Assembly: GCA_947259175.1 (NCBI GenBank)
Contig: CAMYKW010000024.1
Location: 37,951 to 99,706 of the forward strand
Direction: 5' to 3'
Length of the DNA: 61,756 nucleotides
Origin: an uncultured Gammaproteobacteria bacterium
GTDB lineage: Bacteria > Pseudomonadota > Gammaproteobacteria > Arenicellales > JAANXG01
Shown: positions 1-61,756 of the stretch, one piece after another
How positions within the stretch are numbered: the first letter of the stretch is position 1
How the letters are laid out: every line of letters begins with the position of its first letter
Translations under genes and position numbers: made by a program
Notes under the pieces: model-generated
What the model was told of the DNA's origin: nothing
What the model saw: only the letters and a program-made list of their open reading frames with translations
The model's database searches: none

Positions 1-96
1 ACCCATAGCTACGGCTATGGGTTTCGTTCCAGCGCGGCGTCCAGTCGCCCGGTCTCTTCGCCAGCATCCGGGATCCTGGTGAGAAATGCGGGCTAG
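1..96. mobile_element. Partial copy of a CTAG-targeting MITE-like element (right end)
   Basis: This is the right end of the repeat family also seen at 4023, 23655 and 61564. It ends in CCTGGTGAGAAATGCGGG followed by CTAG at 93-96. Positions 1-22 form a perfect hairpin, ACCCATAGC-TACG-GCTATGGGT, which is also present in the 23.7-kb copy (loop inverted) and in the 61.7-kb copy (2-base loop). Bases 47-97 are identical to the end of the 4-kb copy. The left part lies outside the window. No protein is encoded. The terminal CTA, read on the minus strand, is the TAG stop codon of xerC. Confidence 0.85.
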
Positions 97-995
97 GGTT
101 TCTTTTTCGCCCTCGGGTGCGCCTGGTCGTAGACCTTGGCCAGGTGCTGAAAATCCAAATGGGTATACACCTGTGTCGTGCTGATATTGGCGTGGCCCAG
201 GAGTTCCTGAACCGCCCGCAATTCGCCACTGGATTCCAACAAGTGACTGGCGAAACTGTGGCGCAGCGCGTGCGGATGCACCGACACATCCAGACCTTGG
301 CGATTTCCCCAGTACTTGATTCGCTGCTGCACTCCGCGCGGCGTCATGCGCCCCCCTCTCCTGGTGATGAACAGCGCCGGTTCGTCGTTGCCGGTCAGAC
401 GTTCGCGCTGCGCCAGCCAGTCGTTAATGGCGCGCAGGGCCAGGCGCCCCACGGGGACTTCGCGGGTTTTGCCGCCCTTTCCGCGAACTCGCACCAGCGC
501 CTGCCGCCGGTCCAGATGCGCCAGGTCGAGACCGATTAACTCCGACAACCGCAATCCCGATGAATAGAGCAGCTCCATAATGGCGCGATCCCGCAGCGCC
601 AGCAGATCCTTCGCCTGCACCGCGACCAACAGCGAAACCTGGTCCACCGTCAACGCGGCGGGCAGGCGCTTCTCGGAGCGCGGCGCGCGAATCCCGGCGA
701 ACGGGTTATTGGCGGCAACACGCTCACGTATCAGATAACGATACAGGGAGCGCGCCGCAGATAGCGCGCGTTGTATGCTGCGCCCGGAAAGCCCGGACTT
801 GTGTAAGTGCATGATAAACGTGCGTGCCCGGTGCGCGTCGAGATCGCGCCACGCCTCGACACCCAGCCCATCGCAATGCGCGGTCAAGCGTTTCAAATCA
901 CGGGAATAGGCGGACTGCGTGTGTCGCGACATGCGCCGCTCGGCGCCGAGATACCCCAGAAAATCACCGATCTGTCTTTGGGATTCCGGGGTCAC
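93..995 (-). CDS. xerC: Tyrosine recombinase XerC
   Basis: Site-specific recombinase that, with XerD, resolves chromosome dimers at dif. The 300-residue protein has an N-terminal SAM-like core-binding domain (about 1-90) and a C-terminal catalytic domain. The full active-site set is visible: Arg in SSGLRLSE, Lys in VRGKGGKTRE, His and Arg in HALRHSFASH, His in LGHANIS and the Tyr nucleophile in TTQVYTHLD. I chose the GTG at 995 because it follows the DUF484 stop by four bases and gives the usual family length; a longer frame upstream would overlap DUF484. The C-terminus (AHPRAKKKP) looks natural. Its TAG stop lies in the CTAG at the edge of a MITE-like element. Order dapF-DUF484-xerC matches E. 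coli; the next gene there, yigB, would lie outside the window. Confidence 0.95.
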   Translation of the reverse strand: MTPESQRQIGDFLGYLGAERRMSRHTQSAYSRDLKRLTAHCDGLGVEAWRDLDAHRARTFIMHLHKSGLSGRSIQRALSAARSLYRYLIRERVAANNPFAGIRAPRSEKRLPAALTVDQVSLLVAVQAKDLLALRDRAIMELLYSSGLRLSELIGLDLAHLDRRQALVRVRGKGGKTREVPVGRLALRAINDWLAQRERLTGNDEPALFITRRGGRMTPRGVQQRIKYWGNRQGLDVSVHPHALRHSFASHLLESSGELRAVQELLGHANISTTQVYTHLDFQHLAKVYDQAHPRAKKKP

Positions 996-999
996 CGCA

Positions 1000-1698
1000 T
1001 CAGCCCAACAGCCGCCGCAGAACCACGCCGACGACGCGCCCCAGACGGTCGAGGAACCAGGTCCCGAGATCGGCGCGAAACCGGCCCTCATCCGGCGATG
1101 CGAGCGCCAGAACCCCGATCGGATCGCCATGCCCCAGGGGTATCAGCGCACAAGAACCCACTTTCTGCGCTTGGTCCGCGAACAAGTACGTGAGCACTTG
1201 CAAGGGAAGCCGGTCATCGCAAACGCTCCGCCCATGCGCGATTCGCGCATACACTTGCCGGTACTCTTTATCGGTACTGCCGGCAAATTCGTTGCGTTTC
1301 GGTAATTCGTGCTCGTCGCTTGCGATCCTTATCACCGCCAATGGCACGTCAAATTGCTCTTTGATCGTGGCTGGCAACACATCCAACGCGGAATCGAGAC
1401 CGTCCTGAACGATTGCCGCCAGCAACACCTCGTACAGTTGCTCGTTGAGGGACTCGTTCTGTTTGGCGGTCGAGACTAACGCGCGTAATTTCTTTCTTAG
1501 CGATTCGTTATTCTCACGCAACACGTCGACTTGCTTTTCAATAAGCGACACGCCACTGCCCGATTCGTGGGAAACCTGCATATCGATGAGCAATTCCGGG
1601 TGCCGTTTCAGGAAGTCCCGGTGATTGCGTAAATATTCGATGACGCGTTGCTCTTCCTGCAGGTCGTCACTCTGGTCAACATTTGCTTTGTGCGTCAT
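1000..1698 (-). CDS. DUF484 family protein (YigA-like)
   Basis: A 232-residue cytoplasmic protein of the DUF484 family, which has a GAF-like fold and sits between dapF and xerC in many gammaproteobacteria. The N-terminus (EYLRNHRDFLKRHPELL) is the conserved opening of the family; it is followed by a coiled-coil-prone stretch (VDVLRENNESLRKKLRAL, about residues 75-95) and a GAF-like second half. It starts 20 bases after dapF and ends four bases before xerC, so the three genes are probably one operon. Its biochemical role is not established; co-occurrence suggests a link to recombination or cell-wall precursor supply. Confidence 0.9.
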   Translation of the reverse strand: MTHKANVDQSDDLQEEQRVIEYLRNHRDFLKRHPELLIDMQVSHESGSGVSLIEKQVDVLRENNESLRKKLRALVSTAKQNESLNEQLYEVLLAAIVQDGLDSALDVLPATIKEQFDVPLAVIRIASDEHELPKRNEFAGSTDKEYRQVYARIAHGRSVCDDRLPLQVLTYLFADQAQKVGSCALIPLGHGDPIGVLALASPDEGRFRADLGTWFLDRLGRVVGVVLRRLLG

Positions 1699-1718
1699 TT
1701 ACCCTCCGGCGCTAATAT

Positions 1719-2555
1719 TCACAATGTCAATTTCAGATCTCCTTCGAACACGGACTGCGCAGGCCCGGTCATGAACACCGGTTGATTATCGCCGGTCCAC
1801 TCGACCTTCAAGCGGCCACCGGGTAAATCCACGGTCACCACTTCGTCCAGCAGATCGAGCTTTTTACCCGCGACCACCGCGGCACAGGCGCCGCTACCAC
1901 AAGCAGGCGTTTCTCCGACCCCACGCTCGTACACGCGCAAACGTATATGATCGCGCCCGCAAACCTGCATGAATCCGGCGTTGACCCGCTGCGGAAACCG
2001 CTGATGACTCTCTATCATCGCACCCCGCGCGCGGACCGGGGTCTGCGCTACGTCTGCGACAACCTGCACCGCGTGGGGATTACCCATGGATAGCGCCGAA
2101 ATCTCTATTTCACCGTCGTCCAGCTGCAAATCGTACACATCTTGCCGGTTTGGCGCGATAAACGGAATATCCTCCGGCGCGAACCGCGGCACCGGCATAT
2201 TCACCCGCACCTCATCGTTAGCGAGAACATTCAGCGTCAACACATCCAGAGCGGTTTTTACTTTGATCTCGGTTTTGTCCGTCAAGCCGGACTCGCGCAC
2301 GAAAAGCGCAATGCAACGGGCACCATTACCGCACTGCGCGACTTCGCCACCGTCGGCATTGAGAATTCGAAATCCAAAATCCACATCATCAACAGGCGGG
2401 TTTTCCACCAGAAGAATCTGGTCGCAGCCCACCCCCAACCTCCGGTCGGCAATACGCCGCGCGTGGTCCGCGTCGATTGCGACACGCTGAGAGATCGCGT
2501 CAATGACAACGAAATCGTTGCCAAGCGCCTGCATCTTGGTGAACTTTATGCCCAT
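1719..2555 (-). CDS. dapF: Diaminopimelate epimerase
   Basis: Converts LL- to meso-diaminopimelate for lysine and peptidoglycan synthesis. The protein is 278 residues, the usual length. Both catalytic cysteines are visible: the first in GGEVAQCGNGARC (about residue 76) and the second in GETPACGSGACA (about 220). The N-terminus MGIKFTKMQALGNDFVVID is typical. First gene of the dapF-DUF484-xerC unit, transcribed away from the small membrane-protein gene at 2609; the 53 bases between them must hold both promoters. Confidence 0.97.
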   Translation of the reverse strand: MGIKFTKMQALGNDFVVIDAISQRVAIDADHARRIADRRLGVGCDQILLVENPPVDDVDFGFRILNADGGEVAQCGNGARCIALFVRESGLTDKTEIKVKTALDVLTLNVLANDEVRVNMPVPRFAPEDIPFIAPNRQDVYDLQLDDGEIEISALSMGNPHAVQVVADVAQTPVRARGAMIESHQRFPQRVNAGFMQVCGRDHIRLRVYERGVGETPACGSGACAAVVAGKKLDLLDEVVTVDLPGGRLKVEWTGDNQPVFMTGPAQSVFEGDLKLTL

Positions 2556-2608
2556 CGGTCACACAGACTGTTGTATATTCGGGAGGAATACGAGGTAACC
2601 GCCAATCC

Positions 2609-2881
2609 GTGAAACCCTATATCACAGAAAAATTTCATTACCTAAAGACCCATCCACGAAGAGGGGTGCGTATTACCGCCGGTATTCTACTCGTCATCGG
2701 GGGCATTTTTGGAGCATTACCCGTGCTTGGATTCTGGATGTTGCCGCTGGGACTCATTCTGCTGTCGGTGGACTTTCCATGGGCGAAACGAGTGCTTACC
2801 AGGTTAAAGCTGTGGTGGCGTCGGCTGAAATCAGTGCTCCGAAACAAAGCGCCCAATATCGAGCCGCCGCAAAGGGATTAA
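2609..2881 (+). CDS. Small two-helix membrane protein, unknown function
   Basis: A 90-residue protein starting at GTG with a weak GAGG upstream. It has two hydrophobic segments (about residues 20-36 and 40-54) joined by a Pro-Gly turn (ALPVLGFWMLPLGL), then a strongly basic tail (KRVLTRLKLWWRRLK). The motif LPVLGFWMLPLGL...FPWAKR resembles short PGPGW-like inner-membrane proteins of proteobacteria whose function is unknown. It is divergent from dapF and convergent with the methyltransferase at 2887, leaving five bases between them. Confidence 0.7.
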   Translation: MKPYITEKFHYLKTHPRRGVRITAGILLVIGGIFGALPVLGFWMLPLGLILLSVDFPWAKRVLTRLKLWWRRLKSVLRNKAPNIEPPQRD

Positions 2882-2886
2882 TCCGC

Positions 2887-3555
2887 CTACACCCGGCCAT
2901 AGGCCGCCAGATGCCGGTCGCTGATCTGCTCCACCGTGAAATGCGACTGGCCCGCCTCGACCAGCTGTTCCCGCACCTCCTCCTCGCGATAAGCCGCCAA
3001 CAGCGAGTGATAAAAATCACGCTTCAAGATATGCGGCTCGTTACCCGAGTACTGCTCCACGATCCCGCGCGCCGCATCCTGGGAACTCGGCCTTCTGAGA
3101 TCCATCACCAACACCGGCGCGCCGCCTTTGGCATGTTCCGCGATCATGCGCCACAAGGCCCCGGGGTCATCCAAATGATGCAACAGGCTGTTGCTGATTA
3201 CGCCGTCGAAAGGTTCCAGCACAGCCGCGGGCGCCGGCTCCTGTCCGATGCGCCAGCGAACTGTATGGATACGGTCCGCCATACCGGCACGCGCGATGGC
3301 GCCATCCGCCAGCGCGATCATCGACGGCGCGCCATCGACGGCCACCACGTGCAGCTGCCCAAATAAGCGAGCGAGTCGAATGGGTATGTCCGCCGGGCCG
3401 CAACCGAGATCCAGCACGCGCCCCCGCTTGAAATCCGGAAAACGGCTCGCAAAGGTTTCCACGAACAAGGAATTGGCCTGATCGAAGTCGCCCTCGGCGT
3501 AGGCCCTGGCCTGATCGGGGTCGTCCATTAATTCCGGTTCGGGAACGCGCTTCAT
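2887..3555 (-). CDS. Class I SAM-dependent methyltransferase
   Basis: A 222-residue predicted methyltransferase. Motif I is VLDLGCGPADIPIRLA (about residue 48), followed by an acidic post-I residue in VVAVDGAPSMIA and motif IV in FDGVISNSLLHHLDDP, as in the Methyltransf_11/25 fold. The substrate is unknown. I chose the ATG at 3555 (MKRVPEPELMDD); the frame stays open about 60 codons further upstream, but that part lacks family character and would overlap the GGCT gene's 5' end. It is divergent from the GGCT-like gene at 3649. Confidence 0.85.
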   Translation of the reverse strand: MKRVPEPELMDDPDQARAYAEGDFDQANSLFVETFASRFPDFKRGRVLDLGCGPADIPIRLARLFGQLHVVAVDGAPSMIALADGAIARAGMADRIHTVRWRIGQEPAPAAVLEPFDGVISNSLLHHLDDPGALWRMIAEHAKGGAPVLVMDLRRPSSQDAARGIVEQYSGNEPHILKRDFYHSLLAAYREEEVREQLVEAGQSHFTVEQISDRHLAAYGRV

Positions 3556-3648
3556 GTTCAATCCGGGGCCTCGCTTCCAGGCCGGGTGTGGCGGTTGTAC
3601 AATTTCTCGACCAATACGATGGGTTGCACCGGTAAGAAAAAAAGCTCC

Positions 3649-4026
3649 ATGTTTGAATTGGTGTTTGTCTACGGCACACTGCGGCGCGGACAGCGCAATC
3701 ATTATATGCTGTATTCGTCCGCTTTTGTCGCAGCGCACGTCACTGAACCTCGTTTCACGATGTTGGATCTCGGTAGCTATCCGGGAGTGGTGCCTGGGGG
3801 CGACTGCGCGATTAGCGGAGAACTTTATCGCATCACCGCGGCAACCCTCGCAGAGTTGGACGAGCTCGAGGACTACCCGCTACGTTATGGCCGCGCGGCA
3901 CTGACCACTGAATTCGGCCGTGCGTGGATATATCTGTATCGGTACCGCAGCGCACAGAAGCGGGTTATCGCAAGCGGTGACTGGCTGACGGCAATGACGG
4001 CGACAATGAACAGCGTCCGCCGCTAG
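3649..4026 (+). CDS. Gamma-glutamylcyclotransferase-family protein
   Basis: A 125-residue protein of the GGCT-like/AIG2 (YtfP) fold. The signature VYGTLRRGQRNHYML lies at residues 7-21 and an acidic segment with the likely catalytic Glu is in LAELDELEDYP (about 75-85). YtfP-type members act on gamma-glutamyl amines or remain uncharacterised, so the substrate is open. I chose the ATG at 3649; upstream in-frame codons do not fit the family. The gene ends CGC-CGC-TAG, and this TAG is within the CTAG bordering the MITE-like element at 4023. Before insertion it would have overlapped cysQ tail to tail by four bases. Confidence 0.85.
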   Translation: MFELVFVYGTLRRGQRNHYMLYSSAFVAAHVTEPRFTMLDLGSYPGVVPGGDCAISGELYRITAATLAELDELEDYPLRYGRAALTTEFGRAWIYLYRYRSAQKRVIASGDWLTAMTATMNSVRR

Positions 4027-4170
4027 CCCGCATTTCTCACCAGGCGCCCAGCTACTATTCCTGGCACCCCCCGGGATGACTCGTGACGTCAATTCTATGA
4101 AGAGACAGCTTAATTTCCTGGCCCGGTCTCTTCGCCAGCATCCGGGATCCTGGTGAGAAATGCGGGCTAG
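4023..4170. mobile_element. Short MITE-like element between convergent genes, flanked by CTAG
   Basis: A CTAG at 4023-4026 and another at 4167-4170 flank a 140-bp element with perfect 18-bp inverted ends (CCCGCATTTCTCACCAGG at 4027-4044 and its complement at 4149-4166). It is shorter than the 245-bp copy at 23.7 kb and lacks the ACCCATAGC hairpin, so it looks internally deleted. No protein is encoded. The left CTAG holds the stop codon of the GGCT gene and the right CTAG, on the minus strand, holds the stop of cysQ. Transcripts from either side could fold the inverted ends into a long stem and act as a terminator, but there is no T-run. Confidence 0.9.
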
Positions 4171-5000
4171 GCCTTCTCCTGTATGCCGTCCAGCAGGCTG
4201 TACCAGTCGTAATCCCCCGAACCGCTGGCTATGAACCACGGATTCAACAATGAATCCTTGTTGTAGCGCAGCGGTGTTCCTTCGCAATCAGTCAGCCTGC
4301 CGCCGGCCGATTCGAGCACACATTGAGCCGCCGCCGTATCCCACTCGTAGGTAGGCCCCAGTCGCGGGTACACATCGCCCCGACCTTCGGCGACGATACA
4401 GATTTTCAGCGCGCTGCCCATGCTGATGGTGTCGTATCCGCCCTCCCGGTCCTTGAGGCGCGACAGAAACTTAACCAGCGCGTCGCGTCCGTGAGATCGG
4501 CTGGCCACCACCTGGGGCGGTCCGCCGCGATATGACTTGACACAAATACTGCGGGCTTTGCCGTCGCCGGCATCCCGGTACGCCGCGCCTCCCGCGTGGG
4601 ACCAGTGAGTCAATCCTTTCACCGGCGTATGCACCACGCCCAGCACCGGCTGGTGACCGTCGATCAAGGCTATATTAACGGTGAATTCACCGTTGCGTTT
4701 GACAAACTCACGCGTGCCATCCAGAGGATCGACCAACCAGAATTGCCGCCATTGCTTGCGGCTGGCGTGGTCCTGGGACGTGGACTCCTCCGACAATACC
4801 GGGACGTCTGTATCGAGACCCGCCAGTTCCCGACAGATGATGTCGTGGGACGCACGATCGGCGGTGGTCAACGGCGTCCCGTCCGTCTTGGTATGGACAT
4901 CGAAGCCTTTGTCGTAGATAGCAAGTATGCGCTCTCCTGCGTGCCGCGCTATGCCTGCGACTTGCGGTATCAGACCTACCAGGTCTTTGTGTTTATACAT
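4167..5000 (-). CDS. cysQ: 3'(2'),5'-bisphosphate nucleotidase CysQ
   Basis: Hydrolyses 3'-phosphoadenosine 5'-phosphate, recycling the by-product of sulfate assimilation and of sulfotransferases. The protein is 277 residues of the inositol-monophosphatase fold. Metal-binding motifs are visible: DGTPLTTADRASHD near residue 40, a Glu pair in VLSEES, DPLDGTREFVKRNGEFTVN near 90-110 and WDTAAAQCVLESAGG near 215-235. It overlaps the end of nudE by 25 bases and is probably co-transcribed with it. The stop TAG is inside the CTAG bordering a MITE-like element, with the C-terminus (DGIQEKA) intact. A sulfotransferase gene at 48.1 kb would make PAP for it, though the two are not linked. Confidence 0.93.
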   Translation of the reverse strand: MYKHKDLVGLIPQVAGIARHAGERILAIYDKGFDVHTKTDGTPLTTADRASHDIICRELAGLDTDVPVLSEESTSQDHASRKQWRQFWLVDPLDGTREFVKRNGEFTVNIALIDGHQPVLGVVHTPVKGLTHWSHAGGAAYRDAGDGKARSICVKSYRGGPPQVVASRSHGRDALVKFLSRLKDREGGYDTISMGSALKICIVAEGRGDVYPRLGPTYEWDTAAAQCVLESAGGRLTDCEGTPLRYNKDSLLNPWFIASGSGDYDWYSLLDGIQEKA

Positions 5001-5542
5001 CTGTCTTCCAAATAATGTTGTAGTAAATACAGTGCGGCGACGCTCCGCGCCTCAAGGAAGTCCTCCTGCTCGAGCAGCGATTTGAATTCATTGATTTTCC
5101 ACGGCACCACTTGAATCGGCTCGGGTTCATCTCCAGCAACGCGCTTGGGAAACAGCTGCTCCGCCAATACGATCTGGGTCTCGAAATTGGCGTATCCCGG
5201 AGCCACTGAGAGTGTCTTCAGGACGGTGAGGCGCCGCGCGCCATACCCGATCTCTTCCTGGATCTCTCGATCCGCGGCAGATTCCGCGGATTCACCATTC
5301 TCGATGAGCCCCTTTGGAAATCCCAGCTCATAGCGGTCCACTCCGGCCGCGTACTCTCGTATCAACAGCACCGTATCCCTGTCCAGCAACGGTATAATCA
5401 GAACCGCACCCGCGCCGCGGCTGCACAATCGCTCGTAGTCGACCTCTGCGCCATTGGAAAAGCGGAGGTGAATCCGCTCGATGGAGAACACTCGGGTATC
5501 CGCGATTAACTGCTTTTGTACAACGGTGGGTTTCTTGGTCAT
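4976..5542 (-). CDS. nudE: ADP compounds hydrolase NudE (Nudix)
   Basis: Nudix hydrolase acting on ADP-ribose, NADH and diadenosine polyphosphates in the NudE family. The Nudix box is clear: GLIENGESAESAADREIQEEIG (Gx5Ex7REUxEExGU) at about residues 80-101. Length (188 residues) and the opening KKPTVVQKQLIADTRVF fit NudE. It precedes cysQ with a 25-base overlap and is divergent from yrfG at 5641, as in the E. coli nudE-yrfG neighbourhood. The 98-base intergenic region should carry both promoters. Confidence 0.92.
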   Translation of the reverse strand: MTKKPTVVQKQLIADTRVFSIERIHLRFSNGAEVDYERLCSRGAGAVLIIPLLDRDTVLLIREYAAGVDRYELGFPKGLIENGESAESAADREIQEEIGYGARRLTVLKTLSVAPGYANFETQIVLAEQLFPKRVAGDEPEPIQVVPWKINEFKSLLEQEDFLEARSVAALYLLQHYLEDRCINTKTW

Positions 5543-5640
5543 CTGGTCTTTGCGATGCGCGTTTCAAGACATTATAACTACACTGTCAATCGACAGCCGC
5601 CATATTATGATTGCGCAAACACATTATGCACGACAGCATC

Positions 5641-6336
5641 ATGATTGACTGGAGCGAAATCGACACCGTGCTTCTTGACATGGACGGCACTTTACTGGAC
5701 TTGCACTTTGACAACCACTTCTGGTTGACCCATGTGCCGCATCATTTCGCCAACAAACATGGCATGGGAATTGAACAGGCAACCCAGGACCTGCTTGCTC
5801 GATATCGTAAAGTGGAGGGTTCCTTGAACTGGTATTGCGTGGACTACTGGTCGGATGAACTGGGACTGGACATCGTACAGTTGAAACACGAAATGTCTCA
5901 CAAGATCTCGGTCAGACCGAAGGTCATACAGTTCCTGGAAACGATTCAGACATTGAGCATAGATTTATGGCTGGTCACTAATGCGCACAAAAAGGCGATC
6001 GAGGTGAAAATGAGGTATACCGGCCTAGCGCCGCATTTCGACACGATTGTGTGCTCACACGACATCGGGGCCCCCAAAGAGGAGTATGAGTTCTGGACTC
6101 TTCTGCATCTGCGACATCCCTTCGACACCCGTCGCACATTGTTCATCGACGATAATCTAAACGTGTTGCGCGCCGCACGGGATTATGGTGTTCGTTATCT
6201 ACTCGCCATATACCAACCGGACTCACAGCAACCGGTGCGGGATGTGGACGAATTCCTCGCGATTCGCTCCTTCGACGAAATCATGCCGAAAAGCAATGCG
6301 CCGGCCTCCCAAACCGAAACCCAACGAAAGCAATAA
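5641..6336 (+). CDS. yrfG: GMP/IMP nucleotidase YrfG (HAD family)
   Basis: HAD-superfamily 5'-nucleotidase that dephosphorylates GMP and IMP in the characterised E. coli protein. Motif I is LLDMDGTLLDLHFDN with both Asp residues, motif II is LVTNAHK, and motif IV is TLFIDDNLNVLRAA. The conserved LNWYCVDYWSDELGLDI is diagnostic of YrfG. I chose the ATG at 5641 (MIDWSEIDTVLLDMDG), which matches the family start; ATG at 5626 or TTG at 5611 would add 5 or 10 residues. It is divergent from nudE. Confidence 0.92.
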   Translation: MIDWSEIDTVLLDMDGTLLDLHFDNHFWLTHVPHHFANKHGMGIEQATQDLLARYRKVEGSLNWYCVDYWSDELGLDIVQLKHEMSHKISVRPKVIQFLETIQTLSIDLWLVTNAHKKAIEVKMRYTGLAPHFDTIVCSHDIGAPKEEYEFWTLLHLRHPFDTRRTLFIDDNLNVLRAARDYGVRYLLAIYQPDSQQPVRDVDEFLAIRSFDEIMPKSNAPASQTETQRKQ

Positions 6337-6419
6337 TGCGTATTGACTTGAATATCCGCTCTGACTGTATCATCAGTTGATTGCCGCCAGACAACAACCA
6401 GCGCCGGGAGTCGTATTCT

Positions 6420-6911
6420 ATGAAAACTGCGGACTTGTACGACGTTTACGGGGAACAGCTACAGGTGGCGGTCCCGGCATTCGAGAGCTACGGGGCGCAA
6501 CATGCATTTTCCGGACAGATCACCACACTGAAGCTGTTTGAAGACAACACGCTGGTGCGAGAAACTCTGAATCAACCCGGAGTAGGCAAGGTGTTGGTCG
6601 TCGACGGAGGTGGCTCGTTACGTTGCGCACTGCTCGGTGATCAGTTGGCGAAACTGGCGGTTGATAACGGCTGGTCGGGAATAATAATCAATGGCTGCAT
6701 CCGGGACTCGGATGTGATCAGGACCCTGGACATCGGCGTCAAGGCATTGAACACCAATCCGGCAAAGAGTGCCAAACGCGGCGAGGGACAAAGGGATATC
6801 GAGGTTCAATTTGCCGGAGCAAGATTTGCACCCGGCGCCTATGTGTACGCGGATACCGACGGTATCGTGATATCAGACCGGAGCTTGAACGAGTCGGAGC
6901 CAAGAAAATGA
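6420..6911 (+). CDS. rraA: RraA family protein (RNase E activity regulator type)
   Basis: A 163-residue RraA-fold protein. In E. coli RraA binds RNase E and inhibits it; close homologues can be HMG/CHA aldolases. Family signatures are [35 protein letters not shown] and [11 protein letters not shown]. The short length and lack of the extra aldolase active-site region favour the RraA type. ATG at 6420 is the natural start ([10 protein letters not shown]). It overlaps the next gene by four bases (ATGA), indicating translational coupling with the STAS/SEC14-like gene and probably zapE. Confidence 0.9.
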
Positions 6912-7255
6912 TTGTGATTGAAGAACAGGAAGACGTATTAAAAGTGCATGTCTATGCGGAGTTCACATTGGATGACTTCCGGGAATTTGAGGATGCGGTG
7001 ACCAACGAACTTCGCGAGTATGACCATGTGAAGGTGTTATTCGATCTAACTAATATGGAACGTTTCAGCATGGATATGGCCGTTGAAGAACTCAAATTCA
7101 ACAAGAAACACGCCCGCGACTATGAGCGCATCGCAGTAGTGACCGACAACCAATGGCATGCCTGGGTCGGCTGGCTCGCGGGTGCGTTCGTGGACGCCGA
7201 GGTGCAGCAGTTCGACGACGTGGATAGCGCCGGCACCTGGCTGGAGGCCGGGTGA
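6908..7255 (+). CDS. SpoIIAA-like STAS/SEC14 domain protein
   Basis: A 115-residue cytoplasmic protein of the SpoIIAA-like (DUF3478) family. The alternating strand/helix pattern, the core [23 protein letters not shown] and the ending [17 protein letters not shown] fit the fold, whose members may bind lipids or act as partner-switch modules. Function is unknown. The ATGA overlap with rraA and the 55-base gap before zapE place it in one operon. Confidence 0.85.
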
Positions 7256-7310
7256 CGACCCGAGTCAGTGTTCGCACCCCAAAAGGCGGATGCGAATCAA
7301 TCATGTGACA

Positions 7311-8417
7311 ATGAGCGTGACACCGATAGACTGTTACCGGGCGGACTTGGGCAAGAGGGACTTTCAATACGACGCGGCCCAGCAACAAGCGGTTTTTCAC
7401 TTGCAGCGGTTGTACGAGGATTTGATTTCACGTCCGCCACCAAAACGCGGACGGCTGGCCCGCTTCACCCGCAGAATAAGCGGAAAACCGCCGATAGATC
7501 CGGTGCGCGGTGTGTACTTATGGGGCGGGGTTGGCCGCGGCAAGACCTACCTCATGGACATGTTCTTCGACTGCCTGCCTTTTCCCGACAAAAAGCGCAC
7601 TCACTTCCACCGCTTTATGAACAAGACCCATGAGCAGCTGAAGTCTCTGCGCGATGCGACCGATCCTCTGTCCATCGTCGCGCAACGATTTGCCGACTCG
7701 ACACGGGTGCTGTGCTTTGATGAATTTGTAGTCAAGGACATCGGCGATGCGATGATACTCGCCGTGCTGCTGAAGCACCTGTTATCGAGGCACGTCGCGT
7801 TGGTGGTCACTTCCAACATCCCGCCAGATGCGCTCTACAAGGACGGACTGCAACGTGACCGCTTCCAACCGGCGATCGAACTCATCAGGGGTCACACAAA
7901 GGTAGTCGAGGTTAACGGAAAACTTGACTACCGACTGCAGTTCCTGGATCACGCGAAGACCTACTTCAGCCCAGCAAATGAATCCGCAGAGGCCGGCCTG
8001 TTGCATAATTTCGAGCACATGATCCCGGAGCTTGGCGTCAATGGCACAAGTCTGGAAATACACGGGCGTGAAATTCAAACCAAACGCCACGCCGGGGATG
8101 TGGTTTGGTTCGACTTTGATGCGCTGTGCGTCGGTCCGCGCTCACAAAACGACTACCTGGAACTCGCCAGATGTTTCCACACCGTGTTTGTGTCCGGCAT
8201 ACCTCTGCTGGACGGCGAATCCGACGACCAGGCGCGGCGACTAATCAATCTCGTGGATATCCTGTACGATCATAACGTAAAGCTATTGGTCTCAGCCGCC
8301 ACCGCGCCGGATGGTTTGTATATCGGCACACGCATGCGTGAAGAATTCGCGCGCACCGCCAGCCGGCTGATGGAAATGCAGACCCACACGTATCTTGCCA
8401 AGACACATATCGCGTAA
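7311..8417 (+). CDS. zapE: Cell division protein ZapE (AFG1-like ATPase)
   Basis: A 368-residue AFG1/ZapE ATPase; in E. coli ZapE associates with the Z ring and affects its stability under stress. Walker A is GGVGRGKT (about residues 72-79), Walker B is VLCFDEFVVKD, and the sensor-1 region is VVTSNIPPDALYKDGLQRDRF. I chose the ATG at 7311 (MSVTPIDCYRADL), which matches the family start; further in-frame codons reach 7158 but lie in the preceding gene. Probably the last gene of the rraA unit. Confidence 0.92.
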   Translation: MSVTPIDCYRADLGKRDFQYDAAQQQAVFHLQRLYEDLISRPPPKRGRLARFTRRISGKPPIDPVRGVYLWGGVGRGKTYLMDMFFDCLPFPDKKRTHFHRFMNKTHEQLKSLRDATDPLSIVAQRFADSTRVLCFDEFVVKDIGDAMILAVLLKHLLSRHVALVVTSNIPPDALYKDGLQRDRFQPAIELIRGHTKVVEVNGKLDYRLQFLDHAKTYFSPANESAEAGLLHNFEHMIPELGVNGTSLEIHGREIQTKRHAGDVVWFDFDALCVGPRSQNDYLELARCFHTVFVSGIPLLDGESDDQARRLINLVDILYDHNVKLLVSAATAPDGLYIGTRMREEFARTASRLMEMQTHTYLAKTHIA

Positions 8418-8450
8418 CACCCGCACCAGCACACATTGCATCATGAAACC

Positions 8451-9869
8451 ATGAACGACTCACCCGTTGATCGCACCGTGGACGTCGCCATTATCGGCGC
8501 CGGTACCGCCGGTCTGGCGGCGATGTCCCAAGTCCGCCGGGCCACCGACAATTTTGTATTGATTAATGGCGGCGAGCTCGGCACGACCTGTGCCCGGGTG
8601 GGATGCATGCCGTCCAAGGCCATTGTTCAAGTCGCCGACGACTTTCATCGTCGGCATATTTTTAACCGGTACGGCATTGGCGGCGAGGAGCAGTTGTCAT
8701 TGGACGTATCGGAAGCCATGGAGCACACGCGGGATTTGCGCGACATCTTCGTCGACCGGGTGTTGGCGGGCACCACCGACAATCTGGGGGAAAAATTCAT
8801 CGACGGTTACGCGCGTTTTGTCGCACCGCATATACTGGACGTCGCGGGTCAACGAATTCGCGCCGCCAATGTCGTCATCGCTACCGGCTCCAGTCCCGTG
8901 GTTCCCGAATCGTGGCGCGCCTTCGCGGACCGGGTATTGACCACCGACGATTTTTTTGAACAGGAAGACCTGCCCGAATCTGTGGCAGTGGCGGGCCTCG
9001 GTGTCATCGGTCTCGAGCTTGGACAGGCATTGAGTCGATTGGGTGTCGCCGTCACCGGTGTGGACATGCTGGATGCCATAGGCGGCATCAGCGATCCGGT
9101 GGTCAACCAGACGGCAATCGAGCTGATCGGCAAGGAATTTCCGCTGTGGCTCGGGCATGAGGCCGAGGTGAGGAACGATGGAGACAAATTGCTGGTCTCG
9201 AGCGGCGAGCGCAGCGTGCGCGTGGACCGGGTGCTGGCTTGCCTGGGACGGCGCCCGAATCTCGCGCGGCTGGGCTTGGACCGCATCGGCGCCACCACCG
9301 ATGCGCACGGCATGCCACCACACAACCCGCATACGATGCAGATTGACAATTTGCGCATATTTATCGCCGGGGATGTCAACGCCGAGCGTCAGATTCTGCA
9401 TGAAGCCGTCGACGAAGGGCGAATTGCGGGAAGTAACGCGGTCACCGCCGAAGTCGTTGGCTACCGCCGCCGAGCCCCGCTTACCATAACATTTTCCGAT
9501 CCCAATATCGCCCAGGTAGGCGCGCCTTTCGACGAGCTCGACCAGGAACAGGTGGCGATCGGAGAGGTCCGTTTCGGCCCTGTGGGCCGCGCGCTGCTGA
9601 TGGGAAAAAATAAAGGCGTGCTGCGTGTGTATGCCCACCGTCAAACCGGACGGTTGCTGGGCGCCGCAATGATCGCCCCCAAAGGTGAACACCTGGCGCA
9701 CCTGCTGGCGTGGTCGATTCAACAGAACCAGGGCGTGTTCGACTTGCTGAAGATGCCTTTCTATCACCCCGCTGTCGAAGAAGGATTACAGGCGGCGCTG
9801 CGGGATCTGGCAAAACAGGTTACCGAGCGATCCGCCGACGTCCTCGAGCTTGTCCGGCTGGAGGGATGA
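8451..9869 (+). CDS. Dihydrolipoamide-dehydrogenase-like flavoprotein
   Basis: A 472-residue class I pyridine nucleotide-disulfide oxidoreductase. It has an FAD-binding GAGTAGLAA near the N-terminus, the redox-active pair in GTTCARVGCMPSK (about 45-57), an NAD-binding GLGVIGLELGQ (about 185), a second FAD motif ending FIAGDVNA, and a C-terminal His-Glu pair in FYHPAVEEGLQ. No 2-oxoacid dehydrogenase genes are nearby, so this is a stand-alone member that may serve lipoamide, mercuric or another disulfide substrate. ATG at 8451 is preferred over a TTG at 8436. Confidence 0.88.
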   Translation: MNDSPVDRTVDVAIIGAGTAGLAAMSQVRRATDNFVLINGGELGTTCARVGCMPSKAIVQVADDFHRRHIFNRYGIGGEEQLSLDVSEAMEHTRDLRDIFVDRVLAGTTDNLGEKFIDGYARFVAPHILDVAGQRIRAANVVIATGSSPVVPESWRAFADRVLTTDDFFEQEDLPESVAVAGLGVIGLELGQALSRLGVAVTGVDMLDAIGGISDPVVNQTAIELIGKEFPLWLGHEAEVRNDGDKLLVSSGERSVRVDRVLACLGRRPNLARLGLDRIGATTDAHGMPPHNPHTMQIDNLRIFIAGDVNAERQILHEAVDEGRIAGSNAVTAEVVGYRRRAPLTITFSDPNIAQVGAPFDELDQEQVAIGEVRFGPVGRALLMGKNKGVLRVYAHRQTGRLLGAAMIAPKGEHLAHLLAWSIQQNQGVFDLLKMPFYHPAVEEGLQAALRDLAKQVTERSADVLELVRLEG

Positions 9870-9898
9870 GTTATTGACCAGCGCGCATGTGCGCCGGA

Positions 9899-10405
9899 TC
9901 ACGGCGTCGTATAGTTAGTCGGCCCGCTTCGCCATTCGGTCTTGGTCACAGGAAATAAAGATTGTACAAACGCGGTGTTCCGGTAGGCAAGAAACGTCAG
10001 ATACAGCAGCACCGCCAGCAACACCGCCGTGTAGACCTTGCCGACGCGTTTTAACTTTTTGCTCGGCAAGGGCTGATACACGCCTAAATCCCGCGGGTTG
10101 AGGTCACCTCGTTCGTTCAGCTCGACGACCTTGCGGGCGTACCGTCGCACCCACACTGGTATCTGCTGGTTGAACATATAGTTGGCGAAGTGGGCTTCGG
10201 CCACGTGCGGCTGGGGCTTACAGCCAAACCACTCCTTGTAGGCCAGCTTAAAGACGTCGTACTCCTTAATCTCCAGGAGCGACGAGGCTTGCAACAAGTC
10301 CCAAAGATCCGGATCGATGTCCTCATCGAAATACTGGCGGCGATCGTAATTCAAGCGCTGCAACCATTGCTGCAATCGCAAGATACTCGCTTTCATAGCC
10401 TTCAC
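9899..10405 (-). CDS. Unrecognised single-pass membrane protein
   Basis: I do not recognise this 168-residue protein. The first 110 residues are soluble and rich in aromatic and charged residues (LNYDRRQYFDEDIDPDLWDLL; KEWFGCKPQPHVAEAHFANYMF). A basic stretch (PSKKLKRVGK) precedes one hydrophobic helix (VYTAVLLAVLLYLTFLAY, about 125-142), and about 25 residues follow. The topology suggests a cytoplasmic domain tethered to the inner membrane near its C-terminus. It is convergent with the flavoprotein gene at 8451 and divergent from the HAD fusion at 10654. Confidence 0.65.
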   Translation of the reverse strand: MKAMKASILRLQQWLQRLNYDRRQYFDEDIDPDLWDLLQASSLLEIKEYDVFKLAYKEWFGCKPQPHVAEAHFANYMFNQQIPVWVRRYARKVVELNERGDLNPRDLGVYQPLPSKKLKRVGKVYTAVLLAVLLYLTFLAYRNTAFVQSLFPVTKTEWRSGPTNYTTP

Positions 10406-10653
10406 CGATGCGACTCGCCTATCGCGCGGACACCGCTCGACCCATCATCACCCATACTGCGCAAGGACTTACTGTTCTCGGTCGACGGGTGTTCGCGATT
10501 TGCCTTACCTCGGTAAATTGTCGGCCACTAGTTGCACGGACGCAAGGCGTCATCCGACATACGGACGATCTCAGGCGGACGTGTTCACATTGTTTGCGCT
10601 TTCCCTGTATCTTTAGCCAATAACGCCGCTGAAAACTCCGAACTTCAACCAAT

Positions 10654-12279
10654 ATGCGCGACCTGACCCCACCGATCTTGATCTTGTTCGACTGGCATGC
10701 GACCTTGGCGGACACCATGGAGGCGATGTACGCGGCGATGGACGACATGCTTGCGGAGCTCGATGAGCTCAATTTACGCGCCCGGCTGACCCCGGCGGCC
10801 AGCAGCAAGACAGACGAAGATCGCAGACTGGTCGCGTACGTCAAGGCCCACCGGCAGGTGCACCCGAAACTTAGAGCGGAAAAAAAAGTCTCCCGCACTG
10901 ATCTTCTGGAGGTGTTATTCGGGCCGGACGAGGAGGCCAAGCACCTCGCGCATCAGGCGTTCAATCGGCATTACCGTGACCATTACGGGGACGTGTTGCC
11001 GTTCGAGCCCGGAATTCGCAAGGTAATCGAGGCGCTCAAGGCGCGGGGTATAAAGGTCGGGATCCTGACCAACCGCGTACACGAGTTCCTCGCCCATGAA
11101 CTGGAGGAGATCGAGGACGGTGGTTGGGATGATCTGTTCGAGATCATCGTCGCCGGCGATGACAGCAAGCGACTGAAACCGTGGCCGGACCCTGTTTACA
11201 AAGCGCTGCAATTAGCCGATCTGCGCCCCGACGCCGACATCTGGTACGTGGGAGACAGCACCACCGATACCATGTCCGCGAAAACCGCGGGGATCACCAA
11301 CGTGTTTTTTAACGGCGCCAGGTGGGAGCCGGATTGGATAAGCAAGATTTTCCCGGGCACGCCGGAGCATCCCGATAAACCGGACTGTGTGGTCAACGGC
11401 TTCGCTGAGTTGTTAACACTCGTGGAACGATGCTGGGCACAGAAGAAAGAACGCGATCTGTACAGGCTCGCAGTACCATCGGTGATCCTGTTTGACTGGC
11501 ATGCGACGCTGGTCGATACCCTGGATGCGATGTACCACGCGGTGGACGATATGCTGATGCAACTCGAACCCCTGGGCCTGGTGAGGCGACTGATTGATCC
11601 ACGGCAGAGTAAGAACGTGGATGACCAAAAACTGGTTGAGTATGTCCGGGAAAACTACGCGCTGCACCCCAAAGTCAAAGCCGCACGCAAGATCTCTCGT
11701 ACCGACATCTTTGAGATATTGTTCGGCGACGATTTTGAAGCCAAGCAGACTGCACACGAAGCATTCAACATCTGCTATCGTTTGCATTACGGCGCGGTTG
11801 AGCCGCTGGAGGCGGACATACCAGCCATGCTCAAGCGATTGCGCGCGCTCGGAATCAAGACCGGTGTATTGAGCAATCGCGACCGGGAGTTTCTGGAGCA
11901 CGAATTGGGGGCGGTGGATGGCGTCGGCTGGATCGATTTGTTCGACACCATCGTTGCCGGCGACGACCCGCAGCGGCGCAAACCGGAGCCGGACCCGATC
12001 TACAAGGCCCTGGAGAATCTGGGCCTCGCGCCCGGCAGCGATTGCTGGTATGTCGGCGACAGCACCACCGACACGATTGCAGCGAAGAATGCCGGGACCA
12101 CGAGCATCTTCTACAACGGCGCCAAGTGGGATAAGGCCTGGCTGGCGAAAATTTTCCCCGGCACCGATCGACATCCTCACCAACCGGACTTGGTGGTCGA
12201 CGACTTCCGCGAGTTGCTGCGGATAGTGGAGCAGGTAAAGGCGCGTGTCAGCGCCGCTGAGGGAACCGCCGGGCCGTGA
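10654..12279 (+). CDS. Tandem-duplicated HAD-family hydrolase (two domains fused)
   Basis: A 541-residue protein made of two homologous HAD domains, about residues 5-255 and 275-530. Each repeats the same landmarks: FDWHATL (residues 12-18 and 280-286), a cap beginning near VHPK/LHPK and SRTD, motif II Thr/Ser in ILTNR and VLSNR, a Lys in KRLKPWPDP and RRKPEPDP, and motif IV WYVGDSTTDT. In both halves the second Asp of the usual DxDGT motif is His (DWHAT), which removes the standard general acid/base residue. The fold and cap resemble phosphoglycolate-phosphatase-like HADs, but the substrate is unknown. Internal duplication followed by parallel retention of DxH suggests both halves are functional. 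Confidence 0.85.
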   Translation: MRDLTPPILILFDWHATLADTMEAMYAAMDDMLAELDELNLRARLTPAASSKTDEDRRLVAYVKAHRQVHPKLRAEKKVSRTDLLEVLFGPDEEAKHLAHQAFNRHYRDHYGDVLPFEPGIRKVIEALKARGIKVGILTNRVHEFLAHELEEIEDGGWDDLFEIIVAGDDSKRLKPWPDPVYKALQLADLRPDADIWYVGDSTTDTMSAKTAGITNVFFNGARWEPDWISKIFPGTPEHPDKPDCVVNGFAELLTLVERCWAQKKERDLYRLAVPSVILFDWHATLVDTLDAMYHAVDDMLMQLEPLGLVRRLIDPRQSKNVDDQKLVEYVRENYALHPKVKAARKISRTDIFEILFGDDFEAKQTAHEAFNICYRLHYGAVEPLEADIPAMLKRLRALGIKTGVLSNRDREFLEHELGAVDGVGWIDLFDTIVAGDDPQRRKPEPDPIYKALENLGLAPGSDCWYVGDSTTDTIAAKNAGTTSIFYNGAKWDKAWLAKIFPGTDRHPHQPDLVVDDFRELLRIVEQVKARVSAAEGTAGP

Positions 12280-12407
12280 ACTTCGCGCCTGCAGGCGTGT
12301 CGTTATAGTTGTGGCTCCCAGAACCGGAATGTTTGCGGCAAACACTCGTCCGCTGAGCATCGCGTTACTGTTCATCGCGTTAGCCCGGATATTGCACGAA
12401 TAAAAAA

Positions 12408-12470
12408 GGCGAAGCCTTTAATTCCTTTATAATTCAGTTTGCTAGAACAGAAATAAAGGAAGGCTTCGCC
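12408..12470 (+). promoter_or_regulatory. Stem-loop covering the transposase ribosome-binding site
   Basis: GGCGAAGCC at 12408-12416 pairs with GGCTTCGCC at 12462-12470; the right arm ends at the base before the GTG start codon, and the AAGGAAGG ribosome-binding site runs into it. A transcript entering from outside the element would contain both arms and hide the site, whereas one starting between the arms would not. This arrangement is a known way for insertion sequences to limit activation by read-through; here it is inferred. Confidence 0.6.
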
Positions 12471-13784
12471 GTGACAGAATGTACCCAAGCTAGCTTTAAT
12501 TTTCCAGTGTGTAAAAAGCGCCGCGTCCAGGCGAGTTTTGATGGGGGTGATATCACCAGCGATGCGGGGATATTGCTGCTGCGCCAAGCCGATCGGGTAT
12601 TGGGTTTAAGTGAGGCGGTATCCCAGGCGTTGGGCGATGGACGCCGGCAGGCGAGTTGTTGGCACGATGGGTTAAGTTTATTGCGTCAGCGGGTGTATGG
12701 GCTGGCGCTGGGCTACGAAGACCTGAATGATCATCAAACGTTGCGCGACGATCTGGTGATCCAGACGGGGGTGGATCGGGATGCGGTATTGGCGAGTGCG
12801 TCGACGCTGTGCCGGTGGGAGAACCGGGCGGATCGGGCGGCGGCGTGGCAGATGCATGAGGTGTTGGTAGAACAGTTTATTGCGTCGTTCAGGCGCCCGC
12901 CGAAGCGTTTGGTGTTGGACTTTGATGCCACCGACGATGCGGTACACGGCAAGCAGGAGGGGCGTTTCTTTCATGGGTATTATGACCACTACTGTTTTTT
13001 GCCGCTGTATGTATTTTGCAAGGATCAATTGTTGGTGAGTTATCTGCGCCCGAGCAAGATCGACGCGGCGAAGCATGCGTGGGCGATTTTGGCGTTGTTG
13101 GTGAAACGCCTGCGCCACGTGTGGCCGAAGGTTAAGATCATTTTTCGCGGGGATTCGGGGTTTTGCCGCTGGCGCATGTTGGCCTGGTGCGAGCGCCATC
13201 ATGTGGGATATATCGTCGGCATCGCCAAGAATAAGCGCTTGAATCATTTAGCAAAAGTCTATCTGGACGCGGCCGAATCCGAGTTTACGACGAGCGGGCG
13301 TGGGCAACGTCGATTTCACGAATGCCGGTATGCTGCGCGCAGTTGGGATCACACCCGCCGCGTATTGATCAAGGCCGAACATACCGCCAAGGGCAGCAAT
13401 CCGCGCTATGTGGTCACCAATCTGGAGGGTGACCCCAAGCGCTTATATGACCGGCTGTATTGCGCCCGCGGCGACATGGAGAATCGCATCAAAGAACAAC
13501 AACTGGATCTGTATGCCGATCGCACCAGTTGTTCCGCATGGTGGCCCAACCAGTTCCGGTTATTATTGTCGTCCTTGGCCTACACCCTGTTAGAGGCGAT
13601 TCGCAGGTTGGCGCTGCAAGGCACCGAGCTGGCCCGGGCTTATGTCGGCACCGTGCGATTGAAACTGTTGAAAATTGGTGCGGTGGTGTTACGCAACACC
13701 CGTCGTGTGCGAATCCTATTATCCTCCAGCTATCCGTACCAGGATTTGTTCTTGCGCGTCGCCGCGCGCCTTGTCCCCGGATAA
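12471..13784 (+). CDS. IS1380-family transposase
   Basis: A 437-residue DDE transposase that starts at GTG. Catalytic residues are visible: first Asp in LVLDFDATDD (about 145), second Asp in IIFRGDSGFCRWR (about 226), and Glu in YCARGDMENRIKEQQLD (about 340), the Y-R-E-K type signature of this group. The frame is intact and of full family length, so the element may be active. The signature ends in a normal C-terminus, with no frameshift. Confidence 0.95.
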   Translation: MTECTQASFNFPVCKKRRVQASFDGGDITSDAGILLLRQADRVLGLSEAVSQALGDGRRQASCWHDGLSLLRQRVYGLALGYEDLNDHQTLRDDLVIQTGVDRDAVLASASTLCRWENRADRAAAWQMHEVLVEQFIASFRRPPKRLVLDFDATDDAVHGKQEGRFFHGYYDHYCFLPLYVFCKDQLLVSYLRPSKIDAAKHAWAILALLVKRLRHVWPKVKIIFRGDSGFCRWRMLAWCERHHVGYIVGIAKNKRLNHLAKVYLDAAESEFTTSGRGQRRFHECRYAARSWDHTRRVLIKAEHTAKGSNPRYVVTNLEGDPKRLYDRLYCARGDMENRIKEQQLDLYADRTSCSAWWPNQFRLLLSSLAYTLLEAIRRLALQGTELARAYVGTVRLKLLKIGAVVLRNTRRVRILLSSSYPYQDLFLRVAARLVPG

Positions 13785-14981
13785 CGGCGTCATCCTAATC
13801 GTTGGAGCGCAACCTGCGCGTGCTCTAACAGAGCAATGGCGAGGTACGCCTGGAATCGAAGAATTCGGTACGATCGTCCTAGATTCCAGGGAAGCGTAGA
13901 TAAAAATCCAACTCTGCACCGAGTTCAAAATCCATAAATGACCAAATATCCCGCTCACGCCGAAAAATCCGCCACTACCGCCTCACTCGTGCAATATCCA
14001 GGTAGCCCCCTGCTGCGCCTATCCCAGGGACACGCAAGCGAACTCAACGATGATCTCCGTCGGCGGCAGCCGCCTGAACGTGGCCATTGAGCACGCCGAG
14101 TTTCACCTGCCGAAGCAGGAAATATTGGACTGGATACGCCGCAGCGCCGAGGTGGTTATCAGATATTATCGCCGCTTTCCGACCAAGCAGGCCTACATCG
14201 GGGTGCGCGCCGCCCAAGGCGCCGGAGTGAAAAGCGGACGCGCGATTAGACACGGTCCCACCGTAAACGTAAGCGTGGGCGTGGCGTCCACGGTCGACGA
14301 CTTGGAGGACGACTGGGTATTGATTCATGAATTCATTCATTTGGCATTCCCCAGGGTTCCGCAGCGTCATCATTGGATCGAAGAAGGACTTGCGGTTTAC
14401 GTCGAATCCATCGCGCGCGCCAACGCAGGTACTTTGACATCGGAACAGGTGTGGCGCGGATTTGTACGCGGCATGCCTCACGGACTGCCGCGCAGCGGCG
14501 ACCGCGGACTGGATTTCACCCCGACCTGGGGCCGCACCTACTGGGGCGGCGCGCTGTTCTGTTTGCTCGCCGACATCGAAATCCGCAAGCAAAGCGGCGG
14601 GAAAATGACCCTGCGAGATGCGCTGCGTGGCGTCATCAACGCCGGATTTGATATGACTGACCAGGTCGATTCACTGCCGAGCGTGCTCGCGGTCGCCGAC
14701 GCGGCCACCGGGACAGCCGCCCTGACCGGGCTCTATGAGCGCATGAAGGACTCCGCCGAGGCCATTGATCTCGCCGCCCTGTGGCATCAACTCGGGATCG
14801 ACTCCCAGGAAGAGAAGTTACGGTTTAACGGCCATGCGCCCCTTGCGGGGATGCGCGCGGCGATCACCGCCGTGACCGGGACACACACCCATGAGCCGGA
14901 TAACAAGGATTTCACCTATTGAACTGAAGCGGTGAGTCGGCATCTAATGCCACATTAATAACACTCTAAAAGATAGCCAAG

Positions 14982-15488
14982 ATGAGACGACGCACTTTTT
15001 TGGCCGGTTTGTTGGGACTCGGCGCCGCCGGGATTGCAAGCACTCGCATTCTGAGCGCCGGCACCGCCGAGCAGGGCCGCAGCCAAATCGAGAAGATCCA
15101 TAAGACCGATGCACAATGGAAGCAGCAACTGACCCCCGACGAGTATTATGTGCTGCGCGAGGAGGGCACGGAACGGCCTTTCAGCAGCCCCTTGAATAAG
15201 GAATACCGGAAAGGCGTGTACGTATGCGCCGGGTGTGGTTTCGAGCTGTTCCGGTCCGACACCAAGTACGACAGCGGTACCGGCTGGCCGAGCTTTTATG
15301 CGCCGATCGAGGGCCACCTGGCAACCAAAACCGATTTCAAACTCATTTACCCCCGCACCGAGTATCACTGCGCGCGCTGCGGCGGCCATCAAGGACACGT
15401 GTTCAAAGATGGGCCGCCACCCACCGGAAAACGCTGGTGTAACAACGGCGTTGCCCTGCGGTTTGTCCCGCAACAGTCGAACTCCTAA
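14982..15488 (+). CDS. msrB: Peptide-methionine (R)-S-oxide reductase MsrB, Tat-exported
   Basis: Reduces methionine-R-sulfoxide in proteins. The 168-residue protein opens with a twin-arginine signal (MRRRTFLAGLLGLGAAG), so it is probably exported folded to the periplasm. The MsrB domain has two zinc-binding CxxC pairs (CAGC near residue 82, CARC near 131), the signature GTGWPSF and the catalytic Cys in RWCNNGVALRF (about 152). The Tat-exported form suggests repair of oxidised envelope proteins. It sits alone between the peptidase remnant and the dikinase-like gene, on the same strand. Confidence 0.92.
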   Translation: MRRRTFLAGLLGLGAAGIASTRILSAGTAEQGRSQIEKIHKTDAQWKQQLTPDEYYVLREEGTERPFSSPLNKEYRKGVYVCAGCGFELFRSDTKYDSGTGWPSFYAPIEGHLATKTDFKLIYPRTEYHCARCGGHQGHVFKDGPPPTGKRWCNNGVALRFVPQQSNS

Positions 15489-15692
15489 CCGGGATCGCCC
15501 TGCGACTATTCATACCCCGCCATATCCGGCGGCGGGAGCCGTGGTCCCAAAGAAACCGCGTTGCGGTTCCCCTCAACGCCAACCAGGAGCAGTCGCGGGA
15601 CTCTTGGTGTGGTGCGCCGCCCGGCTATAATGCCGACGCGACGTTCGCCACGCGCATCCATTTCCGTCAGCGAACACATCGGCAGAACTTTG

Positions 15693-18641
15693 ATGACTTT
15701 GACCGCCAGCGCACACACCGATGACGACGCAGTCCGCGCACGCGTCGTGCGCATAGCCGGGTGGATACCGACGATGGCGGTCGCTGCGCTGTTAGCGGCG
15801 GGGGCAACACACGCCTCGGGCGACTCTGCCGAATTGCCGGATCTGATCGAAGCCATGAAAAGCTCCGCTACCGGCCCCTTTGACGAGCTGCGCTGGTTTT
15901 GCTTCGACGGCACCGTCCGCCCTCCCGAGGCGGGCTCATGCGCCGGACACGAAGGCGGAGTACAGCGGGGGGCGTGGAGCGCCGATACCCGACGCGTTCG
16001 CGCCCGTGGTTTTCATATTGCCAACGTGTTCGAAGGCATGGATATCGAGGCATTGTTGCGGGCGCCGGATCTTGTCGATGTCGTCAAGCAGTTCGTGCTC
16101 GAGCAGTATCTGATCTCGGCCGACGACGGTTGGATCTACCGGCGCGCGCGCTTTCACCGGGGTATTCTTCATGCCGAGGGCGAGGCGGAAGCGGTACGGC
16201 GACTGCTGGAGGGTCTGCTGGTTCAGCCGGCATGGCAGCAGCGCCACCATTGGGTTCTGCGGGAAGCGGTTCGATGGCTGCCGCACCTGCGCGAGACTCG
16301 CGTGTTGACGCGAACCCGGCGGCTGGCAAGCAGGATCGCCGACGCCGACGCCCAGTTTGCGGCGCTGCGCAATAAGATTCACGTGCGGCCGGGCCCGGAG
16401 GACGCCCAGTCGGTGCGTAACTACACGCAAAGCTTAGCCGCCAGCGTGCCGCGTTATGACTACCTGCGCCTCGCCGAGTTGCTCGACCGTGTGCACCATC
16501 CGCCGGCCGCCGCCGCGTTGCTCGCCGAGCTCGCAGCCGCAGTCCCCGATTCCTCGTACATACAAGGCCTGACAAGCAGCGCAGGGCTGGACGCCAACAT
16601 CAGCGGGCCGTTGCAGCGGCTGGTCGCGTATGCACGCGTTCTCGCCGAACTGCGGGAGGGGGTTTTTGCGAACGATGTACCGTCGCTGGCGCTCGAGCTG
16701 CTCGATATCGGCACCATTGCGGAGCGGGACATCTTCGCCGCTACGGCGCTGTTGCGTGCCGAACTTGCGACTGCCAGCCGCCGCACACGTCTCGTCTGGC
16801 TCAGACATACGGCACGGGCTCTGTACGGGATGGGCCTGATCTCGGAGCGGCAGTGGCGCGGTGTAGAGGGCAGTTTCAACGCGCTAGGCGACAAGTCGGC
16901 CTCGCTTGATACCTATCGTACTGAAGTGCGCTATTTGTCACGGGTACCGCACTGGGCGCAGCGCGCACTGGATTTCCACTTCGGCGAATCGGTAACACAT
17001 TTGTCCGTATTGGAACCCCGGGTGCGGCTGTATTTCGACGACCGGCTGCGTGGGTCGCCGCTGTTGTTTTACGCCGACGTGGTAGATACCCTGGTGGCAG
17101 ACGCGAATCGACTTGCCGGGGTGCGCCACGAAATCTTCGGCGCCCGGGTCGACACCGGTCTTCGCGCCCTCAATCCCGGTATCGCCCGCGGCACCCTGCG
17201 CGCCGGCCTCGAGGCAACGGTGGATCCCGAAGGACTGTATATCCTGCCAGCCACGACACTCGAATTGCCGCGGGTCGGCGGCATACTCACCGCCGGGGAG
17301 GGGAACGCCTTGTCCCATGTACAGCTCCTGGCACGCAACCTGGGCATTCCCAACGTGGCTGTAGACGCGCGCTTGATCCCGGTGCTGGAGTCTCACGCCG
17401 GAAGGCGCGCGGTGTTGGCCGCAAGTGCCGGGGGAACGGTGCGCATCGCCGAGGATGGACCACGCTGGAACTCGTCATTCGGCGACGCGCGTGCGTCCAC
17501 CCGCATTCGGGCAAATGTCGAAAAACTGGATCTCAGTGCGCGGCGGCTGGTGACGCTGGATCAAATTCGAGCTGCGCACTCGGGCCGCATCGTCGGCCCG
17601 AAAGCGGCGCACCTGGCGGAACTGAGGCACCACTTTCCCGGCGCCGTGGCGCAGGCGGTAGTGATCCCCTTCGGGGTGTTTCACAAACATCTGCAATACG
17701 AGGCATGGCCGCAAGGACCGGCGATGTCCACGTGGATGCGCTCACAATATCGTGCGCTCGCGCAGCGCGGCGCAAACCCGCAGCGGCAGCGTGAGGACAC
17801 CGCGCGGTTTCTTTCCCGGGTTCGGAGTTGGATCCTGGATCTCGAGCTCGACGACGGGTTTGTCGCGAAACTCGGCGCGGTGATGCACAACACCTTTGGC
17901 ACCGATGGCAGTTACGGCGTATTCGTGCGCAGCGACACCAATGTGGAGGATCTGCCCGGATTCACCGGCGCCGGCTTGAATCTGACCGTGCCCCACGTAG
18001 TCGGTTTCGAGAATATTCTGGATGCGATCAAGCGCGTGTGGGCCTCCCCGTTTCGCGAACGCGCCTATTCCTGGCGACAGGGACGCATGCAGGCACCGGA
18101 ACATGTCTATCCCTCGGTGTTATTGATGCTGAGTGTGCCGGTGGAGAAGTCTGGGGTGTTGGTGACCCGCGATATCGACTCGGGCAGTGCGGACGTGTTG
18201 TCGGTGGCGGTGAACGAAGGCATCGGCGGCGCGGTGGCGGGACAGGCCGCGGAAGAGCTGAGAATTGAACTGGCCACCGGGCGCACCCGCTTGCTGGCGC
18301 AGGCCACTGCGCCGCGCAAACGCGTGCTACGTGCGCGCGGCGGGCTGACCAAGGTGCCCGCCGACGGCCGCGATAGGGTGCTCGAAGATACGGAGATCCA
18401 ACGCCTGCTCACATTCGCCCGCGCGCTGCCCGATCGCTACCCGCGACTGACCGACGAATCTGGCGAATCGGTACCGGCGGACGTGGAGTTCGGATTCCGC
18501 GACGGAAAGCTGGCGTTGTTTCAGATTCGGCCGTATCTCGAGGATTCGCGCACCCGGGGTAACCGCTTTCTGACGACGCTGGACCGTCGTGCGGAGCACG
18601 CAACCGGCAAAGTGGTGAATCTCCTGGAACGGCCGGGATAA
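15693..18641 (+). CDS. Exported protein with phosphohistidine and PEP-synthase ATP-binding domains (dikinase-like)
   Basis: About 982 residues from ATG 15693. A signal-like segment (WIPTMAVAALLAAGATHASG, about 27-46) precedes a helical region of about 450 residues with no family I recognise. A swivelling phosphohistidine domain follows (GNALSHVQLLARNLGIPNV, His about 542), then a PPDK/PEP-synthase N-terminal ATP-binding domain (GRIVGPKAAHLAEL; FVRSDTNVEDLPGFTGAGLN; ending EFGFRDGKLALFQIRPY). The order His-domain then ATP domain is that of glucan/water dikinases, opposite to PEP synthase. An ATP-using enzyme with an export signal is odd. The start is uncertain: the frame is open from 15561. 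The 3' end overlaps mtgA by 121 bases on the other strand. Confidence 0.75.
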   Translation: MTLTASAHTDDDAVRARVVRIAGWIPTMAVAALLAAGATHASGDSAELPDLIEAMKSSATGPFDELRWFCFDGTVRPPEAGSCAGHEGGVQRGAWSADTRRVRARGFHIANVFEGMDIEALLRAPDLVDVVKQFVLEQYLISADDGWIYRRARFHRGILHAEGEAEAVRRLLEGLLVQPAWQQRHHWVLREAVRWLPHLRETRVLTRTRRLASRIADADAQFAALRNKIHVRPGPEDAQSVRNYTQSLAASVPRYDYLRLAELLDRVHHPPAAAALLAELAAAVPDSSYIQGLTSSAGLDANISGPLQRLVAYARVLAELREGVFANDVPSLALELLDIGTIAERDIFAATALLRAELATASRRTRLVWLRHTARALYGMGLISERQWRGVEGSFNALGDKSASLDTYRTEVRYLSRVPHWAQRALDFHFGESVTHLSVLEPRVRLYFDDRLRGSPLLFYADVVDTLVADANRLAGVRHEIFGARVDTGLRALNPGIARGTLRAGLEATVDPEGLYILPATTLELPRVGGILTAGEGNALSHVQLLARNLGIPNVAVDARLIPVLESHAGRRAVLAASAGGTVRIAEDGPRWNSSFGDARASTRIRANVEKLDLSARRLVTLDQIRAAHSGRIVGPKAAHLAELRHHFPGAVAQAVVIPFGVFHKHLQYEAWPQGPAMSTWMRSQYRALAQRGANPQRQREDTARFLSRVRSWILDLELDDGFVAKLGAVMHNTFGTDGSYGVFVRSDTNVEDLPGFTGAGLNLTVPHVVGFENILDAIKRVWASPFRERAYSWRQGRMQAPEHVYPSVLLMLSVPVEKSGVLVTRDIDSGSADVLSVAVNEGIGGAVAGQAAEELRIELATGRTRLLAQATAPRKRVLRARGGLTKVPADGRDRVLEDTEIQRLLTFARALPDRYPRLTDESGESVPADVEFGFRDGKLALFQIRPYLEDSRTRGNRFLTTLDRRAEHATGKVVNLLERPG

Positions 18642-19387
18642 CACACGTTACCGGCACCGGCGTTGACCCTCGCGGTCAGCTCCAGGGCGCTCACGTACCC
18701 CATGCTTTCGAGCTGCTCCATTTGACGCAGAATCCACCGTGTCCGGCCGCGCACATACGGCGATGGCCCGCTGATCTTGAGCCTGCGCGGATTCGGCAAC
18801 ACCGCCGCCAGCAACGCCGCCTCGTAGGCGTTCAACCCGGCCGGCGGCTTGGAGAAGAAACGTCGACTCGCCGCCTCCACCCCGAATACGCCGGGCGCGA
18901 ATTCGGCGATATTCAGATATACCTCCAGAATACGCCGTTTCGACCATAATAGTTCGAGCATCACGGTCAAATACGCCTCCACTCCTTTGCGCAAATAACT
19001 GCGCCCTGGCCACAGGAACAGGTTCTTCGCCACTTGTTGCGTGATCGTGCTGGCGCCGCGCACCTGGGTGCGCTGTTTGCTTTCCTGTAACGCACTCTTT
19101 ATCTGTTGTATATCAAAACCCCAGTGGCGGAGGAACTTCTGATCCTCGGAGGCGATCACCGCGAGCGCCATATGGGGCGATATAGTCTCCCAGGCGGTCC
19201 AGCGGTAGTCCATTTCCGCACCGCGGTGGCTGGAAAAATACTGACTGCGAAGCATGAAGGCGGAGGTGGGCGGAGGTATCCAGCGCAGCGCCCCTATCAC
19301 GGTAATGGACGTGATAATCACGACGGCTACGAGTCTCAAGATCAGCCGGCGGAAACCACGACGCCGGCGCCTGGATTTAGCCCGCAT
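18521..19387 (-). CDS. mtgA: Monofunctional peptidoglycan transglycosylase MtgA
   Basis: Polymerises lipid II into glycan strands at the inner membrane. The 288-residue protein has a basic N-terminus, one transmembrane helix (LILRLVAVVIITSITVIGAL, about 15-34) and the GT51 domain with EDQKFLRHWGFD, RGASTITQQVAKNLFL and KRRILEVYLNIAEF. The GT51 domain ends around residue 235 (RQMEQLESMGYV). The last 50 residues are not typical and lie antisense to the 3' end of the dikinase-like gene, which suggests a lost stop codon or frameshift that extended the reading frame. Confidence 0.9.
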   Translation of the reverse strand: MRAKSRRRRRGFRRLILRLVAVVIITSITVIGALRWIPPPTSAFMLRSQYFSSHRGAEMDYRWTAWETISPHMALAVIASEDQKFLRHWGFDIQQIKSALQESKQRTQVRGASTITQQVAKNLFLWPGRSYLRKGVEAYLTVMLELLWSKRRILEVYLNIAEFAPGVFGVEAASRRFFSKPPAGLNAYEAALLAAVLPNPRRLKISGPSPYVRGRTRWILRQMEQLESMGYVSALELTARVNAGAGNVCYPGRSRRFTTLPVACSARRSSVVRKRLPRVRESSRYGRI

Positions 19388-19811
19388 GTTGCGTCAAGAC
19401 ACCCATTGACTGTTCGTGGGTTGCGCTAACAGAACCCGTAGCGTCGGATTTTAGCATTCACGACGCAATCTTGCCGTCATGCCGGTTAAGAGTAGTCGCG
19501 GAGCAACGATGCAATAGATCTGGCAGATCATCAGTCAGTTTGCGCCGCTTACGGCGCCATTTTAGATCGTAATTCGAAATCGAGTCTAATTGAGGCGCGG
19601 GTCTTTGGCGAGTCAAGCGGGGAAGCGCTATGGGGCAAATGCGTATATGGGGGACGCTAGGCACATCGTAGTCCATCGCCTGGTTATCCGCTTGCAAAAG
19701 CGGATACTATAATGGTAACCGATCGGTGCTCCACCTGCCGCGGCGCTGTTGAATATTGCAGCGCGTAGCCGTGCGGATTCATCGCTCTAATCATCGTTTA
19801 GAGGTCGAACT
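19388..19811. other. 424-bp intergenic region with an inverted repeat and a -10-like box
   Basis: No convincing gene. Near its right end ATCCGCTT-GCAA-AAGCGGAT (19686-19705) forms a perfect 8-bp inverted repeat, followed two bases later by TATAAT (19708-19713). This looks like a promoter for the exported protein gene at 19812 with a possible operator over its spacer; no clear -35 box is visible. Confidence 0.4.
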
Positions 19812-20366
19812 ATGAAAATACGCGACTCATTAGCGTTACTATCCGCTTGGTTGCTGACCATAGTCTGGTGGTCTGCACCCCTTACATACGGTGCCGAGGC
19901 GACGATGGTGGGCGTGTATGAAAACTGCGGGCTGGTCACCGGAAGCGTGTTTATCGAAGGGGAGGATCTTTCCGCTGAAGAGCGGGCCAGCGCGTCAGCG
20001 GCGGTTGAGGCCGCCATTATTCGCTATGGTTTCGACGGTGCGCTGCCCCACGCCAGCCGGGTGCTGAAGCGTTACGGTATTCAAGCCATCAGGATCAATA
20101 GGCAAGGTTTTGAGGGTTGCAGCCAGGTCACCAGCGGTAAGTTTGTGCAGGCTATCGGTAACTACTGCGGTGACCAGCTGGTCAGCGCCGAAATTCGTGT
20201 CGACGGAAAGGTCGTGGCCAAGAAAACCGGCGGCCTGTCCTCATTCGAGACGTTTGTGGACGAATCGTTGCCAGACTTGCGCCGTCGGGGCATCTGGGAT
20301 CGCCCGCGCGTCGAGGTCAATAGCGCAGGAGACTGCGAGCCCACGCCCGGCGCCGACCAGCGTTGA
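19812..20366 (+). CDS. Unrecognised exported protein
   Basis: A 184-residue protein with a signal peptide (MKIRDSLALLSAWLLTIVWW, likely cut after LTYGA near residue 28). The mature part has four cysteines (in YENCGLVTG, FEGCSQVTS, GNYCGDQLV and AGDCEPTPG), which could form two disulfides in the periplasm. It contains a helical stretch (LSAEERASASAAVEAAIIRYG) and a likely beta segment (QLVSAEIRVDGKVVAKKTG). I do not recognise the family. The TATAAT box and inverted repeat at 19686-19713 lie about 100 bases upstream. Confidence 0.65.
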   Translation: MKIRDSLALLSAWLLTIVWWSAPLTYGAEATMVGVYENCGLVTGSVFIEGEDLSAEERASASAAVEAAIIRYGFDGALPHASRVLKRYGIQAIRINRQGFEGCSQVTSGKFVQAIGNYCGDQLVSAEIRVDGKVVAKKTGGLSSFETFVDESLPDLRRRGIWDRPRVEVNSAGDCEPTPGADQR

Positions 20367-20841
20367 AGCCATCGGCGGTGGCGCACATTCCGGCCACCCA
20401 ATAAAAAATGCCGGTGGCCGACACGAGCCGGCCACCGACCCACTACCCCACCTATCCGAAAGGCGGGCCTGAACAACAACCTTGGAAATGACATCCGGCG
20501 ATGGCCGGAACTACCCCTACCCGAAAAGACTGCTAACCATTAGTATAGACCAGCGTGGCCAAAGGGAAAGTCGGCCTGGAACAACACGGCGGCAACCGGC
20601 GCGTTGGCGACCCCGGCCCGGAGCGCCGGGTGGTTGGCCTTGAGAATTTTTCTGACTAAACTCTATGTTTATTGTCAGCAGATCCCGGGGTACCCAGGGT
20701 CGGTTGACGGTGGTGAGGACTGCCACATTCAATCTACGCACGGTGATCCCGGGCGCAGGGCACGGAGGATAATCGGCCGCAATTTTTTCGCGTGACCGCA
20801 ATCACGCGAACAATTTGATCGCCTCACTGTGGGGGTGGGAT
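20367..20841. other. 475-bp intergenic region with two stem-loops
   Basis: No gene can be supported; a minus-strand frame of 94 codons has no family character. CGGTGGCC (20412-20419) pairs with GGCCACCG (20430-20437). On the minus strand this stem is followed by GCATTTTTT. A second hairpin, CGCGTGA-CCGCAA-TCACGCG, lies at about 20790-20809, just upstream of the small basic protein gene. Confidence 0.4.
20403..20437 (-). terminator. Possible intrinsic terminator, minus strand
   Basis: Read on the minus strand, CGGTGGCC and GGCCACCG form an 8-bp GC-rich stem with a 10-base loop, followed by GCATTTTTT. No minus-strand gene lies immediately to its right, so it would stop only antisense or long read-through transcripts. 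On the plus strand it follows the 19812 gene by about 45 bases but lacks a T-run there. Confidence 0.4.
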
Positions 20842-21060
20842 ATGGCAGAACGTGAAAATCGACGCAATCCAGGCTCGACCGAGCGGATTGTTATGTCGTC
20901 CAAATATTCCGGCTCCGAGCGCCGCCGCAAAGAGCGCCGTGCGACCACCGATCGCCGGGGCGTACACCGCGCTGACGGCAAACTCTCGCGGCGCTCCGGG
21001 AAAGGACGCAGGAAGGGAGAGAAGATCGGGTTATTTCTCCGGGATGTAGCCAAAAAATAG
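20842..21060 (+). CDS. Small Arg/Lys-rich protein, unknown
   Basis: A 72-residue, strongly basic protein (MAERENRRNPGSTERIVM...) with clustered charges (SERRRKERRATTDRRG; RRSGKGRRKGEKIG) and a hydrophobic end (LFLRDVAKK). A GGGGGTGGG ribosome-binding site lies just before the ATG at 20842. The RRxxERRxxxDRR pattern recalls the basic linkers seen at the start of PilZ-like proteins, but no PilZ domain follows. It may bind nucleic acid or polyphosphate; this is a guess. Confidence 0.5.
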   Translation: MAERENRRNPGSTERIVMSSKYSGSERRRKERRATTDRRGVHRADGKLSRRSGKGRRKGEKIGLFLRDVAKK

Positions 21061-21114
21061 TCGCGGCTACCTCCGGCAAGTGTCAGCATCATTGTGATCC
21101 AGGGGAGATAGCGC

Positions 21115-21411
21115 ATGAGCGCCTACGTGATCGTAGATATCGACATCACCGACCCGGTTCAGTACCAAGAATACAAAAAGCAGGTGCCCCCGTCCCTCGA
21201 GAAATACGGGGGCCGTTTCGTGGTCCGTGGCGGCGACGTCGAAGTCCTGGAAGGCGATTGGTCGCCGAACCGTCTGGTGGTGTTGGAATTCGACTCCGTT
21301 TCCCAGGCCAAGCGCTGGTGGTCGTCCAGTGAGTACGCGGCGCCCAAGTCTTTGCGGCAGTCCGCGGCGACGTCGTCGATGATCGTGGTCGAGGGAGTTT
21401 CCAACAATTAG
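21115..21411 (+). CDS. DUF1330 family protein
   Basis: A 98-residue DUF1330 protein of the dimeric ferredoxin-like fold. The signature DITDPVQYQEYKKQVPPSLEKYGGRFVVRGG and VVLEFDSVSQAKRWWSSSEY are characteristic. Function is unknown in the family. A GGGGAG ribosome-binding site precedes ATG 21115 by about 7 bases. It lies on the same strand as the basic protein at 20842 and is convergent with the EamA transporter. Confidence 0.9.
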   Translation: MSAYVIVDIDITDPVQYQEYKKQVPPSLEKYGGRFVVRGGDVEVLEGDWSPNRLVVLEFDSVSQAKRWWSSSEYAAPKSLRQSAATSSMIVVEGVSNN

Positions 21412-21432
21412 CCCACAGGCAGCGGGCGAATA

Positions 21433-22326
21433 TCAGCGTTTCGCGCGCTTCGCAAGAAGCGTCGCCACGTAGATCCCGGCGAATATCAGGCCGATGCCGG
21501 CAAGGTGATAAATCGCCAGGCGTTCCCCAAGAAACACTATCGCCAACAGGGCGACAAAAACCGGAAGCAGGTTCACGAACAGACCCGCGAGGTTTGCGCT
21601 ACCGGTGTGAACCGCCCGATTCCAAAACACGTAGGCCAGCACCGAGGGAAAAATACCGACGTAGCCCAGCATGAGGACGGAGGTGCGATCCAACTCGAAG
21701 GTTTTTCCCTGCAACAAATCCCAGGCATAGAACGGAACGATTCCTGTAATACCCAACGCGATCGTCACAGTTAGAAGTCCGACCTGATCGATGTCCCCGG
21801 GCAGTCGCTTCAAGAGCAGTGAATACACGGCCCAACTGACCACCGCAAACAGCATCAAGCCATCCCCAAGATTCACGCTCAGATCGAGCAGCACGCCGGC
21901 GTCGCCCCGGCTGATGACAATCAACACTCCCGCCGCGGCCAACAATGCGCCGGTAAATTCGTACACGTTCGGTTTTTCGTGGCCGGTCAACGTCGTCAGC
22001 AGCAGGATGATGATCGGCAGCGCAGCGCTGATGATGCCGACGTTGATGGCTGTGGTCCAATTCAGGGCCCAATACTGGAAGGTGTTGTAAATCGTGACGC
22101 TGAGGAACGCGATCACCAGGAGATACATCCAGTTATCCCGGTAGAATTCCCGTTGGCGGTATACGGCTCGGTAACCGAACGGCAGAATAACGAGCAAGGC
22201 GACGACCCAACGCCAAAACGACAATGTGAACGCCGGGATATGGCCACTTGCGAGCTTGCCGACGATCGCGTTGGCGGCCCAGAAGAACACACATAGGATC
22301 AGCAATACAGGAGCAGGCAATAACAT
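21433..22326 (-). CDS. EamA/DMT-family transporter
   Basis: A 297-residue inner-membrane protein with about ten hydrophobic helices, arranged as two EamA repeats. The first starts LLPAPVLLILCVFFWAANAIVGKLASG, and the second includes WAVYSLLLKRLPG and YVGIFPSVLAYVFWNRAV. It ends in a basic cytoplasmic tail (LLAKRAKR). DMT transporters often export amino acids or metabolites; the substrate cannot be read from sequence. Divergent from the YpfJ-type peptidase, with 292 bases between that hold no other gene. Confidence 0.9.
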   Translation of the reverse strand: MLLPAPVLLILCVFFWAANAIVGKLASGHIPAFTLSFWRWVVALLVILPFGYRAVYRQREFYRDNWMYLLVIAFLSVTIYNTFQYWALNWTTAINVGIISAALPIIILLLTTLTGHEKPNVYEFTGALLAAAGVLIVISRGDAGVLLDLSVNLGDGLMLFAVVSWAVYSLLLKRLPGDIDQVGLLTVTIALGITGIVPFYAWDLLQGKTFELDRTSVLMLGYVGIFPSVLAYVFWNRAVHTGSANLAGLFVNLLPVFVALLAIVFLGERLAIYHLAGIGLIFAGIYVATLLAKRAKR

Positions 22327-22618
22327 CAGCGGTGGATCGGTTCTTAGTTGATCGTTGACTACGGTTGGGCACGGTACACACGCCGCGAGCGATAATCAGC
22401 AGCGATGTTCGCCGGCGAATCGCAGTCGGTCAAGCGGCAGCGCTGTGCATCTGGCGCGTTGTCGCGCATGGCTCGGGATCGAAATGTTTCGATGGTCGCG
22501 CTCCGACAACTTGTACGACTGCTTGAAAATTCGACAATCGCTTTGAGTTTATTTATCGTAACGAACCTGCACTCACACAATGTCTCGTATTATCTTGTTC
22601 TGGGTCGCTTAAGCAACA

Positions 22619-23491
22619 ATGAGATGGAGAACCGGTAGGCGCAGCACCAACATCGAAGATCGCCGCGGTCGCAGAGCCACCCGCGGCGTGCCCAGAGGTG
22701 TAAAGTTTGGCGGCGGATTCGGCCTGCTGGCGTTGGTGGCGGTGCTGTTTCTCGGCGGTGATCCCACGCAGATTATCAACATGCTCGCCGGTGGCGGGTC
22801 GATGAGCCCGCAACCGCAGGGACAGGAAGCGCCGCGCCCGGGTACGCTGCAGGACGAGGGGGCACAGTTTATCTCCGTGGTGCTGGCGGATACCGAGGAT
22901 ACCTGGAGCGCACTGTTCCGGTCCGCCGGGGGCCGTTACCAACCCCCCAAGCTGGTATTGTATACCGACTCTGTGCAATCGGCGTGCGGATTCAGTTCCG
23001 CGGCAACCGGTCCGTTCTACTGCCCGCCCGATCAGAAGGTATACATAGACCTCGGCTTTTTCCGCCAATTACAGCAGTTCGGCGCGTCCGGTGACTTCGC
23101 CCAAGCCTATGTCGTCAGCCATGAGATCGCGCATCACGTGCAGAACCTGCTGGGCACATCGCGGCAGGTGCGGCAATTGCAGGCGCGGTCGTCCGAGGCC
23201 CAGGCCAACGCCCTGTCGGTGCTGACCGAGCTGCAGGCGGATTGCTATGCCGGGGTGTGGGCGCATCACGCGCACAAACAACGGCGCATACTCGAACCCG
23301 GCGATGCCGAAGAGGGCCTGCGCGCCGCGGCATCGGTGGGCGATGACCGCATGCAACAGATGGCCGGCCGGCGTATACAGCCCGAGTCCTTCACCCACGG
23401 ATCCTCGGAACAACGCATGCACTGGTTCCGCACCGGGCTCAACAGCGGGTCTCTGGAGGCCTGCGATACCTTTGCCCAAGCCAGTCGCTGA
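22619..23491 (+). CDS. ypfJ: YpfJ-type neutral zinc metallopeptidase
   Basis: A 290-residue member of the KPN_02809/YpfJ neutral zinc metallopeptidase family. The N-terminus (MRWRTGRRSTNIEDRRG) is the family's conserved start; one hydrophobic segment (FGLLALVAVLFLGG, about 34-47) anchors or exports it. The zinc motif is VVSHEIAHHVQNLLG (about 165-180), with ELQADCYAGVWAHH about 40 residues later giving the third ligand. The substrate is not known. It is followed after 58 bases by the broken transporter gene. Confidence 0.92.
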   Translation: MRWRTGRRSTNIEDRRGRRATRGVPRGVKFGGGFGLLALVAVLFLGGDPTQIINMLAGGGSMSPQPQGQEAPRPGTLQDEGAQFISVVLADTEDTWSALFRSAGGRYQPPKLVLYTDSVQSACGFSSAATGPFYCPPDQKVYIDLGFFRQLQQFGASGDFAQAYVVSHEIAHHVQNLLGTSRQVRQLQARSSEAQANALSVLTELQADCYAGVWAHHAHKQRRILEPGDAEEGLRAAASVGDDRMQQMAGRRIQPESFTHGSSEQRMHWFRTGLNSGSLEACDTFAQASR

Positions 23492-23549
23492 CGCGGCAAG
23501 CAATAAGCAACCGACGCTCATGGCGGGTTACCAAACCCCGGCATAGCTG

Positions 23550-24637
23550 ATGGACACCAGCGTATTCCTGCTGGTCTTCACGGCGGCACTGCTGCATGCC
23601 GGTTGGAACGCGGCGGTAAAATTCGATGATGACCGGCTGGCGGCGATGGCGGTGCTAGCCCGCGTTTCTCACCGGGATCCCGGATGCTGGCGCAGGACTC
23701 GCTCGACTGCGCGCCGCGCTGGAGCGAAACCCATAGCCGTAGCTATGGGTTGAGTGAAGCGCAAGTGCAGGTGGGCGAGGACCAGCCAGGGCCGGGATAG
23801 GCGTGACTGCCATGACAATGTGTATTGCGCTGATTCCGCACATCGTGTTGAACTGCAACTTCAATTTGAGGCCTGGCGCCGCCTGGTGAGAAATGCGGGC
23901 TAGTCCTCGGTTGCGGCCTGCTCGCCGCCATCGCGTTGCCATGGGTGGACCATCCAGCGCCGGCCAGCTGGCCGTTTCTCGCCGCTTCCTTGGCGTGTCA
24001 CTTTGGGTACAAAGTTGGCCTGGTCCGCGCCTACAGTCATGGCGGCTTTGCCCAGGTCTATCCGATCGCACGCGGTGCAGCGCCCTTGCTGGTGACCCTG
24101 TGGGCGGTGGGCTTGTTTGGCGAATCACTCGCGCCGGCGCAAGTCGCCGCGATCGGCGCCATCATTCTGGGCGTACTCACTCTTGCGCTGCGCGGCCGGG
24201 GTCTGTTCGTCCACGATCGGCGCGCCGTGGGTTTCGCATTGCTCACCGCGGTGTTCATTAGCGGCTACACGGTGTTCGACGGCATCGGCGTGCGCCATGC
24301 CGGCAGCCCACACGGCTACGTGGTGTGGTTGTTCATCCTCGATACCGTTCCCTTTTTGCTACTGGCGCTCCGAGTACACAAAAAACAAACCTTATCGGTC
24401 ATGCGACGCAGGTGGTTGCTGGGTCTGATCGCCGGCGGCATGTCGCTGGCCGCCTACTGGCTGGTCGTGTGGGCAATGAGCCTGGGCTCGATACCGGTGG
24501 TTTCCGCGTTGCGCGAAACATCCATTGTGTTCGCGGCATTGATCGGCATATTTCTGTTCAAGGAGCCGATGGGGGCGCGGCACGTCGGAGCGGCGGCGGC
24601 GGTCGCTGCCGGAGTGATCATCCTACGCGTATTTTAA
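23550..24637 (+). pseudogene. EamA/DMT-family transporter gene broken by a MITE-like insertion
   Basis: The reading frame from ATG 23550 (MDTSVFLLVFTAALLHAGWN) runs into a 245-bp insert at codon 36, which shifts the frame. The transporter resumes at 23904, beginning VLGCGLLAAIALPWVD, and continues to the stop at 24637 with the second EamA repeat (ISGYTVFDGIGVRHAG; GSIPVVSALRETSIVFAALIG). Deleting the insert together with one CTAG yields a single 280-residue frame. The rest of the gene carries no further damage, so the insertion is recent. A second EamA gene lies at 21433. Confidence 0.88.
23655..23903. mobile_element. Full-length MITE-like element inserted in a transporter gene
   Basis: CTAG at 23655-23658 and at 23900-23903 flank a 241-bp element. 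Its ends are CCCGCGTTTCTCACC (one mismatch to the family) and the complement of CCCGCATTTCTCACC. It contains the hairpin ACCCATAGC-CGTA-GCTATGGGT and a conserved block starting GGCGAGGACCAGCCAGGG. The reverse complement aligns with the copy starting at 61564. No protein is encoded. It gives the family's full length and target duplication. Confidence 0.92.
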
Positions 24638-24658
24638 CCGGACCGGCTCCGGCGTCGC

Positions 24659-26143
24659 CTAGCCGCCGGTCTTGACTTTGATCACGGCGTCATGCCAATC
24701 GGCCAGCAGTCGGCCACGTTGAGTGACCTCCATCTGCGGCTCGAACTCGCGCTCGGCCCGCCATTTTTGCGCGATCTCGTCCAGCGATTCGAACAGACCC
24801 ACCTGCAGACCGGCGAGATAGGCCGCGCCAAGGGCGGTGGTTTCGGTTTCCACCGGACGCTCGACGATGATGTCGAGCACGTCGGCTAGAAACCCACATA
24901 ACCAGTTGTTGCGCACCATGCCACCGTCGACGCGCAACCGCGTCGGCGCGATACCATCGCGGCGCTTGGCTTCCAGCAGGTCGTAGGTCTGGTAGCACAC
25001 GGACTCGAGGGTCGCGCGCACGATTTGCGCGGGCCCCGTGTCGCGTGTGATGCCGAATATCGCCCCACGCGCTTCGGGATCCCAGTGCGGTGCGCCAAGG
25101 CCGGTGAACGCCGGCACGAGGTAGACCCCGGCATTTGAGTCGAGCGCCGCGGCCATGGCTTCCGTTTCCTGCGCGCTGTCGATGATGGCGATCCCATCGC
25201 GCAGCCACTGCACTGCGGCACCGGCGACGAAGATGGAACCCTCTAGCGCGTAGGTCGTCTTGCCACCGAGCCGGTAGCCGACCGTAGTCAGCAGCTTGTT
25301 GTTCGACTGCAATGCCTGCTCGCCGGTATTAAGCACCATGAAACAGCCGGTGCCATAGGTGCTCTTGATCATGCCGGTCTCGAAGCAAGCCTGCCCAACC
25401 AGGGCGGACTGCTGGTCGCCGGCGACGCCGGCAATGGGAATCTCGGCGCCGAGCACCTCCTTACTGGTGACACCGTAGTCCGCGGCGCAATCGCGTACGT
25501 CGGGCAACATCGACCCGGGTACATGGAGCAGCGCGAGCATTTCGTCGTCCCAGCGTTGTTCGTGGATGTTGAACAGCAGCGTGCGCGACGCGTTGGTGGC
25601 GTCGGTGGCGTACACCCTGCCGCCGGTCAAACGCCAAATAAGGAAGCAGTCGATCGTGCCGAAGGCGAGCTCACCGGCCTCAGCCTGCCGCCGGGCGCCG
25701 TCCACGTTGTCGAGAATCCAGCGTACCTTGGTGCCGGAGAAATACGGGTCGAGCAACAGGCCGGTTTTCGCCGCCGCCATAGCCTCGTGGCCATCAGCGC
25801 GCAGGCCTTCGCAAAACTTGGCCGTGCGGCGATCCTGCCAGACGATCGCGTTGTAGATTGGTTTGCCGTTCGCACGATCCCACACCACGGTGGTTTCGCG
25901 CTGGTTGGTAATACCGATCGCCGCGATCGAACGCCGGTCCTCCCGAGCCCGCTCGAGCGCCTCGCCAACGACCTTGAGGGTCGTGCCCCAGATTTCCTCG
26001 GGATCGTGCTCGACCCAACCGTCGCGCGGGAAGTACTGCGTAAATTCCTGCTGCGCGGTGTGCACGGCGTGCCCCTCATCATTGAACAGCATCGCCCGCG
26101 AGCTGGTCGTACCCTGGTCTATGCTCAGCAAATATTGACTCAT
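24659..26143 (-). CDS. glpK: Glycerol kinase
   Basis: Phosphorylates glycerol to sn-glycerol 3-phosphate using ATP. The 494-residue protein has the FGGY-kinase layout: [19 protein letters not shown] at the N-terminus, the substrate loop [28 protein letters not shown], and the C-terminal ATP-domain signature [13 protein letters not shown]. No glpF, glpD or glpR is next to it. It is convergent with the broken EamA gene, with 21 bases between them, and its promoter lies in the short region before 26229. Confidence 0.97.
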
Positions 26144-26228
26144 GCTCCCGCTCCGTAATTCCGCGACACCATACCCGAGCCCCTATTTGACCGCTACAAT
26201 CGTGGCCGGAAAGCGAGAGTTGATCGTG

Positions 26229-26429
26229 TTACGCATTCTCGGGCAATTGGGAGACATAGATCATGTCGTCTCGATTCTTGAAGTAGTCGTCGACTTTTTC
26301 GCGGGCCTGATCGCCGAACAGATGCTCACAGGCCTCAAACAATCCGGCCGAACGCCGCAGCCGCTCGCGTAACACGAGTAATTCGATCTTCGAGCGCCGA
26401 CGCAGAAAATCGTCCAGGCTGACGATCAT
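26229..26429 (-). CDS. Small unknown protein downstream of the SGNH hydrolase gene
   Basis: A 66-residue protein from ATG 26429 (MIVSLDDFLRRRSKIE), one base after the stop of the SGNH gene, which points to co-translation. It is mostly helical and charged (LLVLRERLRRSAGLFEACEHL; REKVDDYFKNRDDMIY) and ends VSQLPENA. I do not recognise a family. The in-frame region upstream overlaps the SGNH gene and is not needed. Confidence 0.5.
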   Translation of the reverse strand: MIVSLDDFLRRRSKIELLVLRERLRRSAGLFEACEHLFGDQAREKVDDYFKNRDDMIYVSQLPENA

Positions 26430-26430
26430 C

Positions 26431-27414
26431 TCATAACGTGTCCGATCTCTGATTATTTCGATAATAGTCCCAGATAATGTTCGCAAGTTTTTTGTTTCCG
26501 GACGCAGTCAAATGATCCGTATCATCGAAGAGGTCGGATGATACTCGGCCTTCAATATTGATCACCGGGATATCGGAACCGTTTAGAAAGCTGTAGATCT
26601 GTGCGAATTCAGCCTGCAACGCGAAATCCCCGGCGGCGAGCACGCTGCCCGGAGGCAAGGGTAACACCGCGAATTCCATGCCCCGATTTTCACAAACCCG
26701 GCGCATCGCCAGAATATCGGCGAAAACCGCTTCGCGGTTCCCAGCGTAGAGCCATTGGTACCAGGAAACGATTTGCCCGTTCCCGTGCGAGGGTGTGCCT
26801 CTCAGTGTGCCCCCTTTGCGCAACCGGTACACCATCTTCCTGATGATCCACAGAGCCTTGCTTGCAGGAGGGTTGTACATCCTAAACAAACCATTGTCCG
26901 CACCTTCGTAAATGCTGTGCCGCCTGGAAAAGTCGTTGGCATTTAGCACGTAAACGACTCTATGCGGTTTAATAAGTTTTGACTTGTGGTCCAAAAACCG
27001 CAGCAACTCTTGACTCGAATAGCCGGGAACACCGAAATTTTTCACGCCTACGGCGTCGCCGTGTGAGTTGTAAATAGCTTGCAGCTGGCTGGATATCGTG
27101 TGCTGTTCCGACAAACCGACGCCGAATACTATCGAATCGCCAAGAATCGCTATGATGTGTTCGGGTGTTAATTTAGATGCCGTTGATGTCCGCAGTCCAT
27201 TGTTGCCTATTGTTAATAGTTTACCGTCTTTCTCGATCCGAGTGTTTGGTTTCAATGCGTAACCCAACATTCGATCCGGCGATTTTACGTAGTAATGATC
27301 GCTCTCAGATATCAGCGCCGACCACTCTCGTTGCAAGTATAAATAGTAAATAAAACACACGAACTCTACGGCTATGAAGGTTACGGCAACAACGAGCGCG
27401 GGATAAAGGTACAT
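26431..27414 (-). CDS. Membrane-anchored SGNH/GDSL-type hydrolase
   Basis: A 327-residue protein from ATG 27414. It begins with one transmembrane helix (LYPALVVAVTFIAVEFVCFI, about 3-22), then an SGNH hydrolase domain: GDS block in AILGDSIVFGVGLSEQ, an Asn-containing block III near VYVLNANDF, and the C-terminal DxxH in DDTDHLTASGN. Such proteins modify exopolysaccharide or act as esterases and acyltransferases at the cell surface. The gene and its 5' region look more AT-rich than its neighbours, suggesting recent acquisition. A longer frame to 27465 would need a rare ATT start. Confidence 0.8.
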   Translation of the reverse strand: MYLYPALVVAVTFIAVEFVCFIYYLYLQREWSALISESDHYYVKSPDRMLGYALKPNTRIEKDGKLLTIGNNGLRTSTASKLTPEHIIAILGDSIVFGVGLSEQHTISSQLQAIYNSHGDAVGVKNFGVPGYSSQELLRFLDHKSKLIKPHRVVYVLNANDFSRRHSIYEGADNGLFRMYNPPASKALWIIRKMVYRLRKGGTLRGTPSHGNGQIVSWYQWLYAGNREAVFADILAMRRVCENRGMEFAVLPLPPGSVLAAGDFALQAEFAQIYSFLNGSDIPVINIEGRVSSDLFDDTDHLTASGNKKLANIIWDYYRNNQRSDTL

Positions 27415-27861
27415 TCTGCAGCCAGGACGGCGAACGTTCGACGAGTCATATTGCGTTTGATTCAATTGACCACCTCCGAAAGCGCAATTCTTGTTGTTCT
27501 TCGTCGTGCAATGACCGCTTTAATCTCAACCATATCGAGTCTTTTGGAGATACTATCCTGGGCCGGTCCTATGCATGGTATTGTCCCCCACGTGATGGAA
27601 TTGACAGCCAGTCGCTCCAATTTCGTTGGGGATTACGGACCATGGGGGTATTCTCCAATAAAAAGCGGAATCATACGTAACGGTTTTCCTCTCGAAGTAA
27701 GTTTTCTTATTCGCGATCACCTCCCGGCAAAGATAATTTTCCACGGCACTTAAGCATCGAACGAGTGGCCGACGCTTGACGTGAACCAAGGCGCCTTTGC
27801 GGTCCGCAGCCTACGCTTCAGACAAGCCGAAATAGCGGTCGTCGACATAGAAGGAGGCAAT
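27415..27861. other. AT-richer intergenic region without a supported gene
   Basis: About 450 bases between the SGNH gene and a gene start at 27862. Short frames exist on both strands, but none shows a family motif or a good ribosome-binding site. Base composition is visibly more AT-rich than the surrounding genes, like the 5' half of the SGNH gene. Confidence 0.4.
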
Positions 27862-27999
27862 ATGTTCGAAGCGACAGGGATCAGTCGTCGTCAGTTTCTT
27901 AGCGTGGATCTCCGTGGACGCGGGGCCCACTGCTTCCTCCGTGGGCGGGGGACGTCGGCACGTACGATCGCCCAGCTGTTAGCCGCCACGCCCAACTGA
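27862..27999 (+). pseudogene. Possible remnant of a twin-arginine or NapF-like gene
   Basis: A strong AGGAGG ribosome-binding site six bases upstream starts MFEATGISRRQFLSVDLRGRG, whose SRRQFL resembles the opening of NapF-like ferredoxins or Tat signals. The frame then loses protein character and stops after 46 codons. A different frame continues from about 27920 with PPWAGDVGTYD and stays open for more than 70 codons, so one or more frameshifts are likely. No Cys-rich ferredoxin motif remains. The call is tentative. Confidence 0.35.
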
Positions 28000-28170
28000 T
28001 AAGCGAACTTGGAGCAGCTTATCGGGAGTTCCACCCGCGGCTGCGTTTGGGCCTGGAGGCGGACCACGAGACGTTAGGTTTCGGGCGAACGGGTAATTTC
28101 TTGCGTTGGGGGAACCAACGCCCTGCGGCACGGCGGGATACAATCACCTATTCCCCGTCGATAAGCAACG

Positions 28171-29043
28171 CTACATCTGGCCCTTCCACGGCACCAGCAG
28201 GCGCTCGATCCAGCGCATCAGCAGATCGAACAGGTACGCGATAATGCCGATGACGATGATGCCCATGATCACCACGTCGGTGACCAGGAACTCCGAGGCG
28301 TTGAGCACCATATAACCCAGTCCGGCCTCGGCGGCCACCATCTCCGCCGCCACCAGGGTGGTCCAGCCGAAGCCGATGCCGATGCGCATGCCGGTCAGTA
28401 TCTCCGGCATCGCGCCCTTGAGGATCACATGCCAGATCACCTGGGTGCGGGTCGCGCCCAGCGAATACGCCGCATGGATCTGCTCGATGGATACCGAACG
28501 TACGCCGGCACGGGCGTTCAGCGCCATCGGCGCGAATACCGCGAGATAAATCAGGATCAGTTTGGACGACTCGCCGATGCCGAACCAGATGATGGTCAAC
28601 GGCAGGTAGGCGAGCGGCGGGATCGGCCGGTAGAACTCGATCGGCGGATCGAAGATCCCGCGCATGACGCGGTTCACGCCCATGAACACGCCGATGGGAA
28701 TCGCGGTCAGCGCCGCGGCAAAGAATGCACCGAACACCCGGCCCATGCTCCACAGGGTATGATCCAACAACGTCGATCCGCCAAATCCCTCGGTGGCGAC
28801 CTCGACAAACTTATCGAACACCACCGCCGGCGACGGCAGAAATAGCGGCTTGATCAGGCCCATTGCGGTCACTGCGTACCACAGCAGTAACAGACCCAGG
28901 CTCGATGCGACGCTGATTGCCACACTGCTGCCCTGACCGGGGGCACCAAAGGACTCGCCGGGTTTGGCCGGACCCTTGGAAAAGATGTTGGTGATGGCGC
29001 TGAGCACGCCGTTCTTGGAAGCCGTCGCCGCGGTATCAGACAT
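28171..29043 (-). CDS. Taurine/sulfonate-type ABC transporter permease
   Basis: A 290-residue inner-membrane permease of the TauC/SsuC type (BPD_transp_1). About six helices follow a Ser/Gly-rich cytoplasmic start. The EAA-like loop is [32 protein letters not shown], where the ATPase docks. I chose the ATG at 29043, which has GGAGGC upstream; it overlaps the ATPase gene by eight bases. Substrate specificity cannot be read from the permease. Last gene of the transporter unit. Confidence 0.88.
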
Positions 29044-29878
29044 GATTGCCTCCTCCGGCCAGTTCATCGCCGTGGATGATGCTCAAGACCTTTTCCCGCA
29101 CCTCGATGAAATTCGCACTGGACTTCACCGCACGCGCGTCCCGGCAATCGAAGAAACGCTGTTGGAAATCGAGGTCGTAGGTGTGGGTGATGCGGCCCGG
29201 CCTGGGCGACATCACCACCAGCCGGGTGGCCATGAACAACGCCTCCTCGACGCTGTGGGTGATGAAGAAAATCATCTTACCGGTCTCGCGCCACACGTCG
29301 AGGATCAGTTCCTGCAGGTTTTCCCGCGTCAAAGCATCCAGCGCCCCCAGCGGCTCGTCCATGAGCAGCATCGCGGGATTACTGGTAAGCGCACGAGCAA
29401 TCCCCACGCGCTGCTGCATGCCACCGGAAAGTTGATACACGGCGTGTTTGTGGAAGTCCTCGAGCCCCACCAGCGCGAGATAGCGGCTCGCGGTCTCGGT
29501 CCTTTCCTGTTTGGGCATGCCTTGCAGCTTGAGCCCGAACTCGGCGTTCTCGAACACCGTCAGCCAGGGCAGCAAGGCATGTTTTTGGAATACCACGCCG
29601 CGGTCGGCGCCGGGTCCGGTGACCACATGATTGACCACACCCCGCTCCTTACCGGGACCCTCGATCGCCTCTCGATCGAGGGTAACACGGCCCTCACTCG
29701 GGGCGATAAAACCGGCCATTAAATTGAGCAACGTGGTTTTGCCGCAGCCGGAGGCTCCCAAGGCAACGACAAAGTCACCGTCGCTGATATCCAGATTGAT
29801 ATTCTCCAGGGCGTGGACTTCCTCTCCCGGTTTACGCCCCGGATAAATAACGGTTACACCATCTACCTGTAAACCCAT
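29036..29878 (-). CDS. Taurine/sulfonate-type ABC transporter ATP-binding protein
   Basis: A 280-residue ABC ATPase of the TauB/SsuB/NrtD group. Walker A is [16 protein letters not shown] (about 41), the signature is [15 protein letters not shown] (about 153) and Walker B is [13 protein letters not shown]. The residues after Walker A ([15 protein letters not shown]) carry an insertion including [26 protein letters not shown]. It overlaps the permease start by eight bases and follows the binding-protein gene after 63 bases, which contain a stem-loop. Confidence 0.92.
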
Positions 29879-29909
29879 GGGTGTTCACCTGCGCGTGGTT
29901 ACAAATGAA

Positions 29910-29933
29910 AAGGGGTGACCGAAGCCACCCCTT
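29910..29933 (-). terminator. Stem-loop between binding-protein and ATPase genes (attenuator-like)
   Basis: On the minus strand AAGGGGTG pairs with CACCCCTT around a CTTCGG-containing loop and is followed by TTCATTTG. It lies between the stop of the substrate-binding gene (29942) and the ATPase start (29878). Such stems commonly make operons express more binding protein than membrane components. The T-run is short, so it is probably a partial terminator or an mRNA 3'-end stabiliser. Confidence 0.6.
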
Positions 29934-29941
29934 ATACAGTG

Positions 29942-30964
29942 CTACATCTTGGATGCCGCCTCGGCATACTTTGCGTTCACGAACGCGCCGTAGTCAGGTT
30001 GCAGCGACGGTATTTTCTTTTGCACCTTGAGAAATTCCGAGGTGAACTTGAGCGCGCGCGCGGCGCCGCCATCAGCACCGCCGCCGAGCCACGCGGGGGA
30101 GATCTGATCTTGCAAGGTGGGAAAGTCGTACAGGGCCAGCACGCCGGGTACATCCTGCGCATTGCCGCCCACCATCTTGACGATCTTCTTGACCATGTCG
30201 GAGTCCGGCGTCCAGGCGCCGGGATTGCTGCGGTAAGCCTCATCCGCATCGGCAATGATCTTGACGAACTTGGCCATGAAGTCGGCATTTTCCTCGCCGA
30301 ATTTTCGATCCACCACCATGCCGTCGAAAGTACACTTGCCCCATTTGCACAACTGTCCGGAGGTGATCAGCACCTTGCCGTTTTGTTTGATACGGCCCAG
30401 GGCCGGATCCCATATAAATGCAGCGTCGATATCGCCGCGTTGCCAGGCAGCGGCGATGGCGTTGGGCTGCATGTTCAGGATCCTGACGTCGTTCGGGTTG
30501 ATGCCGAACTGCTCCATGGCGAACATGGCATGAAAGTGGGTGGTGGACACGAACGGCACACCGAGCTTCTTGCCCTTTAGATCCTGCGGCGAGACGACGC
30601 CGGAACCGTCACGCACCACCAGCGCTTCCGCAGAGGCAATGTCCTCGGTGATCCAGAACAACTGCATGTCGACGCCACGGCTGACGCCGGCGGCAATCGG
30701 GCTGGAGCCGGCCAGGGCGATGTGCACATCACCCGACGCCATGGCGTTGATTACCTTGGCTCCGGAATCGAATTTACGCCAGTTGATTTTGTAGCCGGTT
30801 TCCTTTTCGAACTTGCCATCGGCGATGGCCACCTTCCATGGGTTGTAGATAAGCTGATAACCGATCGTCAGCTCTTTGTCTGCATAGCTGGTGCCCATCG
30901 CCAGGCCCCACAGCAGCATGGGCAAGGCAACACCGCGAACGAAAAAATTCAAAATCTTGGTCAT
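29942..30964 (-). CDS. Taurine-type ABC transporter substrate-binding protein
   Basis: A 340-residue periplasmic binding protein of the TauA/NrtA-like family. A signal peptide (MTKILNFFVRGVALPMLLWG) ends near TSYA at residue 28. The mature start ELTIGYQLIYNPWKVAIADG, then FDSGAKVINAMASGDVHIALAGSSPI, is typical of taurine-binding proteins. I chose the ATG at 30964, which has a GGAGGAG site upstream; 35 earlier codons lack signal character. The gene is followed by the attenuator stem, then the ATPase and permease. The aminotransferase gene lies 114 bases upstream on the same strand. Confidence 0.9.
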   Translation of the reverse strand: MTKILNFFVRGVALPMLLWGLAMGTSYADKELTIGYQLIYNPWKVAIADGKFEKETGYKINWRKFDSGAKVINAMASGDVHIALAGSSPIAAGVSRGVDMQLFWITEDIASAEALVVRDGSGVVSPQDLKGKKLGVPFVSTTHFHAMFAMEQFGINPNDVRILNMQPNAIAAAWQRGDIDAAFIWDPALGRIKQNGKVLITSGQLCKWGKCTFDGMVVDRKFGEENADFMAKFVKIIADADEAYRSNPGAWTPDSDMVKKIVKMVGGNAQDVPGVLALYDFPTLQDQISPAWLGGGADGGAARALKFTSEFLKVQKKIPSLQPDYGAFVNAKYAEAASKM

Positions 30965-31078
30965 TACACTTCTCCTCCTAAGGTAGTTATTCACGACATG
31001 CTCTTCCGTTTGAATCCGGCTTCCCTGTTGTTGTATGAGCGATGACCTTTCGGCATCTAATGCATGCACATGTGAGCG

Positions 31079-32434
31079 TTACTTTACTACATAATTACCA
31101 AGTACTTCACTAAGTGTTCCAAGCATGGCGTCGATGTGACGCTTTTCCGAGATCAACGGCGGCGCGAGAATGCCCGCATCTCCGGTGGTCTTGATGTGCA
31201 GGCCGGCGTCGAACAGGCGTTTCTGTACCTCATAGCCGCGCGCGCCCGGCACCGCATCCGGTACCAGGTCGAAGCCGGCGATCATCCCGAAGCCGCGAAC
31301 ATCACTGATAACGGGGACGTCGGCAAGCGACGACACCGAATCGAGGAAATAGTCAGACAGTTCCGCAGCGCGGGAAAACAAATCCTCCCGCTGATAGATG
31401 TCCAGGGTGGCGAGGCTCGCGGCACATGCCGCGGGATGCGCCGAGAAGGTGTAGCCATGGAATAATTCCACCGCCCCCGGCGGCGCCGCCGCGACGATGG
31501 TGTCGTACACCTCATCGCGCACCGCCACCGCGCCCATCGGTTGCGCGCCGTTGGTGATCGCCTTGGCCAGGGTCATAATGTCCGGCACCACGCCGAAGCT
31601 CTGCGCCGCGAACGCCTTACCGGTGCGGCCGAAACCGCAGATGACCTCATCCAGGACCAATAGAATATTGTGCGCGTCACAGATCTCCCGGATGCGCTGC
31701 AGATAGCCTTTGGGCGGCACCAACACCCCGGTCGATCCGGCAATCGGCTCGATGAAACACGCGGCGATATTGCTGCCGCCGTACAGGTCAACCATGCGCT
31801 GCAGATCTTCGGCGAGTTCGGCGCCGTGCTGCGGTTGGCCCATGATAAATCGGTTTTCCGGCAACCAGGTGTGCCGTATGTGCACCACCCCCGGCACACC
31901 GGGACCGAATGACTCCCGATTCTTAACCATGCCGCTCAAAGCCGTGCCGCCGAGATTCACGCCGTGGTACGCCCTTTCCCGAGACACGAACATGTATCGA
32001 TGTCCTTCACCGCGTGCGCGGTGGTAGGCGGCGCACATCTTCATTGCCGTGTCGATCGCTTCGGAGCCGGAGTTGACGAAAAACACGCGGTTGAGGTCCG
32101 CCGGTGTCAAGGCGGCGATGCGTTCGGCGAGTTCGAAGGACAAGGGGTGGCTGCGCAGGAATGAGGGCGTGTAGTCCAGCTGTTCGAGTTGCCGTGCAAC
32201 CGCCCGGGAGATTTCCTTACGGCAATGGCCGGCGGCGCAAGTGAACAATCCGGAACAACCGTCCAGGACCTGGTCTCCCCTGTGGTTCCAGAAGTACACA
32301 CCCTCGGCGCGCACGAACAGGCGCGGGTCGGTCTTGAAGTCCCGGTTTACGGTGAACGGCAGCCAGTGATGCTGCAAGGCGGCGGGCGCCGGCACGGCGC
32401 CTCCTTCAGTAGACTCACGGTTCGTCTTGGCCAT
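31079..32434 (-). CDS. Class III omega-amino acid:pyruvate aminotransferase (taurine/beta-alanine type)
   Basis: A 451-residue PLP enzyme. The class III signature includes FVNSGSEAIDTAMKMC (about 119), the catalytic-core LVLDEVICGFGRTGK (Asp near 260) and the PLP Lys in LAKAITNGAQP (about 290). Close families transfer the amino group of taurine, hypotaurine or beta-alanine to pyruvate, giving alanine and a semialdehyde. Neighbours favour this role: a taurine-type importer downstream on the same strand, and alanine dehydrogenase and a semialdehyde dehydrogenase divergent at 32671. No sulfoacetaldehyde acetyltransferase is present, so taurine itself is less certain than beta-alanine or hypotaurine. 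Confidence 0.85.
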   Translation of the reverse strand: MAKTNRESTEGGAVPAPAALQHHWLPFTVNRDFKTDPRLFVRAEGVYFWNHRGDQVLDGCSGLFTCAAGHCRKEISRAVARQLEQLDYTPSFLRSHPLSFELAERIAALTPADLNRVFFVNSGSEAIDTAMKMCAAYHRARGEGHRYMFVSRERAYHGVNLGGTALSGMVKNRESFGPGVPGVVHIRHTWLPENRFIMGQPQHGAELAEDLQRMVDLYGGSNIAACFIEPIAGSTGVLVPPKGYLQRIREICDAHNILLVLDEVICGFGRTGKAFAAQSFGVVPDIMTLAKAITNGAQPMGAVAVRDEVYDTIVAAAPPGAVELFHGYTFSAHPAACAASLATLDIYQREDLFSRAAELSDYFLDSVSSLADVPVISDVRGFGMIAGFDLVPDAVPGARGYEVQKRLFDAGLHIKTTGDAGILAPPLISEKRHIDAMLGTLSEVLGNYVVK

Positions 32435-32670
32435 GGACCTTTACTCCCGGGGCGGAATGTCACGGTGCAACGCTAGCCTACACCGCAGGAACGGTCGGGA
32501 ACAGCGTGAAATCTACACCGGGCTGCGTCTTCGGCAGCTTACCCGCCTTTTTAGCAAGCCGCTGCTGCGAAGACCGGCATCGCGGCACTCCCGGGCTCGA
32601 CAAACGTCTCCGGGTCTTGGAAGATAAAACCCGCGGCCTCCCGGCGGCCGAAGCGTAACAAAGGAGGTAG

Positions 32671-33795
32671 ATGGTGTTAATCGGCGTTCCCAAAGAAATC
32701 AAAGATCATGAGTACCGAGTCGGCCTGGCGCCGGCCGGGGTGCGCGAGGCGGTGCACCACGGTCACCGCGTGATAGTCGAGCACAATGCGGGAATCGGAA
32801 TCGGGGTCACCGATACGGAGTACGAACGTGCCGGGGCCACGATCGCCGCAGCGGCGGCGGAGATCTTTGCGCAGGCCGAGTTGATCGTCAAAGTGAAAGA
32901 ACCCCAGCCCGGGGAACGGGCGATGTTGCGTCATGATCAGGTCCTGTTCACCTATCTGCACCTGGCACCCGACCCCGGGCAAACCAAAGACCTGGTGGCC
33001 AGCGGCGCGGTGTGCATCGCCTACGAGACGGTAACCTCGCCCACCGGCGGGCTGCCGTTATTGGCGCCGATGTCCGAGGTCGCCGGCCGCATGGCGATCC
33101 AGGCGGGCGCCTACTGCCTGGAACATCCCCACGGCGGACTGGGCATGCTCCTTGGCGGGGTCCCCGGCGTCGATCCAGCCAAGGTGGTGATCCTCGGCGG
33201 CGGCGTGGTCGGCACCCACGCCGCCCATATCGCGGTGGGCATGGGCGCCGATGTCTGGGTGCTGGACCGCAATCCCGACGTACTGACGTCCCACTGGCGC
33301 CAGTTCGGCCGCTCGACAAATACGGTGTTCGCCACCCGCGATTCCATCGAACGGCACGTGCTGATGGCCGAACTCGTCGTCGGCGGCGTCCTGGTTCCCG
33401 GCGCGGCGGCGCCGAAACTGGTCAGCGCCGAGACCGTGCGCCAGATGAAGCCCGGCGCGGTGGTGGTGGACGTGGCCATCGACCAAGGGGGATGTTTCGA
33501 GACCTCGCGGCCCACGACCCATGCCGAACCCACCTACGTCGTCGATGACATCGTCCACTATTGCGTGACCAATATGCCGGGGGGCGTGCCGCGAACCTCT
33601 ACGTTTGCCCTGAACAATGTCACACTGCCGCACGTGATCACCCTCGCGGACAAAGGCTACAAAAAGGCGTTGCTGGACGACCCGCACCTGCGCAACGGCC
33701 TCAACGTGTTGCACGGCCATGTGACGTGCAAGGAGGTGGCCCATGATCTGGGCTACGAATACCGCGACCCGATGGACCTGTTGCAGGGGAAATAG
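32671..33795 (+). CDS. ald: Alanine dehydrogenase
   Basis: Interconverts L-alanine and pyruvate plus ammonia with NAD. The 374-residue protein has the family N-terminus MVLIGVPKEIKDHEYRVGLAP, active-site Lys/His region in ELIVKVKEPQPGE and LFTYLHLAPD, and the NAD-binding VVILGGGVVGTHAAHIAVGMGADV (about 171). An AAAGGAGG ribosome-binding site sits five bases from ATG 32671. It is divergent from the aminotransferase and is followed after 125 bases by the semialdehyde dehydrogenase. In this setting it would recycle the alanine formed by transamination and release ammonia. Confidence 0.95.
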   Translation: MVLIGVPKEIKDHEYRVGLAPAGVREAVHHGHRVIVEHNAGIGIGVTDTEYERAGATIAAAAAEIFAQAELIVKVKEPQPGERAMLRHDQVLFTYLHLAPDPGQTKDLVASGAVCIAYETVTSPTGGLPLLAPMSEVAGRMAIQAGAYCLEHPHGGLGMLLGGVPGVDPAKVVILGGGVVGTHAAHIAVGMGADVWVLDRNPDVLTSHWRQFGRSTNTVFATRDSIERHVLMAELVVGGVLVPGAAAPKLVSAETVRQMKPGAVVVDVAIDQGGCFETSRPTTHAEPTYVVDDIVHYCVTNMPGGVPRTSTFALNNVTLPHVITLADKGYKKALLDDPHLRNGLNVLHGHVTCKEVAHDLGYEYRDPMDLLQGK

Positions 33796-33920
33796 GGCGG
33801 ACACTGGCGCCACACGCGGCACCACCGCCCGGGCGGGCATGGCAGTCGCGAGGACGCGATGATCATTCTTGATCTACAATGGTCGCGCACCGAACCAATG
33901 ACCAGCCCGGGAGACGAACG

Positions 33921-35441
33921 ATGACAGCAAAACTGAAGCCGTTTGCGCTACATCATTTCATCAACGGTAACAAGGTCGCGGGACAAAGCGACCGAAGCGG
34001 CGACGTATACAATCCGGCGACCGGGGAAGTGGCGAAACATGCACCCTTCGCCGACGCGGATGAAGTGCGCACTGCGATCGGCGCCGCGGCTGACGCCTTT
34101 CCGGGATGGTCGCAGACCCCGCCGGCGCAGCGGGCGCAAATCATGTTTGCGTACCGCGATCTGGTGAAAAAGAACATGCAGGAGCTGGCGGAGATCGTAT
34201 CCAGCGAGCACGGCAAGACCATCGACGACGCCAAAGGCTCGATCACCCGCGGCGTAGAGGTGGTGGAATTCGCCTGCGGCATCCCGCAACTGCTCAAGGG
34301 CGAGTACACCCAGGCGGTGTCCACGAACGTGGACAGCTATTCGCTGCGCCAACCGGTGGGCGTGTGCGCGGGGATCACCCCGTTCAACTTCCCGGCGATG
34401 GTGCCGATGTGGATGTTTCCCGTCGCCATCGCCTGCGGCAATACTTTCGTCCTCAAGCCGTCGGAAAAGGATCCGTCCTGTTCCCTGCGCATGGCCGAGT
34501 TGATGCAGGAGGCGGGGCTCCCGGACGGTGTGCTCAATGTGGTGATCGGCGACAAGGAGGCGGTGGACACGCTGCTGACCGACCCGCGCGTGGCCGCGGT
34601 GAGCTTCGTGGGGTCGACACCGGTCGGGGAGTACATTTATCGCACCGGCTGCGCCCACGGCAAGCGGGTCCAGGCGCTATGCGGCGCCAAGAATCACATG
34701 GTGGTGATGCCGGATGCGGACATGGATCAGGTCACCGACGCGGTGATGGGTTCGGCCTACGGCTCGGCGGGTGAACGCTGCATGGCGATTTCGGTGGTGG
34801 TCGCGGTGGGTGACGACACCGCCGACGAGCTGATTTCCCGCCTGGCGCCGCGGGTTCGCGAACTCAAGGTCGGTCCGTATACCGATGCGTCGGCGGAGAT
34901 GGGGCCGCTGGTCACCCCCGATCACCAACAGAAGGTGCGCAACTACGTGGATATCGGCGTCGACGAAGGCGCCGAGCTGGTGGTGGACGGACGGGGGCTG
35001 CGCGTCCCGGGCCACGAGAATGGCGCATTCCTTGGCGGCTGTCTGTTCGACCGGGTTACCCCGCAGATGAAGATCTACCAGGAAGAAATATTCGGCCCGG
35101 TGCTGAGCGTGGTCCGCGCCGAAAATTACGCACGGGCGGTGCAATTGGTCAACGATCACGAGTACGGTAACGGCGCGGCGATCTTCACCCGCGACGGCGA
35201 CTGCGCGCGGGACTTCACCACCCAAATCAAGATCGGCATGGTCGGCGTGAACGTGCCGATACCGGTGCCGGTGGCCTACCACAGCTTCGGCGGTTGGAAG
35301 CGATCGCTGTTCGGCGACCACTTTATACACGGGCCGGAGGGGGTGCGGTTTTACACGCGCATGAAGACCATAACCGCGCGTTGGCCGTCGGGCATCAAGG
35401 ACGGCGCGGTGTTTCATTTCAAGGCAGGCGGCGAGCACTGA
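33921..35441 (+). CDS. mmsA: CoA-acylating (methyl)malonate-semialdehyde dehydrogenase
   Basis: Oxidises malonate semialdehyde or methylmalonate semialdehyde to acetyl-CoA or propionyl-CoA with NAD and CoA. The 506-residue protein has the aldehyde dehydrogenase fold with FVGSTPVGEYIYRTG, LCGAKNHMVVMPDAD and the catalytic Cys in GSAGERCMAISV (about 284), all characteristic of the MmsA subgroup. It ends AYHSFGGWKRSLFGD...FYTRMKTIT. I chose ATG 33921, with a GGGAGACGA site upstream. It matches a beta-alanine route: the aminotransferase would make malonate semialdehyde and this enzyme would convert it to acetyl-CoA. Confidence 0.93.
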   Translation: MTAKLKPFALHHFINGNKVAGQSDRSGDVYNPATGEVAKHAPFADADEVRTAIGAAADAFPGWSQTPPAQRAQIMFAYRDLVKKNMQELAEIVSSEHGKTIDDAKGSITRGVEVVEFACGIPQLLKGEYTQAVSTNVDSYSLRQPVGVCAGITPFNFPAMVPMWMFPVAIACGNTFVLKPSEKDPSCSLRMAELMQEAGLPDGVLNVVIGDKEAVDTLLTDPRVAAVSFVGSTPVGEYIYRTGCAHGKRVQALCGAKNHMVVMPDADMDQVTDAVMGSAYGSAGERCMAISVVVAVGDDTADELISRLAPRVRELKVGPYTDASAEMGPLVTPDHQQKVRNYVDIGVDEGAELVVDGRGLRVPGHENGAFLGGCLFDRVTPQMKIYQEEIFGPVLSVVRAENYARAVQLVNDHEYGNGAAIFTRDGDCARDFTTQIKIGMVGVNVPIPVPVAYHSFGGWKRSLFGDHFIHGPEGVRFYTRMKTITARWPSGIKDGAVFHFKAGGEH

Positions 35442-35599
35442 TCGGCGCAGGATTCCGGGTTCGCATAAAGACCCGGGCGTAACCGACGACCAGGAATACG
35501 GGTCACGGCACGGCCATGCCACCCGTTTGGCTGTTTGCGTTAAAATAGCGCGCCGAGCCCACCTGCCGAACCGGGAATTACAACTGGAAAGTCAAACAG

Positions 35600-36550
35600 A
35601 TGAAAAAATTAACCGCACTTGGATCCGCGATTGTCATGAGTCTCTACGCCGTTTCCGGCGTGGCTGCGGACAGCGGGCATGTGTACCTGGGTCTGGGCGC
35701 CAGCGCGCTGGCGCTGGACAACTCCCGGGTGGTCGATGTGCCCACCAGCTCGCCTGGTCATTCTTCGAAGATGATTTACGGAATGATTGGCTACCAGTTC
35801 GATGGCCTGTGGGCGGTAGACCTGACGCTGGGCACCGATTTCAGCAGCGAGGTGGGTACCGACCAGGCCGCCGTTAATGTCTACAGATTTTTCGGCGATA
35901 AACAATGGAAACCTTATCTCTCGGCTGGACTCAGCGCCTTTGATGTCGACAACGCGACCGACAGCAGCACCCAGCAGATTCAGGGCGGTTTCGGCGTGTC
36001 GGGCGATCTCTCGCATAATTTGGAATTGCGCCTGGGCTATCAGGTGTTCTTCGACTTGGGCGACGAGTCGAATACCGACAAGGCCGTCATGCTGGCGTTG
36101 AATTGGCATTTCCGAGATCCCAAACCCGTCCCGGTAGCGCAGGCCGCGCCTGTGGCGCAGCCCGAGTCCGCACCGCGGCACAAGGAGGTGATCGACACCT
36201 ATGAATTGCTGGTGGAGTTCGATTTTGACAAGTACAACATTCGAAGAATTTACGCACCGCAGTTTGAGAAGATCGCCACAGTGCTCCGGGAAAGTCCGGA
36301 CATCAGCATGACCATCGAAGGTCATACCGACTGGATCGGCACCGATCAGTACAACCAGGGCTTATCCGAGCGCCGCGCCAACGCGGTAAAGAACAAGTTC
36401 ATTCGCGACTACGGCATTGCCGCGAGTCGCATTACCACGCTGGGATTCGGCGAGACGCGTCCGATTGCAGACAACAGATCGTCCGAGGGCCGGCAACGAA
36501 ACCGGCGGGCGATCTCCGTAATCTTACGGCCGCGCATCGTGACGCAGTAG
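35600..36550 (+). CDS. OmpA-family outer membrane protein
   Basis: A 316-residue protein. The signal peptide (MKKLTALGSAIVMSLYAVSG) is cut near VAA (about 22-24). An eight-stranded outer membrane barrel-like N-domain follows to about 175 (GLWAVDLTLGTDFSSEVG; RFFGDKQWKPYLSAGLSAFDV), then a short Pro/Ala-rich linker (PKPVPVAQAAPVAQPESAP). The C-terminal OmpA domain binds peptidoglycan: LLVEFDFDKYNIRR, MTIEGHTDWIGTDQYNQGLSERRANAV and RITTLGFGETRPIADN. It anchors the outer membrane to the wall. It stands alone, followed by a tandem repeat. Confidence 0.93.
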   Translation: MKKLTALGSAIVMSLYAVSGVAADSGHVYLGLGASALALDNSRVVDVPTSSPGHSSKMIYGMIGYQFDGLWAVDLTLGTDFSSEVGTDQAAVNVYRFFGDKQWKPYLSAGLSAFDVDNATDSSTQQIQGGFGVSGDLSHNLELRLGYQVFFDLGDESNTDKAVMLALNWHFRDPKPVPVAQAAPVAQPESAPRHKEVIDTYELLVEFDFDKYNIRRIYAPQFEKIATVLRESPDISMTIEGHTDWIGTDQYNQGLSERRANAVKNKFIRDYGIAASRITTLGFGETRPIADNRSSEGRQRNRRAISVILRPRIVTQ

Positions 36551-36583
36551 TGATACGATACGCCTGTGGGGCAGTCGTCCCGA

Positions 36584-36885
36584 GATCCGCAGGGCCGAAG
36601 CACCCTATCGACCTGGATCACGTCTCAACGTTACGTTCGCACAATTGTCCGCTGGGGAAGATCCTTCGCTGCGCTCAGGATGACAAGCTGCTCTTTGCCG
36701 GCGACATGTTGTCATCCTGAGATCCGCAGGGCCGAAGCATCCTATCGACCTGGATCACGTCTCAACGTTACGTTCCCACAATTGTCCGCTGTGGAAGATC
36801 CTTCGCTGCGCTCAGGATGACAAGCTGCTCGTTGCCGGCGATACGCTGTCATCCTGAGGTCCGCAGGGCCGAAGGATCTTAATCA
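36584..36885. repeat. 137-bp tandem repeat, two full copies plus a partial third
   Basis: Units begin at 36584, 36721 and 36858, each opening GATCCGCAGGGCCGAAG (GGTCCGC in the third), with about ten differences between the first two. Within each unit GATCCTTCGCTGCGCTCAGG and the start of the next unit (CATCCTGAGATCCGCAGG) are inverted repeats, so each boundary can fold into a hairpin. This AGGATC-containing type of palindrome is common as an interspersed repeat in bacterial genomes. It lies between the OmpA gene and the CoA-transferase gene, whose 3' ends converge here. Confidence 0.9.
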
Positions 36886-36899
36886 TGCATCGCACGATG

Positions 36900-38084
36900 C
36901 TATATCACCAACTCCGCCTCGAACCGGGCGATGTCATCGTCTCGATAGCCGAGGGTGCGCAGGATCTCATGATTGTGCTCGCCCACCGCCGGCACCGCGT
37001 CCATCCGCACGTCGGTGCCTTGCATCACCACCGGCGGCAGCAGCGCCTGCAGCGGGCCTGCCGGTGAGCCGATGGTGCGCCAGCGGTCGCGGGCGCGCAG
37101 CTGCGGGTGATCCCAGAATTCCTGCATGGTGTTGATGCGCGCGTTGGCGATTTTCGCCGCGTCCAGGCGCGCAATCACTTCCGTCGCCGAAAGCTGACTG
37201 AAGGCCGCGGCGATGTATCCATCCATCTCCTCGCGGTTGGCGACGCGCTGCGAGTTGCCGCAAAACCGATCGTCGCCGGCGAGCTCGGGCTTGCGTATCA
37301 CTTGCTGACAGAACCCCTGCCATTCGCGCTCATTCTGTATGCCCAGCATCACCCACTGTTGGTCGCCGGTGGCATACGGCCCATAGGGGGCGATGGTCGC
37401 GTGGCTCAAACCGGTGCGCGGCGGCGCGCTGCCGCCATAGGCCGTGTAGTAGGCGGGATAGCCCATCCATTCGCCCAGCGCGTCAAACAGCGACACGTCG
37501 AGCAGCGTCCCGCGGCCGCTTTTTTCACGCTGATACAAAGCGGTCAGAATGCCGCTGTAGGCGTACATGCCGGCGGCGATGTCGGCGATGGAAACGCCCA
37601 CCTTGGCCATCCCGGCAGCGCTGCCGGTGGTGGACACCACGCCGGTCTCGCACTGCACCAGCAGGTCGTAGGCCTTCTTGTGTTCGTAGGGCCCGCCTTT
37701 TCCATAACCCGAGATGTTGCACTGGATCAGGCGCGGATAATGTTGCGCCAGTTCGGTCGCGTCCAGGCCCGCCCGCGCCGCCGCGCCGGGCGCCAGGTTT
37801 TGCACCAGCACGTCCGCCCGCGCGATCAAGCGCCGCAGCACCTCACTCGCCAGCGGATGTTTGATGTCCAGGGTGAAACTCTTTTTCGACCGGTTGAGCC
37901 ACACGAAGTGGCTCGACAGGCCGTGCACGGTTTCGTCGTAGTAGCGCGCGAAATCGCCGCCCCCCGGCCGCTCGATCTTGATCACCACGGCGCCGAGGTC
38001 GGCGAGTTGGCGCGTCGCGAACGGCGCGGACACCGCCTGCTCCAGTGACACCACGGTGACGCCGTCCAGGGGCAGCATGGTCAA
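36900..38084 (-). CDS. CaiB/BaiF family III CoA-transferase
   Basis: A 394-residue class III CoA-transferase that moves CoA between acids, or onto an acid from an acyl-CoA. Family features are PLDGVTVVSLEQAVSAPFATRQLADLGAVVIKIERPGGGDFAR and the catalytic Asp in GVSIADIAAGMYAYSG (about 168). Its start overlaps the acyl-CoA dehydrogenase stop by four bases (ATGA). Last gene of the four-gene operon; presumably it makes the CoA thioester used by the other enzymes. The substrate cannot be inferred. Confidence 0.9.
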   Translation of the reverse strand: MTMLPLDGVTVVSLEQAVSAPFATRQLADLGAVVIKIERPGGGDFARYYDETVHGLSSHFVWLNRSKKSFTLDIKHPLASEVLRRLIARADVLVQNLAPGAAARAGLDATELAQHYPRLIQCNISGYGKGGPYEHKKAYDLLVQCETGVVSTTGSAAGMAKVGVSIADIAAGMYAYSGILTALYQREKSGRGTLLDVSLFDALGEWMGYPAYYTAYGGSAPPRTGLSHATIAPYGPYATGDQQWVMLGIQNEREWQGFCQQVIRKPELAGDDRFCGNSQRVANREEMDGYIAAAFSQLSATEVIARLDAAKIANARINTMQEFWDHPQLRARDRWRTIGSPAGPLQALLPPVVMQGTDVRMDAVPAVGEHNHEILRTLGYRDDDIARFEAELVI

Positions 38085-39238
38085 AACGACCTCGGCAGAC
38101 CGAGTATGTGCTCCGCGATATAAGACAGAATCAGATTCGTGGAGATCGGCGCCACCTGGAACAAACGCGTCTCGCGAAACTTCCGCTCTACGTCATACTC
38201 GCTGGCGAAGCCATAACCGCCATGGGTTTGCAGCGCGGCATTGGCGGCCTCCCATGACGCATCGGCGGCCAATAATTTGGCCATGTTGGCCTCGGCGCCG
38301 CAGGCAACACCGCCGTCGAACATTTCCGCGGCGCGATAGCGCATCAGGTCGGCGGCGCGTAGATGGGCATAGGCGCGGGCCAGGGGAAACTGGATCCCCT
38401 GGTTTTGGCCGATGGGCCGATCAAATACGACCCGTTCCCGCGCATAGCCGGCGGCGCGTTCGACAAACCAGTCGCCGTCCCCGACGCACTCCGCGGCAAT
38501 CAGGATGCGCTCCGCGTTCAAGCCGTCGAGCAGGTAGCGAAATCCTCTGCCCTCCTCACCAATCAAGCTGTCGCCCGGAATTTCGAGATCGTCGAAATAC
38601 AACTCGTTGGTTTCGTGGTTGATCATGGTATCGATCGGTATCACCGTCAGGCCGTCGCCGACGGCCTGACGCAGATCGACCAGAAACACGGACAGGCCCT
38701 CGGTTTTTTTGGCGACTTGATCCATCGGGGTGGTGCGCGCGAACAACAGCATCAAATCTGAATGCTGCACCCGCGACGTCCACACCTTCTGGCCGTTGAC
38801 GATGTAGCGCTCGCCGCTGCGGACCGCGGTGGTGCGGATCTTGGTGGTGTCGGTGCCGGCACTCGGCTCGGTGACGGCAAAGGCCTGCAGCCGCAGTTCA
38901 CCACTGGCGATCCCCGGCAGGTAACGTTGCTTCTGCTGTTCCGAACCGTGGCGCAGCACGGTGCCCATGGTATACATCTGCGCATGACAGGCGGCGGCGT
39001 TCCCCCCACAGCGGTTGATCTGCTCGAGGATCACCGACGCCTCGGTGATGCCCAGACCGGCGCCGCCATAGCGCTCCGGGATCAATGCCGCCAACCATCC
39101 GGCCTCGGTCAAGGCGTGAACAAACTCCTCCGGATACAGGCGTTCGCGATCGGTGCGGCGCCAATACTCATCGGGGTAGCGACGACACAAATCACTCACC
39201 GGATCGCGCAGTTCATTGTAATCCACCGGTGCGCTCAC
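38081..39238 (-). CDS. Acyl-CoA dehydrogenase
   Basis: A 385-residue flavoprotein that oxidises an acyl-CoA to the enoyl-CoA. It has AFAVTEPSAGTDTTKIRTTA (FAD-binding), GQKVWTSRVQHSDLMLLFARTT, RVVFDRPIGQNQGIQFPLA and the C-terminal QTHGGYGFASEYDVERKFRETRLFQVAPIS. The residue at the usual base position is a Gly-rich GGYGF rather than a clear Glu, so the base may come from the alternative position. I chose the GTG at 39238 because it overlaps the PrpD stop by four bases (GTGA); a longer frame runs back into that gene. Confidence 0.9.
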   Translation of the reverse strand: MSAPVDYNELRDPVSDLCRRYPDEYWRRTDRERLYPEEFVHALTEAGWLAALIPERYGGAGLGITEASVILEQINRCGGNAAACHAQMYTMGTVLRHGSEQQKQRYLPGIASGELRLQAFAVTEPSAGTDTTKIRTTAVRSGERYIVNGQKVWTSRVQHSDLMLLFARTTPMDQVAKKTEGLSVFLVDLRQAVGDGLTVIPIDTMINHETNELYFDDLEIPGDSLIGEEGRGFRYLLDGLNAERILIAAECVGDGDWFVERAAGYARERVVFDRPIGQNQGIQFPLARAYAHLRAADLMRYRAAEMFDGGVACGAEANMAKLLAADASWEAANAALQTHGGYGFASEYDVERKFRETRLFQVAPISTNLILSYIAEHILGLPRSF

Positions 39239-40650
39239 CGCAGCGCCCCGGTCGCGTCTTTCCCGGCGCGCACCGCGGCGCCCCCACTGAATATCGTTGG
39301 GATGCTTTGCAGATGCCGCAGGTTCCACGCCAGTTCGATGATGTCGTGCATCTCATCGGGCGTTAGCGCCTGCCGGAAGGCCGCCAGCCGCAGCGCCTTG
39401 TCCTCCAGTTCGGATCGCGTGAGCGGATTGTCCGGGTCCCCTTTGGGCGCGTCGACACGCATCTCAAGGGACCGCCCATCGTCAGTCGTCACCTTGACTT
39501 GTCCGAGCCAGCGTCGCGGATAGGCGGCATCGATTTGCGGGTCATAGACCATGACCACCCGCCGGCGCCAATCTGCAAGCACCGGGTCGCGCAACGCCGC
39601 GTCGTTGAAGTCCTCGACTGCAGCGTGGCCACGCACCGCGATCAACGCCAATACGAATCCCATGCAAAATTTTGCCTGATGCACGGTATTCGGCGCCGTG
39701 ACCGGCCCCAGCACATCGATGGCCGCTTGATGGACATGGGCCTCGACCCGGGCGATGTCCCGGCACGCCAAGCCTTCGCGACGCATCAGCAGGTAAAGCG
39801 CGTCGGCGGCGGGGTGCGTGTGACGGCACGAGGCGTGAAACTTGAAAGACGTCTCGGTCAGCGCCCAGCGCCGCCCCAACCGGTCTGCGAGGCGCGCAGG
39901 ATCGGCATCCACCGACATCCCCGCCGCCAGGCCCTGTGCACCGGTCAGTATCCGGTGCGCCCCGGTAAACCCGTCGGCGGCGAGATACGCGGACAGCATG
40001 CCGTCGGCGGCGGCCTTCGCGGTGTGGAGCTGCTTGGAATCCGCACCCTCGCGCAAGAACTCCCACAGACCCGCAGCCTGGGTCCCGGCGTTACCCAGCG
40101 TGTGCAGCATGGTGTCCGCGTCGACGTTCAGCAAACGCGCCACCGCGGCGGCGGCGGCCAACGTGCCTGCGGTGCCGGTGGTGTGAAATACACGATAGTG
40201 GGAGCGGCCGAGAAACTCCCCGATACGGACGCCTGCCTCATATCCTGCGGCGGCGGCGGTAATGAGATCCGCGCCGCTGGCGCCGATCGACTGCCCCGCG
40301 GCCAACACCGCCGGGAATATCACCGTGCCCGGATGCAGCACCGAACCGTTGTGGACGTCGTCCTGCTCCACGACGTGGGAACTGGCCGCGTTAACCAACG
40401 CCGCGAACCAAGGCGAGGTGCGGCGCCGCGATACCAGGATCTCGCTGGGCCCGGTCGCGGGGCCCATGGTCGCGGCGAAGCGCTCCAATGCGGCCACCGG
40501 GCGCGCCGCCTTCCCCGCCACCGCCGAGGCGACCCAATCCAGAAACAATTCCTCGGAGCGCGCCACTACCGCTTCGGGCAGGTCCGCGAAGTCCAGATTC
40601 GCGAGAAACTCCGCCAGCTCCCGCGTTGCATCTCGTGTGTCTTCGCTCAT
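39235..40650 (-). CDS. MmgE/PrpD family protein
   Basis: A 471-residue MmgE/PrpD-fold protein. The family includes 2-methylcitrate dehydratase and cis-aconitate decarboxylase. Typical segments are FLDWVASAVAGKAARPVAALERFA, SSHVVEQDDVHNGSVLHPGTVIFPAVLAAGQ, FKFHASCRHTHPAADALY and VTTDDGRSLEMRVDAPKGDPDNPLTRSELEDKAL. Whether it is a dehydratase, decarboxylase or isomerase here is unknown. It overlaps MaoC upstream and the acyl-CoA dehydrogenase downstream by four bases each. Confidence 0.88.
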   Translation of the reverse strand: MSEDTRDATRELAEFLANLDFADLPEAVVARSEELFLDWVASAVAGKAARPVAALERFAATMGPATGPSEILVSRRRTSPWFAALVNAASSHVVEQDDVHNGSVLHPGTVIFPAVLAAGQSIGASGADLITAAAAGYEAGVRIGEFLGRSHYRVFHTTGTAGTLAAAAAVARLLNVDADTMLHTLGNAGTQAAGLWEFLREGADSKQLHTAKAAADGMLSAYLAADGFTGAHRILTGAQGLAAGMSVDADPARLADRLGRRWALTETSFKFHASCRHTHPAADALYLLMRREGLACRDIARVEAHVHQAAIDVLGPVTAPNTVHQAKFCMGFVLALIAVRGHAAVEDFNDAALRDPVLADWRRRVVMVYDPQIDAAYPRRWLGQVKVTTDDGRSLEMRVDAPKGDPDNPLTRSELEDKALRLAAFRQALTPDEMHDIIELAWNLRHLQSIPTIFSGGAAVRAGKDATGALR

Positions 40651-41153
40651 GCCTTGCTGTTCGGTTCGTGCCGTGGAATCTGCGGGGCAAAGTCCCGTTT
40701 GTACACCATCAGTGTGCGCTCGAAACTGATCACCACCTTCCCGTCCTGGTTATAACCGGTGGTTTTGACCGTGATGATACCTATGTTCGGCCGCGACTTG
40801 GACTCGCGCTTACTCAACACCTCTGATTGCGAATAGACAGTGTCGCCCTCAAACACAGGGTTAGGCAGCTTGACCGCATCCCAGCCTAGATTGGCAAACA
40901 CGTTTTGCGAGATATCGGTAACACTTTGTCCGGTTACCAGCGCCAATGTGAACGTCGAGTCGACCAGCGGTTGGCCGAATTCAGTCTGCTTCGCATAGTG
41001 ATGATCGAAGTGAATCGGCGCCGTATTCTGGGTCAGCAGGGTAAACCATATGTTGTCCGTAGTGGTTACGGTGCGTCCGAGTGGATGGCGGTATACATCG
41101 CCGACCTCGAAATCCTCGAAAAACCGCCCCCGCCAACCTTCCTTCACTGCCAT
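40647..41153 (-). CDS. MaoC-like hydratase (itaconyl/mesaconyl-CoA hydratase type)
   Basis: A 168-residue hot-dog-fold hydratase. The N-terminus GRFFEDFEVGDVYRHPLGRTVTTTDNIWFTLLTQNTAPIHFD carries the hydratase motif and resembles the itaconyl-CoA/mesaconyl-CoA hydratase subgroup. I chose ATG 41153, which has GGGAG eight bases upstream; a TTG at 41168 is less likely. It is the first of four genes joined by ATGA or GTGA overlaps, so all four are probably translated together on one branched or dicarboxylic acyl-CoA pathway. Confidence 0.87.
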   Translation of the reverse strand: MAVKEGWRGRFFEDFEVGDVYRHPLGRTVTTTDNIWFTLLTQNTAPIHFDHHYAKQTEFGQPLVDSTFTLALVTGQSVTDISQNVFANLGWDAVKLPNPVFEGDTVYSQSEVLSKRESKSRPNIGIITVKTTGYNQDGKVVISFERTLMVYKRDFAPQIPRHEPNSKA

Positions 41154-41213
41154 ATCGTTCACTCCCAAATAATGGTCAACAAGAATTTTAGATACCGCAT
41201 GACGCCCGCGGAT

Positions 41214-42059
41214 TTACGCGCGGCGCGCGATGGCGGACTCCAGCAGCGACAAAAAGTCATTGTCGTCACGAACCTGCGAGATCTCCGCGGAGGTGACAGT
41301 ATAACCGTGCGGCCCGGCGATGGACTCATAACGTGGAACCCGGGCATGGAACAAACGTGGAAACACCCAGCGCGTAAAATCATCCGGGTCGATGTCATCG
41401 TGGCTGCTCAGTCCATGACTCTCGAGATACACGCTCAATTGCTTTTGCAAAAAGGCGGGCCGGTAGTAGAGCGGCTTGGGATCGGCTTCAGCGCGTTTGA
41501 TCAACTCCGCTTCGTCCTCGGCAGTTACCTGGATATAAAGAATCAGAGTGTTCTCGATCAGCACGTGCATGGAGTCGGGATCCTCCAACTCGCATAAGCT
41601 GCCACCGACGTCATTGACAAAGTTCTTGTATCCATAGATCTGCCGCGCCTTGCGTATGAAATCCGGCACGTCCTTCATCGCCGCGATTTCCCCCTGGCGA
41701 TAAAGCTCCTGTCTCCGCTTAAACTCATCGATGGGCAGGCCGCCTTTGCGCGGATCCCCGGGTTTGCCGACAAAGCTCAGCACCGCCTCCAGATTGTCCA
41801 CGGTAATGTTGTGACCGATGTAAATCGAGTCGGAACGCAGCAGCTCGCGCAAAAACGGCATACCCATCGCCTGCTGCTTGATATTGTCGACTATCGGTTC
41901 GTCCAGATAACGGGTGCCGATACGGTAATCTCCGGAGTAGTGAAACCAGTCATGGCGGCGCAGGATGGTCGAAAGGTAGGTCTTGCCGACACCGGACATA
42001 CCCAGCAGGGTAATGCTCTTATTCGTCCAGTTATTGAATTCGTCAACGCTCAGTTTCAT
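41214..42059 (-). CDS. P-loop ATPase of unknown role
   Basis: A 281-residue cytoplasmic protein with a Walker A (LLGMSGVGKTYLSTILRR, about 18-35) like nucleotide and shikimate kinases, and a conserved ending WVFPRLFHARVPRYESIAGPHGYTVTSAEI. Similar proteins without an assigned function occur in several proteobacteria. It is the gene before MaoC on the same strand, 60 bases upstream, and follows the DMT transporter (22 bases). Whether it belongs to the acyl-CoA operon is uncertain. Confidence 0.75.
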   Translation of the reverse strand: MKLSVDEFNNWTNKSITLLGMSGVGKTYLSTILRRHDWFHYSGDYRIGTRYLDEPIVDNIKQQAMGMPFLRELLRSDSIYIGHNITVDNLEAVLSFVGKPGDPRKGGLPIDEFKRRQELYRQGEIAAMKDVPDFIRKARQIYGYKNFVNDVGGSLCELEDPDSMHVLIENTLILYIQVTAEDEAELIKRAEADPKPLYYRPAFLQKQLSVYLESHGLSSHDDIDPDDFTRWVFPRLFHARVPRYESIAGPHGYTVTSAEISQVRDDNDFLSLLESAIARRA

Positions 42060-42081
42060 GGCAACAGTTTTTCCAGCGGTT

Positions 42082-42987
42082 TCAATCGGTCACTGCTGCG
42101 GTTCGCATGGATCTATTACCGAGATGCTGCAATACGTTTCCCGCCACGATAAACACCAGCCCGACCAGCGTTGAGGTCAGGATCTCTTCGCCGAGAAGAA
42201 AATGAATAAAGATCAGCGACAAAAATGGGGAAAAGAAAATTAGGTTCGCGACACTGGCGGTGGTACGTGCCAGTCGCAGCGCACCCAGCCACAGCACGAA
42301 AGCTACGCTCATCTCAAACAGTCCCACGTAAACCGCGCCCACCAATCCGGCCATATGCTCGACACGGATTTCGGAAGTCAGGACTACCGCCAGGAATGCC
42401 AACGGTAGGCCGAACAGAAAATTCAAAAATAAACTTGTCACCGGGTCTTTCCGGTTCTTGGTATTGTAAATCCAGTACAGCGCCCAAATCACCGTGCTGC
42501 CAAGCGCCAGCGCCACCCCGACGCCGTTGCTGAACCGCAGCGACAATGGATCTCCATGGGTGGAAATAATGACAACGCCCAGGTAGCTGATCAAGATCGC
42601 TATCAGCTGAGCGGCGGCAATGCGCTGCTTGAGCAAGGGGATGGACAATAGGGTGAGGGTAATCGCCCATGTGTAATTCAGCGGCTGCGCTTCCTGGGCC
42701 GGTAGCAGATCGTAGGCGCGGAACAGCACCAGGTAATACAGAAAGGGATTCAACATTCCCAGGAGCGCCGATTTCAGCAGGTCACGGCGGGAATACGCAC
42801 GCAGCAGATGGATCTTTTTCTGAACGAGCAGGATGGCGAACAAGGCAAACACCGACACCAGGTTGGCGAAAAACAACAGCTGGATCGGGTCCATATGGCG
42901 AAGCGATAATTTAAACGCTGACGCAACCGTCGACCACAATAGCACCGTCATGGCAGCGAGCAAGTAGGCCTTGTGTTGATTGGTCAT
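42082..42987 (-). CDS. EamA/DMT-family transporter
   Basis: A 301-residue inner-membrane protein of about ten helices in two EamA repeats (KAYLLAAMTVLLWSTVASAFKLSL; STVIWALYWIYNTKNRKDP; FEMSVAFVLWLGALRLARTTASVANLIFFSPFLSL). I chose ATG 42987; the frame is open for 46 more codons without membrane character. The substrate is unknown. It lies 22 bases upstream of the ATPase gene on the same strand, so the two are probably co-transcribed. Confidence 0.9.
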   Translation of the reverse strand: MTNQHKAYLLAAMTVLLWSTVASAFKLSLRHMDPIQLLFFANLVSVFALFAILLVQKKIHLLRAYSRRDLLKSALLGMLNPFLYYLVLFRAYDLLPAQEAQPLNYTWAITLTLLSIPLLKQRIAAAQLIAILISYLGVVIISTHGDPLSLRFSNGVGVALALGSTVIWALYWIYNTKNRKDPVTSLFLNFLFGLPLAFLAVVLTSEIRVEHMAGLVGAVYVGLFEMSVAFVLWLGALRLARTTASVANLIFFSPFLSLIFIHFLLGEEILTSTLVGLVFIVAGNVLQHLGNRSMRTAAVTD

Positions 42988-43149
42988 AGCGACAGCGGAC
43001 GAACGATATCTGCATTTATAGCACAGTGTCCGCTGCTTGCCCGCATGACGCGCGAAGTAGAAGTGGCGATGACAAACGCGCACTCCATGCGGCAAGGGCC
43101 GGTTGCGGTAACCGGCCCCGTCCATCCCACGTCAGTTCAAACCGGTCGA

Positions 43150-43668
43150 TTAGGGTGAGTCTTCCACCAGCGCAACATCGCTATTCAGCCAAGGCCGATA
43201 GTCGCCGAGTTCGCGGCCGGAGCGGCGATAAGAACGGCGGTGATCGCGGGCGTGGTGGGTTTCATACCGAAGATCCCGAAACGCTCGGCGCAGGCGGCGG
43301 ATCGCCCGGTCGGCTGGGCGCCACTCCGGGAGATAAGCATGCCGATATTGGTGGCGGAAATCTTGAAACCGCGCCGTTAATCGCCTGAACTGGCGGCGTT
43401 GATACCGGTACGGTTCGCCGTGCTCCAAGGCATGCCGGAATTGTTTGGCGGCGCGAGCCAGTCCGCGCGCCGACCAGGTCAGTTCATCGCGGCCCAGGGC
43501 ATGCCTCAGTTGTCGATGCATGTGCTTGGCCGCCTTTTCGAACCGATAAGCCGCGTGCAACACACCGCGATGATGTGAGTCATCGAACTGCCGGGCCTCG
43601 GCGCGACCGATACTGAACAACGAGATGCCGATCAGCGGCAGAATAAATCCAACGATCAGTCTTTTCAT
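43150..43668 (-). CDS. Exported His/Arg-rich helical protein, unknown
   Basis: A 172-residue protein from ATG 43668 with AAGGAGAC as ribosome-binding site. A signal peptide (MKRLIVGFILPLIGISLFSI) ends near GRAEA (about 25). The mature part is very rich in Arg, His and Tyr (YRFEKAAKHMHRQLRHALGR; YRYQRRQFRRLTARFQDFRH; RRLRRAFRDLRYE), forming long basic helices, and ends acidic (VALVEDSP). I do not recognise the family; the pattern recalls periplasmic metal- or polyanion-binding helical proteins. Confidence 0.6.
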   Translation of the reverse strand: MKRLIVGFILPLIGISLFSIGRAEARQFDDSHHRGVLHAAYRFEKAAKHMHRQLRHALGRDELTWSARGLARAAKQFRHALEHGEPYRYQRRQFRRLTARFQDFRHQYRHAYLPEWRPADRAIRRLRRAFRDLRYETHHARDHRRSYRRSGRELGDYRPWLNSDVALVEDSP

Positions 43669-43800
43669 GGCCGTCTCCTTTATCAGGTTTCGCTGGGTGA
43701 ACCCCAACCGGTTGGGTTGAGCTGCACCTTAGCGCGCCGGCCATGAACCGGGACTGAACCGCGTATGAACAAACGCTGAACGGAATAAACTACAATAAGC

Positions 43801-44304
43801 CTACAAAGACATCTCCAGGTCCGCGGTGATCGCTTCCAGGCCGGCGCTGGCGCACTCCTCATCGGTCTTCCCGGACGGCGCGCCGCTGACACCGATCCCG
43901 CCGATGATCGTACCGCCCGCGGCTATGGGCACACCACCCGCGGATAATATGATTCCATCCACCTTGCCGGGGGAGAACGGAGATGTGAAGCGGCTTTCGA
44001 GTTGCGAAGTGGGTGTATTGAAGTTCATCGCCGCATAGGCTTTCTGCTGTGCGACATCCACGGTGAGCGGCATCGCGAGGGTGTCGCGCATCACCACCTG
44101 CTGTCGGCCACCCCGGTCCACCAACGCCACGGTGATGTTCATGCCCTTCTGCCGGCACGCCTCGATAGCAGCCATCGCCGCTTTCGCGGCCATGTCCAGG
44201 CTCAAACGCTGAATCGGAACCGTCACAGGGGCCTCCTCCGCGGCGTGAGACAACGTGCCACCCAGCATTAAAACAGCAGCGGTAACAAATACCCGATACT
44301 TCAT
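43801..44304 (-). CDS. Exported GlcG/HbpS-family heme-binding-like protein
   Basis: A 167-residue protein of the GlcG/HbpS fold (DUF336). A signal peptide (MKYRVFVTAAVLMLGGTLSHA, cut near SHAA) precedes the domain: AAKAAMAAIEACRQKGMNITVALVDRGGRQQVVMRDT and IILSAGGVPIAAGGTIIGGIGVSGAPSGKTDEECA. Members bind heme or act with glycolate-type or diol metabolism; here no such genes are adjacent. It sits alone between divergent and same-strand small genes. Confidence 0.88.
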   Translation of the reverse strand: MKYRVFVTAAVLMLGGTLSHAAEEAPVTVPIQRLSLDMAAKAAMAAIEACRQKGMNITVALVDRGGRQQVVMRDTLAMPLTVDVAQQKAYAAMNFNTPTSQLESRFTSPFSPGKVDGIILSAGGVPIAAGGTIIGGIGVSGAPSGKTDEECASAGLEAITADLEMSL

Positions 44305-44378
44305 TTCACACTCCTCATGTAGGTCGTTTAAGAATGATTACGATTAAGATCTCGCAAGGTCTGTTTAAGTCATCTCGG

Positions 44379-44939
44379 TCATCGGCGATCACGGCGCATA
44401 TTCGGCTGATGGTTTTCAAGAACGCGGACACACTGCGTGTACGCCCGATCCGATATTACCGGTCTCGCGGCTAGACACTGGCGCGTATAGACATCCATTA
44501 CCTTGGAGGAGATTCGTTTCTTGTGTGGCACCTGCTCCACCGTATTCGCTATTTCAATCTCCACCAGGGCGTTGAGCATCTGCGACGACACCGCAACCGA
44601 CCCGCCATCGGCCTCGTTCCGCAGAGATATGGTCTCTGCGCCGATGTTTTCAAAAAAACTATTACGGTCGCAGATGCTGAACCAGTAAACCAATTGCTCG
44701 GCCTCGGCGCCGAGCACGCCACGAATTTTTTCCCGCCGGTCGTGGCCGAGTAATGAGGGCGCAAACGTCCGGGTTCCGTAAACACTATGAAACAAACCGG
44801 CGATGCACGTCGTCTCGGTACTCCCCCATTGCGTTAGTAGTTCATAAGTGCCCTTGAGGTGATCGAGCAGGGTGCGGCCGGAATGCGGTACCCGGTGGGC
44901 CCCCAACCGATGAAGCAGTTGGTTGTGTGCATCGATCAA
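44379..44939 (-). CDS. DUF6817-type HD-like protein
   Basis: A 186-residue protein. The region RVPHSGRTLLDHLKGTYELLTQWGSTETTCIAGLFHSVYGT has the His/Asp-rich layout of HD-type metal-dependent phosphohydrolases and matches the DUF6817 pattern. A second stretch (LLGHDRREKIRGVLGAEAEQLVYWFSICDRNSFF) completes the core. The function is unknown. It is followed on the plus side by the FmdB-like gene, also on the minus strand, upstream. Confidence 0.7.
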   Translation of the reverse strand: MIDAHNQLLHRLGAHRVPHSGRTLLDHLKGTYELLTQWGSTETTCIAGLFHSVYGTRTFAPSLLGHDRREKIRGVLGAEAEQLVYWFSICDRNSFFENIGAETISLRNEADGGSVAVSSQMLNALVEIEIANTVEQVPHKKRISSKVMDVYTRQCLAARPVISDRAYTQCVRVLENHQPNMRRDRR

Positions 44940-44966
44940 AAGCGGGTCACCAATCGCGACAATTGA

Positions 44967-45224
44967 TCAGTTCAACCCACACACTCCCCCGCGGCACGGG
45001 GAAGCCGCACCGCAGGATGGCGCTTCCGGATTTTTCAGCACCTTGCTGTCAACCACGTTTCCGCCACTGATCAACCGCTCAACGGGGGTTTCCGGCTCGA
45101 CATCACCGGGATCGAACCCCAGGACCGCACACAATTCACCCCAGCAGCTCAGTTTGTCCTTAATCGAGTGACGGACTTCGAAAACGCGGCCGGTTGCGCG
45201 ACAAAGATAATCATAAGTAGGCAT
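44967..45224 (-). CDS. FmdB-like zinc-ribbon protein
   Basis: An 85-residue protein of the FmdB/regulatory zinc-ribbon type. It starts MPTYDYLCRATGRVFEVRHSI and continues WGELCAVLGFDPGDVEPETPVERLISGGNVV, ending with a Cys-rich tail (PSCGAASPCRGGVCGLN). The first CxxC is degenerate (only one Cys near residue 8), while five or more Cys remain overall, so zinc binding may use Cys31 and the tail. The DUF6817 gene lies 27 bases downstream on the same strand. Confidence 0.8.
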   Translation of the reverse strand: MPTYDYLCRATGRVFEVRHSIKDKLSCWGELCAVLGFDPGDVEPETPVERLISGGNVVDSKVLKNPEAPSCGAASPCRGGVCGLN

Positions 45225-45524
45225 TGCGCTGAATCCAGATGGTGTTGGAAAAGTTCAATTATACCGTGGCCCGTCGTTGAGTCATCAGCAAGGACGCCGT
45301 CGTCCGGCTTGTATTTTCTGTCGGACTGCTAGACTTAATGTTGAACGGCGTTGTAAAAATTTTCCCAGGGACTTGGTGGGTTTTTGCAAAAACTACACAA
45401 ACATCAATTGCGCGCGCCATTCACCGCTACGCAGACGGGCGGCAAGCGGGGTACCCACCCTGCCGGCCTGTCGCCGTGTGAAGACGCCGCAATGCGCCCC
45501 CACATGGGTGACACAGGCACTACG
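45225..45524. other. 300-bp intergenic region, nothing identified
   Basis: The region lies between the divergent FmdB-like and PilZ genes and should hold both promoters. I see no gene, repeat or clear RNA structure. The PilZ reading frame extends upstream into it to 45384, but the extra residues lack PilZ character. Confidence 0.4.
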
Positions 45525-45812
45525 ATGACCGAGAAACGCGATGCCCCACGTCTGACCATCGGCGCCCCGATACGGATTCGTTTGAACGAAGCCGGACAAT
45601 ATGCCCAGGGCGTGGTTGTGGATATGAGCCGCACAGGTGTTCTGCTGGAGAGCGATCAAGCCCTTGAACTCGGGACTCTGATCGATGCCGAGATTCATGA
45701 AGAAAAAAACGGTGCCATTATGAAATTCAGCGGTGTAATTGTGCGCATCGAACACGCCGGAGTACACCAAAAGCGCTACGGGTGCCGATTCCAGCGTTAC
45801 GAAGACGATTAA
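45525..45812 (+). CDS. PilZ-domain c-di-GMP receptor protein
   Basis: A 95-residue single PilZ domain from ATG 45525. The c-di-GMP binding motifs are present: RDAPRLTI with two Arg near residues 5-9 and DMSRTGVLLES (about 31-41; DxSxxG). The end KRYGCRFQRYEDD is typical of the barrel. It may link c-di-GMP levels set by proteins such as the GGDEF/EAL protein at 57068 to motility or surface traits, which is an inference from the family. Confidence 0.88.
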   Translation: MTEKRDAPRLTIGAPIRIRLNEAGQYAQGVVVDMSRTGVLLESDQALELGTLIDAEIHEEKNGAIMKFSGVIVRIEHAGVHQKRYGCRFQRYEDD

Positions 45813-45953
45813 TCCGTACTTCACCCCTGCAGGCGTCTTTGACTCCAGATCACGCGTCTGGGAGTATCCGCGGAAATTTTTCAAAAATTAAAATTGCTAA
45901 TTCGGCAGCGCGGTTTATGATGACCCCGCAACTTCGACACATGAGACACGAAC

Positions 45954-46679
45954 ATGATGCCACTGCAAAAACTGCTGCGCGCACTGTTGTCCGCCTCCAT
46001 ATTGGTCTCACCATTGGCGGTCTCGGCTGACGGCGTAATATGCCTGTACAAGAATTCCGATTTTAAGGGCGACCACATCTGCCATGATGGAGACGTCGTC
46101 AATTTCAAGAACATCCGATTGGACGACGCAGTGTCCTCGATCAAGCTGTACGGCGATGCGAGCGTACGGTTTTTCGAGCACCCCGGATTTCGTGGCAGAA
46201 GCGTGTTGGTGCGTGACAATGTTGCGGCCATGGGTCCACGATTGGATAACCAGTTCTCCTCCATGCAGTTCGTTGCGCAAAGCAAGCGCACCTATGAGCA
46301 CTGGGACGACGATGAAATGCTGGACCGGCCGGGACCCACCGCCGGTTATTGGCAACCCCGAGGCCGGAGAGACCCGGGCGCGCCGAATACGGATGCTTGG
46401 CAGCGCCGCGCCAGTGCCGAGGCGGGCGTGTCCGGCGTGTGCGTATATGAACATTGGGATTACAAGGGATGGGAGCGTTGCTTCTCAGCGAGCCACGCGA
46501 ATTTTCACGAGCTGGGTATAGACAATCTTGTCTCTTCGGTAAGGATTGTCGGCGACGTCAAGGCGCACCTGTTCGAGCACCCGGAGTTCCAGGGTTACAA
46601 GCGTGTTTTCGCGGGGAGCGATCCGCGTCTCAAGCGCCGTGACAACGATGCGTACTCATCGATTGCGGTGACCCGATAG
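45954..46679 (+). CDS. Exported beta/gamma-crystallin protein with two double Greek-key domains
   Basis: A 241-residue protein. The signal peptide (MMPLQKLLRALLSASILVSP) ends near VSADG (about 26). Four crystallin-type motifs follow: ICLYKNSDFKGDHICH and VRFFEHPGFRGRSV, then VCVYEHWDYKGWERCF and AHLFEHPEFQGYKRVF. Each is paired with a calcium-site sequence of the type [D/N][D/N]xxSS: DDAVSS, DNQFSS, DNLVSS and NDAYSS. The two domains are joined by a Pro/Gly/Arg linker of about 55 residues. Such microbial beta/gamma-crystallins bind Ca2+ and are often stress-related; the role is unknown. Confidence 0.85.
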   Translation: MMPLQKLLRALLSASILVSPLAVSADGVICLYKNSDFKGDHICHDGDVVNFKNIRLDDAVSSIKLYGDASVRFFEHPGFRGRSVLVRDNVAAMGPRLDNQFSSMQFVAQSKRTYEHWDDDEMLDRPGPTAGYWQPRGRRDPGAPNTDAWQRRASAEAGVSGVCVYEHWDYKGWERCFSASHANFHELGIDNLVSSVRIVGDVKAHLFEHPEFQGYKRVFAGSDPRLKRRDNDAYSSIAVTR

Positions 46680-46977
46680 CTGCTTCGCCGACCTGCAACA
46701 TAGGGTAGGCACCAGAACCGCCATCGCCCGCTGCCGGATCGGGTCTCCGCCCGGCTCGGTTGCGGTCCGGAACCTCCCGGTGCCAAGGCGGTGCCCGGGG
46801 AATCGCGACGGAAATGACTTGCAGCGAGGCGCGCGCTGCGTATAAATAAGCAGGTCGGCATCTTCAGCGCCATCGATACGACGTTCTGGAGCGTCTGAAA
46901 CACTCACCAAGCGGACTGCCGAAACAACGGCGCCAAACGCATCGGCGGCGCTCCGTGCTTTCGCCAAGGAGTTTACA

Positions 46978-48075
46978 GTGCCAGCAAAATCAATCTCTCT
47001 CGCCCTGCAAGGCGGCGGCGCTCACGGGGCATTCACGTGGGGCGTACTCGAAAGGTTGCTCGAAGACGAACGGATCCGGATCGACGGTATCAGCGGCACC
47101 AGCGCCGGCGCCATTAATGCGGCGGTGCTGGCGGACGGTTACCACAAGAATGGACCCACCGGCGCGACCGAGGCGCTGAAAAAGTTCTGGCGCACCATGA
47201 GCGCCTACGGCTCGTTCAACCCGTATCACACCGGGTCGCTGAATCCCATGGTTTCAGCGTGGCCGCAGACGCTGATTTGGTTGGATATGTTGTCCCACGT
47301 CGCCTCGCCGTATCAACTCAATCCTCTCAACATCAACCCGCTGAAAGAGGTGTTGACGAAAACCATCGATTTCGACTGCCTGCGTCATTGTTCGGAAATC
47401 CGGTTGTTCGTCTCGGCAACCAATATACGCACCAATCGATTACGGATATTCACCAATAAGGAACTCAACGTCGATACCTTGCTTGCGTCGGCGTGCTTGC
47501 CGCAGATCCACCACACCGTGGAAATCGATGGAGAATACTATTGGGATGGTGGGTTCACCGGGAATCCGGTCCTGGAACCGCTGGTCAACGATTGCGACGC
47601 GAACGATATCTTGATTGTGCAAATCAATCCCACACATCGTGACGACATCCCGGTTACCGCCCAGGAAATTTCCGACCGCCTCAACGAGATTACGTTCAAC
47701 TCGAACCTGATGCGTGAAATTCGCCACATCGCCGAAATCACGCGGTTGATCGAGGCGGGTGTGGTTACGGATCCCAGATTTCACCGCACCTATTTTCATA
47801 TCGTGCATGCCAATGAGGAGATGAAACAATTCGCCATGCATACCAAGTACGACACCGCCTGGCCGTTCCTGAAAACGCTTCGCACCATTGGCCGCCGAGA
47901 GTCGGACACGTGGTTGAAGGCCAATTTTGACACCTTGGGAAAACGCAGCAGTTTGTCCATTCAGGAGTGGGCGCCCAAGTATTGGCATCGCACTAATCCG
48001 GCGGAAGATTTAAAGACACAAGCAGGCGCCGATCCGAAGGTGGACAATGTCGAGCAACTCATAAGAAAACAATAA
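46978..48075 (+). CDS. Patatin-like phospholipase
   Basis: A 365-residue serine acylhydrolase of the patatin/RssA-like family. Catalytic elements: oxyanion loop GGGAHGAF (about 12-19), nucleophile Ser in GISGTSAGAINA (about 44), and the Asp in YYWDGGFTGNPVLEP (about 192). It starts at GTG 46978 with AAGGAG about eight bases upstream. No signal peptide, so it is cytoplasmic or membrane-associated. The upstream 298 bases contain no gene. Confidence 0.9.
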   Translation: MPAKSISLALQGGGAHGAFTWGVLERLLEDERIRIDGISGTSAGAINAAVLADGYHKNGPTGATEALKKFWRTMSAYGSFNPYHTGSLNPMVSAWPQTLIWLDMLSHVASPYQLNPLNINPLKEVLTKTIDFDCLRHCSEIRLFVSATNIRTNRLRIFTNKELNVDTLLASACLPQIHHTVEIDGEYYWDGGFTGNPVLEPLVNDCDANDILIVQINPTHRDDIPVTAQEISDRLNEITFNSNLMREIRHIAEITRLIEAGVVTDPRFHRTYFHIVHANEEMKQFAMHTKYDTAWPFLKTLRTIGRRESDTWLKANFDTLGKRSSLSIQEWAPKYWHRTNPAEDLKTQAGADPKVDNVEQLIRKQ

Positions 48076-48109
48076 TACCGATCGCCGAATAACAACGACG
48101 ACTTGTAAT

Positions 48110-48898
48110 ATGCGTCGGCGCGCGCTCGTACCCACAAGATCCCGCCTGGCGATCGCCGCTATTTACCGGCGCGTTACCAGCCCCTGGCGCCGGATGCCGG
48201 ACTTCATCATTATCGGCGCTCAGAAAGCGGGAACTTCCTCTTTGTATTTCTATTTGTCACAGCACCCGAATATCCGCGTTTCGGCAACCAAGGAAATCCA
48301 CTATTACAATTATCACGTCCTGCGAGGAAAACGGCTGGGATGGTACCGGAGTTTCTTTCCTTTGAAGTTTACCGGCAGGCATCAGATTACCGGAGAGGCG
48401 TCTCCATATTACCTTTTTGATCACGCCGTGCCACAGAGAATCAAAAAGGACCTACCGGATGTCAAGTTGATTGCACTCCTGCGAGATCCCATAGATCGCG
48501 CGCACTCGGCTTACAATATGAACAAACGGCAGCAACAAGAAGATGACTTTCCAACGTTTGAGCAGGCGATAGCCAACCAGGACATGTCATGCGAACAAAG
48601 TGTGCTGTACTTGTTCAGGGGAAGGTACGCGGATCACCTCAAACATTGGCTCCAGTATTTCAGCCGTGACCAATTTCTATTCATCAAGAGTGAAGACTTT
48701 TTCCGGGATCCAAACGCATCCCTGGACGAGGTCTACGGCTTCCTGGGTGTCCCCAAAATATACCCGCAGAGCATCCGGCCACAAGAGGTCGGGGCGTACT
48801 CGGATCTGCCGGCTGCTACACGCCAGACCATCGAGGCGTACTTCAAACAGGCGAATGAAGACCTTGCCGCACTGTTGGGGGATCACTACCGATGGTAG
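48110..48898 (+). CDS. Sulfotransferase-family protein
   Basis: A 262-residue protein of the PAPS-dependent sulfotransferase fold. The 5'-phosphosulfate-binding loop is IIGAQKAGTSSLYFYLSQHP (about 28-47) and the 3'-phosphate-binding segment is LIALLRDPIDRAHSAYNM (about 120-137). The acceptor is unknown and may be a polysaccharide or lipid. It begins 34 bases after the patatin gene. The PAP it would release is the substrate of CysQ at 4167, far away. Confidence 0.87.
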   Translation: MRRRALVPTRSRLAIAAIYRRVTSPWRRMPDFIIIGAQKAGTSSLYFYLSQHPNIRVSATKEIHYYNYHVLRGKRLGWYRSFFPLKFTGRHQITGEASPYYLFDHAVPQRIKKDLPDVKLIALLRDPIDRAHSAYNMNKRQQQEDDFPTFEQAIANQDMSCEQSVLYLFRGRYADHLKHWLQYFSRDQFLFIKSEDFFRDPNASLDEVYGFLGVPKIYPQSIRPQEVGAYSDLPAATRQTIEAYFKQANEDLAALLGDHYRW

Positions 48899-49218
48899 CG
48901 CAAGTTCGTATGACATTCGCACGCGGCGGCCGACCCGCAACCACCCGCTGTCATCTCGGTCATGAAGCCGCGCTTGGGGTTTTATCGGGCATGATTTGTG
49001 AGGCACCGGGATCGCTGCGGCCGTGGACATACATCGGCCGGATCTCAGGGCTCAGGAATCGCCGGTTCAAGCGGGTGCGCACGTCTTGTCCCGGTCGCGC
49101 CAATGGAGACAATCCGTCGGTACGGTGTGGACATCCGATAAAGCTTGCGTGCGCATACATTATCTTGTTAATTAAGAGGCCTTATTTCAAATCTTGACAG
49201 TTGCGCGCATTTACACAC
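48899..49218. other. 320-bp intergenic region, nothing identified
   Basis: No gene supported. Short frames lack family motifs. A TTGACA-like box at 49194-49199 sits too close to the next start to serve its promoter. I see no repeats here. Confidence 0.35.
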
Positions 49219-51123
49219 ATGTCGGGAGCGAAAAATATTACCTTCAGTCGGCAGTTTGCGGTTCCGGTGGATCGCATCTGGGCCGTGTTGGCTGATACCG
49301 CGCGCTTCAACGAAGCCGCCGGTTTCCCAGCCCATGAAATCGAGGAGATTCTGCAGCCGGACGGATCGGTCAAATTCGTCGCTCATGCCAAAATTGGCCC
49401 GCTGACGCTGACCTGGGATGACACGCCACAAAACTGGGTTTCCGATCGTTGGTTCCGTCATTGCCGAACGTTTCGCAATGGACCACTAAAATACTTGAAC
49501 GCCACGTTCCGACTGCGCCCCAACAACGGCGGCAGCCACGGCGAGTACACTATCGAAGTCGAACCCGCCAACTTCATCGGCCGGATTTTGCTGGGGCCCG
49601 GTTTTTCACGAAGGATACACAGGAAATTTTCGCGCTTATTCTCCGACGCAGAAGCGTATTGCGAAGGTTGGCGGGAGACCGAATTCGAATTCAAGCCACC
49701 GGCGTTGCCGAAAGGGGCGGTGCGGCGCGCGGGGCAACTAGCCGAACGCATCGAATCAACGCCACACGGCCATGATCTCGCCCGGAAACTGGCAGAGTTT
49801 GTCACCACCCGCCCGAAGGCCGACGTTGCGTACATTCGACCCTTGTCGCTGGCGCGGTTGTGGGGTGTGCCGGAACGCCACGCCATCGAGGTGTGCCTGC
49901 AGGCGGTGCGCGAGGGCCTGTTGGGATTGCGCTGGTCGTTGCTGTGTCCACGCTGTCAAACCGGCAAGGAAAGCGTCGCCGCGCTCAAGGACCTGCCGGA
50001 TGGCGCACATTGCGCCACCTGCAACATCGATTTCAAACTCAACTTTTCACAGAACATTGAGCTGGTGTTCCAACCGGCGTCAAACATCCGCAGTCTGGAC
50101 CACCGCGAGCACTGCTTGATGGCCCCGATGAGCACCTCGCACATCCGCGCACAAGTATCACTCGCCGCGGGCGAACAACGTACGGAATCGGTGCGATTGA
50201 CCCCGAATACGAGCTACCGGGTCCGCACCCTAGAACCCGGAGATGAGTGTAACGTTGCTTATTATGGAGGAAGCTTTCCGGAAGTAATCGCCGAACGCGA
50301 TACGATTTCCACCGGAGGGCCGGTAACCGTGGGCATGGTCGCCTTTATCAACCGCAGCCAACGGCCGATTACGTTCGTTCTCGAGGAATTGAAATGGCGT
50401 CGCAATGCCTTGACCGCGCAGCGGGCCACCTCACTACAGGCTTTTCGCGACCTGTTCAATAAAGACGTTCTACGCCCCGGGGATGATGTCGAGATCGGCT
50501 CAATCACATTTCTGTTCACCGACCTCAAAGGGTCGACAACAATGTACGACCGCATCGGTGATGCGCGGGCCTACGTCCTGGTGCGTGAGCACTTTGAAAT
50601 CCTGGAGGATGCCGTCCGCGAGCATGACGGCAGCGTGGTCAAAAAGATCGGTGATGCGATCATGGCGGTGTTCTGTAACGCAGCCGACGCACTGAATTGT
50701 GCAATACGCATACAGCACGACATTCGCTGGTTCAATCATATCCCGGATCACAGTCCGCTGGTCGTCAAGCTTGGCCTGCATACCGGGCGCTGCCTGTCGG
50801 TTACTTTGAACGACCGACTGGATTACTACGGCACGGCGGTAAATATGGCCGCCAGGATTCAAAGCCGAAGTCGCGGCGGCGATATCGTGATGTCGGCGTC
50901 ATTCGTTGACGACCCCGAAGTCGCTGCGGTGCTCGATGGATTCTCCCCGCATCGGGAAACGGTCGAGTTGAGCGGATTTTCCGACCCGGTCGCGTATTGG
51001 CGCATCGACGCTGAAGATTTTACCGACAGCCTTGAATCCGACGACGGCTCCGGAGCGACTGAGGGCATCGCCCGCTACGGAGAACCCGATGCCGCGTCGT
51101 ACGCGACTCAGCACACGACATAA
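49219..51123 (+). CDS. Class III adenylate/guanylate cyclase with SRPBCC and DUF5939 domains
   Basis: A 634-residue cytoplasmic protein from ATG 49219 (a TTG at 49201 is less likely). An SRPBCC lipid-binding-like domain (about 1-150) is followed by a DUF5939-type region with two CxxC pairs (CPRC near 244 and CATC near 264), then a class III cyclase domain (about 424-600). Cyclase motifs are FLFTDLKGSTTMYDRIGD with one metal Asp, VVKKIGDAIMAVF with the second, and DYYGTAVNMAARIQ. The Asp before YYG fits ATP rather than GTP. Fusion of a ligand-binding SRPBCC and zinc ribbon to a cyclase suggests cAMP production in response to a small hydrophobic ligand. Confidence 0.88.
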   Translation: MSGAKNITFSRQFAVPVDRIWAVLADTARFNEAAGFPAHEIEEILQPDGSVKFVAHAKIGPLTLTWDDTPQNWVSDRWFRHCRTFRNGPLKYLNATFRLRPNNGGSHGEYTIEVEPANFIGRILLGPGFSRRIHRKFSRLFSDAEAYCEGWRETEFEFKPPALPKGAVRRAGQLAERIESTPHGHDLARKLAEFVTTRPKADVAYIRPLSLARLWGVPERHAIEVCLQAVREGLLGLRWSLLCPRCQTGKESVAALKDLPDGAHCATCNIDFKLNFSQNIELVFQPASNIRSLDHREHCLMAPMSTSHIRAQVSLAAGEQRTESVRLTPNTSYRVRTLEPGDECNVAYYGGSFPEVIAERDTISTGGPVTVGMVAFINRSQRPITFVLEELKWRRNALTAQRATSLQAFRDLFNKDVLRPGDDVEIGSITFLFTDLKGSTTMYDRIGDARAYVLVREHFEILEDAVREHDGSVVKKIGDAIMAVFCNAADALNCAIRIQHDIRWFNHIPDHSPLVVKLGLHTGRCLSVTLNDRLDYYGTAVNMAARIQSRSRGGDIVMSASFVDDPEVAAVLDGFSPHRETVELSGFSDPVAYWRIDAEDFTDSLESDDGSGATEGIARYGEPDAASYATQHTT

Positions 51124-51197
51124 TGAGGTCCCGGTTAGAGATGGAGCGCCCCTTTCTGGCATATAATGCCGCATGACGTTTTGGAGTCGATACGGTA

Positions 51198-51485
51198 ATG
51201 AAACATCTAATAATATTCCCGATTCTTTTTCTGCTCGCGGGCGCAGCACATGCACAAGGATTCGATAAAAAGACGATGGAGGCGTTTGCAACCGGTCTGT
51301 TTGAACAGATGGACCTTGATAATGACGGGTTTCTGACATCTGAGGAATACGCGCACACGGACGGCGGCGGTTTCTCGGTCGATTACCACTTATTGGACTT
51401 GGATGGGGACGGTGTCGTTGCCAAAGCGGAATACCTGCGGGCGGTACGACAATTCCACCCACCAACGCAGCAAGAAGCGATTTGA
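51198..51485 (+). CDS. Exported EF-hand calcium-binding protein
   Basis: A 95-residue protein with a signal peptide (MKHLIIFPILFLLAGAAHA, cut near AHAQ). Two EF-hand loops are complete: DLDNDGFLTSEE (about 39-50) and DLDGDGVVAKAE (about 69-80), each with Asp at positions 1, 3 and 5 and Glu at 12. It probably binds two Ca2+ in the periplasm or outside. It is the gene before the GTPase pair, 64 bases upstream on the same strand, but need not be functionally linked. Confidence 0.9.
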   Translation: MKHLIIFPILFLLAGAAHAQGFDKKTMEAFATGLFEQMDLDNDGFLTSEEYAHTDGGGFSVDYHLLDLDGDGVVAKAEYLRAVRQFHPPTQQEAI

Positions 51486-51549
51486 TTCGCCGCTTGCGCG
51501 CACGCAAGCGGGGATTGTAAATGCCGCCCGGAAGGACGGCGTAGACACC

Positions 51550-53229
51550 ATGCGCGGCTTTCTGCTACGCCTTCGTTCCGGATACCACGACGCCGGGGAC
51601 GGCTCCGGCGGCGATATCACCGGTTGCGTATTTTCCCTCGATCTGGCGGTCAGCGCGCTCGAGGACCTGAAACTCCAAAGGCCGGCGCCGCTGCATATCT
51701 CGGTACTGGGACCGACCCAGGCGGGCAAGAGCACGATCGTCAACCTGCTGTTGGGACAACCGGCGGCAACGACCAGCCCGCTAGCCGGTTTTACCCGCAG
51801 CCTGCATGGATTTCCGGTAGGCGTCGACGACGCACAACAAAGCGCGATCAACGAATTTGTATCTCAAGCGCCCGGCGCTCCGGTGTCAGTGCACAGTGTC
51901 GATCAACCGCGGCCTGCGCTGGCGAAGTCCGGATACGTGGTGTGGGACACGCCCGATTTCGATTCCCATTCATCCCGGGAGTATCGCAGCCTGATCACCC
52001 AGGTGGTGGCGCTATCTGATTTGATCGTCCTGGTGGTCAGCAAGGAAAAATATTCCGACTGGACTGTGTGGAAGGTTCTGGATTTACTGTATCCGCTGCA
52101 GCGTCCACTGATCATCTGTCTAAACAAAGCCCCCCGGGATCCCCAGCCCCTGCGACTAGCCTTGCGCGGGCGCGTCGACCAATCCCGTTATCAAACGCAA
52201 AACGTTCCAATCTGCACTTTGCCCCAAGTTGACCGCGGACGTATCGAGGCCTTGATGGCTGACTCATCCACCGATGAGTTTCTGCACACGGTGCGCTCGA
52301 CGTTGACATCGTTGGATATGGTCGCGCGCCGCAAAGGCGTCCATGACTTCGTCGGCGAACATTGGGACGAATGGTTGCTGCCGGTTCGCATGGAGCACGA
52401 TGCCGCGGCTACGTGGCGCGGGACCGTAGCGGATGCGGTCCACGCCGCGGTTTACGCTTATTCCGCGCAGTATCTGGACCACTCGCGCCACGAGGGCACG
52501 TTCAACCGGGCCATGGTGCAGTTGCTGGAGCTGCTTGAGATTCCCGCCCTCGCCAGACCTCTGGCCAGCACACGACGTTTTTTGACTTGGCCGTTTCGCG
52601 CGCTGTTTGCGGGCGCCGGGCGCGCACGAACTTCGTCCATCGACGTCGAGCTCGATGTGCTCACTGAGATCTTTGAACACGCATTATTGAGCCTGCGGCG
52701 CACGATCGCGGAGGGAGCGGACGGCGAGGGGCACCGCGCCCACTGGTGGCGCGCCATGGCCAAGTTGTTCGACAAGCAATCGCCCGTGGCGCGCAGTGAG
52801 TTTATCGACGCCGTTTCAGACTATCAGCGAAATTTCGAACCGGAGGTCGAGTCGGCGGCGAAGGCCCTGTACGAAAAACTTGCACAAAATCCGGCGACCC
52901 TTAACAGCCTGCGCGCCGCGCGCGTCACCGCGGATGCCGCCGGCGTAGCGCTGGCGTTCAAAACCGGAGCGATCGGCGTCAATGAGCTGGTGCTGACGCC
53001 GGCTATGCTGTCGTTGACCTCGTTCCTAACCGAGAGCGCGGTCGGCAAGTATATGGACGTAATCAAGGAACAACTCAAAAACCGCCAGCGCCACCAAGTC
53101 GAGGACCTCATTACGCGCTTTTTCAGCGAGGTGTTTTCCGCTCTGCCCGATGTGCTGGACGATAAGCGGTTGTTCTTGATTGACCGCGATGAGTTGGAAC
53201 GCGTTGAGCAATTGAGGCAATCCATGTGA
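51550..53229 (+). CDS. Large predicted GTPase, first of a tandem pair
   Basis: A 559-residue protein from ATG 51550 (the frame opens earlier but overlaps the EF-hand gene). G1 is GPTQAGKSTIVNLLLG (about 55-70), G3 is VVWDTPDFDSHS (about 132-143), and a G4-like NKAP occurs in LIICLNKAPRDPQ. The C-terminal 300 residues are mostly helical. I cannot see a known C-terminal domain; dynamin-like GTPases share this overall layout. It overlaps the next gene by four bases (GTGA), so the two are translated together. Confidence 0.75.
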   Translation: MRGFLLRLRSGYHDAGDGSGGDITGCVFSLDLAVSALEDLKLQRPAPLHISVLGPTQAGKSTIVNLLLGQPAATTSPLAGFTRSLHGFPVGVDDAQQSAINEFVSQAPGAPVSVHSVDQPRPALAKSGYVVWDTPDFDSHSSREYRSLITQVVALSDLIVLVVSKEKYSDWTVWKVLDLLYPLQRPLIICLNKAPRDPQPLRLALRGRVDQSRYQTQNVPICTLPQVDRGRIEALMADSSTDEFLHTVRSTLTSLDMVARRKGVHDFVGEHWDEWLLPVRMEHDAAATWRGTVADAVHAAVYAYSAQYLDHSRHEGTFNRAMVQLLELLEIPALARPLASTRRFLTWPFRALFAGAGRARTSSIDVELDVLTEIFEHALLSLRRTIAEGADGEGHRAHWWRAMAKLFDKQSPVARSEFIDAVSDYQRNFEPEVESAAKALYEKLAQNPATLNSLRAARVTADAAGVALAFKTGAIGVNELVLTPAMLSLTSFLTESAVGKYMDVIKEQLKNRQRHQVEDLITRFFSEVFSALPDVLDDKRLFLIDRDELERVEQLRQSM

Positions 53230-54725
53230 GCGTCGAGTTTCGCCGAGCATACGAGCTCGTAAAAAATTGGGTGGACGCCGCAACGGAAAAAGGCTGGCTG
53301 GCGGAATCCGACCGCAGTTCGCGACCTTTGGTGGTTGGCCTTTTCGGAGGCACCGGCGTCGGGAAGAGCAGCCTGTTGAACCGCCTGGCCGGAGAAGCCA
53401 TCGCGGCGGTGGGTGTTCAACGCCCTACGTCCAGGGAGGTGACGCTGTACCTACACGAGTCCCATGCACTGGCTTCACTGCCCGCGGAATTTCCCGTGCA
53501 GGCAACCCGGGTCGCACACCACAAAGACAGCGCCAAGCAGGACGTGGTGTGGATCGACATGCCGGACATCGACAGTACCGAAACCTCGAACCGAAAGCTT
53601 GTGTTCGCCTGGCTGCCATATATCGATTGGGTGATCTATGTCGTGACCCCCGAGCGTTACCGCGACGATGCCGGCTGGCAAATCGTACGCCAACGCGGAC
53701 ATCGCCATCGGTGGCTGTTTGTCATGAATCACTGGGATGTGGGCGCCCGGGAACAAGTCGATGAGTTCGTCGGCGATCTAGAACAGGCCGGCTTCGACTC
53801 GCCGACGGTATTCACCAGCAGTTGCGTGGATGACTCCACAGCGGATGAATTCGAACGCATCGAGCAGACTATTCGCGAGGCAATTGATTCCCACGGACTG
53901 TCGGAACTCAAGCGGCTGGGAATCTGGGCGAGGCTGCGCGACCTCGAGAAATTGCGCGCCGTTTACCGCACGCGACTCGGAGATGACGAAACCTGGCGGC
54001 GCTTCGTCGGCACCCATCGTGATCACGCGCAGCGAATATTGAGCAAATTGGGCAAAAGCGCGCAGTGGACGATTGAGACCATCGCACAAGGTTTTCGCAA
54101 TTCCGAACGTGGCTGGTTCACACAGACTCAACCGCCGCCGCCGCAGCCCATCGACTTGCGCAAATTGCGTACGCAGCTGTGGCCGTCGCAGGCTCAAGAC
54201 CATATCGATGACATCGTGAATCAGGCGTTTATCGACGCTGAGCTGCACGGCGTCGCCGCCGACGCGGTGCAACGATCGATAAGTTCCAGCCTGACGCCGG
54301 CGGCGGACACCCTGGTCGAGGCTGCCGCCGCGGGCTTGGAACGCGCACTGGCCAAGCCCGGCACGCCGGTGGCACGGGGCTGTCGCGCGCTTGCTCGCTG
54401 GGGTACCTACCTGTTGCCGCTCGCCGCCACCGCCTGGGCCGCATATCATGTCGTTACGCGCTACCAGCAGGCACTCGCCGGCGGTAAATTTCTCGGCACG
54501 GATTTCGCGACCCACAGTTTGCTGTTGATTTTTCTCGCCTGGTTGGCGCCGTTTGTGCTGTTCCGGTTGTTGAAACCGTCACTCCCCGCCAGCGCCCGGC
54601 GCGGACTGAAGGCGGGAGTAGACGAGGCCATCGGGATACTCACGCAGAAGCTCGATCAGGCCTACGCACAGCTCGCACGCGAACGATCGTCGCTGCTTGA
54701 CTCACTTGATAAAACCGAACCATAA
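53226..54725 (+). CDS. Large predicted GTPase with C-terminal membrane helices, second of a tandem pair
   Basis: A 499-residue protein starting at GTG 53226. G1 is GLFGGTGVGKSSLLNRLAG (about 36-54), a likely switch Thr is in TSREVTLY, G3 is VVWIDMPDIDSTETS, and a G4-like motif is FVMNHWDVG. The C-terminal half is helical and contains two hydrophobic segments (LLPLAATAWAAYHVV, about 397-412; LLLIFLAWLAPFVLF, about 433-447), suggesting membrane attachment. Together with the previous gene it resembles paired bacterial dynamin-like or YfjP-like GTPases, though I cannot prove the family. Confidence 0.78.
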   Translation: MSVEFRRAYELVKNWVDAATEKGWLAESDRSSRPLVVGLFGGTGVGKSSLLNRLAGEAIAAVGVQRPTSREVTLYLHESHALASLPAEFPVQATRVAHHKDSAKQDVVWIDMPDIDSTETSNRKLVFAWLPYIDWVIYVVTPERYRDDAGWQIVRQRGHRHRWLFVMNHWDVGAREQVDEFVGDLEQAGFDSPTVFTSSCVDDSTADEFERIEQTIREAIDSHGLSELKRLGIWARLRDLEKLRAVYRTRLGDDETWRRFVGTHRDHAQRILSKLGKSAQWTIETIAQGFRNSERGWFTQTQPPPPQPIDLRKLRTQLWPSQAQDHIDDIVNQAFIDAELHGVAADAVQRSISSSLTPAADTLVEAAAAGLERALAKPGTPVARGCRALARWGTYLLPLAATAWAAYHVVTRYQQALAGGKFLGTDFATHSLLLIFLAWLAPFVLFRLLKPSLPASARRGLKAGVDEAIGILTQKLDQAYAQLARERSSLLDSLDKTEP

Positions 54726-54805
54726 ATAACGGCACAGCCCCGGCGATACCCCCTTGCGACACCCACTTGCGATGTATACCACTCAGGCAAAATCCGGTAG
54801 ACCAA

Positions 54806-56122
54806 ATGACGACTGACGACCAACTGCTGACGCCCCTTGCCGAACGGATGCGTCCGCGCACGATCGACGAGTTCATCGGCCAGGAACACCTGTTGGCCGT
54901 CAACAAACCCCTGCGGCGGGCATTGGAGGGGGGATTGCTGCACTCGATGGTATTCTGGGGCCCCCCGGGCAGCGGTAAGACTACGCTCGCCCGTTTGCTC
55001 GCCCGACGCGCCGACGCCCAGTTTGTACCGATATCTGCGGTGTTGTCAGGGGTCAAGGACATCCGCGCCGCGGTGCACCAGGCGAGGCAGGTACGCAGCG
55101 AACAACGGCGTCCCACGGTGCTGTTCGTGGATGAAGTTCACCGCTTCAACAAAGCTCAGCAGGACGCCTTTCTGCCCCATGTAGAAGACGGTACCGTAAC
55201 CTTCGTCGGTGCGACCACCGAAAATCCCTCTTTCGAATTGATTGCGGCACTGCTGTCCCGGGTGCGTGTGTACGTGCTCAAGGCCTTGGATCAGGCGGCA
55301 ATTCGAAAAGTCATCGATGCGGCGCTGAACGACCATGCGCGGGGTCTCGGACACCGGTTGATCGCCATCGATGAACCGTTGCGCGACCAAATCTGCGCGG
55401 CGGCGGATGGAGACGCCCGGCGGGCGCTGAACTTTCTCGAGATCGCCGCGGATCTAGGTGAACAGGCCGAGGGCGGATCACGCATCACCGCCGACATTGT
55501 GCGCGACGTGATCAGCGGCGGATTGCGGCGTTTCGATAAACGCGGTGACGTTTTTTACGATCAGATTTCCGCGCTGCACAAGTCGGTGCGCGGCTCCTCG
55601 CCGGACGCAGCCCTGTATTGGTATGCGCGTATGCTCGACGGCGGGTGTGATCCGGCCTACATCGCGCGCCGCGCCGTGCGCATAGCATCGGAGGATATCG
55701 GTAATGCCGATCCACGCGCCCTGCGGTTATGTCTCGACGCATGGGACACCTACGAGCGTCTCGGCAGCCCTGAAGGAGATCTCGCCATCGCGCATGCCAT
55801 CGTTTATCTAGCGTGCGCCGCCAAGAGTAACGCGGTTTATAGCGCATTCAATGCCGCGCGTAATGACGTGGAGACATTTGGATCGCTGGAGGTTCCTTTG
55901 CACCTGCGCAACGCGCCAACCCGTTTGACGAAAAAGCTTGGTCACGGGTCGCGCTATCGCTATGCCCATGACGAACCCGAAGCCTACGCCGCCGGAGAAA
56001 ACTACTTCCCCGACGGTATGCCGCGGAAGACCTACTATCGTCCGGTCGATCGGGGCCTGGAACAGAAGATCGCCGCTAAGCTCGCCCAATTGCGCGCACT
56101 GGACAAGAAGTCGCAAAGCTAG
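54806..56122 (+). CDS. rarA: Replication-associated recombination protein RarA (MgsA)
   Basis: A 438-residue AAA+ ATPase. It opens [20 protein letters not shown], then Walker [16 protein letters not shown] (about 54-68), Walker [16 protein letters not shown] and the sensor [13 protein letters not shown]. The C-terminal tetramerisation region ([37 protein letters not shown]) is characteristic. In bacteria it acts at stalled forks. I chose ATG 54806; 13 earlier codons are open. It follows the GTPase pair after 80 bases. Confidence 0.95.
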
Positions 56123-56184
56123 CATCTGGATTCCACTCCGTATAAAGCCTACATTAAAACCTCACCAGTCACGGAGGTTCGGTC

Positions 56185-56706
56185 ATGGTCACAGCCTCGA
56201 CTCGACGTATAACCGGCGCCCTCGTCGGCCTCGCAGCCCTGCTGTCCGGCGCGCCCATGGCGGGACAGTTCTCGCACACGCCTTATGAGCCGCAAAAGGT
56301 GGTCTTTGATTTCTACTTCAACGAGCCCCAGGCGATCAATTCGGCGCTGTATTGGGTGCGCGGGTTGTTGAACCCGTTGTCGGAGCATCCGTATGACTAC
56401 GCCCCGGAACAACACGAGGTGGTAATCGTGCTGCACGGGATGGAGATCGTAACCCTGGCGAAAAACAATTACCGTCAATACCAGCAGGCGGTGGAACGCA
56501 TGCGCTACTACGCCGAACTCGGCGTCGCGTTCAAGGTCTGTGGGCTGGCGTTACCCGAGTATCAGTACGCGCCGAAAGATCTATACGAGTTTGTCGAAGT
56601 GGTGCCGTCGGCGATCACCGAGCTGGCACACTGGCAAAACAAGGGCTATGCCCTCATCCAGCCGCAGATCCTGGAGAAGATCTACGCCATAGAACAAATA
56701 CGCTAA
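56185..56706 (+). CDS. Exported DsrE-like protein
   Basis: A 173-residue protein of the DsrE/DsrF-like fold with an N-terminal signal (VTASTRRITGALVGLAALLSGAPMAGQ). The domain contains KVVFDFYFNEPQAINSALYWVRG, HEVVIVLHGMEIV and GVAFKVCGLALPEYQYAPKDLYEFVEVVPS, with one Cys (about 117) at the position used for persulfide transfer in some DsrE proteins. Exported forms are found near redox or sulfur-related genes; no such neighbours are seen here. It follows rarA after 62 bases. Confidence 0.8.
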   Translation: MVTASTRRITGALVGLAALLSGAPMAGQFSHTPYEPQKVVFDFYFNEPQAINSALYWVRGLLNPLSEHPYDYAPEQHEVVIVLHGMEIVTLAKNNYRQYQQAVERMRYYAELGVAFKVCGLALPEYQYAPKDLYEFVEVVPSAITELAHWQNKGYALIQPQILEKIYAIEQIR

Positions 56707-57067
56707 CGGGCGTCGTGCGCCGATTGTTACCCGGGTGGTGTGCGCAGGATTCCTGGGAGATGTAATTCTTATGGAATTACTTGGTTATATCCCGCGCGGT
56801 TGCGCAACCATGCCCAGCACGACGCGTCCAAGCCCATCGCCCGGGCGCGGCCGAATCGGGTCATCGACGTCGATTCGTGCCACAATTCAGTAGCTTGTCA
56901 ATGATCCACCCGTGCCCCGCCGTACCCATCGCCCCGTAGCGATCTACGTCATCTATACTTATGCCCATGCGGCAGCCAAGGCGGTGGTAAAAGTTTTCAA
57001 ATTATTGGACGATCAAAAATACAACGGGACATGACCCGCGCCGCACCGGGGAGACCACTTGAGCGGA
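56707..57067. other. 360-bp intergenic region with one palindrome
   Basis: No gene or RNA gene supported. GTAATTC (56762-56768) and GAATTAC (56774-56780) form an inverted repeat with a 5-base spacer, about 290 bases before the sensor gene. It may be an operator or mRNA hairpin. The last 20 bases contain GGGGAG, the probable ribosome-binding site of the next gene. Confidence 0.4.
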
Positions 57068-60000
57068 ATGCATTCAAGCTTAGAAATGGAGGATTTGCGA
57101 ACATTGGGCACGTATACCGGCCGGTGCCGGCGTCTGTTCATCGCCCTCGGTACCATCGCGTGTCTGTTGCCGGGCGCGCCGCCGGTCAACGCCGACACCG
57201 ACCTCGATCTGAGCAATAAGCGCGTCCTGTTGTTGTATTCCTACCATCCGAGCTTCGTCAGCTCCGAGGCGATCCTGAACGGCGTGCGATCGGTACTCGA
57301 TAAACACGGGTTGACACTCGACATCGAATATATGGATACCAAACGTGTGCTTGACACGGTGAGCAAGGACAATTTGCTGCGTTCGTTCTCGTACAGGCTC
57401 GCTAAACGCCCCCCTTACGATCTGATCATACTGTCCGACGACAATGCGCTGGACTTCGCCTTGCACCACCGGGCGCGTTTGTTTCCCAACGCGCCGATAA
57501 TATTTCTGGCGGTGAACAATTTGTCCAAAGCGATCCAAATGGATGGCCATGCCTCGGTTACCGGCGTCGTCGAGGCCCTGTCCTATGGGCGCACCATCGA
57601 CGTCATGCGTTCGCTGCAACGCCCGCTGAAGCGAATAGTCGCCGTGGTCGACGCCAGCCCCAGCGGCGAGGCCGATCGATCCACCTTTGAAGATTTAGCC
57701 AGGCACTATCCGGATATCGACTTTCGGGTGCTGTCCGTGGGCGATATGAGCTGGGTACAACTCGCAGGGCGGTTGGCGCAGCTCGGCCCCAACACCGCGG
57801 TCCTGCGTCTGACCGCGTTCCGCGACGTCGAAGGCAAGGTGCTGGGTAAACACCAGGCGCTGGCGCTGATGACCAGTCATTCGAAAGTCCCGGTATACGT
57901 GCTGCGAGCGAACGCGCTGCACAGCGGTGCCCTGGGGGGCGTGGTATTGAGCCACCGCGAGCAGGGCCGTCAGGCGGCGCTGATGGCGGAGAAGGTTCTG
58001 CGTGGCGTCCCGGTATCGACGATCCCAGTGATGCGCCAAAGCCCCAACCAGCCGATGTTCGACTATGTGTCTTTGAATCGTTTTGGCATTTCCCCGTCCG
58101 CGCTCCCGGACGGCAGCATCATCGTCAACACGCCAACCAGCTTTATAAAACAATACGCCGGACTCATTGCTTTAATCGCCGTCGTTGTGATGTTCCTCGC
58201 CGGATTCACTCTCTACCTGATGTGGCAGATACGCGCCCGCAAACGGGCCGAACTGACGCTGCAAGAAAGCCACAAGCGGTATCAAACCATTTTTCAGTCC
58301 GTGGGCGTATCCCTGTGGGAAGAAGATCTTACCGGGCTGAAAGCAAAGCTGGATGAATTGCGATCCAGAGGAATCGAGGATATTCGCGGCTACCTGGATC
58401 GGGACGCGGAATTAGTCGAAAGCGCGCTCAAGAAAGTCAAGATACTCGACGTCAATGACGCCAGTTTGCGACTGTTCAAGGCGCGGGACACACGGCAATT
58501 GATCACCTCTCTGAAAGAGCTCTTTGTTCCCGAAACCTATGCGGTTTTCAAGGATGCGCTGGCCGCCATCGCCAACGGAGACACGTTCTTCGAAAGCGAG
58601 GTGTGGCTAAACACCTTACAGGGACAGCGCATGAACATGCTGATGACACTGGTCATCCCGGGGCAGGAGGAGGACTTCGTCAAAGCCCTGGTAAGCTTTA
58701 CCGACATCACTCAACGCAAGCTGGTCGAAGAGGCACTGCGCGAAAGCGAGGAACACTTCCGCAACCTGATCGAGGGGTCCATCGAAGGCATACTCATCGA
58801 TCGCCGGCGCAAGCCGGTGTTCGCGAATCAGAGTTTTGCCGAGATGCTTGGCTACCAATCACCGGATGAAATCATCGCGCTGGAGTCCTTGGATGCCTGT
58901 GTCGCCCCCCATGAGCGCAACCGCCTCGTCGGTTATACCGAGGCCCGGATGCGGGGGGAACCGGCGCCCACCCAATACGAGTACGAGGCGCTGCGCAAGG
59001 ACGGGTCGGTGGTCACCCTGCAGAACCTGGTGCGCACTATCCACTGGCAGGGCGAGCCCGCCATCCAGAGCACGGTCATCGACATCAGCGACCGCAAACG
59101 GGCGGAGGAGAAGCTCCGCCGCAGCGAAGCACACCTCGCCGAGGCGCAGCGCATTGGAGACCTGGGCAGTTGGGAATGGGATGTGGTCACCAATGAGCTC
59201 GACTGGTCGGCCGAGGTTTACCGCATCTTTGATATAGATCCAGAAACATTCGATGGAACTTATGAGGCATTCCTCGAATTTGTCCATCCCGACGATAGAA
59301 ACCTGGTCTTAGAATCTATTGACCAAGCGTTGTATCGTCAGCAACCGTATGATCTGAAACATCGCATTGCGCTGCACACCGGGGAGGTGCGCGTGGTGCA
59401 CGAGCGCGCGGCAGTAACCGTCGACGACGCAGGTAAACCGACGCGTATGCTCGGCACCGTCCAGGATATCACCGAACGGGATCGCATCGAGGAGGCGCTG
59501 CGAAAAAGTGAAGAGCGGTTTCGCGATGTCGCCGCCGCGGCTTCGGACTGGATCTGGGAGATGGGGCCCGACTTACGCTTCACCTACTTCTCGGGGCGCA
59601 TCGAAGAGGTGAGCGGAACCTCACCGGCGTACCTCGTCGGCAAGACCCGCGAAGAGGTCATGGTGGAGATTGCCCACTCCAAAGCCGGGAAAATGCACCT
59701 GGAAGATCTCAAGGCACGGCGGCCTTTCCGCGATTTCGTTTATCAGGCCACGCTGGAAAAGGGCAAGCGATATCTAAAGATCAGCGGGAAGCCGATCTTT
59801 GATAAGGATGGCGAGTTTCAGGGTTATCGCGGCACGGGAACCGATATCACCGCGCAAAGACGTGCCGAAGCGGCCCTGGGAGCGAGTGAACGGCGCTATC
59901 GCGCGCTCTATGACGACAACCCTTCCATGTATTTCACCGTTGAACCCAAAGGTACAATACTATCCGTCAATCCATTCGGCGCCCAACAATTGGGTTACAC

Positions 60001-61567
60001 CGAACAGCAACTGGTTGGAACGTCGCTGCTGGCGCTGGCACACAAACACGACCAACAGGAGGTGCGGCGGTTGCTGGATGCGGCGACCGGAACTCCGGAT
60101 CGGCTGCATCGCTGGCAAACACGACGTATCCGCCAGGATGGCAGCATAATGTGGGCGCGGGAGACCGCACGCGTCACCGAGGATGCGGACGGCAAGCCGA
60201 TAGTCCTGGTCGTCTGCGAGGACATCACCGAAGCCCATAAACTTTCCGAAGAGGTGTCCTATCAAGCGGCTCATGACTCGCTGACGGGCTTGGTGAATCG
60301 ACGCGAATTCGAAAAACGTCTTACACGCACACTCGAGAGCGTCGTTGACGACAGCGCACGACACGCACTTTGCTACCTCGATCTCGACCAATTCAAAGTG
60401 ATCAACGACATTTGCGGCCACATCGCCGGAGACGAGCTGTTACGGCGGCTGGGCAAGGTACTCAAGGAAAAGGTCCGCAAACGCGACACCCTGGCGCGTC
60501 TCGGCGGTGATGAGTTCGGGGTATTGCTCGAGGACTGTTCTCTGCAACAGGCCGAACGCATCGCCGAAGAATTGCGAAATACAATCAGTGAGTTCCGCTT
60601 CATCTGGAATGACAAAGTTTTCACCATCGGCGTCAGCATCGGCCTGGTTCCCATCGGCCGACCCGAGGAAACGGTGACCAGCGCTCTGAGCATGGCCGAC
60701 GCCGCTTGCTATGCGGCCAAAGATGCAGGACGTAACCGCATACACGTCTACCACGAATCCGATGGGGAGCTGGCGCGGCGGCACGGGGAGATGCAACTGG
60801 TGTCGCGCATCAATCATGCGTTGGAAGAGAATCGATTTCACTTGGTCTATCAACCCATCATTCCGGTCTCGCGCACTACCGACAATCGTCGGCACTTTGA
60901 GTTGTTACTGCGGATGCAGGACGAAACCGGCGCCATGATATCTCCGGGCGCGTTTCTTGGCGCGGCCGAGCGCTACAACCTGTCGATCCCTCTCGACCGC
61001 TGGGTGATTTCCACCGCCTTCGCCTGGCTCAACGGCAAGCCAAGACAGCTGGACAATATACATCTGTGCTCCATAAACCTGTCTGGACATTCCTTAGGAG
61101 ACGAAGACTTTCTCAAATTCGTCATCAAGCGATTCAGCGAAACAGGTGTCCCTTGCGACAAGATCTGTTTTGAAATAACCGAGACTGCCGCAATTGCCAA
61201 CTTTGACAGCGCCACCCGCTTCATCAACACCCTCCGCGCGCGCGGCTGCCGATTCGCGCTGGATGATTTCGGCAGCGGCTTATCGTCGTTTGCGTATCTC
61301 AAGAACCTGCCGGTTGATTTCCTAAAAATTGACGGCATGTTCGTGCGCGACATCGTCGACGATCCAATCGCGCTGGCGATGGTGAAATCGATCAATGAAA
61401 TCGGTCAACTCATGGGCAAGCAAACCATCGCCGAGTTCGTAGAGAATGAAGCGATACTCGAACGGCTAAAGGAGATTTCCATCGATTATGCCCAGGGATT
61501 CGGCGTCGGCCGGCCGCGGCCGATTACGGAAATGTCGGCGCCCGCCACGCTCAGTGCCGCGGGCTAG
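57068..61567 (+). CDS. Membrane sensor with ABC-substrate-binding domain, five PAS-like domains, GGDEF and EAL
   Basis: About 1500 residues; ATG 57068 is preferred, TTG 57059 possible. Residue numbers here count from the TTG. A signal segment (LFIALGTIACLLPGAPPVNA) precedes an ABC-type substrate-binding domain (RVLLLYSYHPSFVSSEAIL..., about 50-345), a transmembrane helix (LIALIAVVVMFLAGFTLYLM, about 368-387), then about five PAS domains (about 405-1060). The GGDEF domain (about 1075-1235) has LGGDEFG and an upstream RKRD inhibitory site, so cyclase activity is likely. The EAL domain (about 1245-1490) has ELL for EAL, N in NLSGHSL, the Glu in ITETAAI and DDFGSGLSSF, so phosphodiesterase activity is plausible. 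It would couple a periplasmic ligand to c-di-GMP. The stop TAG lies in the CTAG of a MITE-like element. Confidence 0.92.
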   Translation: MHSSLEMEDLRTLGTYTGRCRRLFIALGTIACLLPGAPPVNADTDLDLSNKRVLLLYSYHPSFVSSEAILNGVRSVLDKHGLTLDIEYMDTKRVLDTVSKDNLLRSFSYRLAKRPPYDLIILSDDNALDFALHHRARLFPNAPIIFLAVNNLSKAIQMDGHASVTGVVEALSYGRTIDVMRSLQRPLKRIVAVVDASPSGEADRSTFEDLARHYPDIDFRVLSVGDMSWVQLAGRLAQLGPNTAVLRLTAFRDVEGKVLGKHQALALMTSHSKVPVYVLRANALHSGALGGVVLSHREQGRQAALMAEKVLRGVPVSTIPVMRQSPNQPMFDYVSLNRFGISPSALPDGSIIVNTPTSFIKQYAGLIALIAVVVMFLAGFTLYLMWQIRARKRAELTLQESHKRYQTIFQSVGVSLWEEDLTGLKAKLDELRSRGIEDIRGYLDRDAELVESALKKVKILDVNDASLRLFKARDTRQLITSLKELFVPETYAVFKDALAAIANGDTFFESEVWLNTLQGQRMNMLMTLVIPGQEEDFVKALVSFTDITQRKLVEEALRESEEHFRNLIEGSIEGILIDRRRKPVFANQSFAEMLGYQSPDEIIALESLDACVAPHERNRLVGYTEARMRGEPAPTQYEYEALRKDGSVVTLQNLVRTIHWQGEPAIQSTVIDISDRKRAEEKLRRSEAHLAEAQRIGDLGSWEWDVVTNELDWSAEVYRIFDIDPETFDGTYEAFLEFVHPDDRNLVLESIDQALYRQQPYDLKHRIALHTGEVRVVHERAAVTVDDAGKPTRMLGTVQDITERDRIEEALRKSEERFRDVAAAASDWIWEMGPDLRFTYFSGRIEEVSGTSPAYLVGKTREEVMVEIAHSKAGKMHLEDLKARRPFRDFVYQATLEKGKRYLKISGKPIFDKDGEFQGYRGTGTDITAQRRAEAALGASERRYRALYDDNPSMYFTVEPKGTILSVNPFGAQQLGYTEQQLVGTSLLALAHKHDQQEVRRLLDAATGTPDRLHRWQTRRIRQDGSIMWARETARVTEDADGKPIVLVVCEDITEAHKLSEEVSYQAAHDSLTGLVNRREFEKRLTRTLESVVDDSARHALCYLDLDQFKVINDICGHIAGDELLRRLGKVLKEKVRKRDTLARLGGDEFGVLLEDCSLQQAERIAEELRNTISEFRFIWNDKVFTIGVSIGLVPIGRPEETVTSALSMADAACYAAKDAGRNRIHVYHESDGELARRHGEMQLVSRINHALEENRFHLVYQPIIPVSRTTDNRRHFELLLRMQDETGAMISPGAFLGAAERYNLSIPLDRWVISTAFAWLNGKPRQLDNIHLCSINLSGHSLGDEDFLKFVIKRFSETGVPCDKICFEITETAAIANFDSATRFINTLRARGCRFALDDFGSGLSSFAYLKNLPVDFLKIDGMFVRDIVDDPIALAMVKSINEIGQLMGKQTIAEFVENEAILERLKEISIDYAQGFGVGRPRPITEMSAPATLSAAG

Positions 61568-61756
61568 CCCGCATTTCTCACCAGGCGGCGCCAGGCTGAC
61601 ACTTGACGTTGATTTTTAAGGCGATGTACCGGATCCACTTAATACACAGTGTAAAGACAGTCACGCCTATCCCGGCCCTGGCTGGTCCTCGCACACCTGC
61701 GCTTGGCCTTCACTCGACCCATAGCTCGCTATGGGTCTCGCTCCAGGCGCGGCGCG
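61564..61756. mobile_element. Partial copy of the MITE-like element (left end), cut by the window edge
   Basis: CTAG at 61564-61567 holds the stop codon of the sensor gene and is followed by CCCGCATTTCTCACCAGG. The copy continues with the conserved block GTCACGCCTATCCCGGCCCT and the hairpin ACCCATAGC-TC-GCTATGGGT, then stops at the window end. About 50 further bases are expected, judging by the copy at 23655. No protein is encoded. A stretch of about 50 bases after position 61600 differs from the 23.7-kb copy, so the copies are not recent duplicates. Confidence 0.85.

Follow-up and report, generated by a model that had tools for sequence, protein, structure and literature searches.

The dikinase-like gene of the window

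The gene described here lies on the forward strand of a 61,756-nucleotide stretch of DNA, referred to below as the window. Its ORF begins with an ATG at position 15693 and its stop codon ends at 18641, as an earlier note on this DNA had correctly given, and it encodes 982 amino acids. We term the product DIK, for it is an exported dikinase-like protein in which a swivel domain precedes the ATP domain. Residues 1-41 (15693 to 15815) form a signal sequence with a positively charged n-region and a hydrophobic core, and inspection suggests that cleavage is likely after THA41. An in-frame GTG at 15747 is a possible alternative start; a protein beginning there would have a signal sequence that is shorter and closer to the usual type. 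The signal is followed by an N-terminal domain (residues 43-479; 15819 to 17129), by the swivel, or phosphohistidine, domain (residues about 479-588; 17127 to 17456), which carries the catalytic His542 (17316-17318) within EGNALSHVQLLARNLGIPN, and by a PPDK_N ATP-grasp domain (residues 633-958; 17589 to 18566), in which K637, R746, D930, E932, Q944 and R946 are all present. Upstream on the same strand (14982 to 15488) is a gene for methionine sulfoxide reductase B, the product of which has a SelR domain and begins like an exported protein, and a transglycosylase gene (PF00912) on the opposite strand (18521 to 19387) is convergent with DIK and overlaps its 3' end by 121 bp; neither neighbor is counted here as part of the system discussed below. 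Since DIK has 43 aligned relatives and is under evolutionary constraint (dN 0.184, dS 0.842 against its relative at locus L012), it is not a chance ORF.

Pfam places PPDK_N at residues 633-958 (E 1.8e-27; 97 bits, cut-off 27) and the PEP-utilizers swivel, PF00391, at residues 519-555 (E 5.3e-5; 23.2 bits, cut-off 23.1), and thereby bears out the order proposed in the earlier note, swivel first and ATP domain last, as in glucan/water dikinases. The ATP-grasp domain was found in all 15 family members scanned. His542 is kept in 43/44 rows of the family alignment. Together with the six ATP-site residues it is intact in 41 of the 43 rows that are complete there and, when the set is enlarged to 55 distinct members, in 52/54. 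Confidence in the full-length structure model is low (pLDDT 64, built from four sequences), and we therefore used only its ATP-domain and swivel matches. The ATP half best matches rifampin phosphotransferase 5hv1 (Z 24.7, rmsd 3.2, 292 residues aligned). For the swivel, model residues 437-546 align with rifampin phosphotransferase 5fbu over 95 positions (Z 8.0, rmsd 3.6), and the matches to 9hmz (Z 8.0) and 2e28 (Z 7.8) are equally good.

The N-terminal half had been described as helical and without a recognized family, and this description holds. It gave nothing significant in Pfam and nothing usable in Pfam up to E 10, in PDB sequence searches, in Foldseek (best E 0.38) or in VIA-align (best Z 7.8, for a helical model). 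It consists of a short beta part bearing the motif W-[FY]-C-x-D-G and a second cysteine (C70 and C83), after which the structure model is all-helical. By eye, motifs of the helical half may resemble the central region of plant GWD, a likeness on which nothing here is based.

Relatives of DIK and their gene neighborhoods

DIK relatives occur in Gammaproteobacteria, in deltaproteobacterial MAGs and in the phylum of Polaribacter, with 27-72% identity over the family; the 43 other members of the 44-row alignment share 27-71% identity with the window DIK. A pattern scan of viral contigs detected no relative, nor did a search of plasmids at E 1e-30. A hydrophobic, signal-like core is present in all 44 members, and in 39 of them positive charge is higher before the core than after it, with no such bias in the remaining 5; these calls come from hydropathy, charge and inspection. 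The cysteine pair C70/C83 is kept in 44/44 rows (C83 is Ser in one member of the larger set, L090), and in 31/44 the mature part contains no cysteine besides these. Partner hydrolases encoded beside DIK also have hydrophobic starts (37/38 and 35/37 for the two kinds). The charge bias, the cysteine pair and the exported hydrolases together argue that DIK would lie outside the inner membrane. Homologs lacking a signal, or with a broken ATP site, had been named as findings that would speak against the earlier description; we found none of the former (0/44), and just 2/54 have changes in the ATP site.

Among the 44 DIK loci, counted with a simple ORF caller rather than a gene finder, hydrolase A is encoded at 38, hydrolase B at 33 (one call, in L117, is weak at 67 bits) and a TLC/NTT-type transporter at 24; all three partners are found at 22. 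At each of two further loci the transporter is no more than two genes away from DIK; one of them lacks hydrolase A. The transporter is absent from the examined stretch at 20 of the 44 loci, the window included, although 5 of these 20 cover less than 2.5 kb downstream. In family f51, which accounts for the majority of the DIK genomes in the phylum sample described below, it is nearby at only 2/11 loci. Other gene clusters recur at 3 to 6 of 24 loci; the five scanned (cluster 5 was left out) are an ABC transporter, GGDEF/EAL, GGDEF and HD-domain proteins and a short-chain dehydrogenase, with no phosphatase or nucleotidase among them.

Hydrolases A and B are exported serine hydrolases of the beta-lactamase fold. 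Beta-lactamase2 (PF13354) exceeds its cut-off in 5 of the 6 scanned; in hydrolase A of L080 it reaches 19.7 bits, below the cut-off of 22. In hydrolase A the SxxK and SxN motifs are present in 38/38 and KSG in 34 of the 35 sequences that reach it (L084 differs), and in hydrolase B the corresponding numbers are 36/36 reaching SxxK and 37/37 for both SxN and KSG. By sequence, hydrolase A matched no solved structure at E 0.1 and hydrolase B matched solved structures weakly (best E 1.5e-4); NCBIfam class A models match hydrolase B far under cut-off.

The transporters belong to PF03219, which exceeds its cut-off of 21 in 8 of the 9 scanned (26.7-77.3 bits) and has no match at E 0.001 in the ninth, from L107. 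Their profile matches the solved ADP,ATP carriers 9j3n (4.2e-26) and 9j3j (2.1e-17). NCBIfam TIGR00769 gives 21-55 bits in five of them, below its cut-off of 387; they are remote from characterized NTTs. By our own tentative placing on the profile alignment, the position of Arabidopsis NTT1 K527 is Lys in 25/25 and that of E385 is E or D in 25/25, whereas that of E245 is not conserved; an invariant Lys36 (24/24) lies three residues before an uncertain placing of K155. In a tree that labels those of L161 and L164 unlinked, the linked transporters are spread over three lineages or more, one of which carries HEAT repeats (5/5 scanned). The L161 and L164 transporters in fact lie 2.6 kb from a dikinase on one contig with it; when they are counted as linked, in a tree that leaves out three very long rows (MOD_L072_2389, OTH_L169_3 and OTH_L170_6), linkage has to change 7 times, and 6 or more of these changes are required by well-supported branches.

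Co-occurrence of DIK and its partners

We compared the distribution of these genes in two sets of genomes. In an order sample of 100 genomes, 14 have DIK (long matches) and 14 have hydrolase A, with 13 in common (Fisher p 2.7e-14), and the transporter is found in 14/14 DIK genomes and 20/86 others (p 3.2e-8). In a sample of 296 genomes from the Polaribacter phylum, hydrolase A occurs in exactly the 11 genomes that have DIK and in no other (p 3.2e-20), and the transporter in 11/11 of these and 15/285 others (p 2.4e-13). These p values are uncorrected for relatedness and overstate independence, since most of the loci are related. The transporter profile was made from linked members and is biased toward finding them, and genomes without DIK also have TLC-like genes (20/86 and 15/285).

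A total of 52 DIK genomes were checked for the transporter: the 14 and 11 of the two samples, 24 more, and three by linkage. It was not found in only two, G339 and G168. It is the dikinases of these two genomes whose ATP sites are altered, by replacement of six of the seven residues in one and by D930N in the other, and they form the two longest branches of the DIK tree; the number (n=2) is small. In three other genomes (G116, G120 and G124) the only transporter found is of another clade and on another contig. The PF03219 family search found a transporter in 0/14 named control genomes, and it misses true transporters (G192, G500 and G562), so we claim absence only where the profile search agreed.

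The window DIK is a stand-alone paralog, and the full set of partners is found elsewhere in its genome: contig C9 encodes a second DIK copy together with a transporter, hydrolase A and a broken-looking hydrolase B. The window DIK groups in a single clade with those of L067 and L069, and no partner is found within 43 kb downstream of DIK in the window or within 9.4 kb in L069. L067 was dropped as a partner-free locus, its contig ending 0.4 kb downstream.

Possible role and relation to known systems

The family, the domain order, the signal, the intact catalytic residues, the gene linkage and the co-occurrence are established at the level of sequence; the dikinase chemistry, the class of substrate, the phosphate acceptor, ATP as the transporter's cargo and the direction of transport we infer. 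DIK is probably a periplasmic ATP-driven dikinase with a substrate in the envelope, using ATP that the transporter of the module brings through the inner membrane; the window copy would be a lone paralog of the module's catalytic protein. After export, the C-terminal ATP domain would phosphorylate His542 of the swivel, with release of AMP and phosphate. The swivel would then pass the phosphate on to the substrate, which the N-terminal helical domain would bind; the likeliest candidates are an envelope polymer and a product of the two exported serine hydrolases. The TLC/NTT-type transporter would provide ATP outside the cytoplasm in exchange for spent nucleotide; in the source genome, it and the hydrolases sit with the second DIK copy on C9. 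It is somewhat more tentatively that we regard the whole as a self-supplied module of the bacterial envelope, in which an NTT-type exchanger would send ATP out in return for spent nucleotide and the dikinase would spend it on phosphorylating an envelope polymer or a hydrolase product. Counting against the reading of DIK as an ATP-fed periplasmic enzyme are the 20 loci at which no transporter was seen, the scarcity of linked transporters in family f51, the TLC-like genes of genomes without DIK, and the remoteness of the module transporters from characterized NTTs, which themselves mostly import.

The same linkage would be expected if the transporter imports and DIK uses periplasmic ATP of outside origin, from lysed neighbors or secretion, or else runs in reverse, making NTP from AMP, phosphate and a phosphorylated substrate for subsequent uptake; the module would then serve nucleotide or phosphate scavenging. 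PMC5381601 describes characterized NTTs as mostly importing nucleotides, and PMC7432876 reports periplasmic ATP and its hydrolysis in E. coli. Two beta-lactamase-fold hydrolases would, however, be odd in a nucleotide-salvage set, and the lack of a phosphatase or nucleotidase among the five recurring clusters scanned is weak evidence in the same direction; we consider import unlikely, if still deserving of attention. The lack of partners over 43 kb downstream in the window and 9.4 kb in L069, a member of the same clade, might instead mean that the window DIK has lost the ancestral role and acts by itself, with envelope material or some soluble substrate of the periplasm as its target. Its retained catalytic residues and purifying selection, and the transporter, hydrolase A and broken-looking hydrolase B on C9 of the same genome, make such a change of role improbable.

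We give slightly less weight still to the idea that the module is a secreted set for inactivating drugs or toxins, with DIK phosphorylating an antibiotic-like compound in the manner of rifampin phosphotransferase and the hydrolases opening ring compounds in that of beta-lactamases. The best match of the ATP half to rifampin phosphotransferase and the Beta-lactamase2 matches in 5/6 hydrolases point this way, but PEP synthase 2ols ties with 5hv1 (Z 24.5 against 24.7), so that the structural match names only the fold. In addition, the domain order is unlike that of rifampin phosphotransferase, the matches of the hydrolases to solved structures and NCBIfam class A models are absent or weak, and a set fixed beside one gene across phyla is atypical of resistance. 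Periplasmic ATP is normally scarce, and the earlier note had offered two ways around this difficulty: an N-terminal anchor that leaves the enzyme in the cytoplasm, or another phosphate donor. The late start of the hydrophobic core of the window DIK, if the ATG is used, and the 5/44 members without charge bias would agree with these proposals. They are disfavored by the export charge bias in 39/44, the two mature-part cysteines in 31/44, the hydrophobic starts of the partner hydrolases (37/38 and 35/37) and the ATP-site residues kept in 52/54, and they appear to us very improbable. The TLC/NTT-type transporter near relatives at 24/44 loci offers a third way out, and the evidence favors export together with this transporter.

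All the parts come from known superfamilies; the novelty lies in the export, in a bacterial enzyme with its swivel ahead of the ATP domain, and in the partnership. Among the literature matches listed, from coverage that leaves out most subscription papers and preprints, none describes an exported dikinase linked to an NTT. In plant GWD and PWD the swivel His domain likewise precedes a C-terminal PPDK-type ATP domain. The C-terminal position of the GWD nucleotide domain is given in PMC5575247. DIK shares the catalytic His with these enzymes, and dikinase chemistry may be expected of it; unlike them, it is an exported bacterial protein in which no starch-binding module is recognized. The Pfam families that 15 members gave at E up to 10 include no CBM, a result that bears on CBM45 only if Pfam has a model for it. 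Pfam GWD1_pHisD matches 5/15 members, not significantly (best E 0.063), and the resemblance to glucan, water dikinase is one of domain order. PEP synthase and PPDK have in common with DIK the ATP-grasp (PF01326), the swivel (PF00391) and the ATP-site residues, whereas in DIK the order is reversed, the protein is exported and the N-terminal half is different. The window DIK ends soon after the ATP domain; the C-terminal PEP/pyruvate barrel has no Pfam match in it at E up to 10 and is absent from the 11 Pfam families listed for 15 members, and the best score to an NCBIfam PEP synthase/PPDK equivalog is 95.1 bits, under the cut-off of 883. Rifampin phosphotransferase resembles DIK in the folds of the ATP domain (5hv1) and swivel (5fbu), but its domain order is the reverse, and DIK is exported and has an N-terminal half without a match.

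The module transporters share PF03219 and the 9j3n and 9j3j profile matches with the TLC/NTT proteins of Chlamydia, Rickettsia and plastids, from which they differ as remote subfamilies that adjoin an exported dikinase gene, in the Polaribacter phylum in a HEAT-fused form. Their linkage to DIK hints at an unrecognized means of running ATP-driven chemistry in the cell envelope. Two gaps noted in the literature come together here, and a conserved gene set that pairs an NTT-type transporter with an exported enzyme whose ATP site is complete opens both to direct testing. If export of ATP is correct, it would explain the purpose of at least some NTT genes in free-living bacteria. The Fam20C kinases of the eukaryotic secretory pathway, fed ATP by SLC35B1, also phosphorylate beyond a membrane with a dedicated nucleotide exchanger; the proteins are unrelated, but the DIK module would be their bacterial counterpart in lumenal phosphorylation.

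Domain structure, export and spread of the dikinase

The dikinase is encoded by a 982-residue ORF at window positions 15693-18641 on the forward strand, and its 3' end overlaps a convergent transglycosylase gene by 121 bp (window 18521-18641). Pfam matches place a PEP-utilizers swivel at residues 519-555 and a PPDK_N ATP domain at residues 633-958, and Pfam found no PEP synthase/PPDK barrel; the top NCBIfam score was 95.1 bits, where the cut-off is 883. The full-length structural model, built with four sequences, is of low confidence (pLDDT 64). Its ATP half resembles rifampin phosphotransferase 5hv1 (Z 24.7, rmsd 3.2, 292 aligned) and PEP synthase 2ols (Z 24.5). Model residues 437-546 resemble the 5fbu swivel (Z 8.0, rmsd 3.6, 95 aligned), on a par with their matches to 9hmz (Z 8.0) and to pyruvate kinase 2e28 (Z 7.8). 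The N-terminal half was modelled better alone (pLDDT 79.5, pTM 0.76) than within the full-length model; its comparison with the PDB yielded no usable fold match, whether by Foldseek (lowest E 0.38) or by VIA-align (highest Z 7.8, for a helical model).

All 44 family members have a hydrophobic core ahead of the conserved domain, and in 39 of them the positive charge is greater before the core than after it. Cys70 and Cys83 are kept in the alignment of all 44 dikinases and are the sole cysteines of the mature part in 31, the pattern that a disulphide in an oxidising compartment would be expected to give. Among the 55 members of a larger set, 54 have C70 and 53 have C83; the difference is due to loci L021, whose alignment row is incomplete, and L090, where Ser replaces C83. 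Seven residues that we take to match the catalytic residues of PPDK (His542, K637, R746, D930, E932, Q944 and R946) are intact in 41 of the 43 dikinases complete in this region and in 52/54 of the larger set, the L117 dikinase being cut by a contig end. The altered sites are those of L085 (six of these seven residues changed) and L084 (D930N).

Relatives with 27-72% identity occur in the window's order and in named records: one gammaproteobacterial MAG, two deltaproteobacterial MAGs and Polaribacter. The second deltaproteobacterial match is a fragment, with longer ones in its genome. In samples that each include their centre genome, the family was found in 14 of 100 genomes of the window's order (long matches only; 68 match once PEP synthases are counted), 24/398 of its phylum, 11/296 of the Polaribacter phylum and 3/297 of the phylum of the deltaproteobacterial MAG L007. 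The window genome carries two copies, 47% identical, one in the window and one on contig C9. The window copy forms a clade with those of L067 and L069, and is under constraint, with a dN of 0.184 and a dS of 0.842 against L012.

Several ORFs lie upstream of the dikinase on the same strand. These include a DDE group 1 transposase (PF13701; window 12471-13784), and a 290-residue protein (window 14050-14922) that has no Pfam match at E 0.001 and contains HEFIH, similar to a zinc metallopeptidase site. Another (window 10654-12279) bears a tandem pair of HAD-type hydrolase domains, each with DWHATL, apparently an internal duplication.

Genes linked to the dikinase

When the genes surrounding 24 dikinase loci were clustered, two neighbour families recurred in most of the loci: exported serine hydrolases, A and B, of the Beta-lactamase2 fold (PF13354 above cut-off in 5 of 6 scanned), and a TLC ATP/ADP-transporter-like membrane protein (PF03219 above cut-off in 8 of 9). 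Scanned clusters recurring in 3-6 loci were ABC transporter, GGDEF/EAL, GGDEF, HD-domain and short-chain dehydrogenase proteins. Profiles A1-A4 detected hydrolase A in 38 of 44 loci, hydrolase B in 33 (including one weak match, 67 bits, at L117), the transporter in 24 and all three in 22. Most commonly, the dikinase is accompanied by hydrolase A on the same strand, then by hydrolase B and the transporter, whose orientations vary. Linked transporters of the Polaribacter phylum are about 940 residues long, and all five scanned carry HEAT repeats.

Hydrolase A is missing from six loci (window, L067, L069, L085, L108 and L117). Two of these, L067 and L117, are cut short by contig ends, and the L108 genome has hydrolase A and a transporter elsewhere. 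The transporter is absent from 20 of the 44, five of which have less than 2.5 kb of downstream sequence. At two further loci, L173 and L174, it lies within two genes of the dikinase. L174 encodes a divergent dikinase with intact catalytic residues and lacks hydrolase A in the stretch examined, so the dikinase-transporter link can exist without hydrolase A nearby.

Wherever their frames extend far enough, both hydrolases retain intact catalytic motifs; the one exception is at L084 (KSG to KGG). In the window genome's own module, at L066 on C9, the open frame of hydrolase B (L066:12308-12991, reverse strand) lacks the SxxK part and the signal; the gene thus looks interrupted, by a frameshift or an assembly error. 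At L066, L068 and L076, from three genomes of the window's genus, the module dikinase has a GGDEF/EAL, GGDEF and HD-domain block upstream of it, on the opposite strand.

The transporter and a proposed supply of ATP

The most likely way of working is that the dikinase is exported from the cytoplasm and that the transporter would supply ATP on the outside, taking back spent nucleotide in return. His542 would be loaded by the ATP domain, and the swivel would pass the phosphate to an envelope substrate that is also the target of the hydrolases. The window copy may use ATP brought by the C9-encoded transporter. At the level of sequence, the signal, catalytic residues, linkage and co-occurrence are shown; we infer in which direction transport runs, what serves as donor in vivo and what the substrate is.

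Along most of its length, the transporter profile matches two solved ADP,ATP carriers, 9j3n (4.2e-26) and 9j3j (2.1e-17). For Arabidopsis NTT1, passages in two papers state that nucleotide binding depends on K155 and K527 (PMC3306366) and that K155, E245, E385 and K527 are crucial for transport (PMC10654386). By our own tentative placing of these positions on the profile alignment, K527 is Lys and E385 acidic in 25/25 transporters, an invariant Lys (24/24) lies three residues ahead of the position taken for K155, and E245 is not conserved. Since TIGR00769 (NCBIfam) also scores far below cut-off, the transporter is, on these matches, a remote member of the TLC/NTT superfamily. Linked transporters fall into several lineages of the tree: one clade is HEAT-fused, another comprises the window's family and f51 (the family holding most dikinase genomes of the phylum sample), and a third includes L007, L079, L083, L114 and L117. 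The pairing of this dikinase with different nucleotide-carrier lineages suggests that what matters is the transport function.

Hydrolase A occurs in 14 of the 100 order genomes, 13 of them with the dikinase; the mismatches are G058 (74% complete) and G098 (hydrolase A at a contig edge). Transporter-like genes occur there in 14/14 dikinase genomes versus 20/86 others. Among the 296 Polaribacter-phylum genomes, hydrolase A occurs in the same 11 as the dikinase and in none besides, and a transporter in 11/11 versus 15/285. Fisher p values for hydrolase A and the transporter, respectively, are 2.7e-14 and 3.2e-8 (order) and 3.2e-20 and 2.4e-13 (Polaribacter phylum), but overstate the case, owing to relatedness among the genomes and to the use of linked members in building the profiles.

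A PF03219 search left five of 28 dikinase genomes, and 14 of 14 named control genomes, without a match. Profile searches of the five found the transporter in G192, G500 and G562; neither search found it in G339 (one contig, 100% complete) or G168 (97% complete). A transporter is present in 50 of 52 dikinase genomes (two samples, the genomes searched with PF03219 or profiles, and three more by linkage). The dikinases of G339 and G168 are L085 and L084, the two with altered ATP-site residues, and have the two longest branches in the tree of dikinases. The L085 protein, which has kept its signal, may be a pseudo-enzyme. These cases fit the prediction of the ATP-supply model, although two are few.

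Against the model, the transporter is near the dikinase in only 2 of 11 f51 loci, and the single transporter found in each of G116, G120 and G124 belongs to another clade and lies on another contig; for f51 these results come from the PF03219 search alone. In the f51 genomes of L151, L153 and L160, linked-clade transporters lie on contigs other than the dikinase's, as if the gene had moved away from the dikinase within f51.

Comparison with known systems

NTT genes of free-living bacteria are on record, their function described in a passage of one source as not known (PMC5381601), and part of another calls the route of ATP to the periplasm unclear (PMC7432876). In a literature search of partial coverage, no title among the matches listed joined an exported dikinase with an NTT. 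The window dikinase and the glucan, water dikinases have the same domain order. No starch-binding module, a feature of GWD and PWD, was recognised among the Pfam families listed for 15 dikinase members, and the GWD1_pHisD profile matched only five of them, at E 0.063 or worse. An excerpt of one paper notes that structures of GWD and PWD are still lacking (PMC12892837), and part of another that the GWD His receives the beta-phosphate of ATP (PMC7569903). The GWD nucleotide domain is C-terminal, as a passage in PMC5575247 has it.
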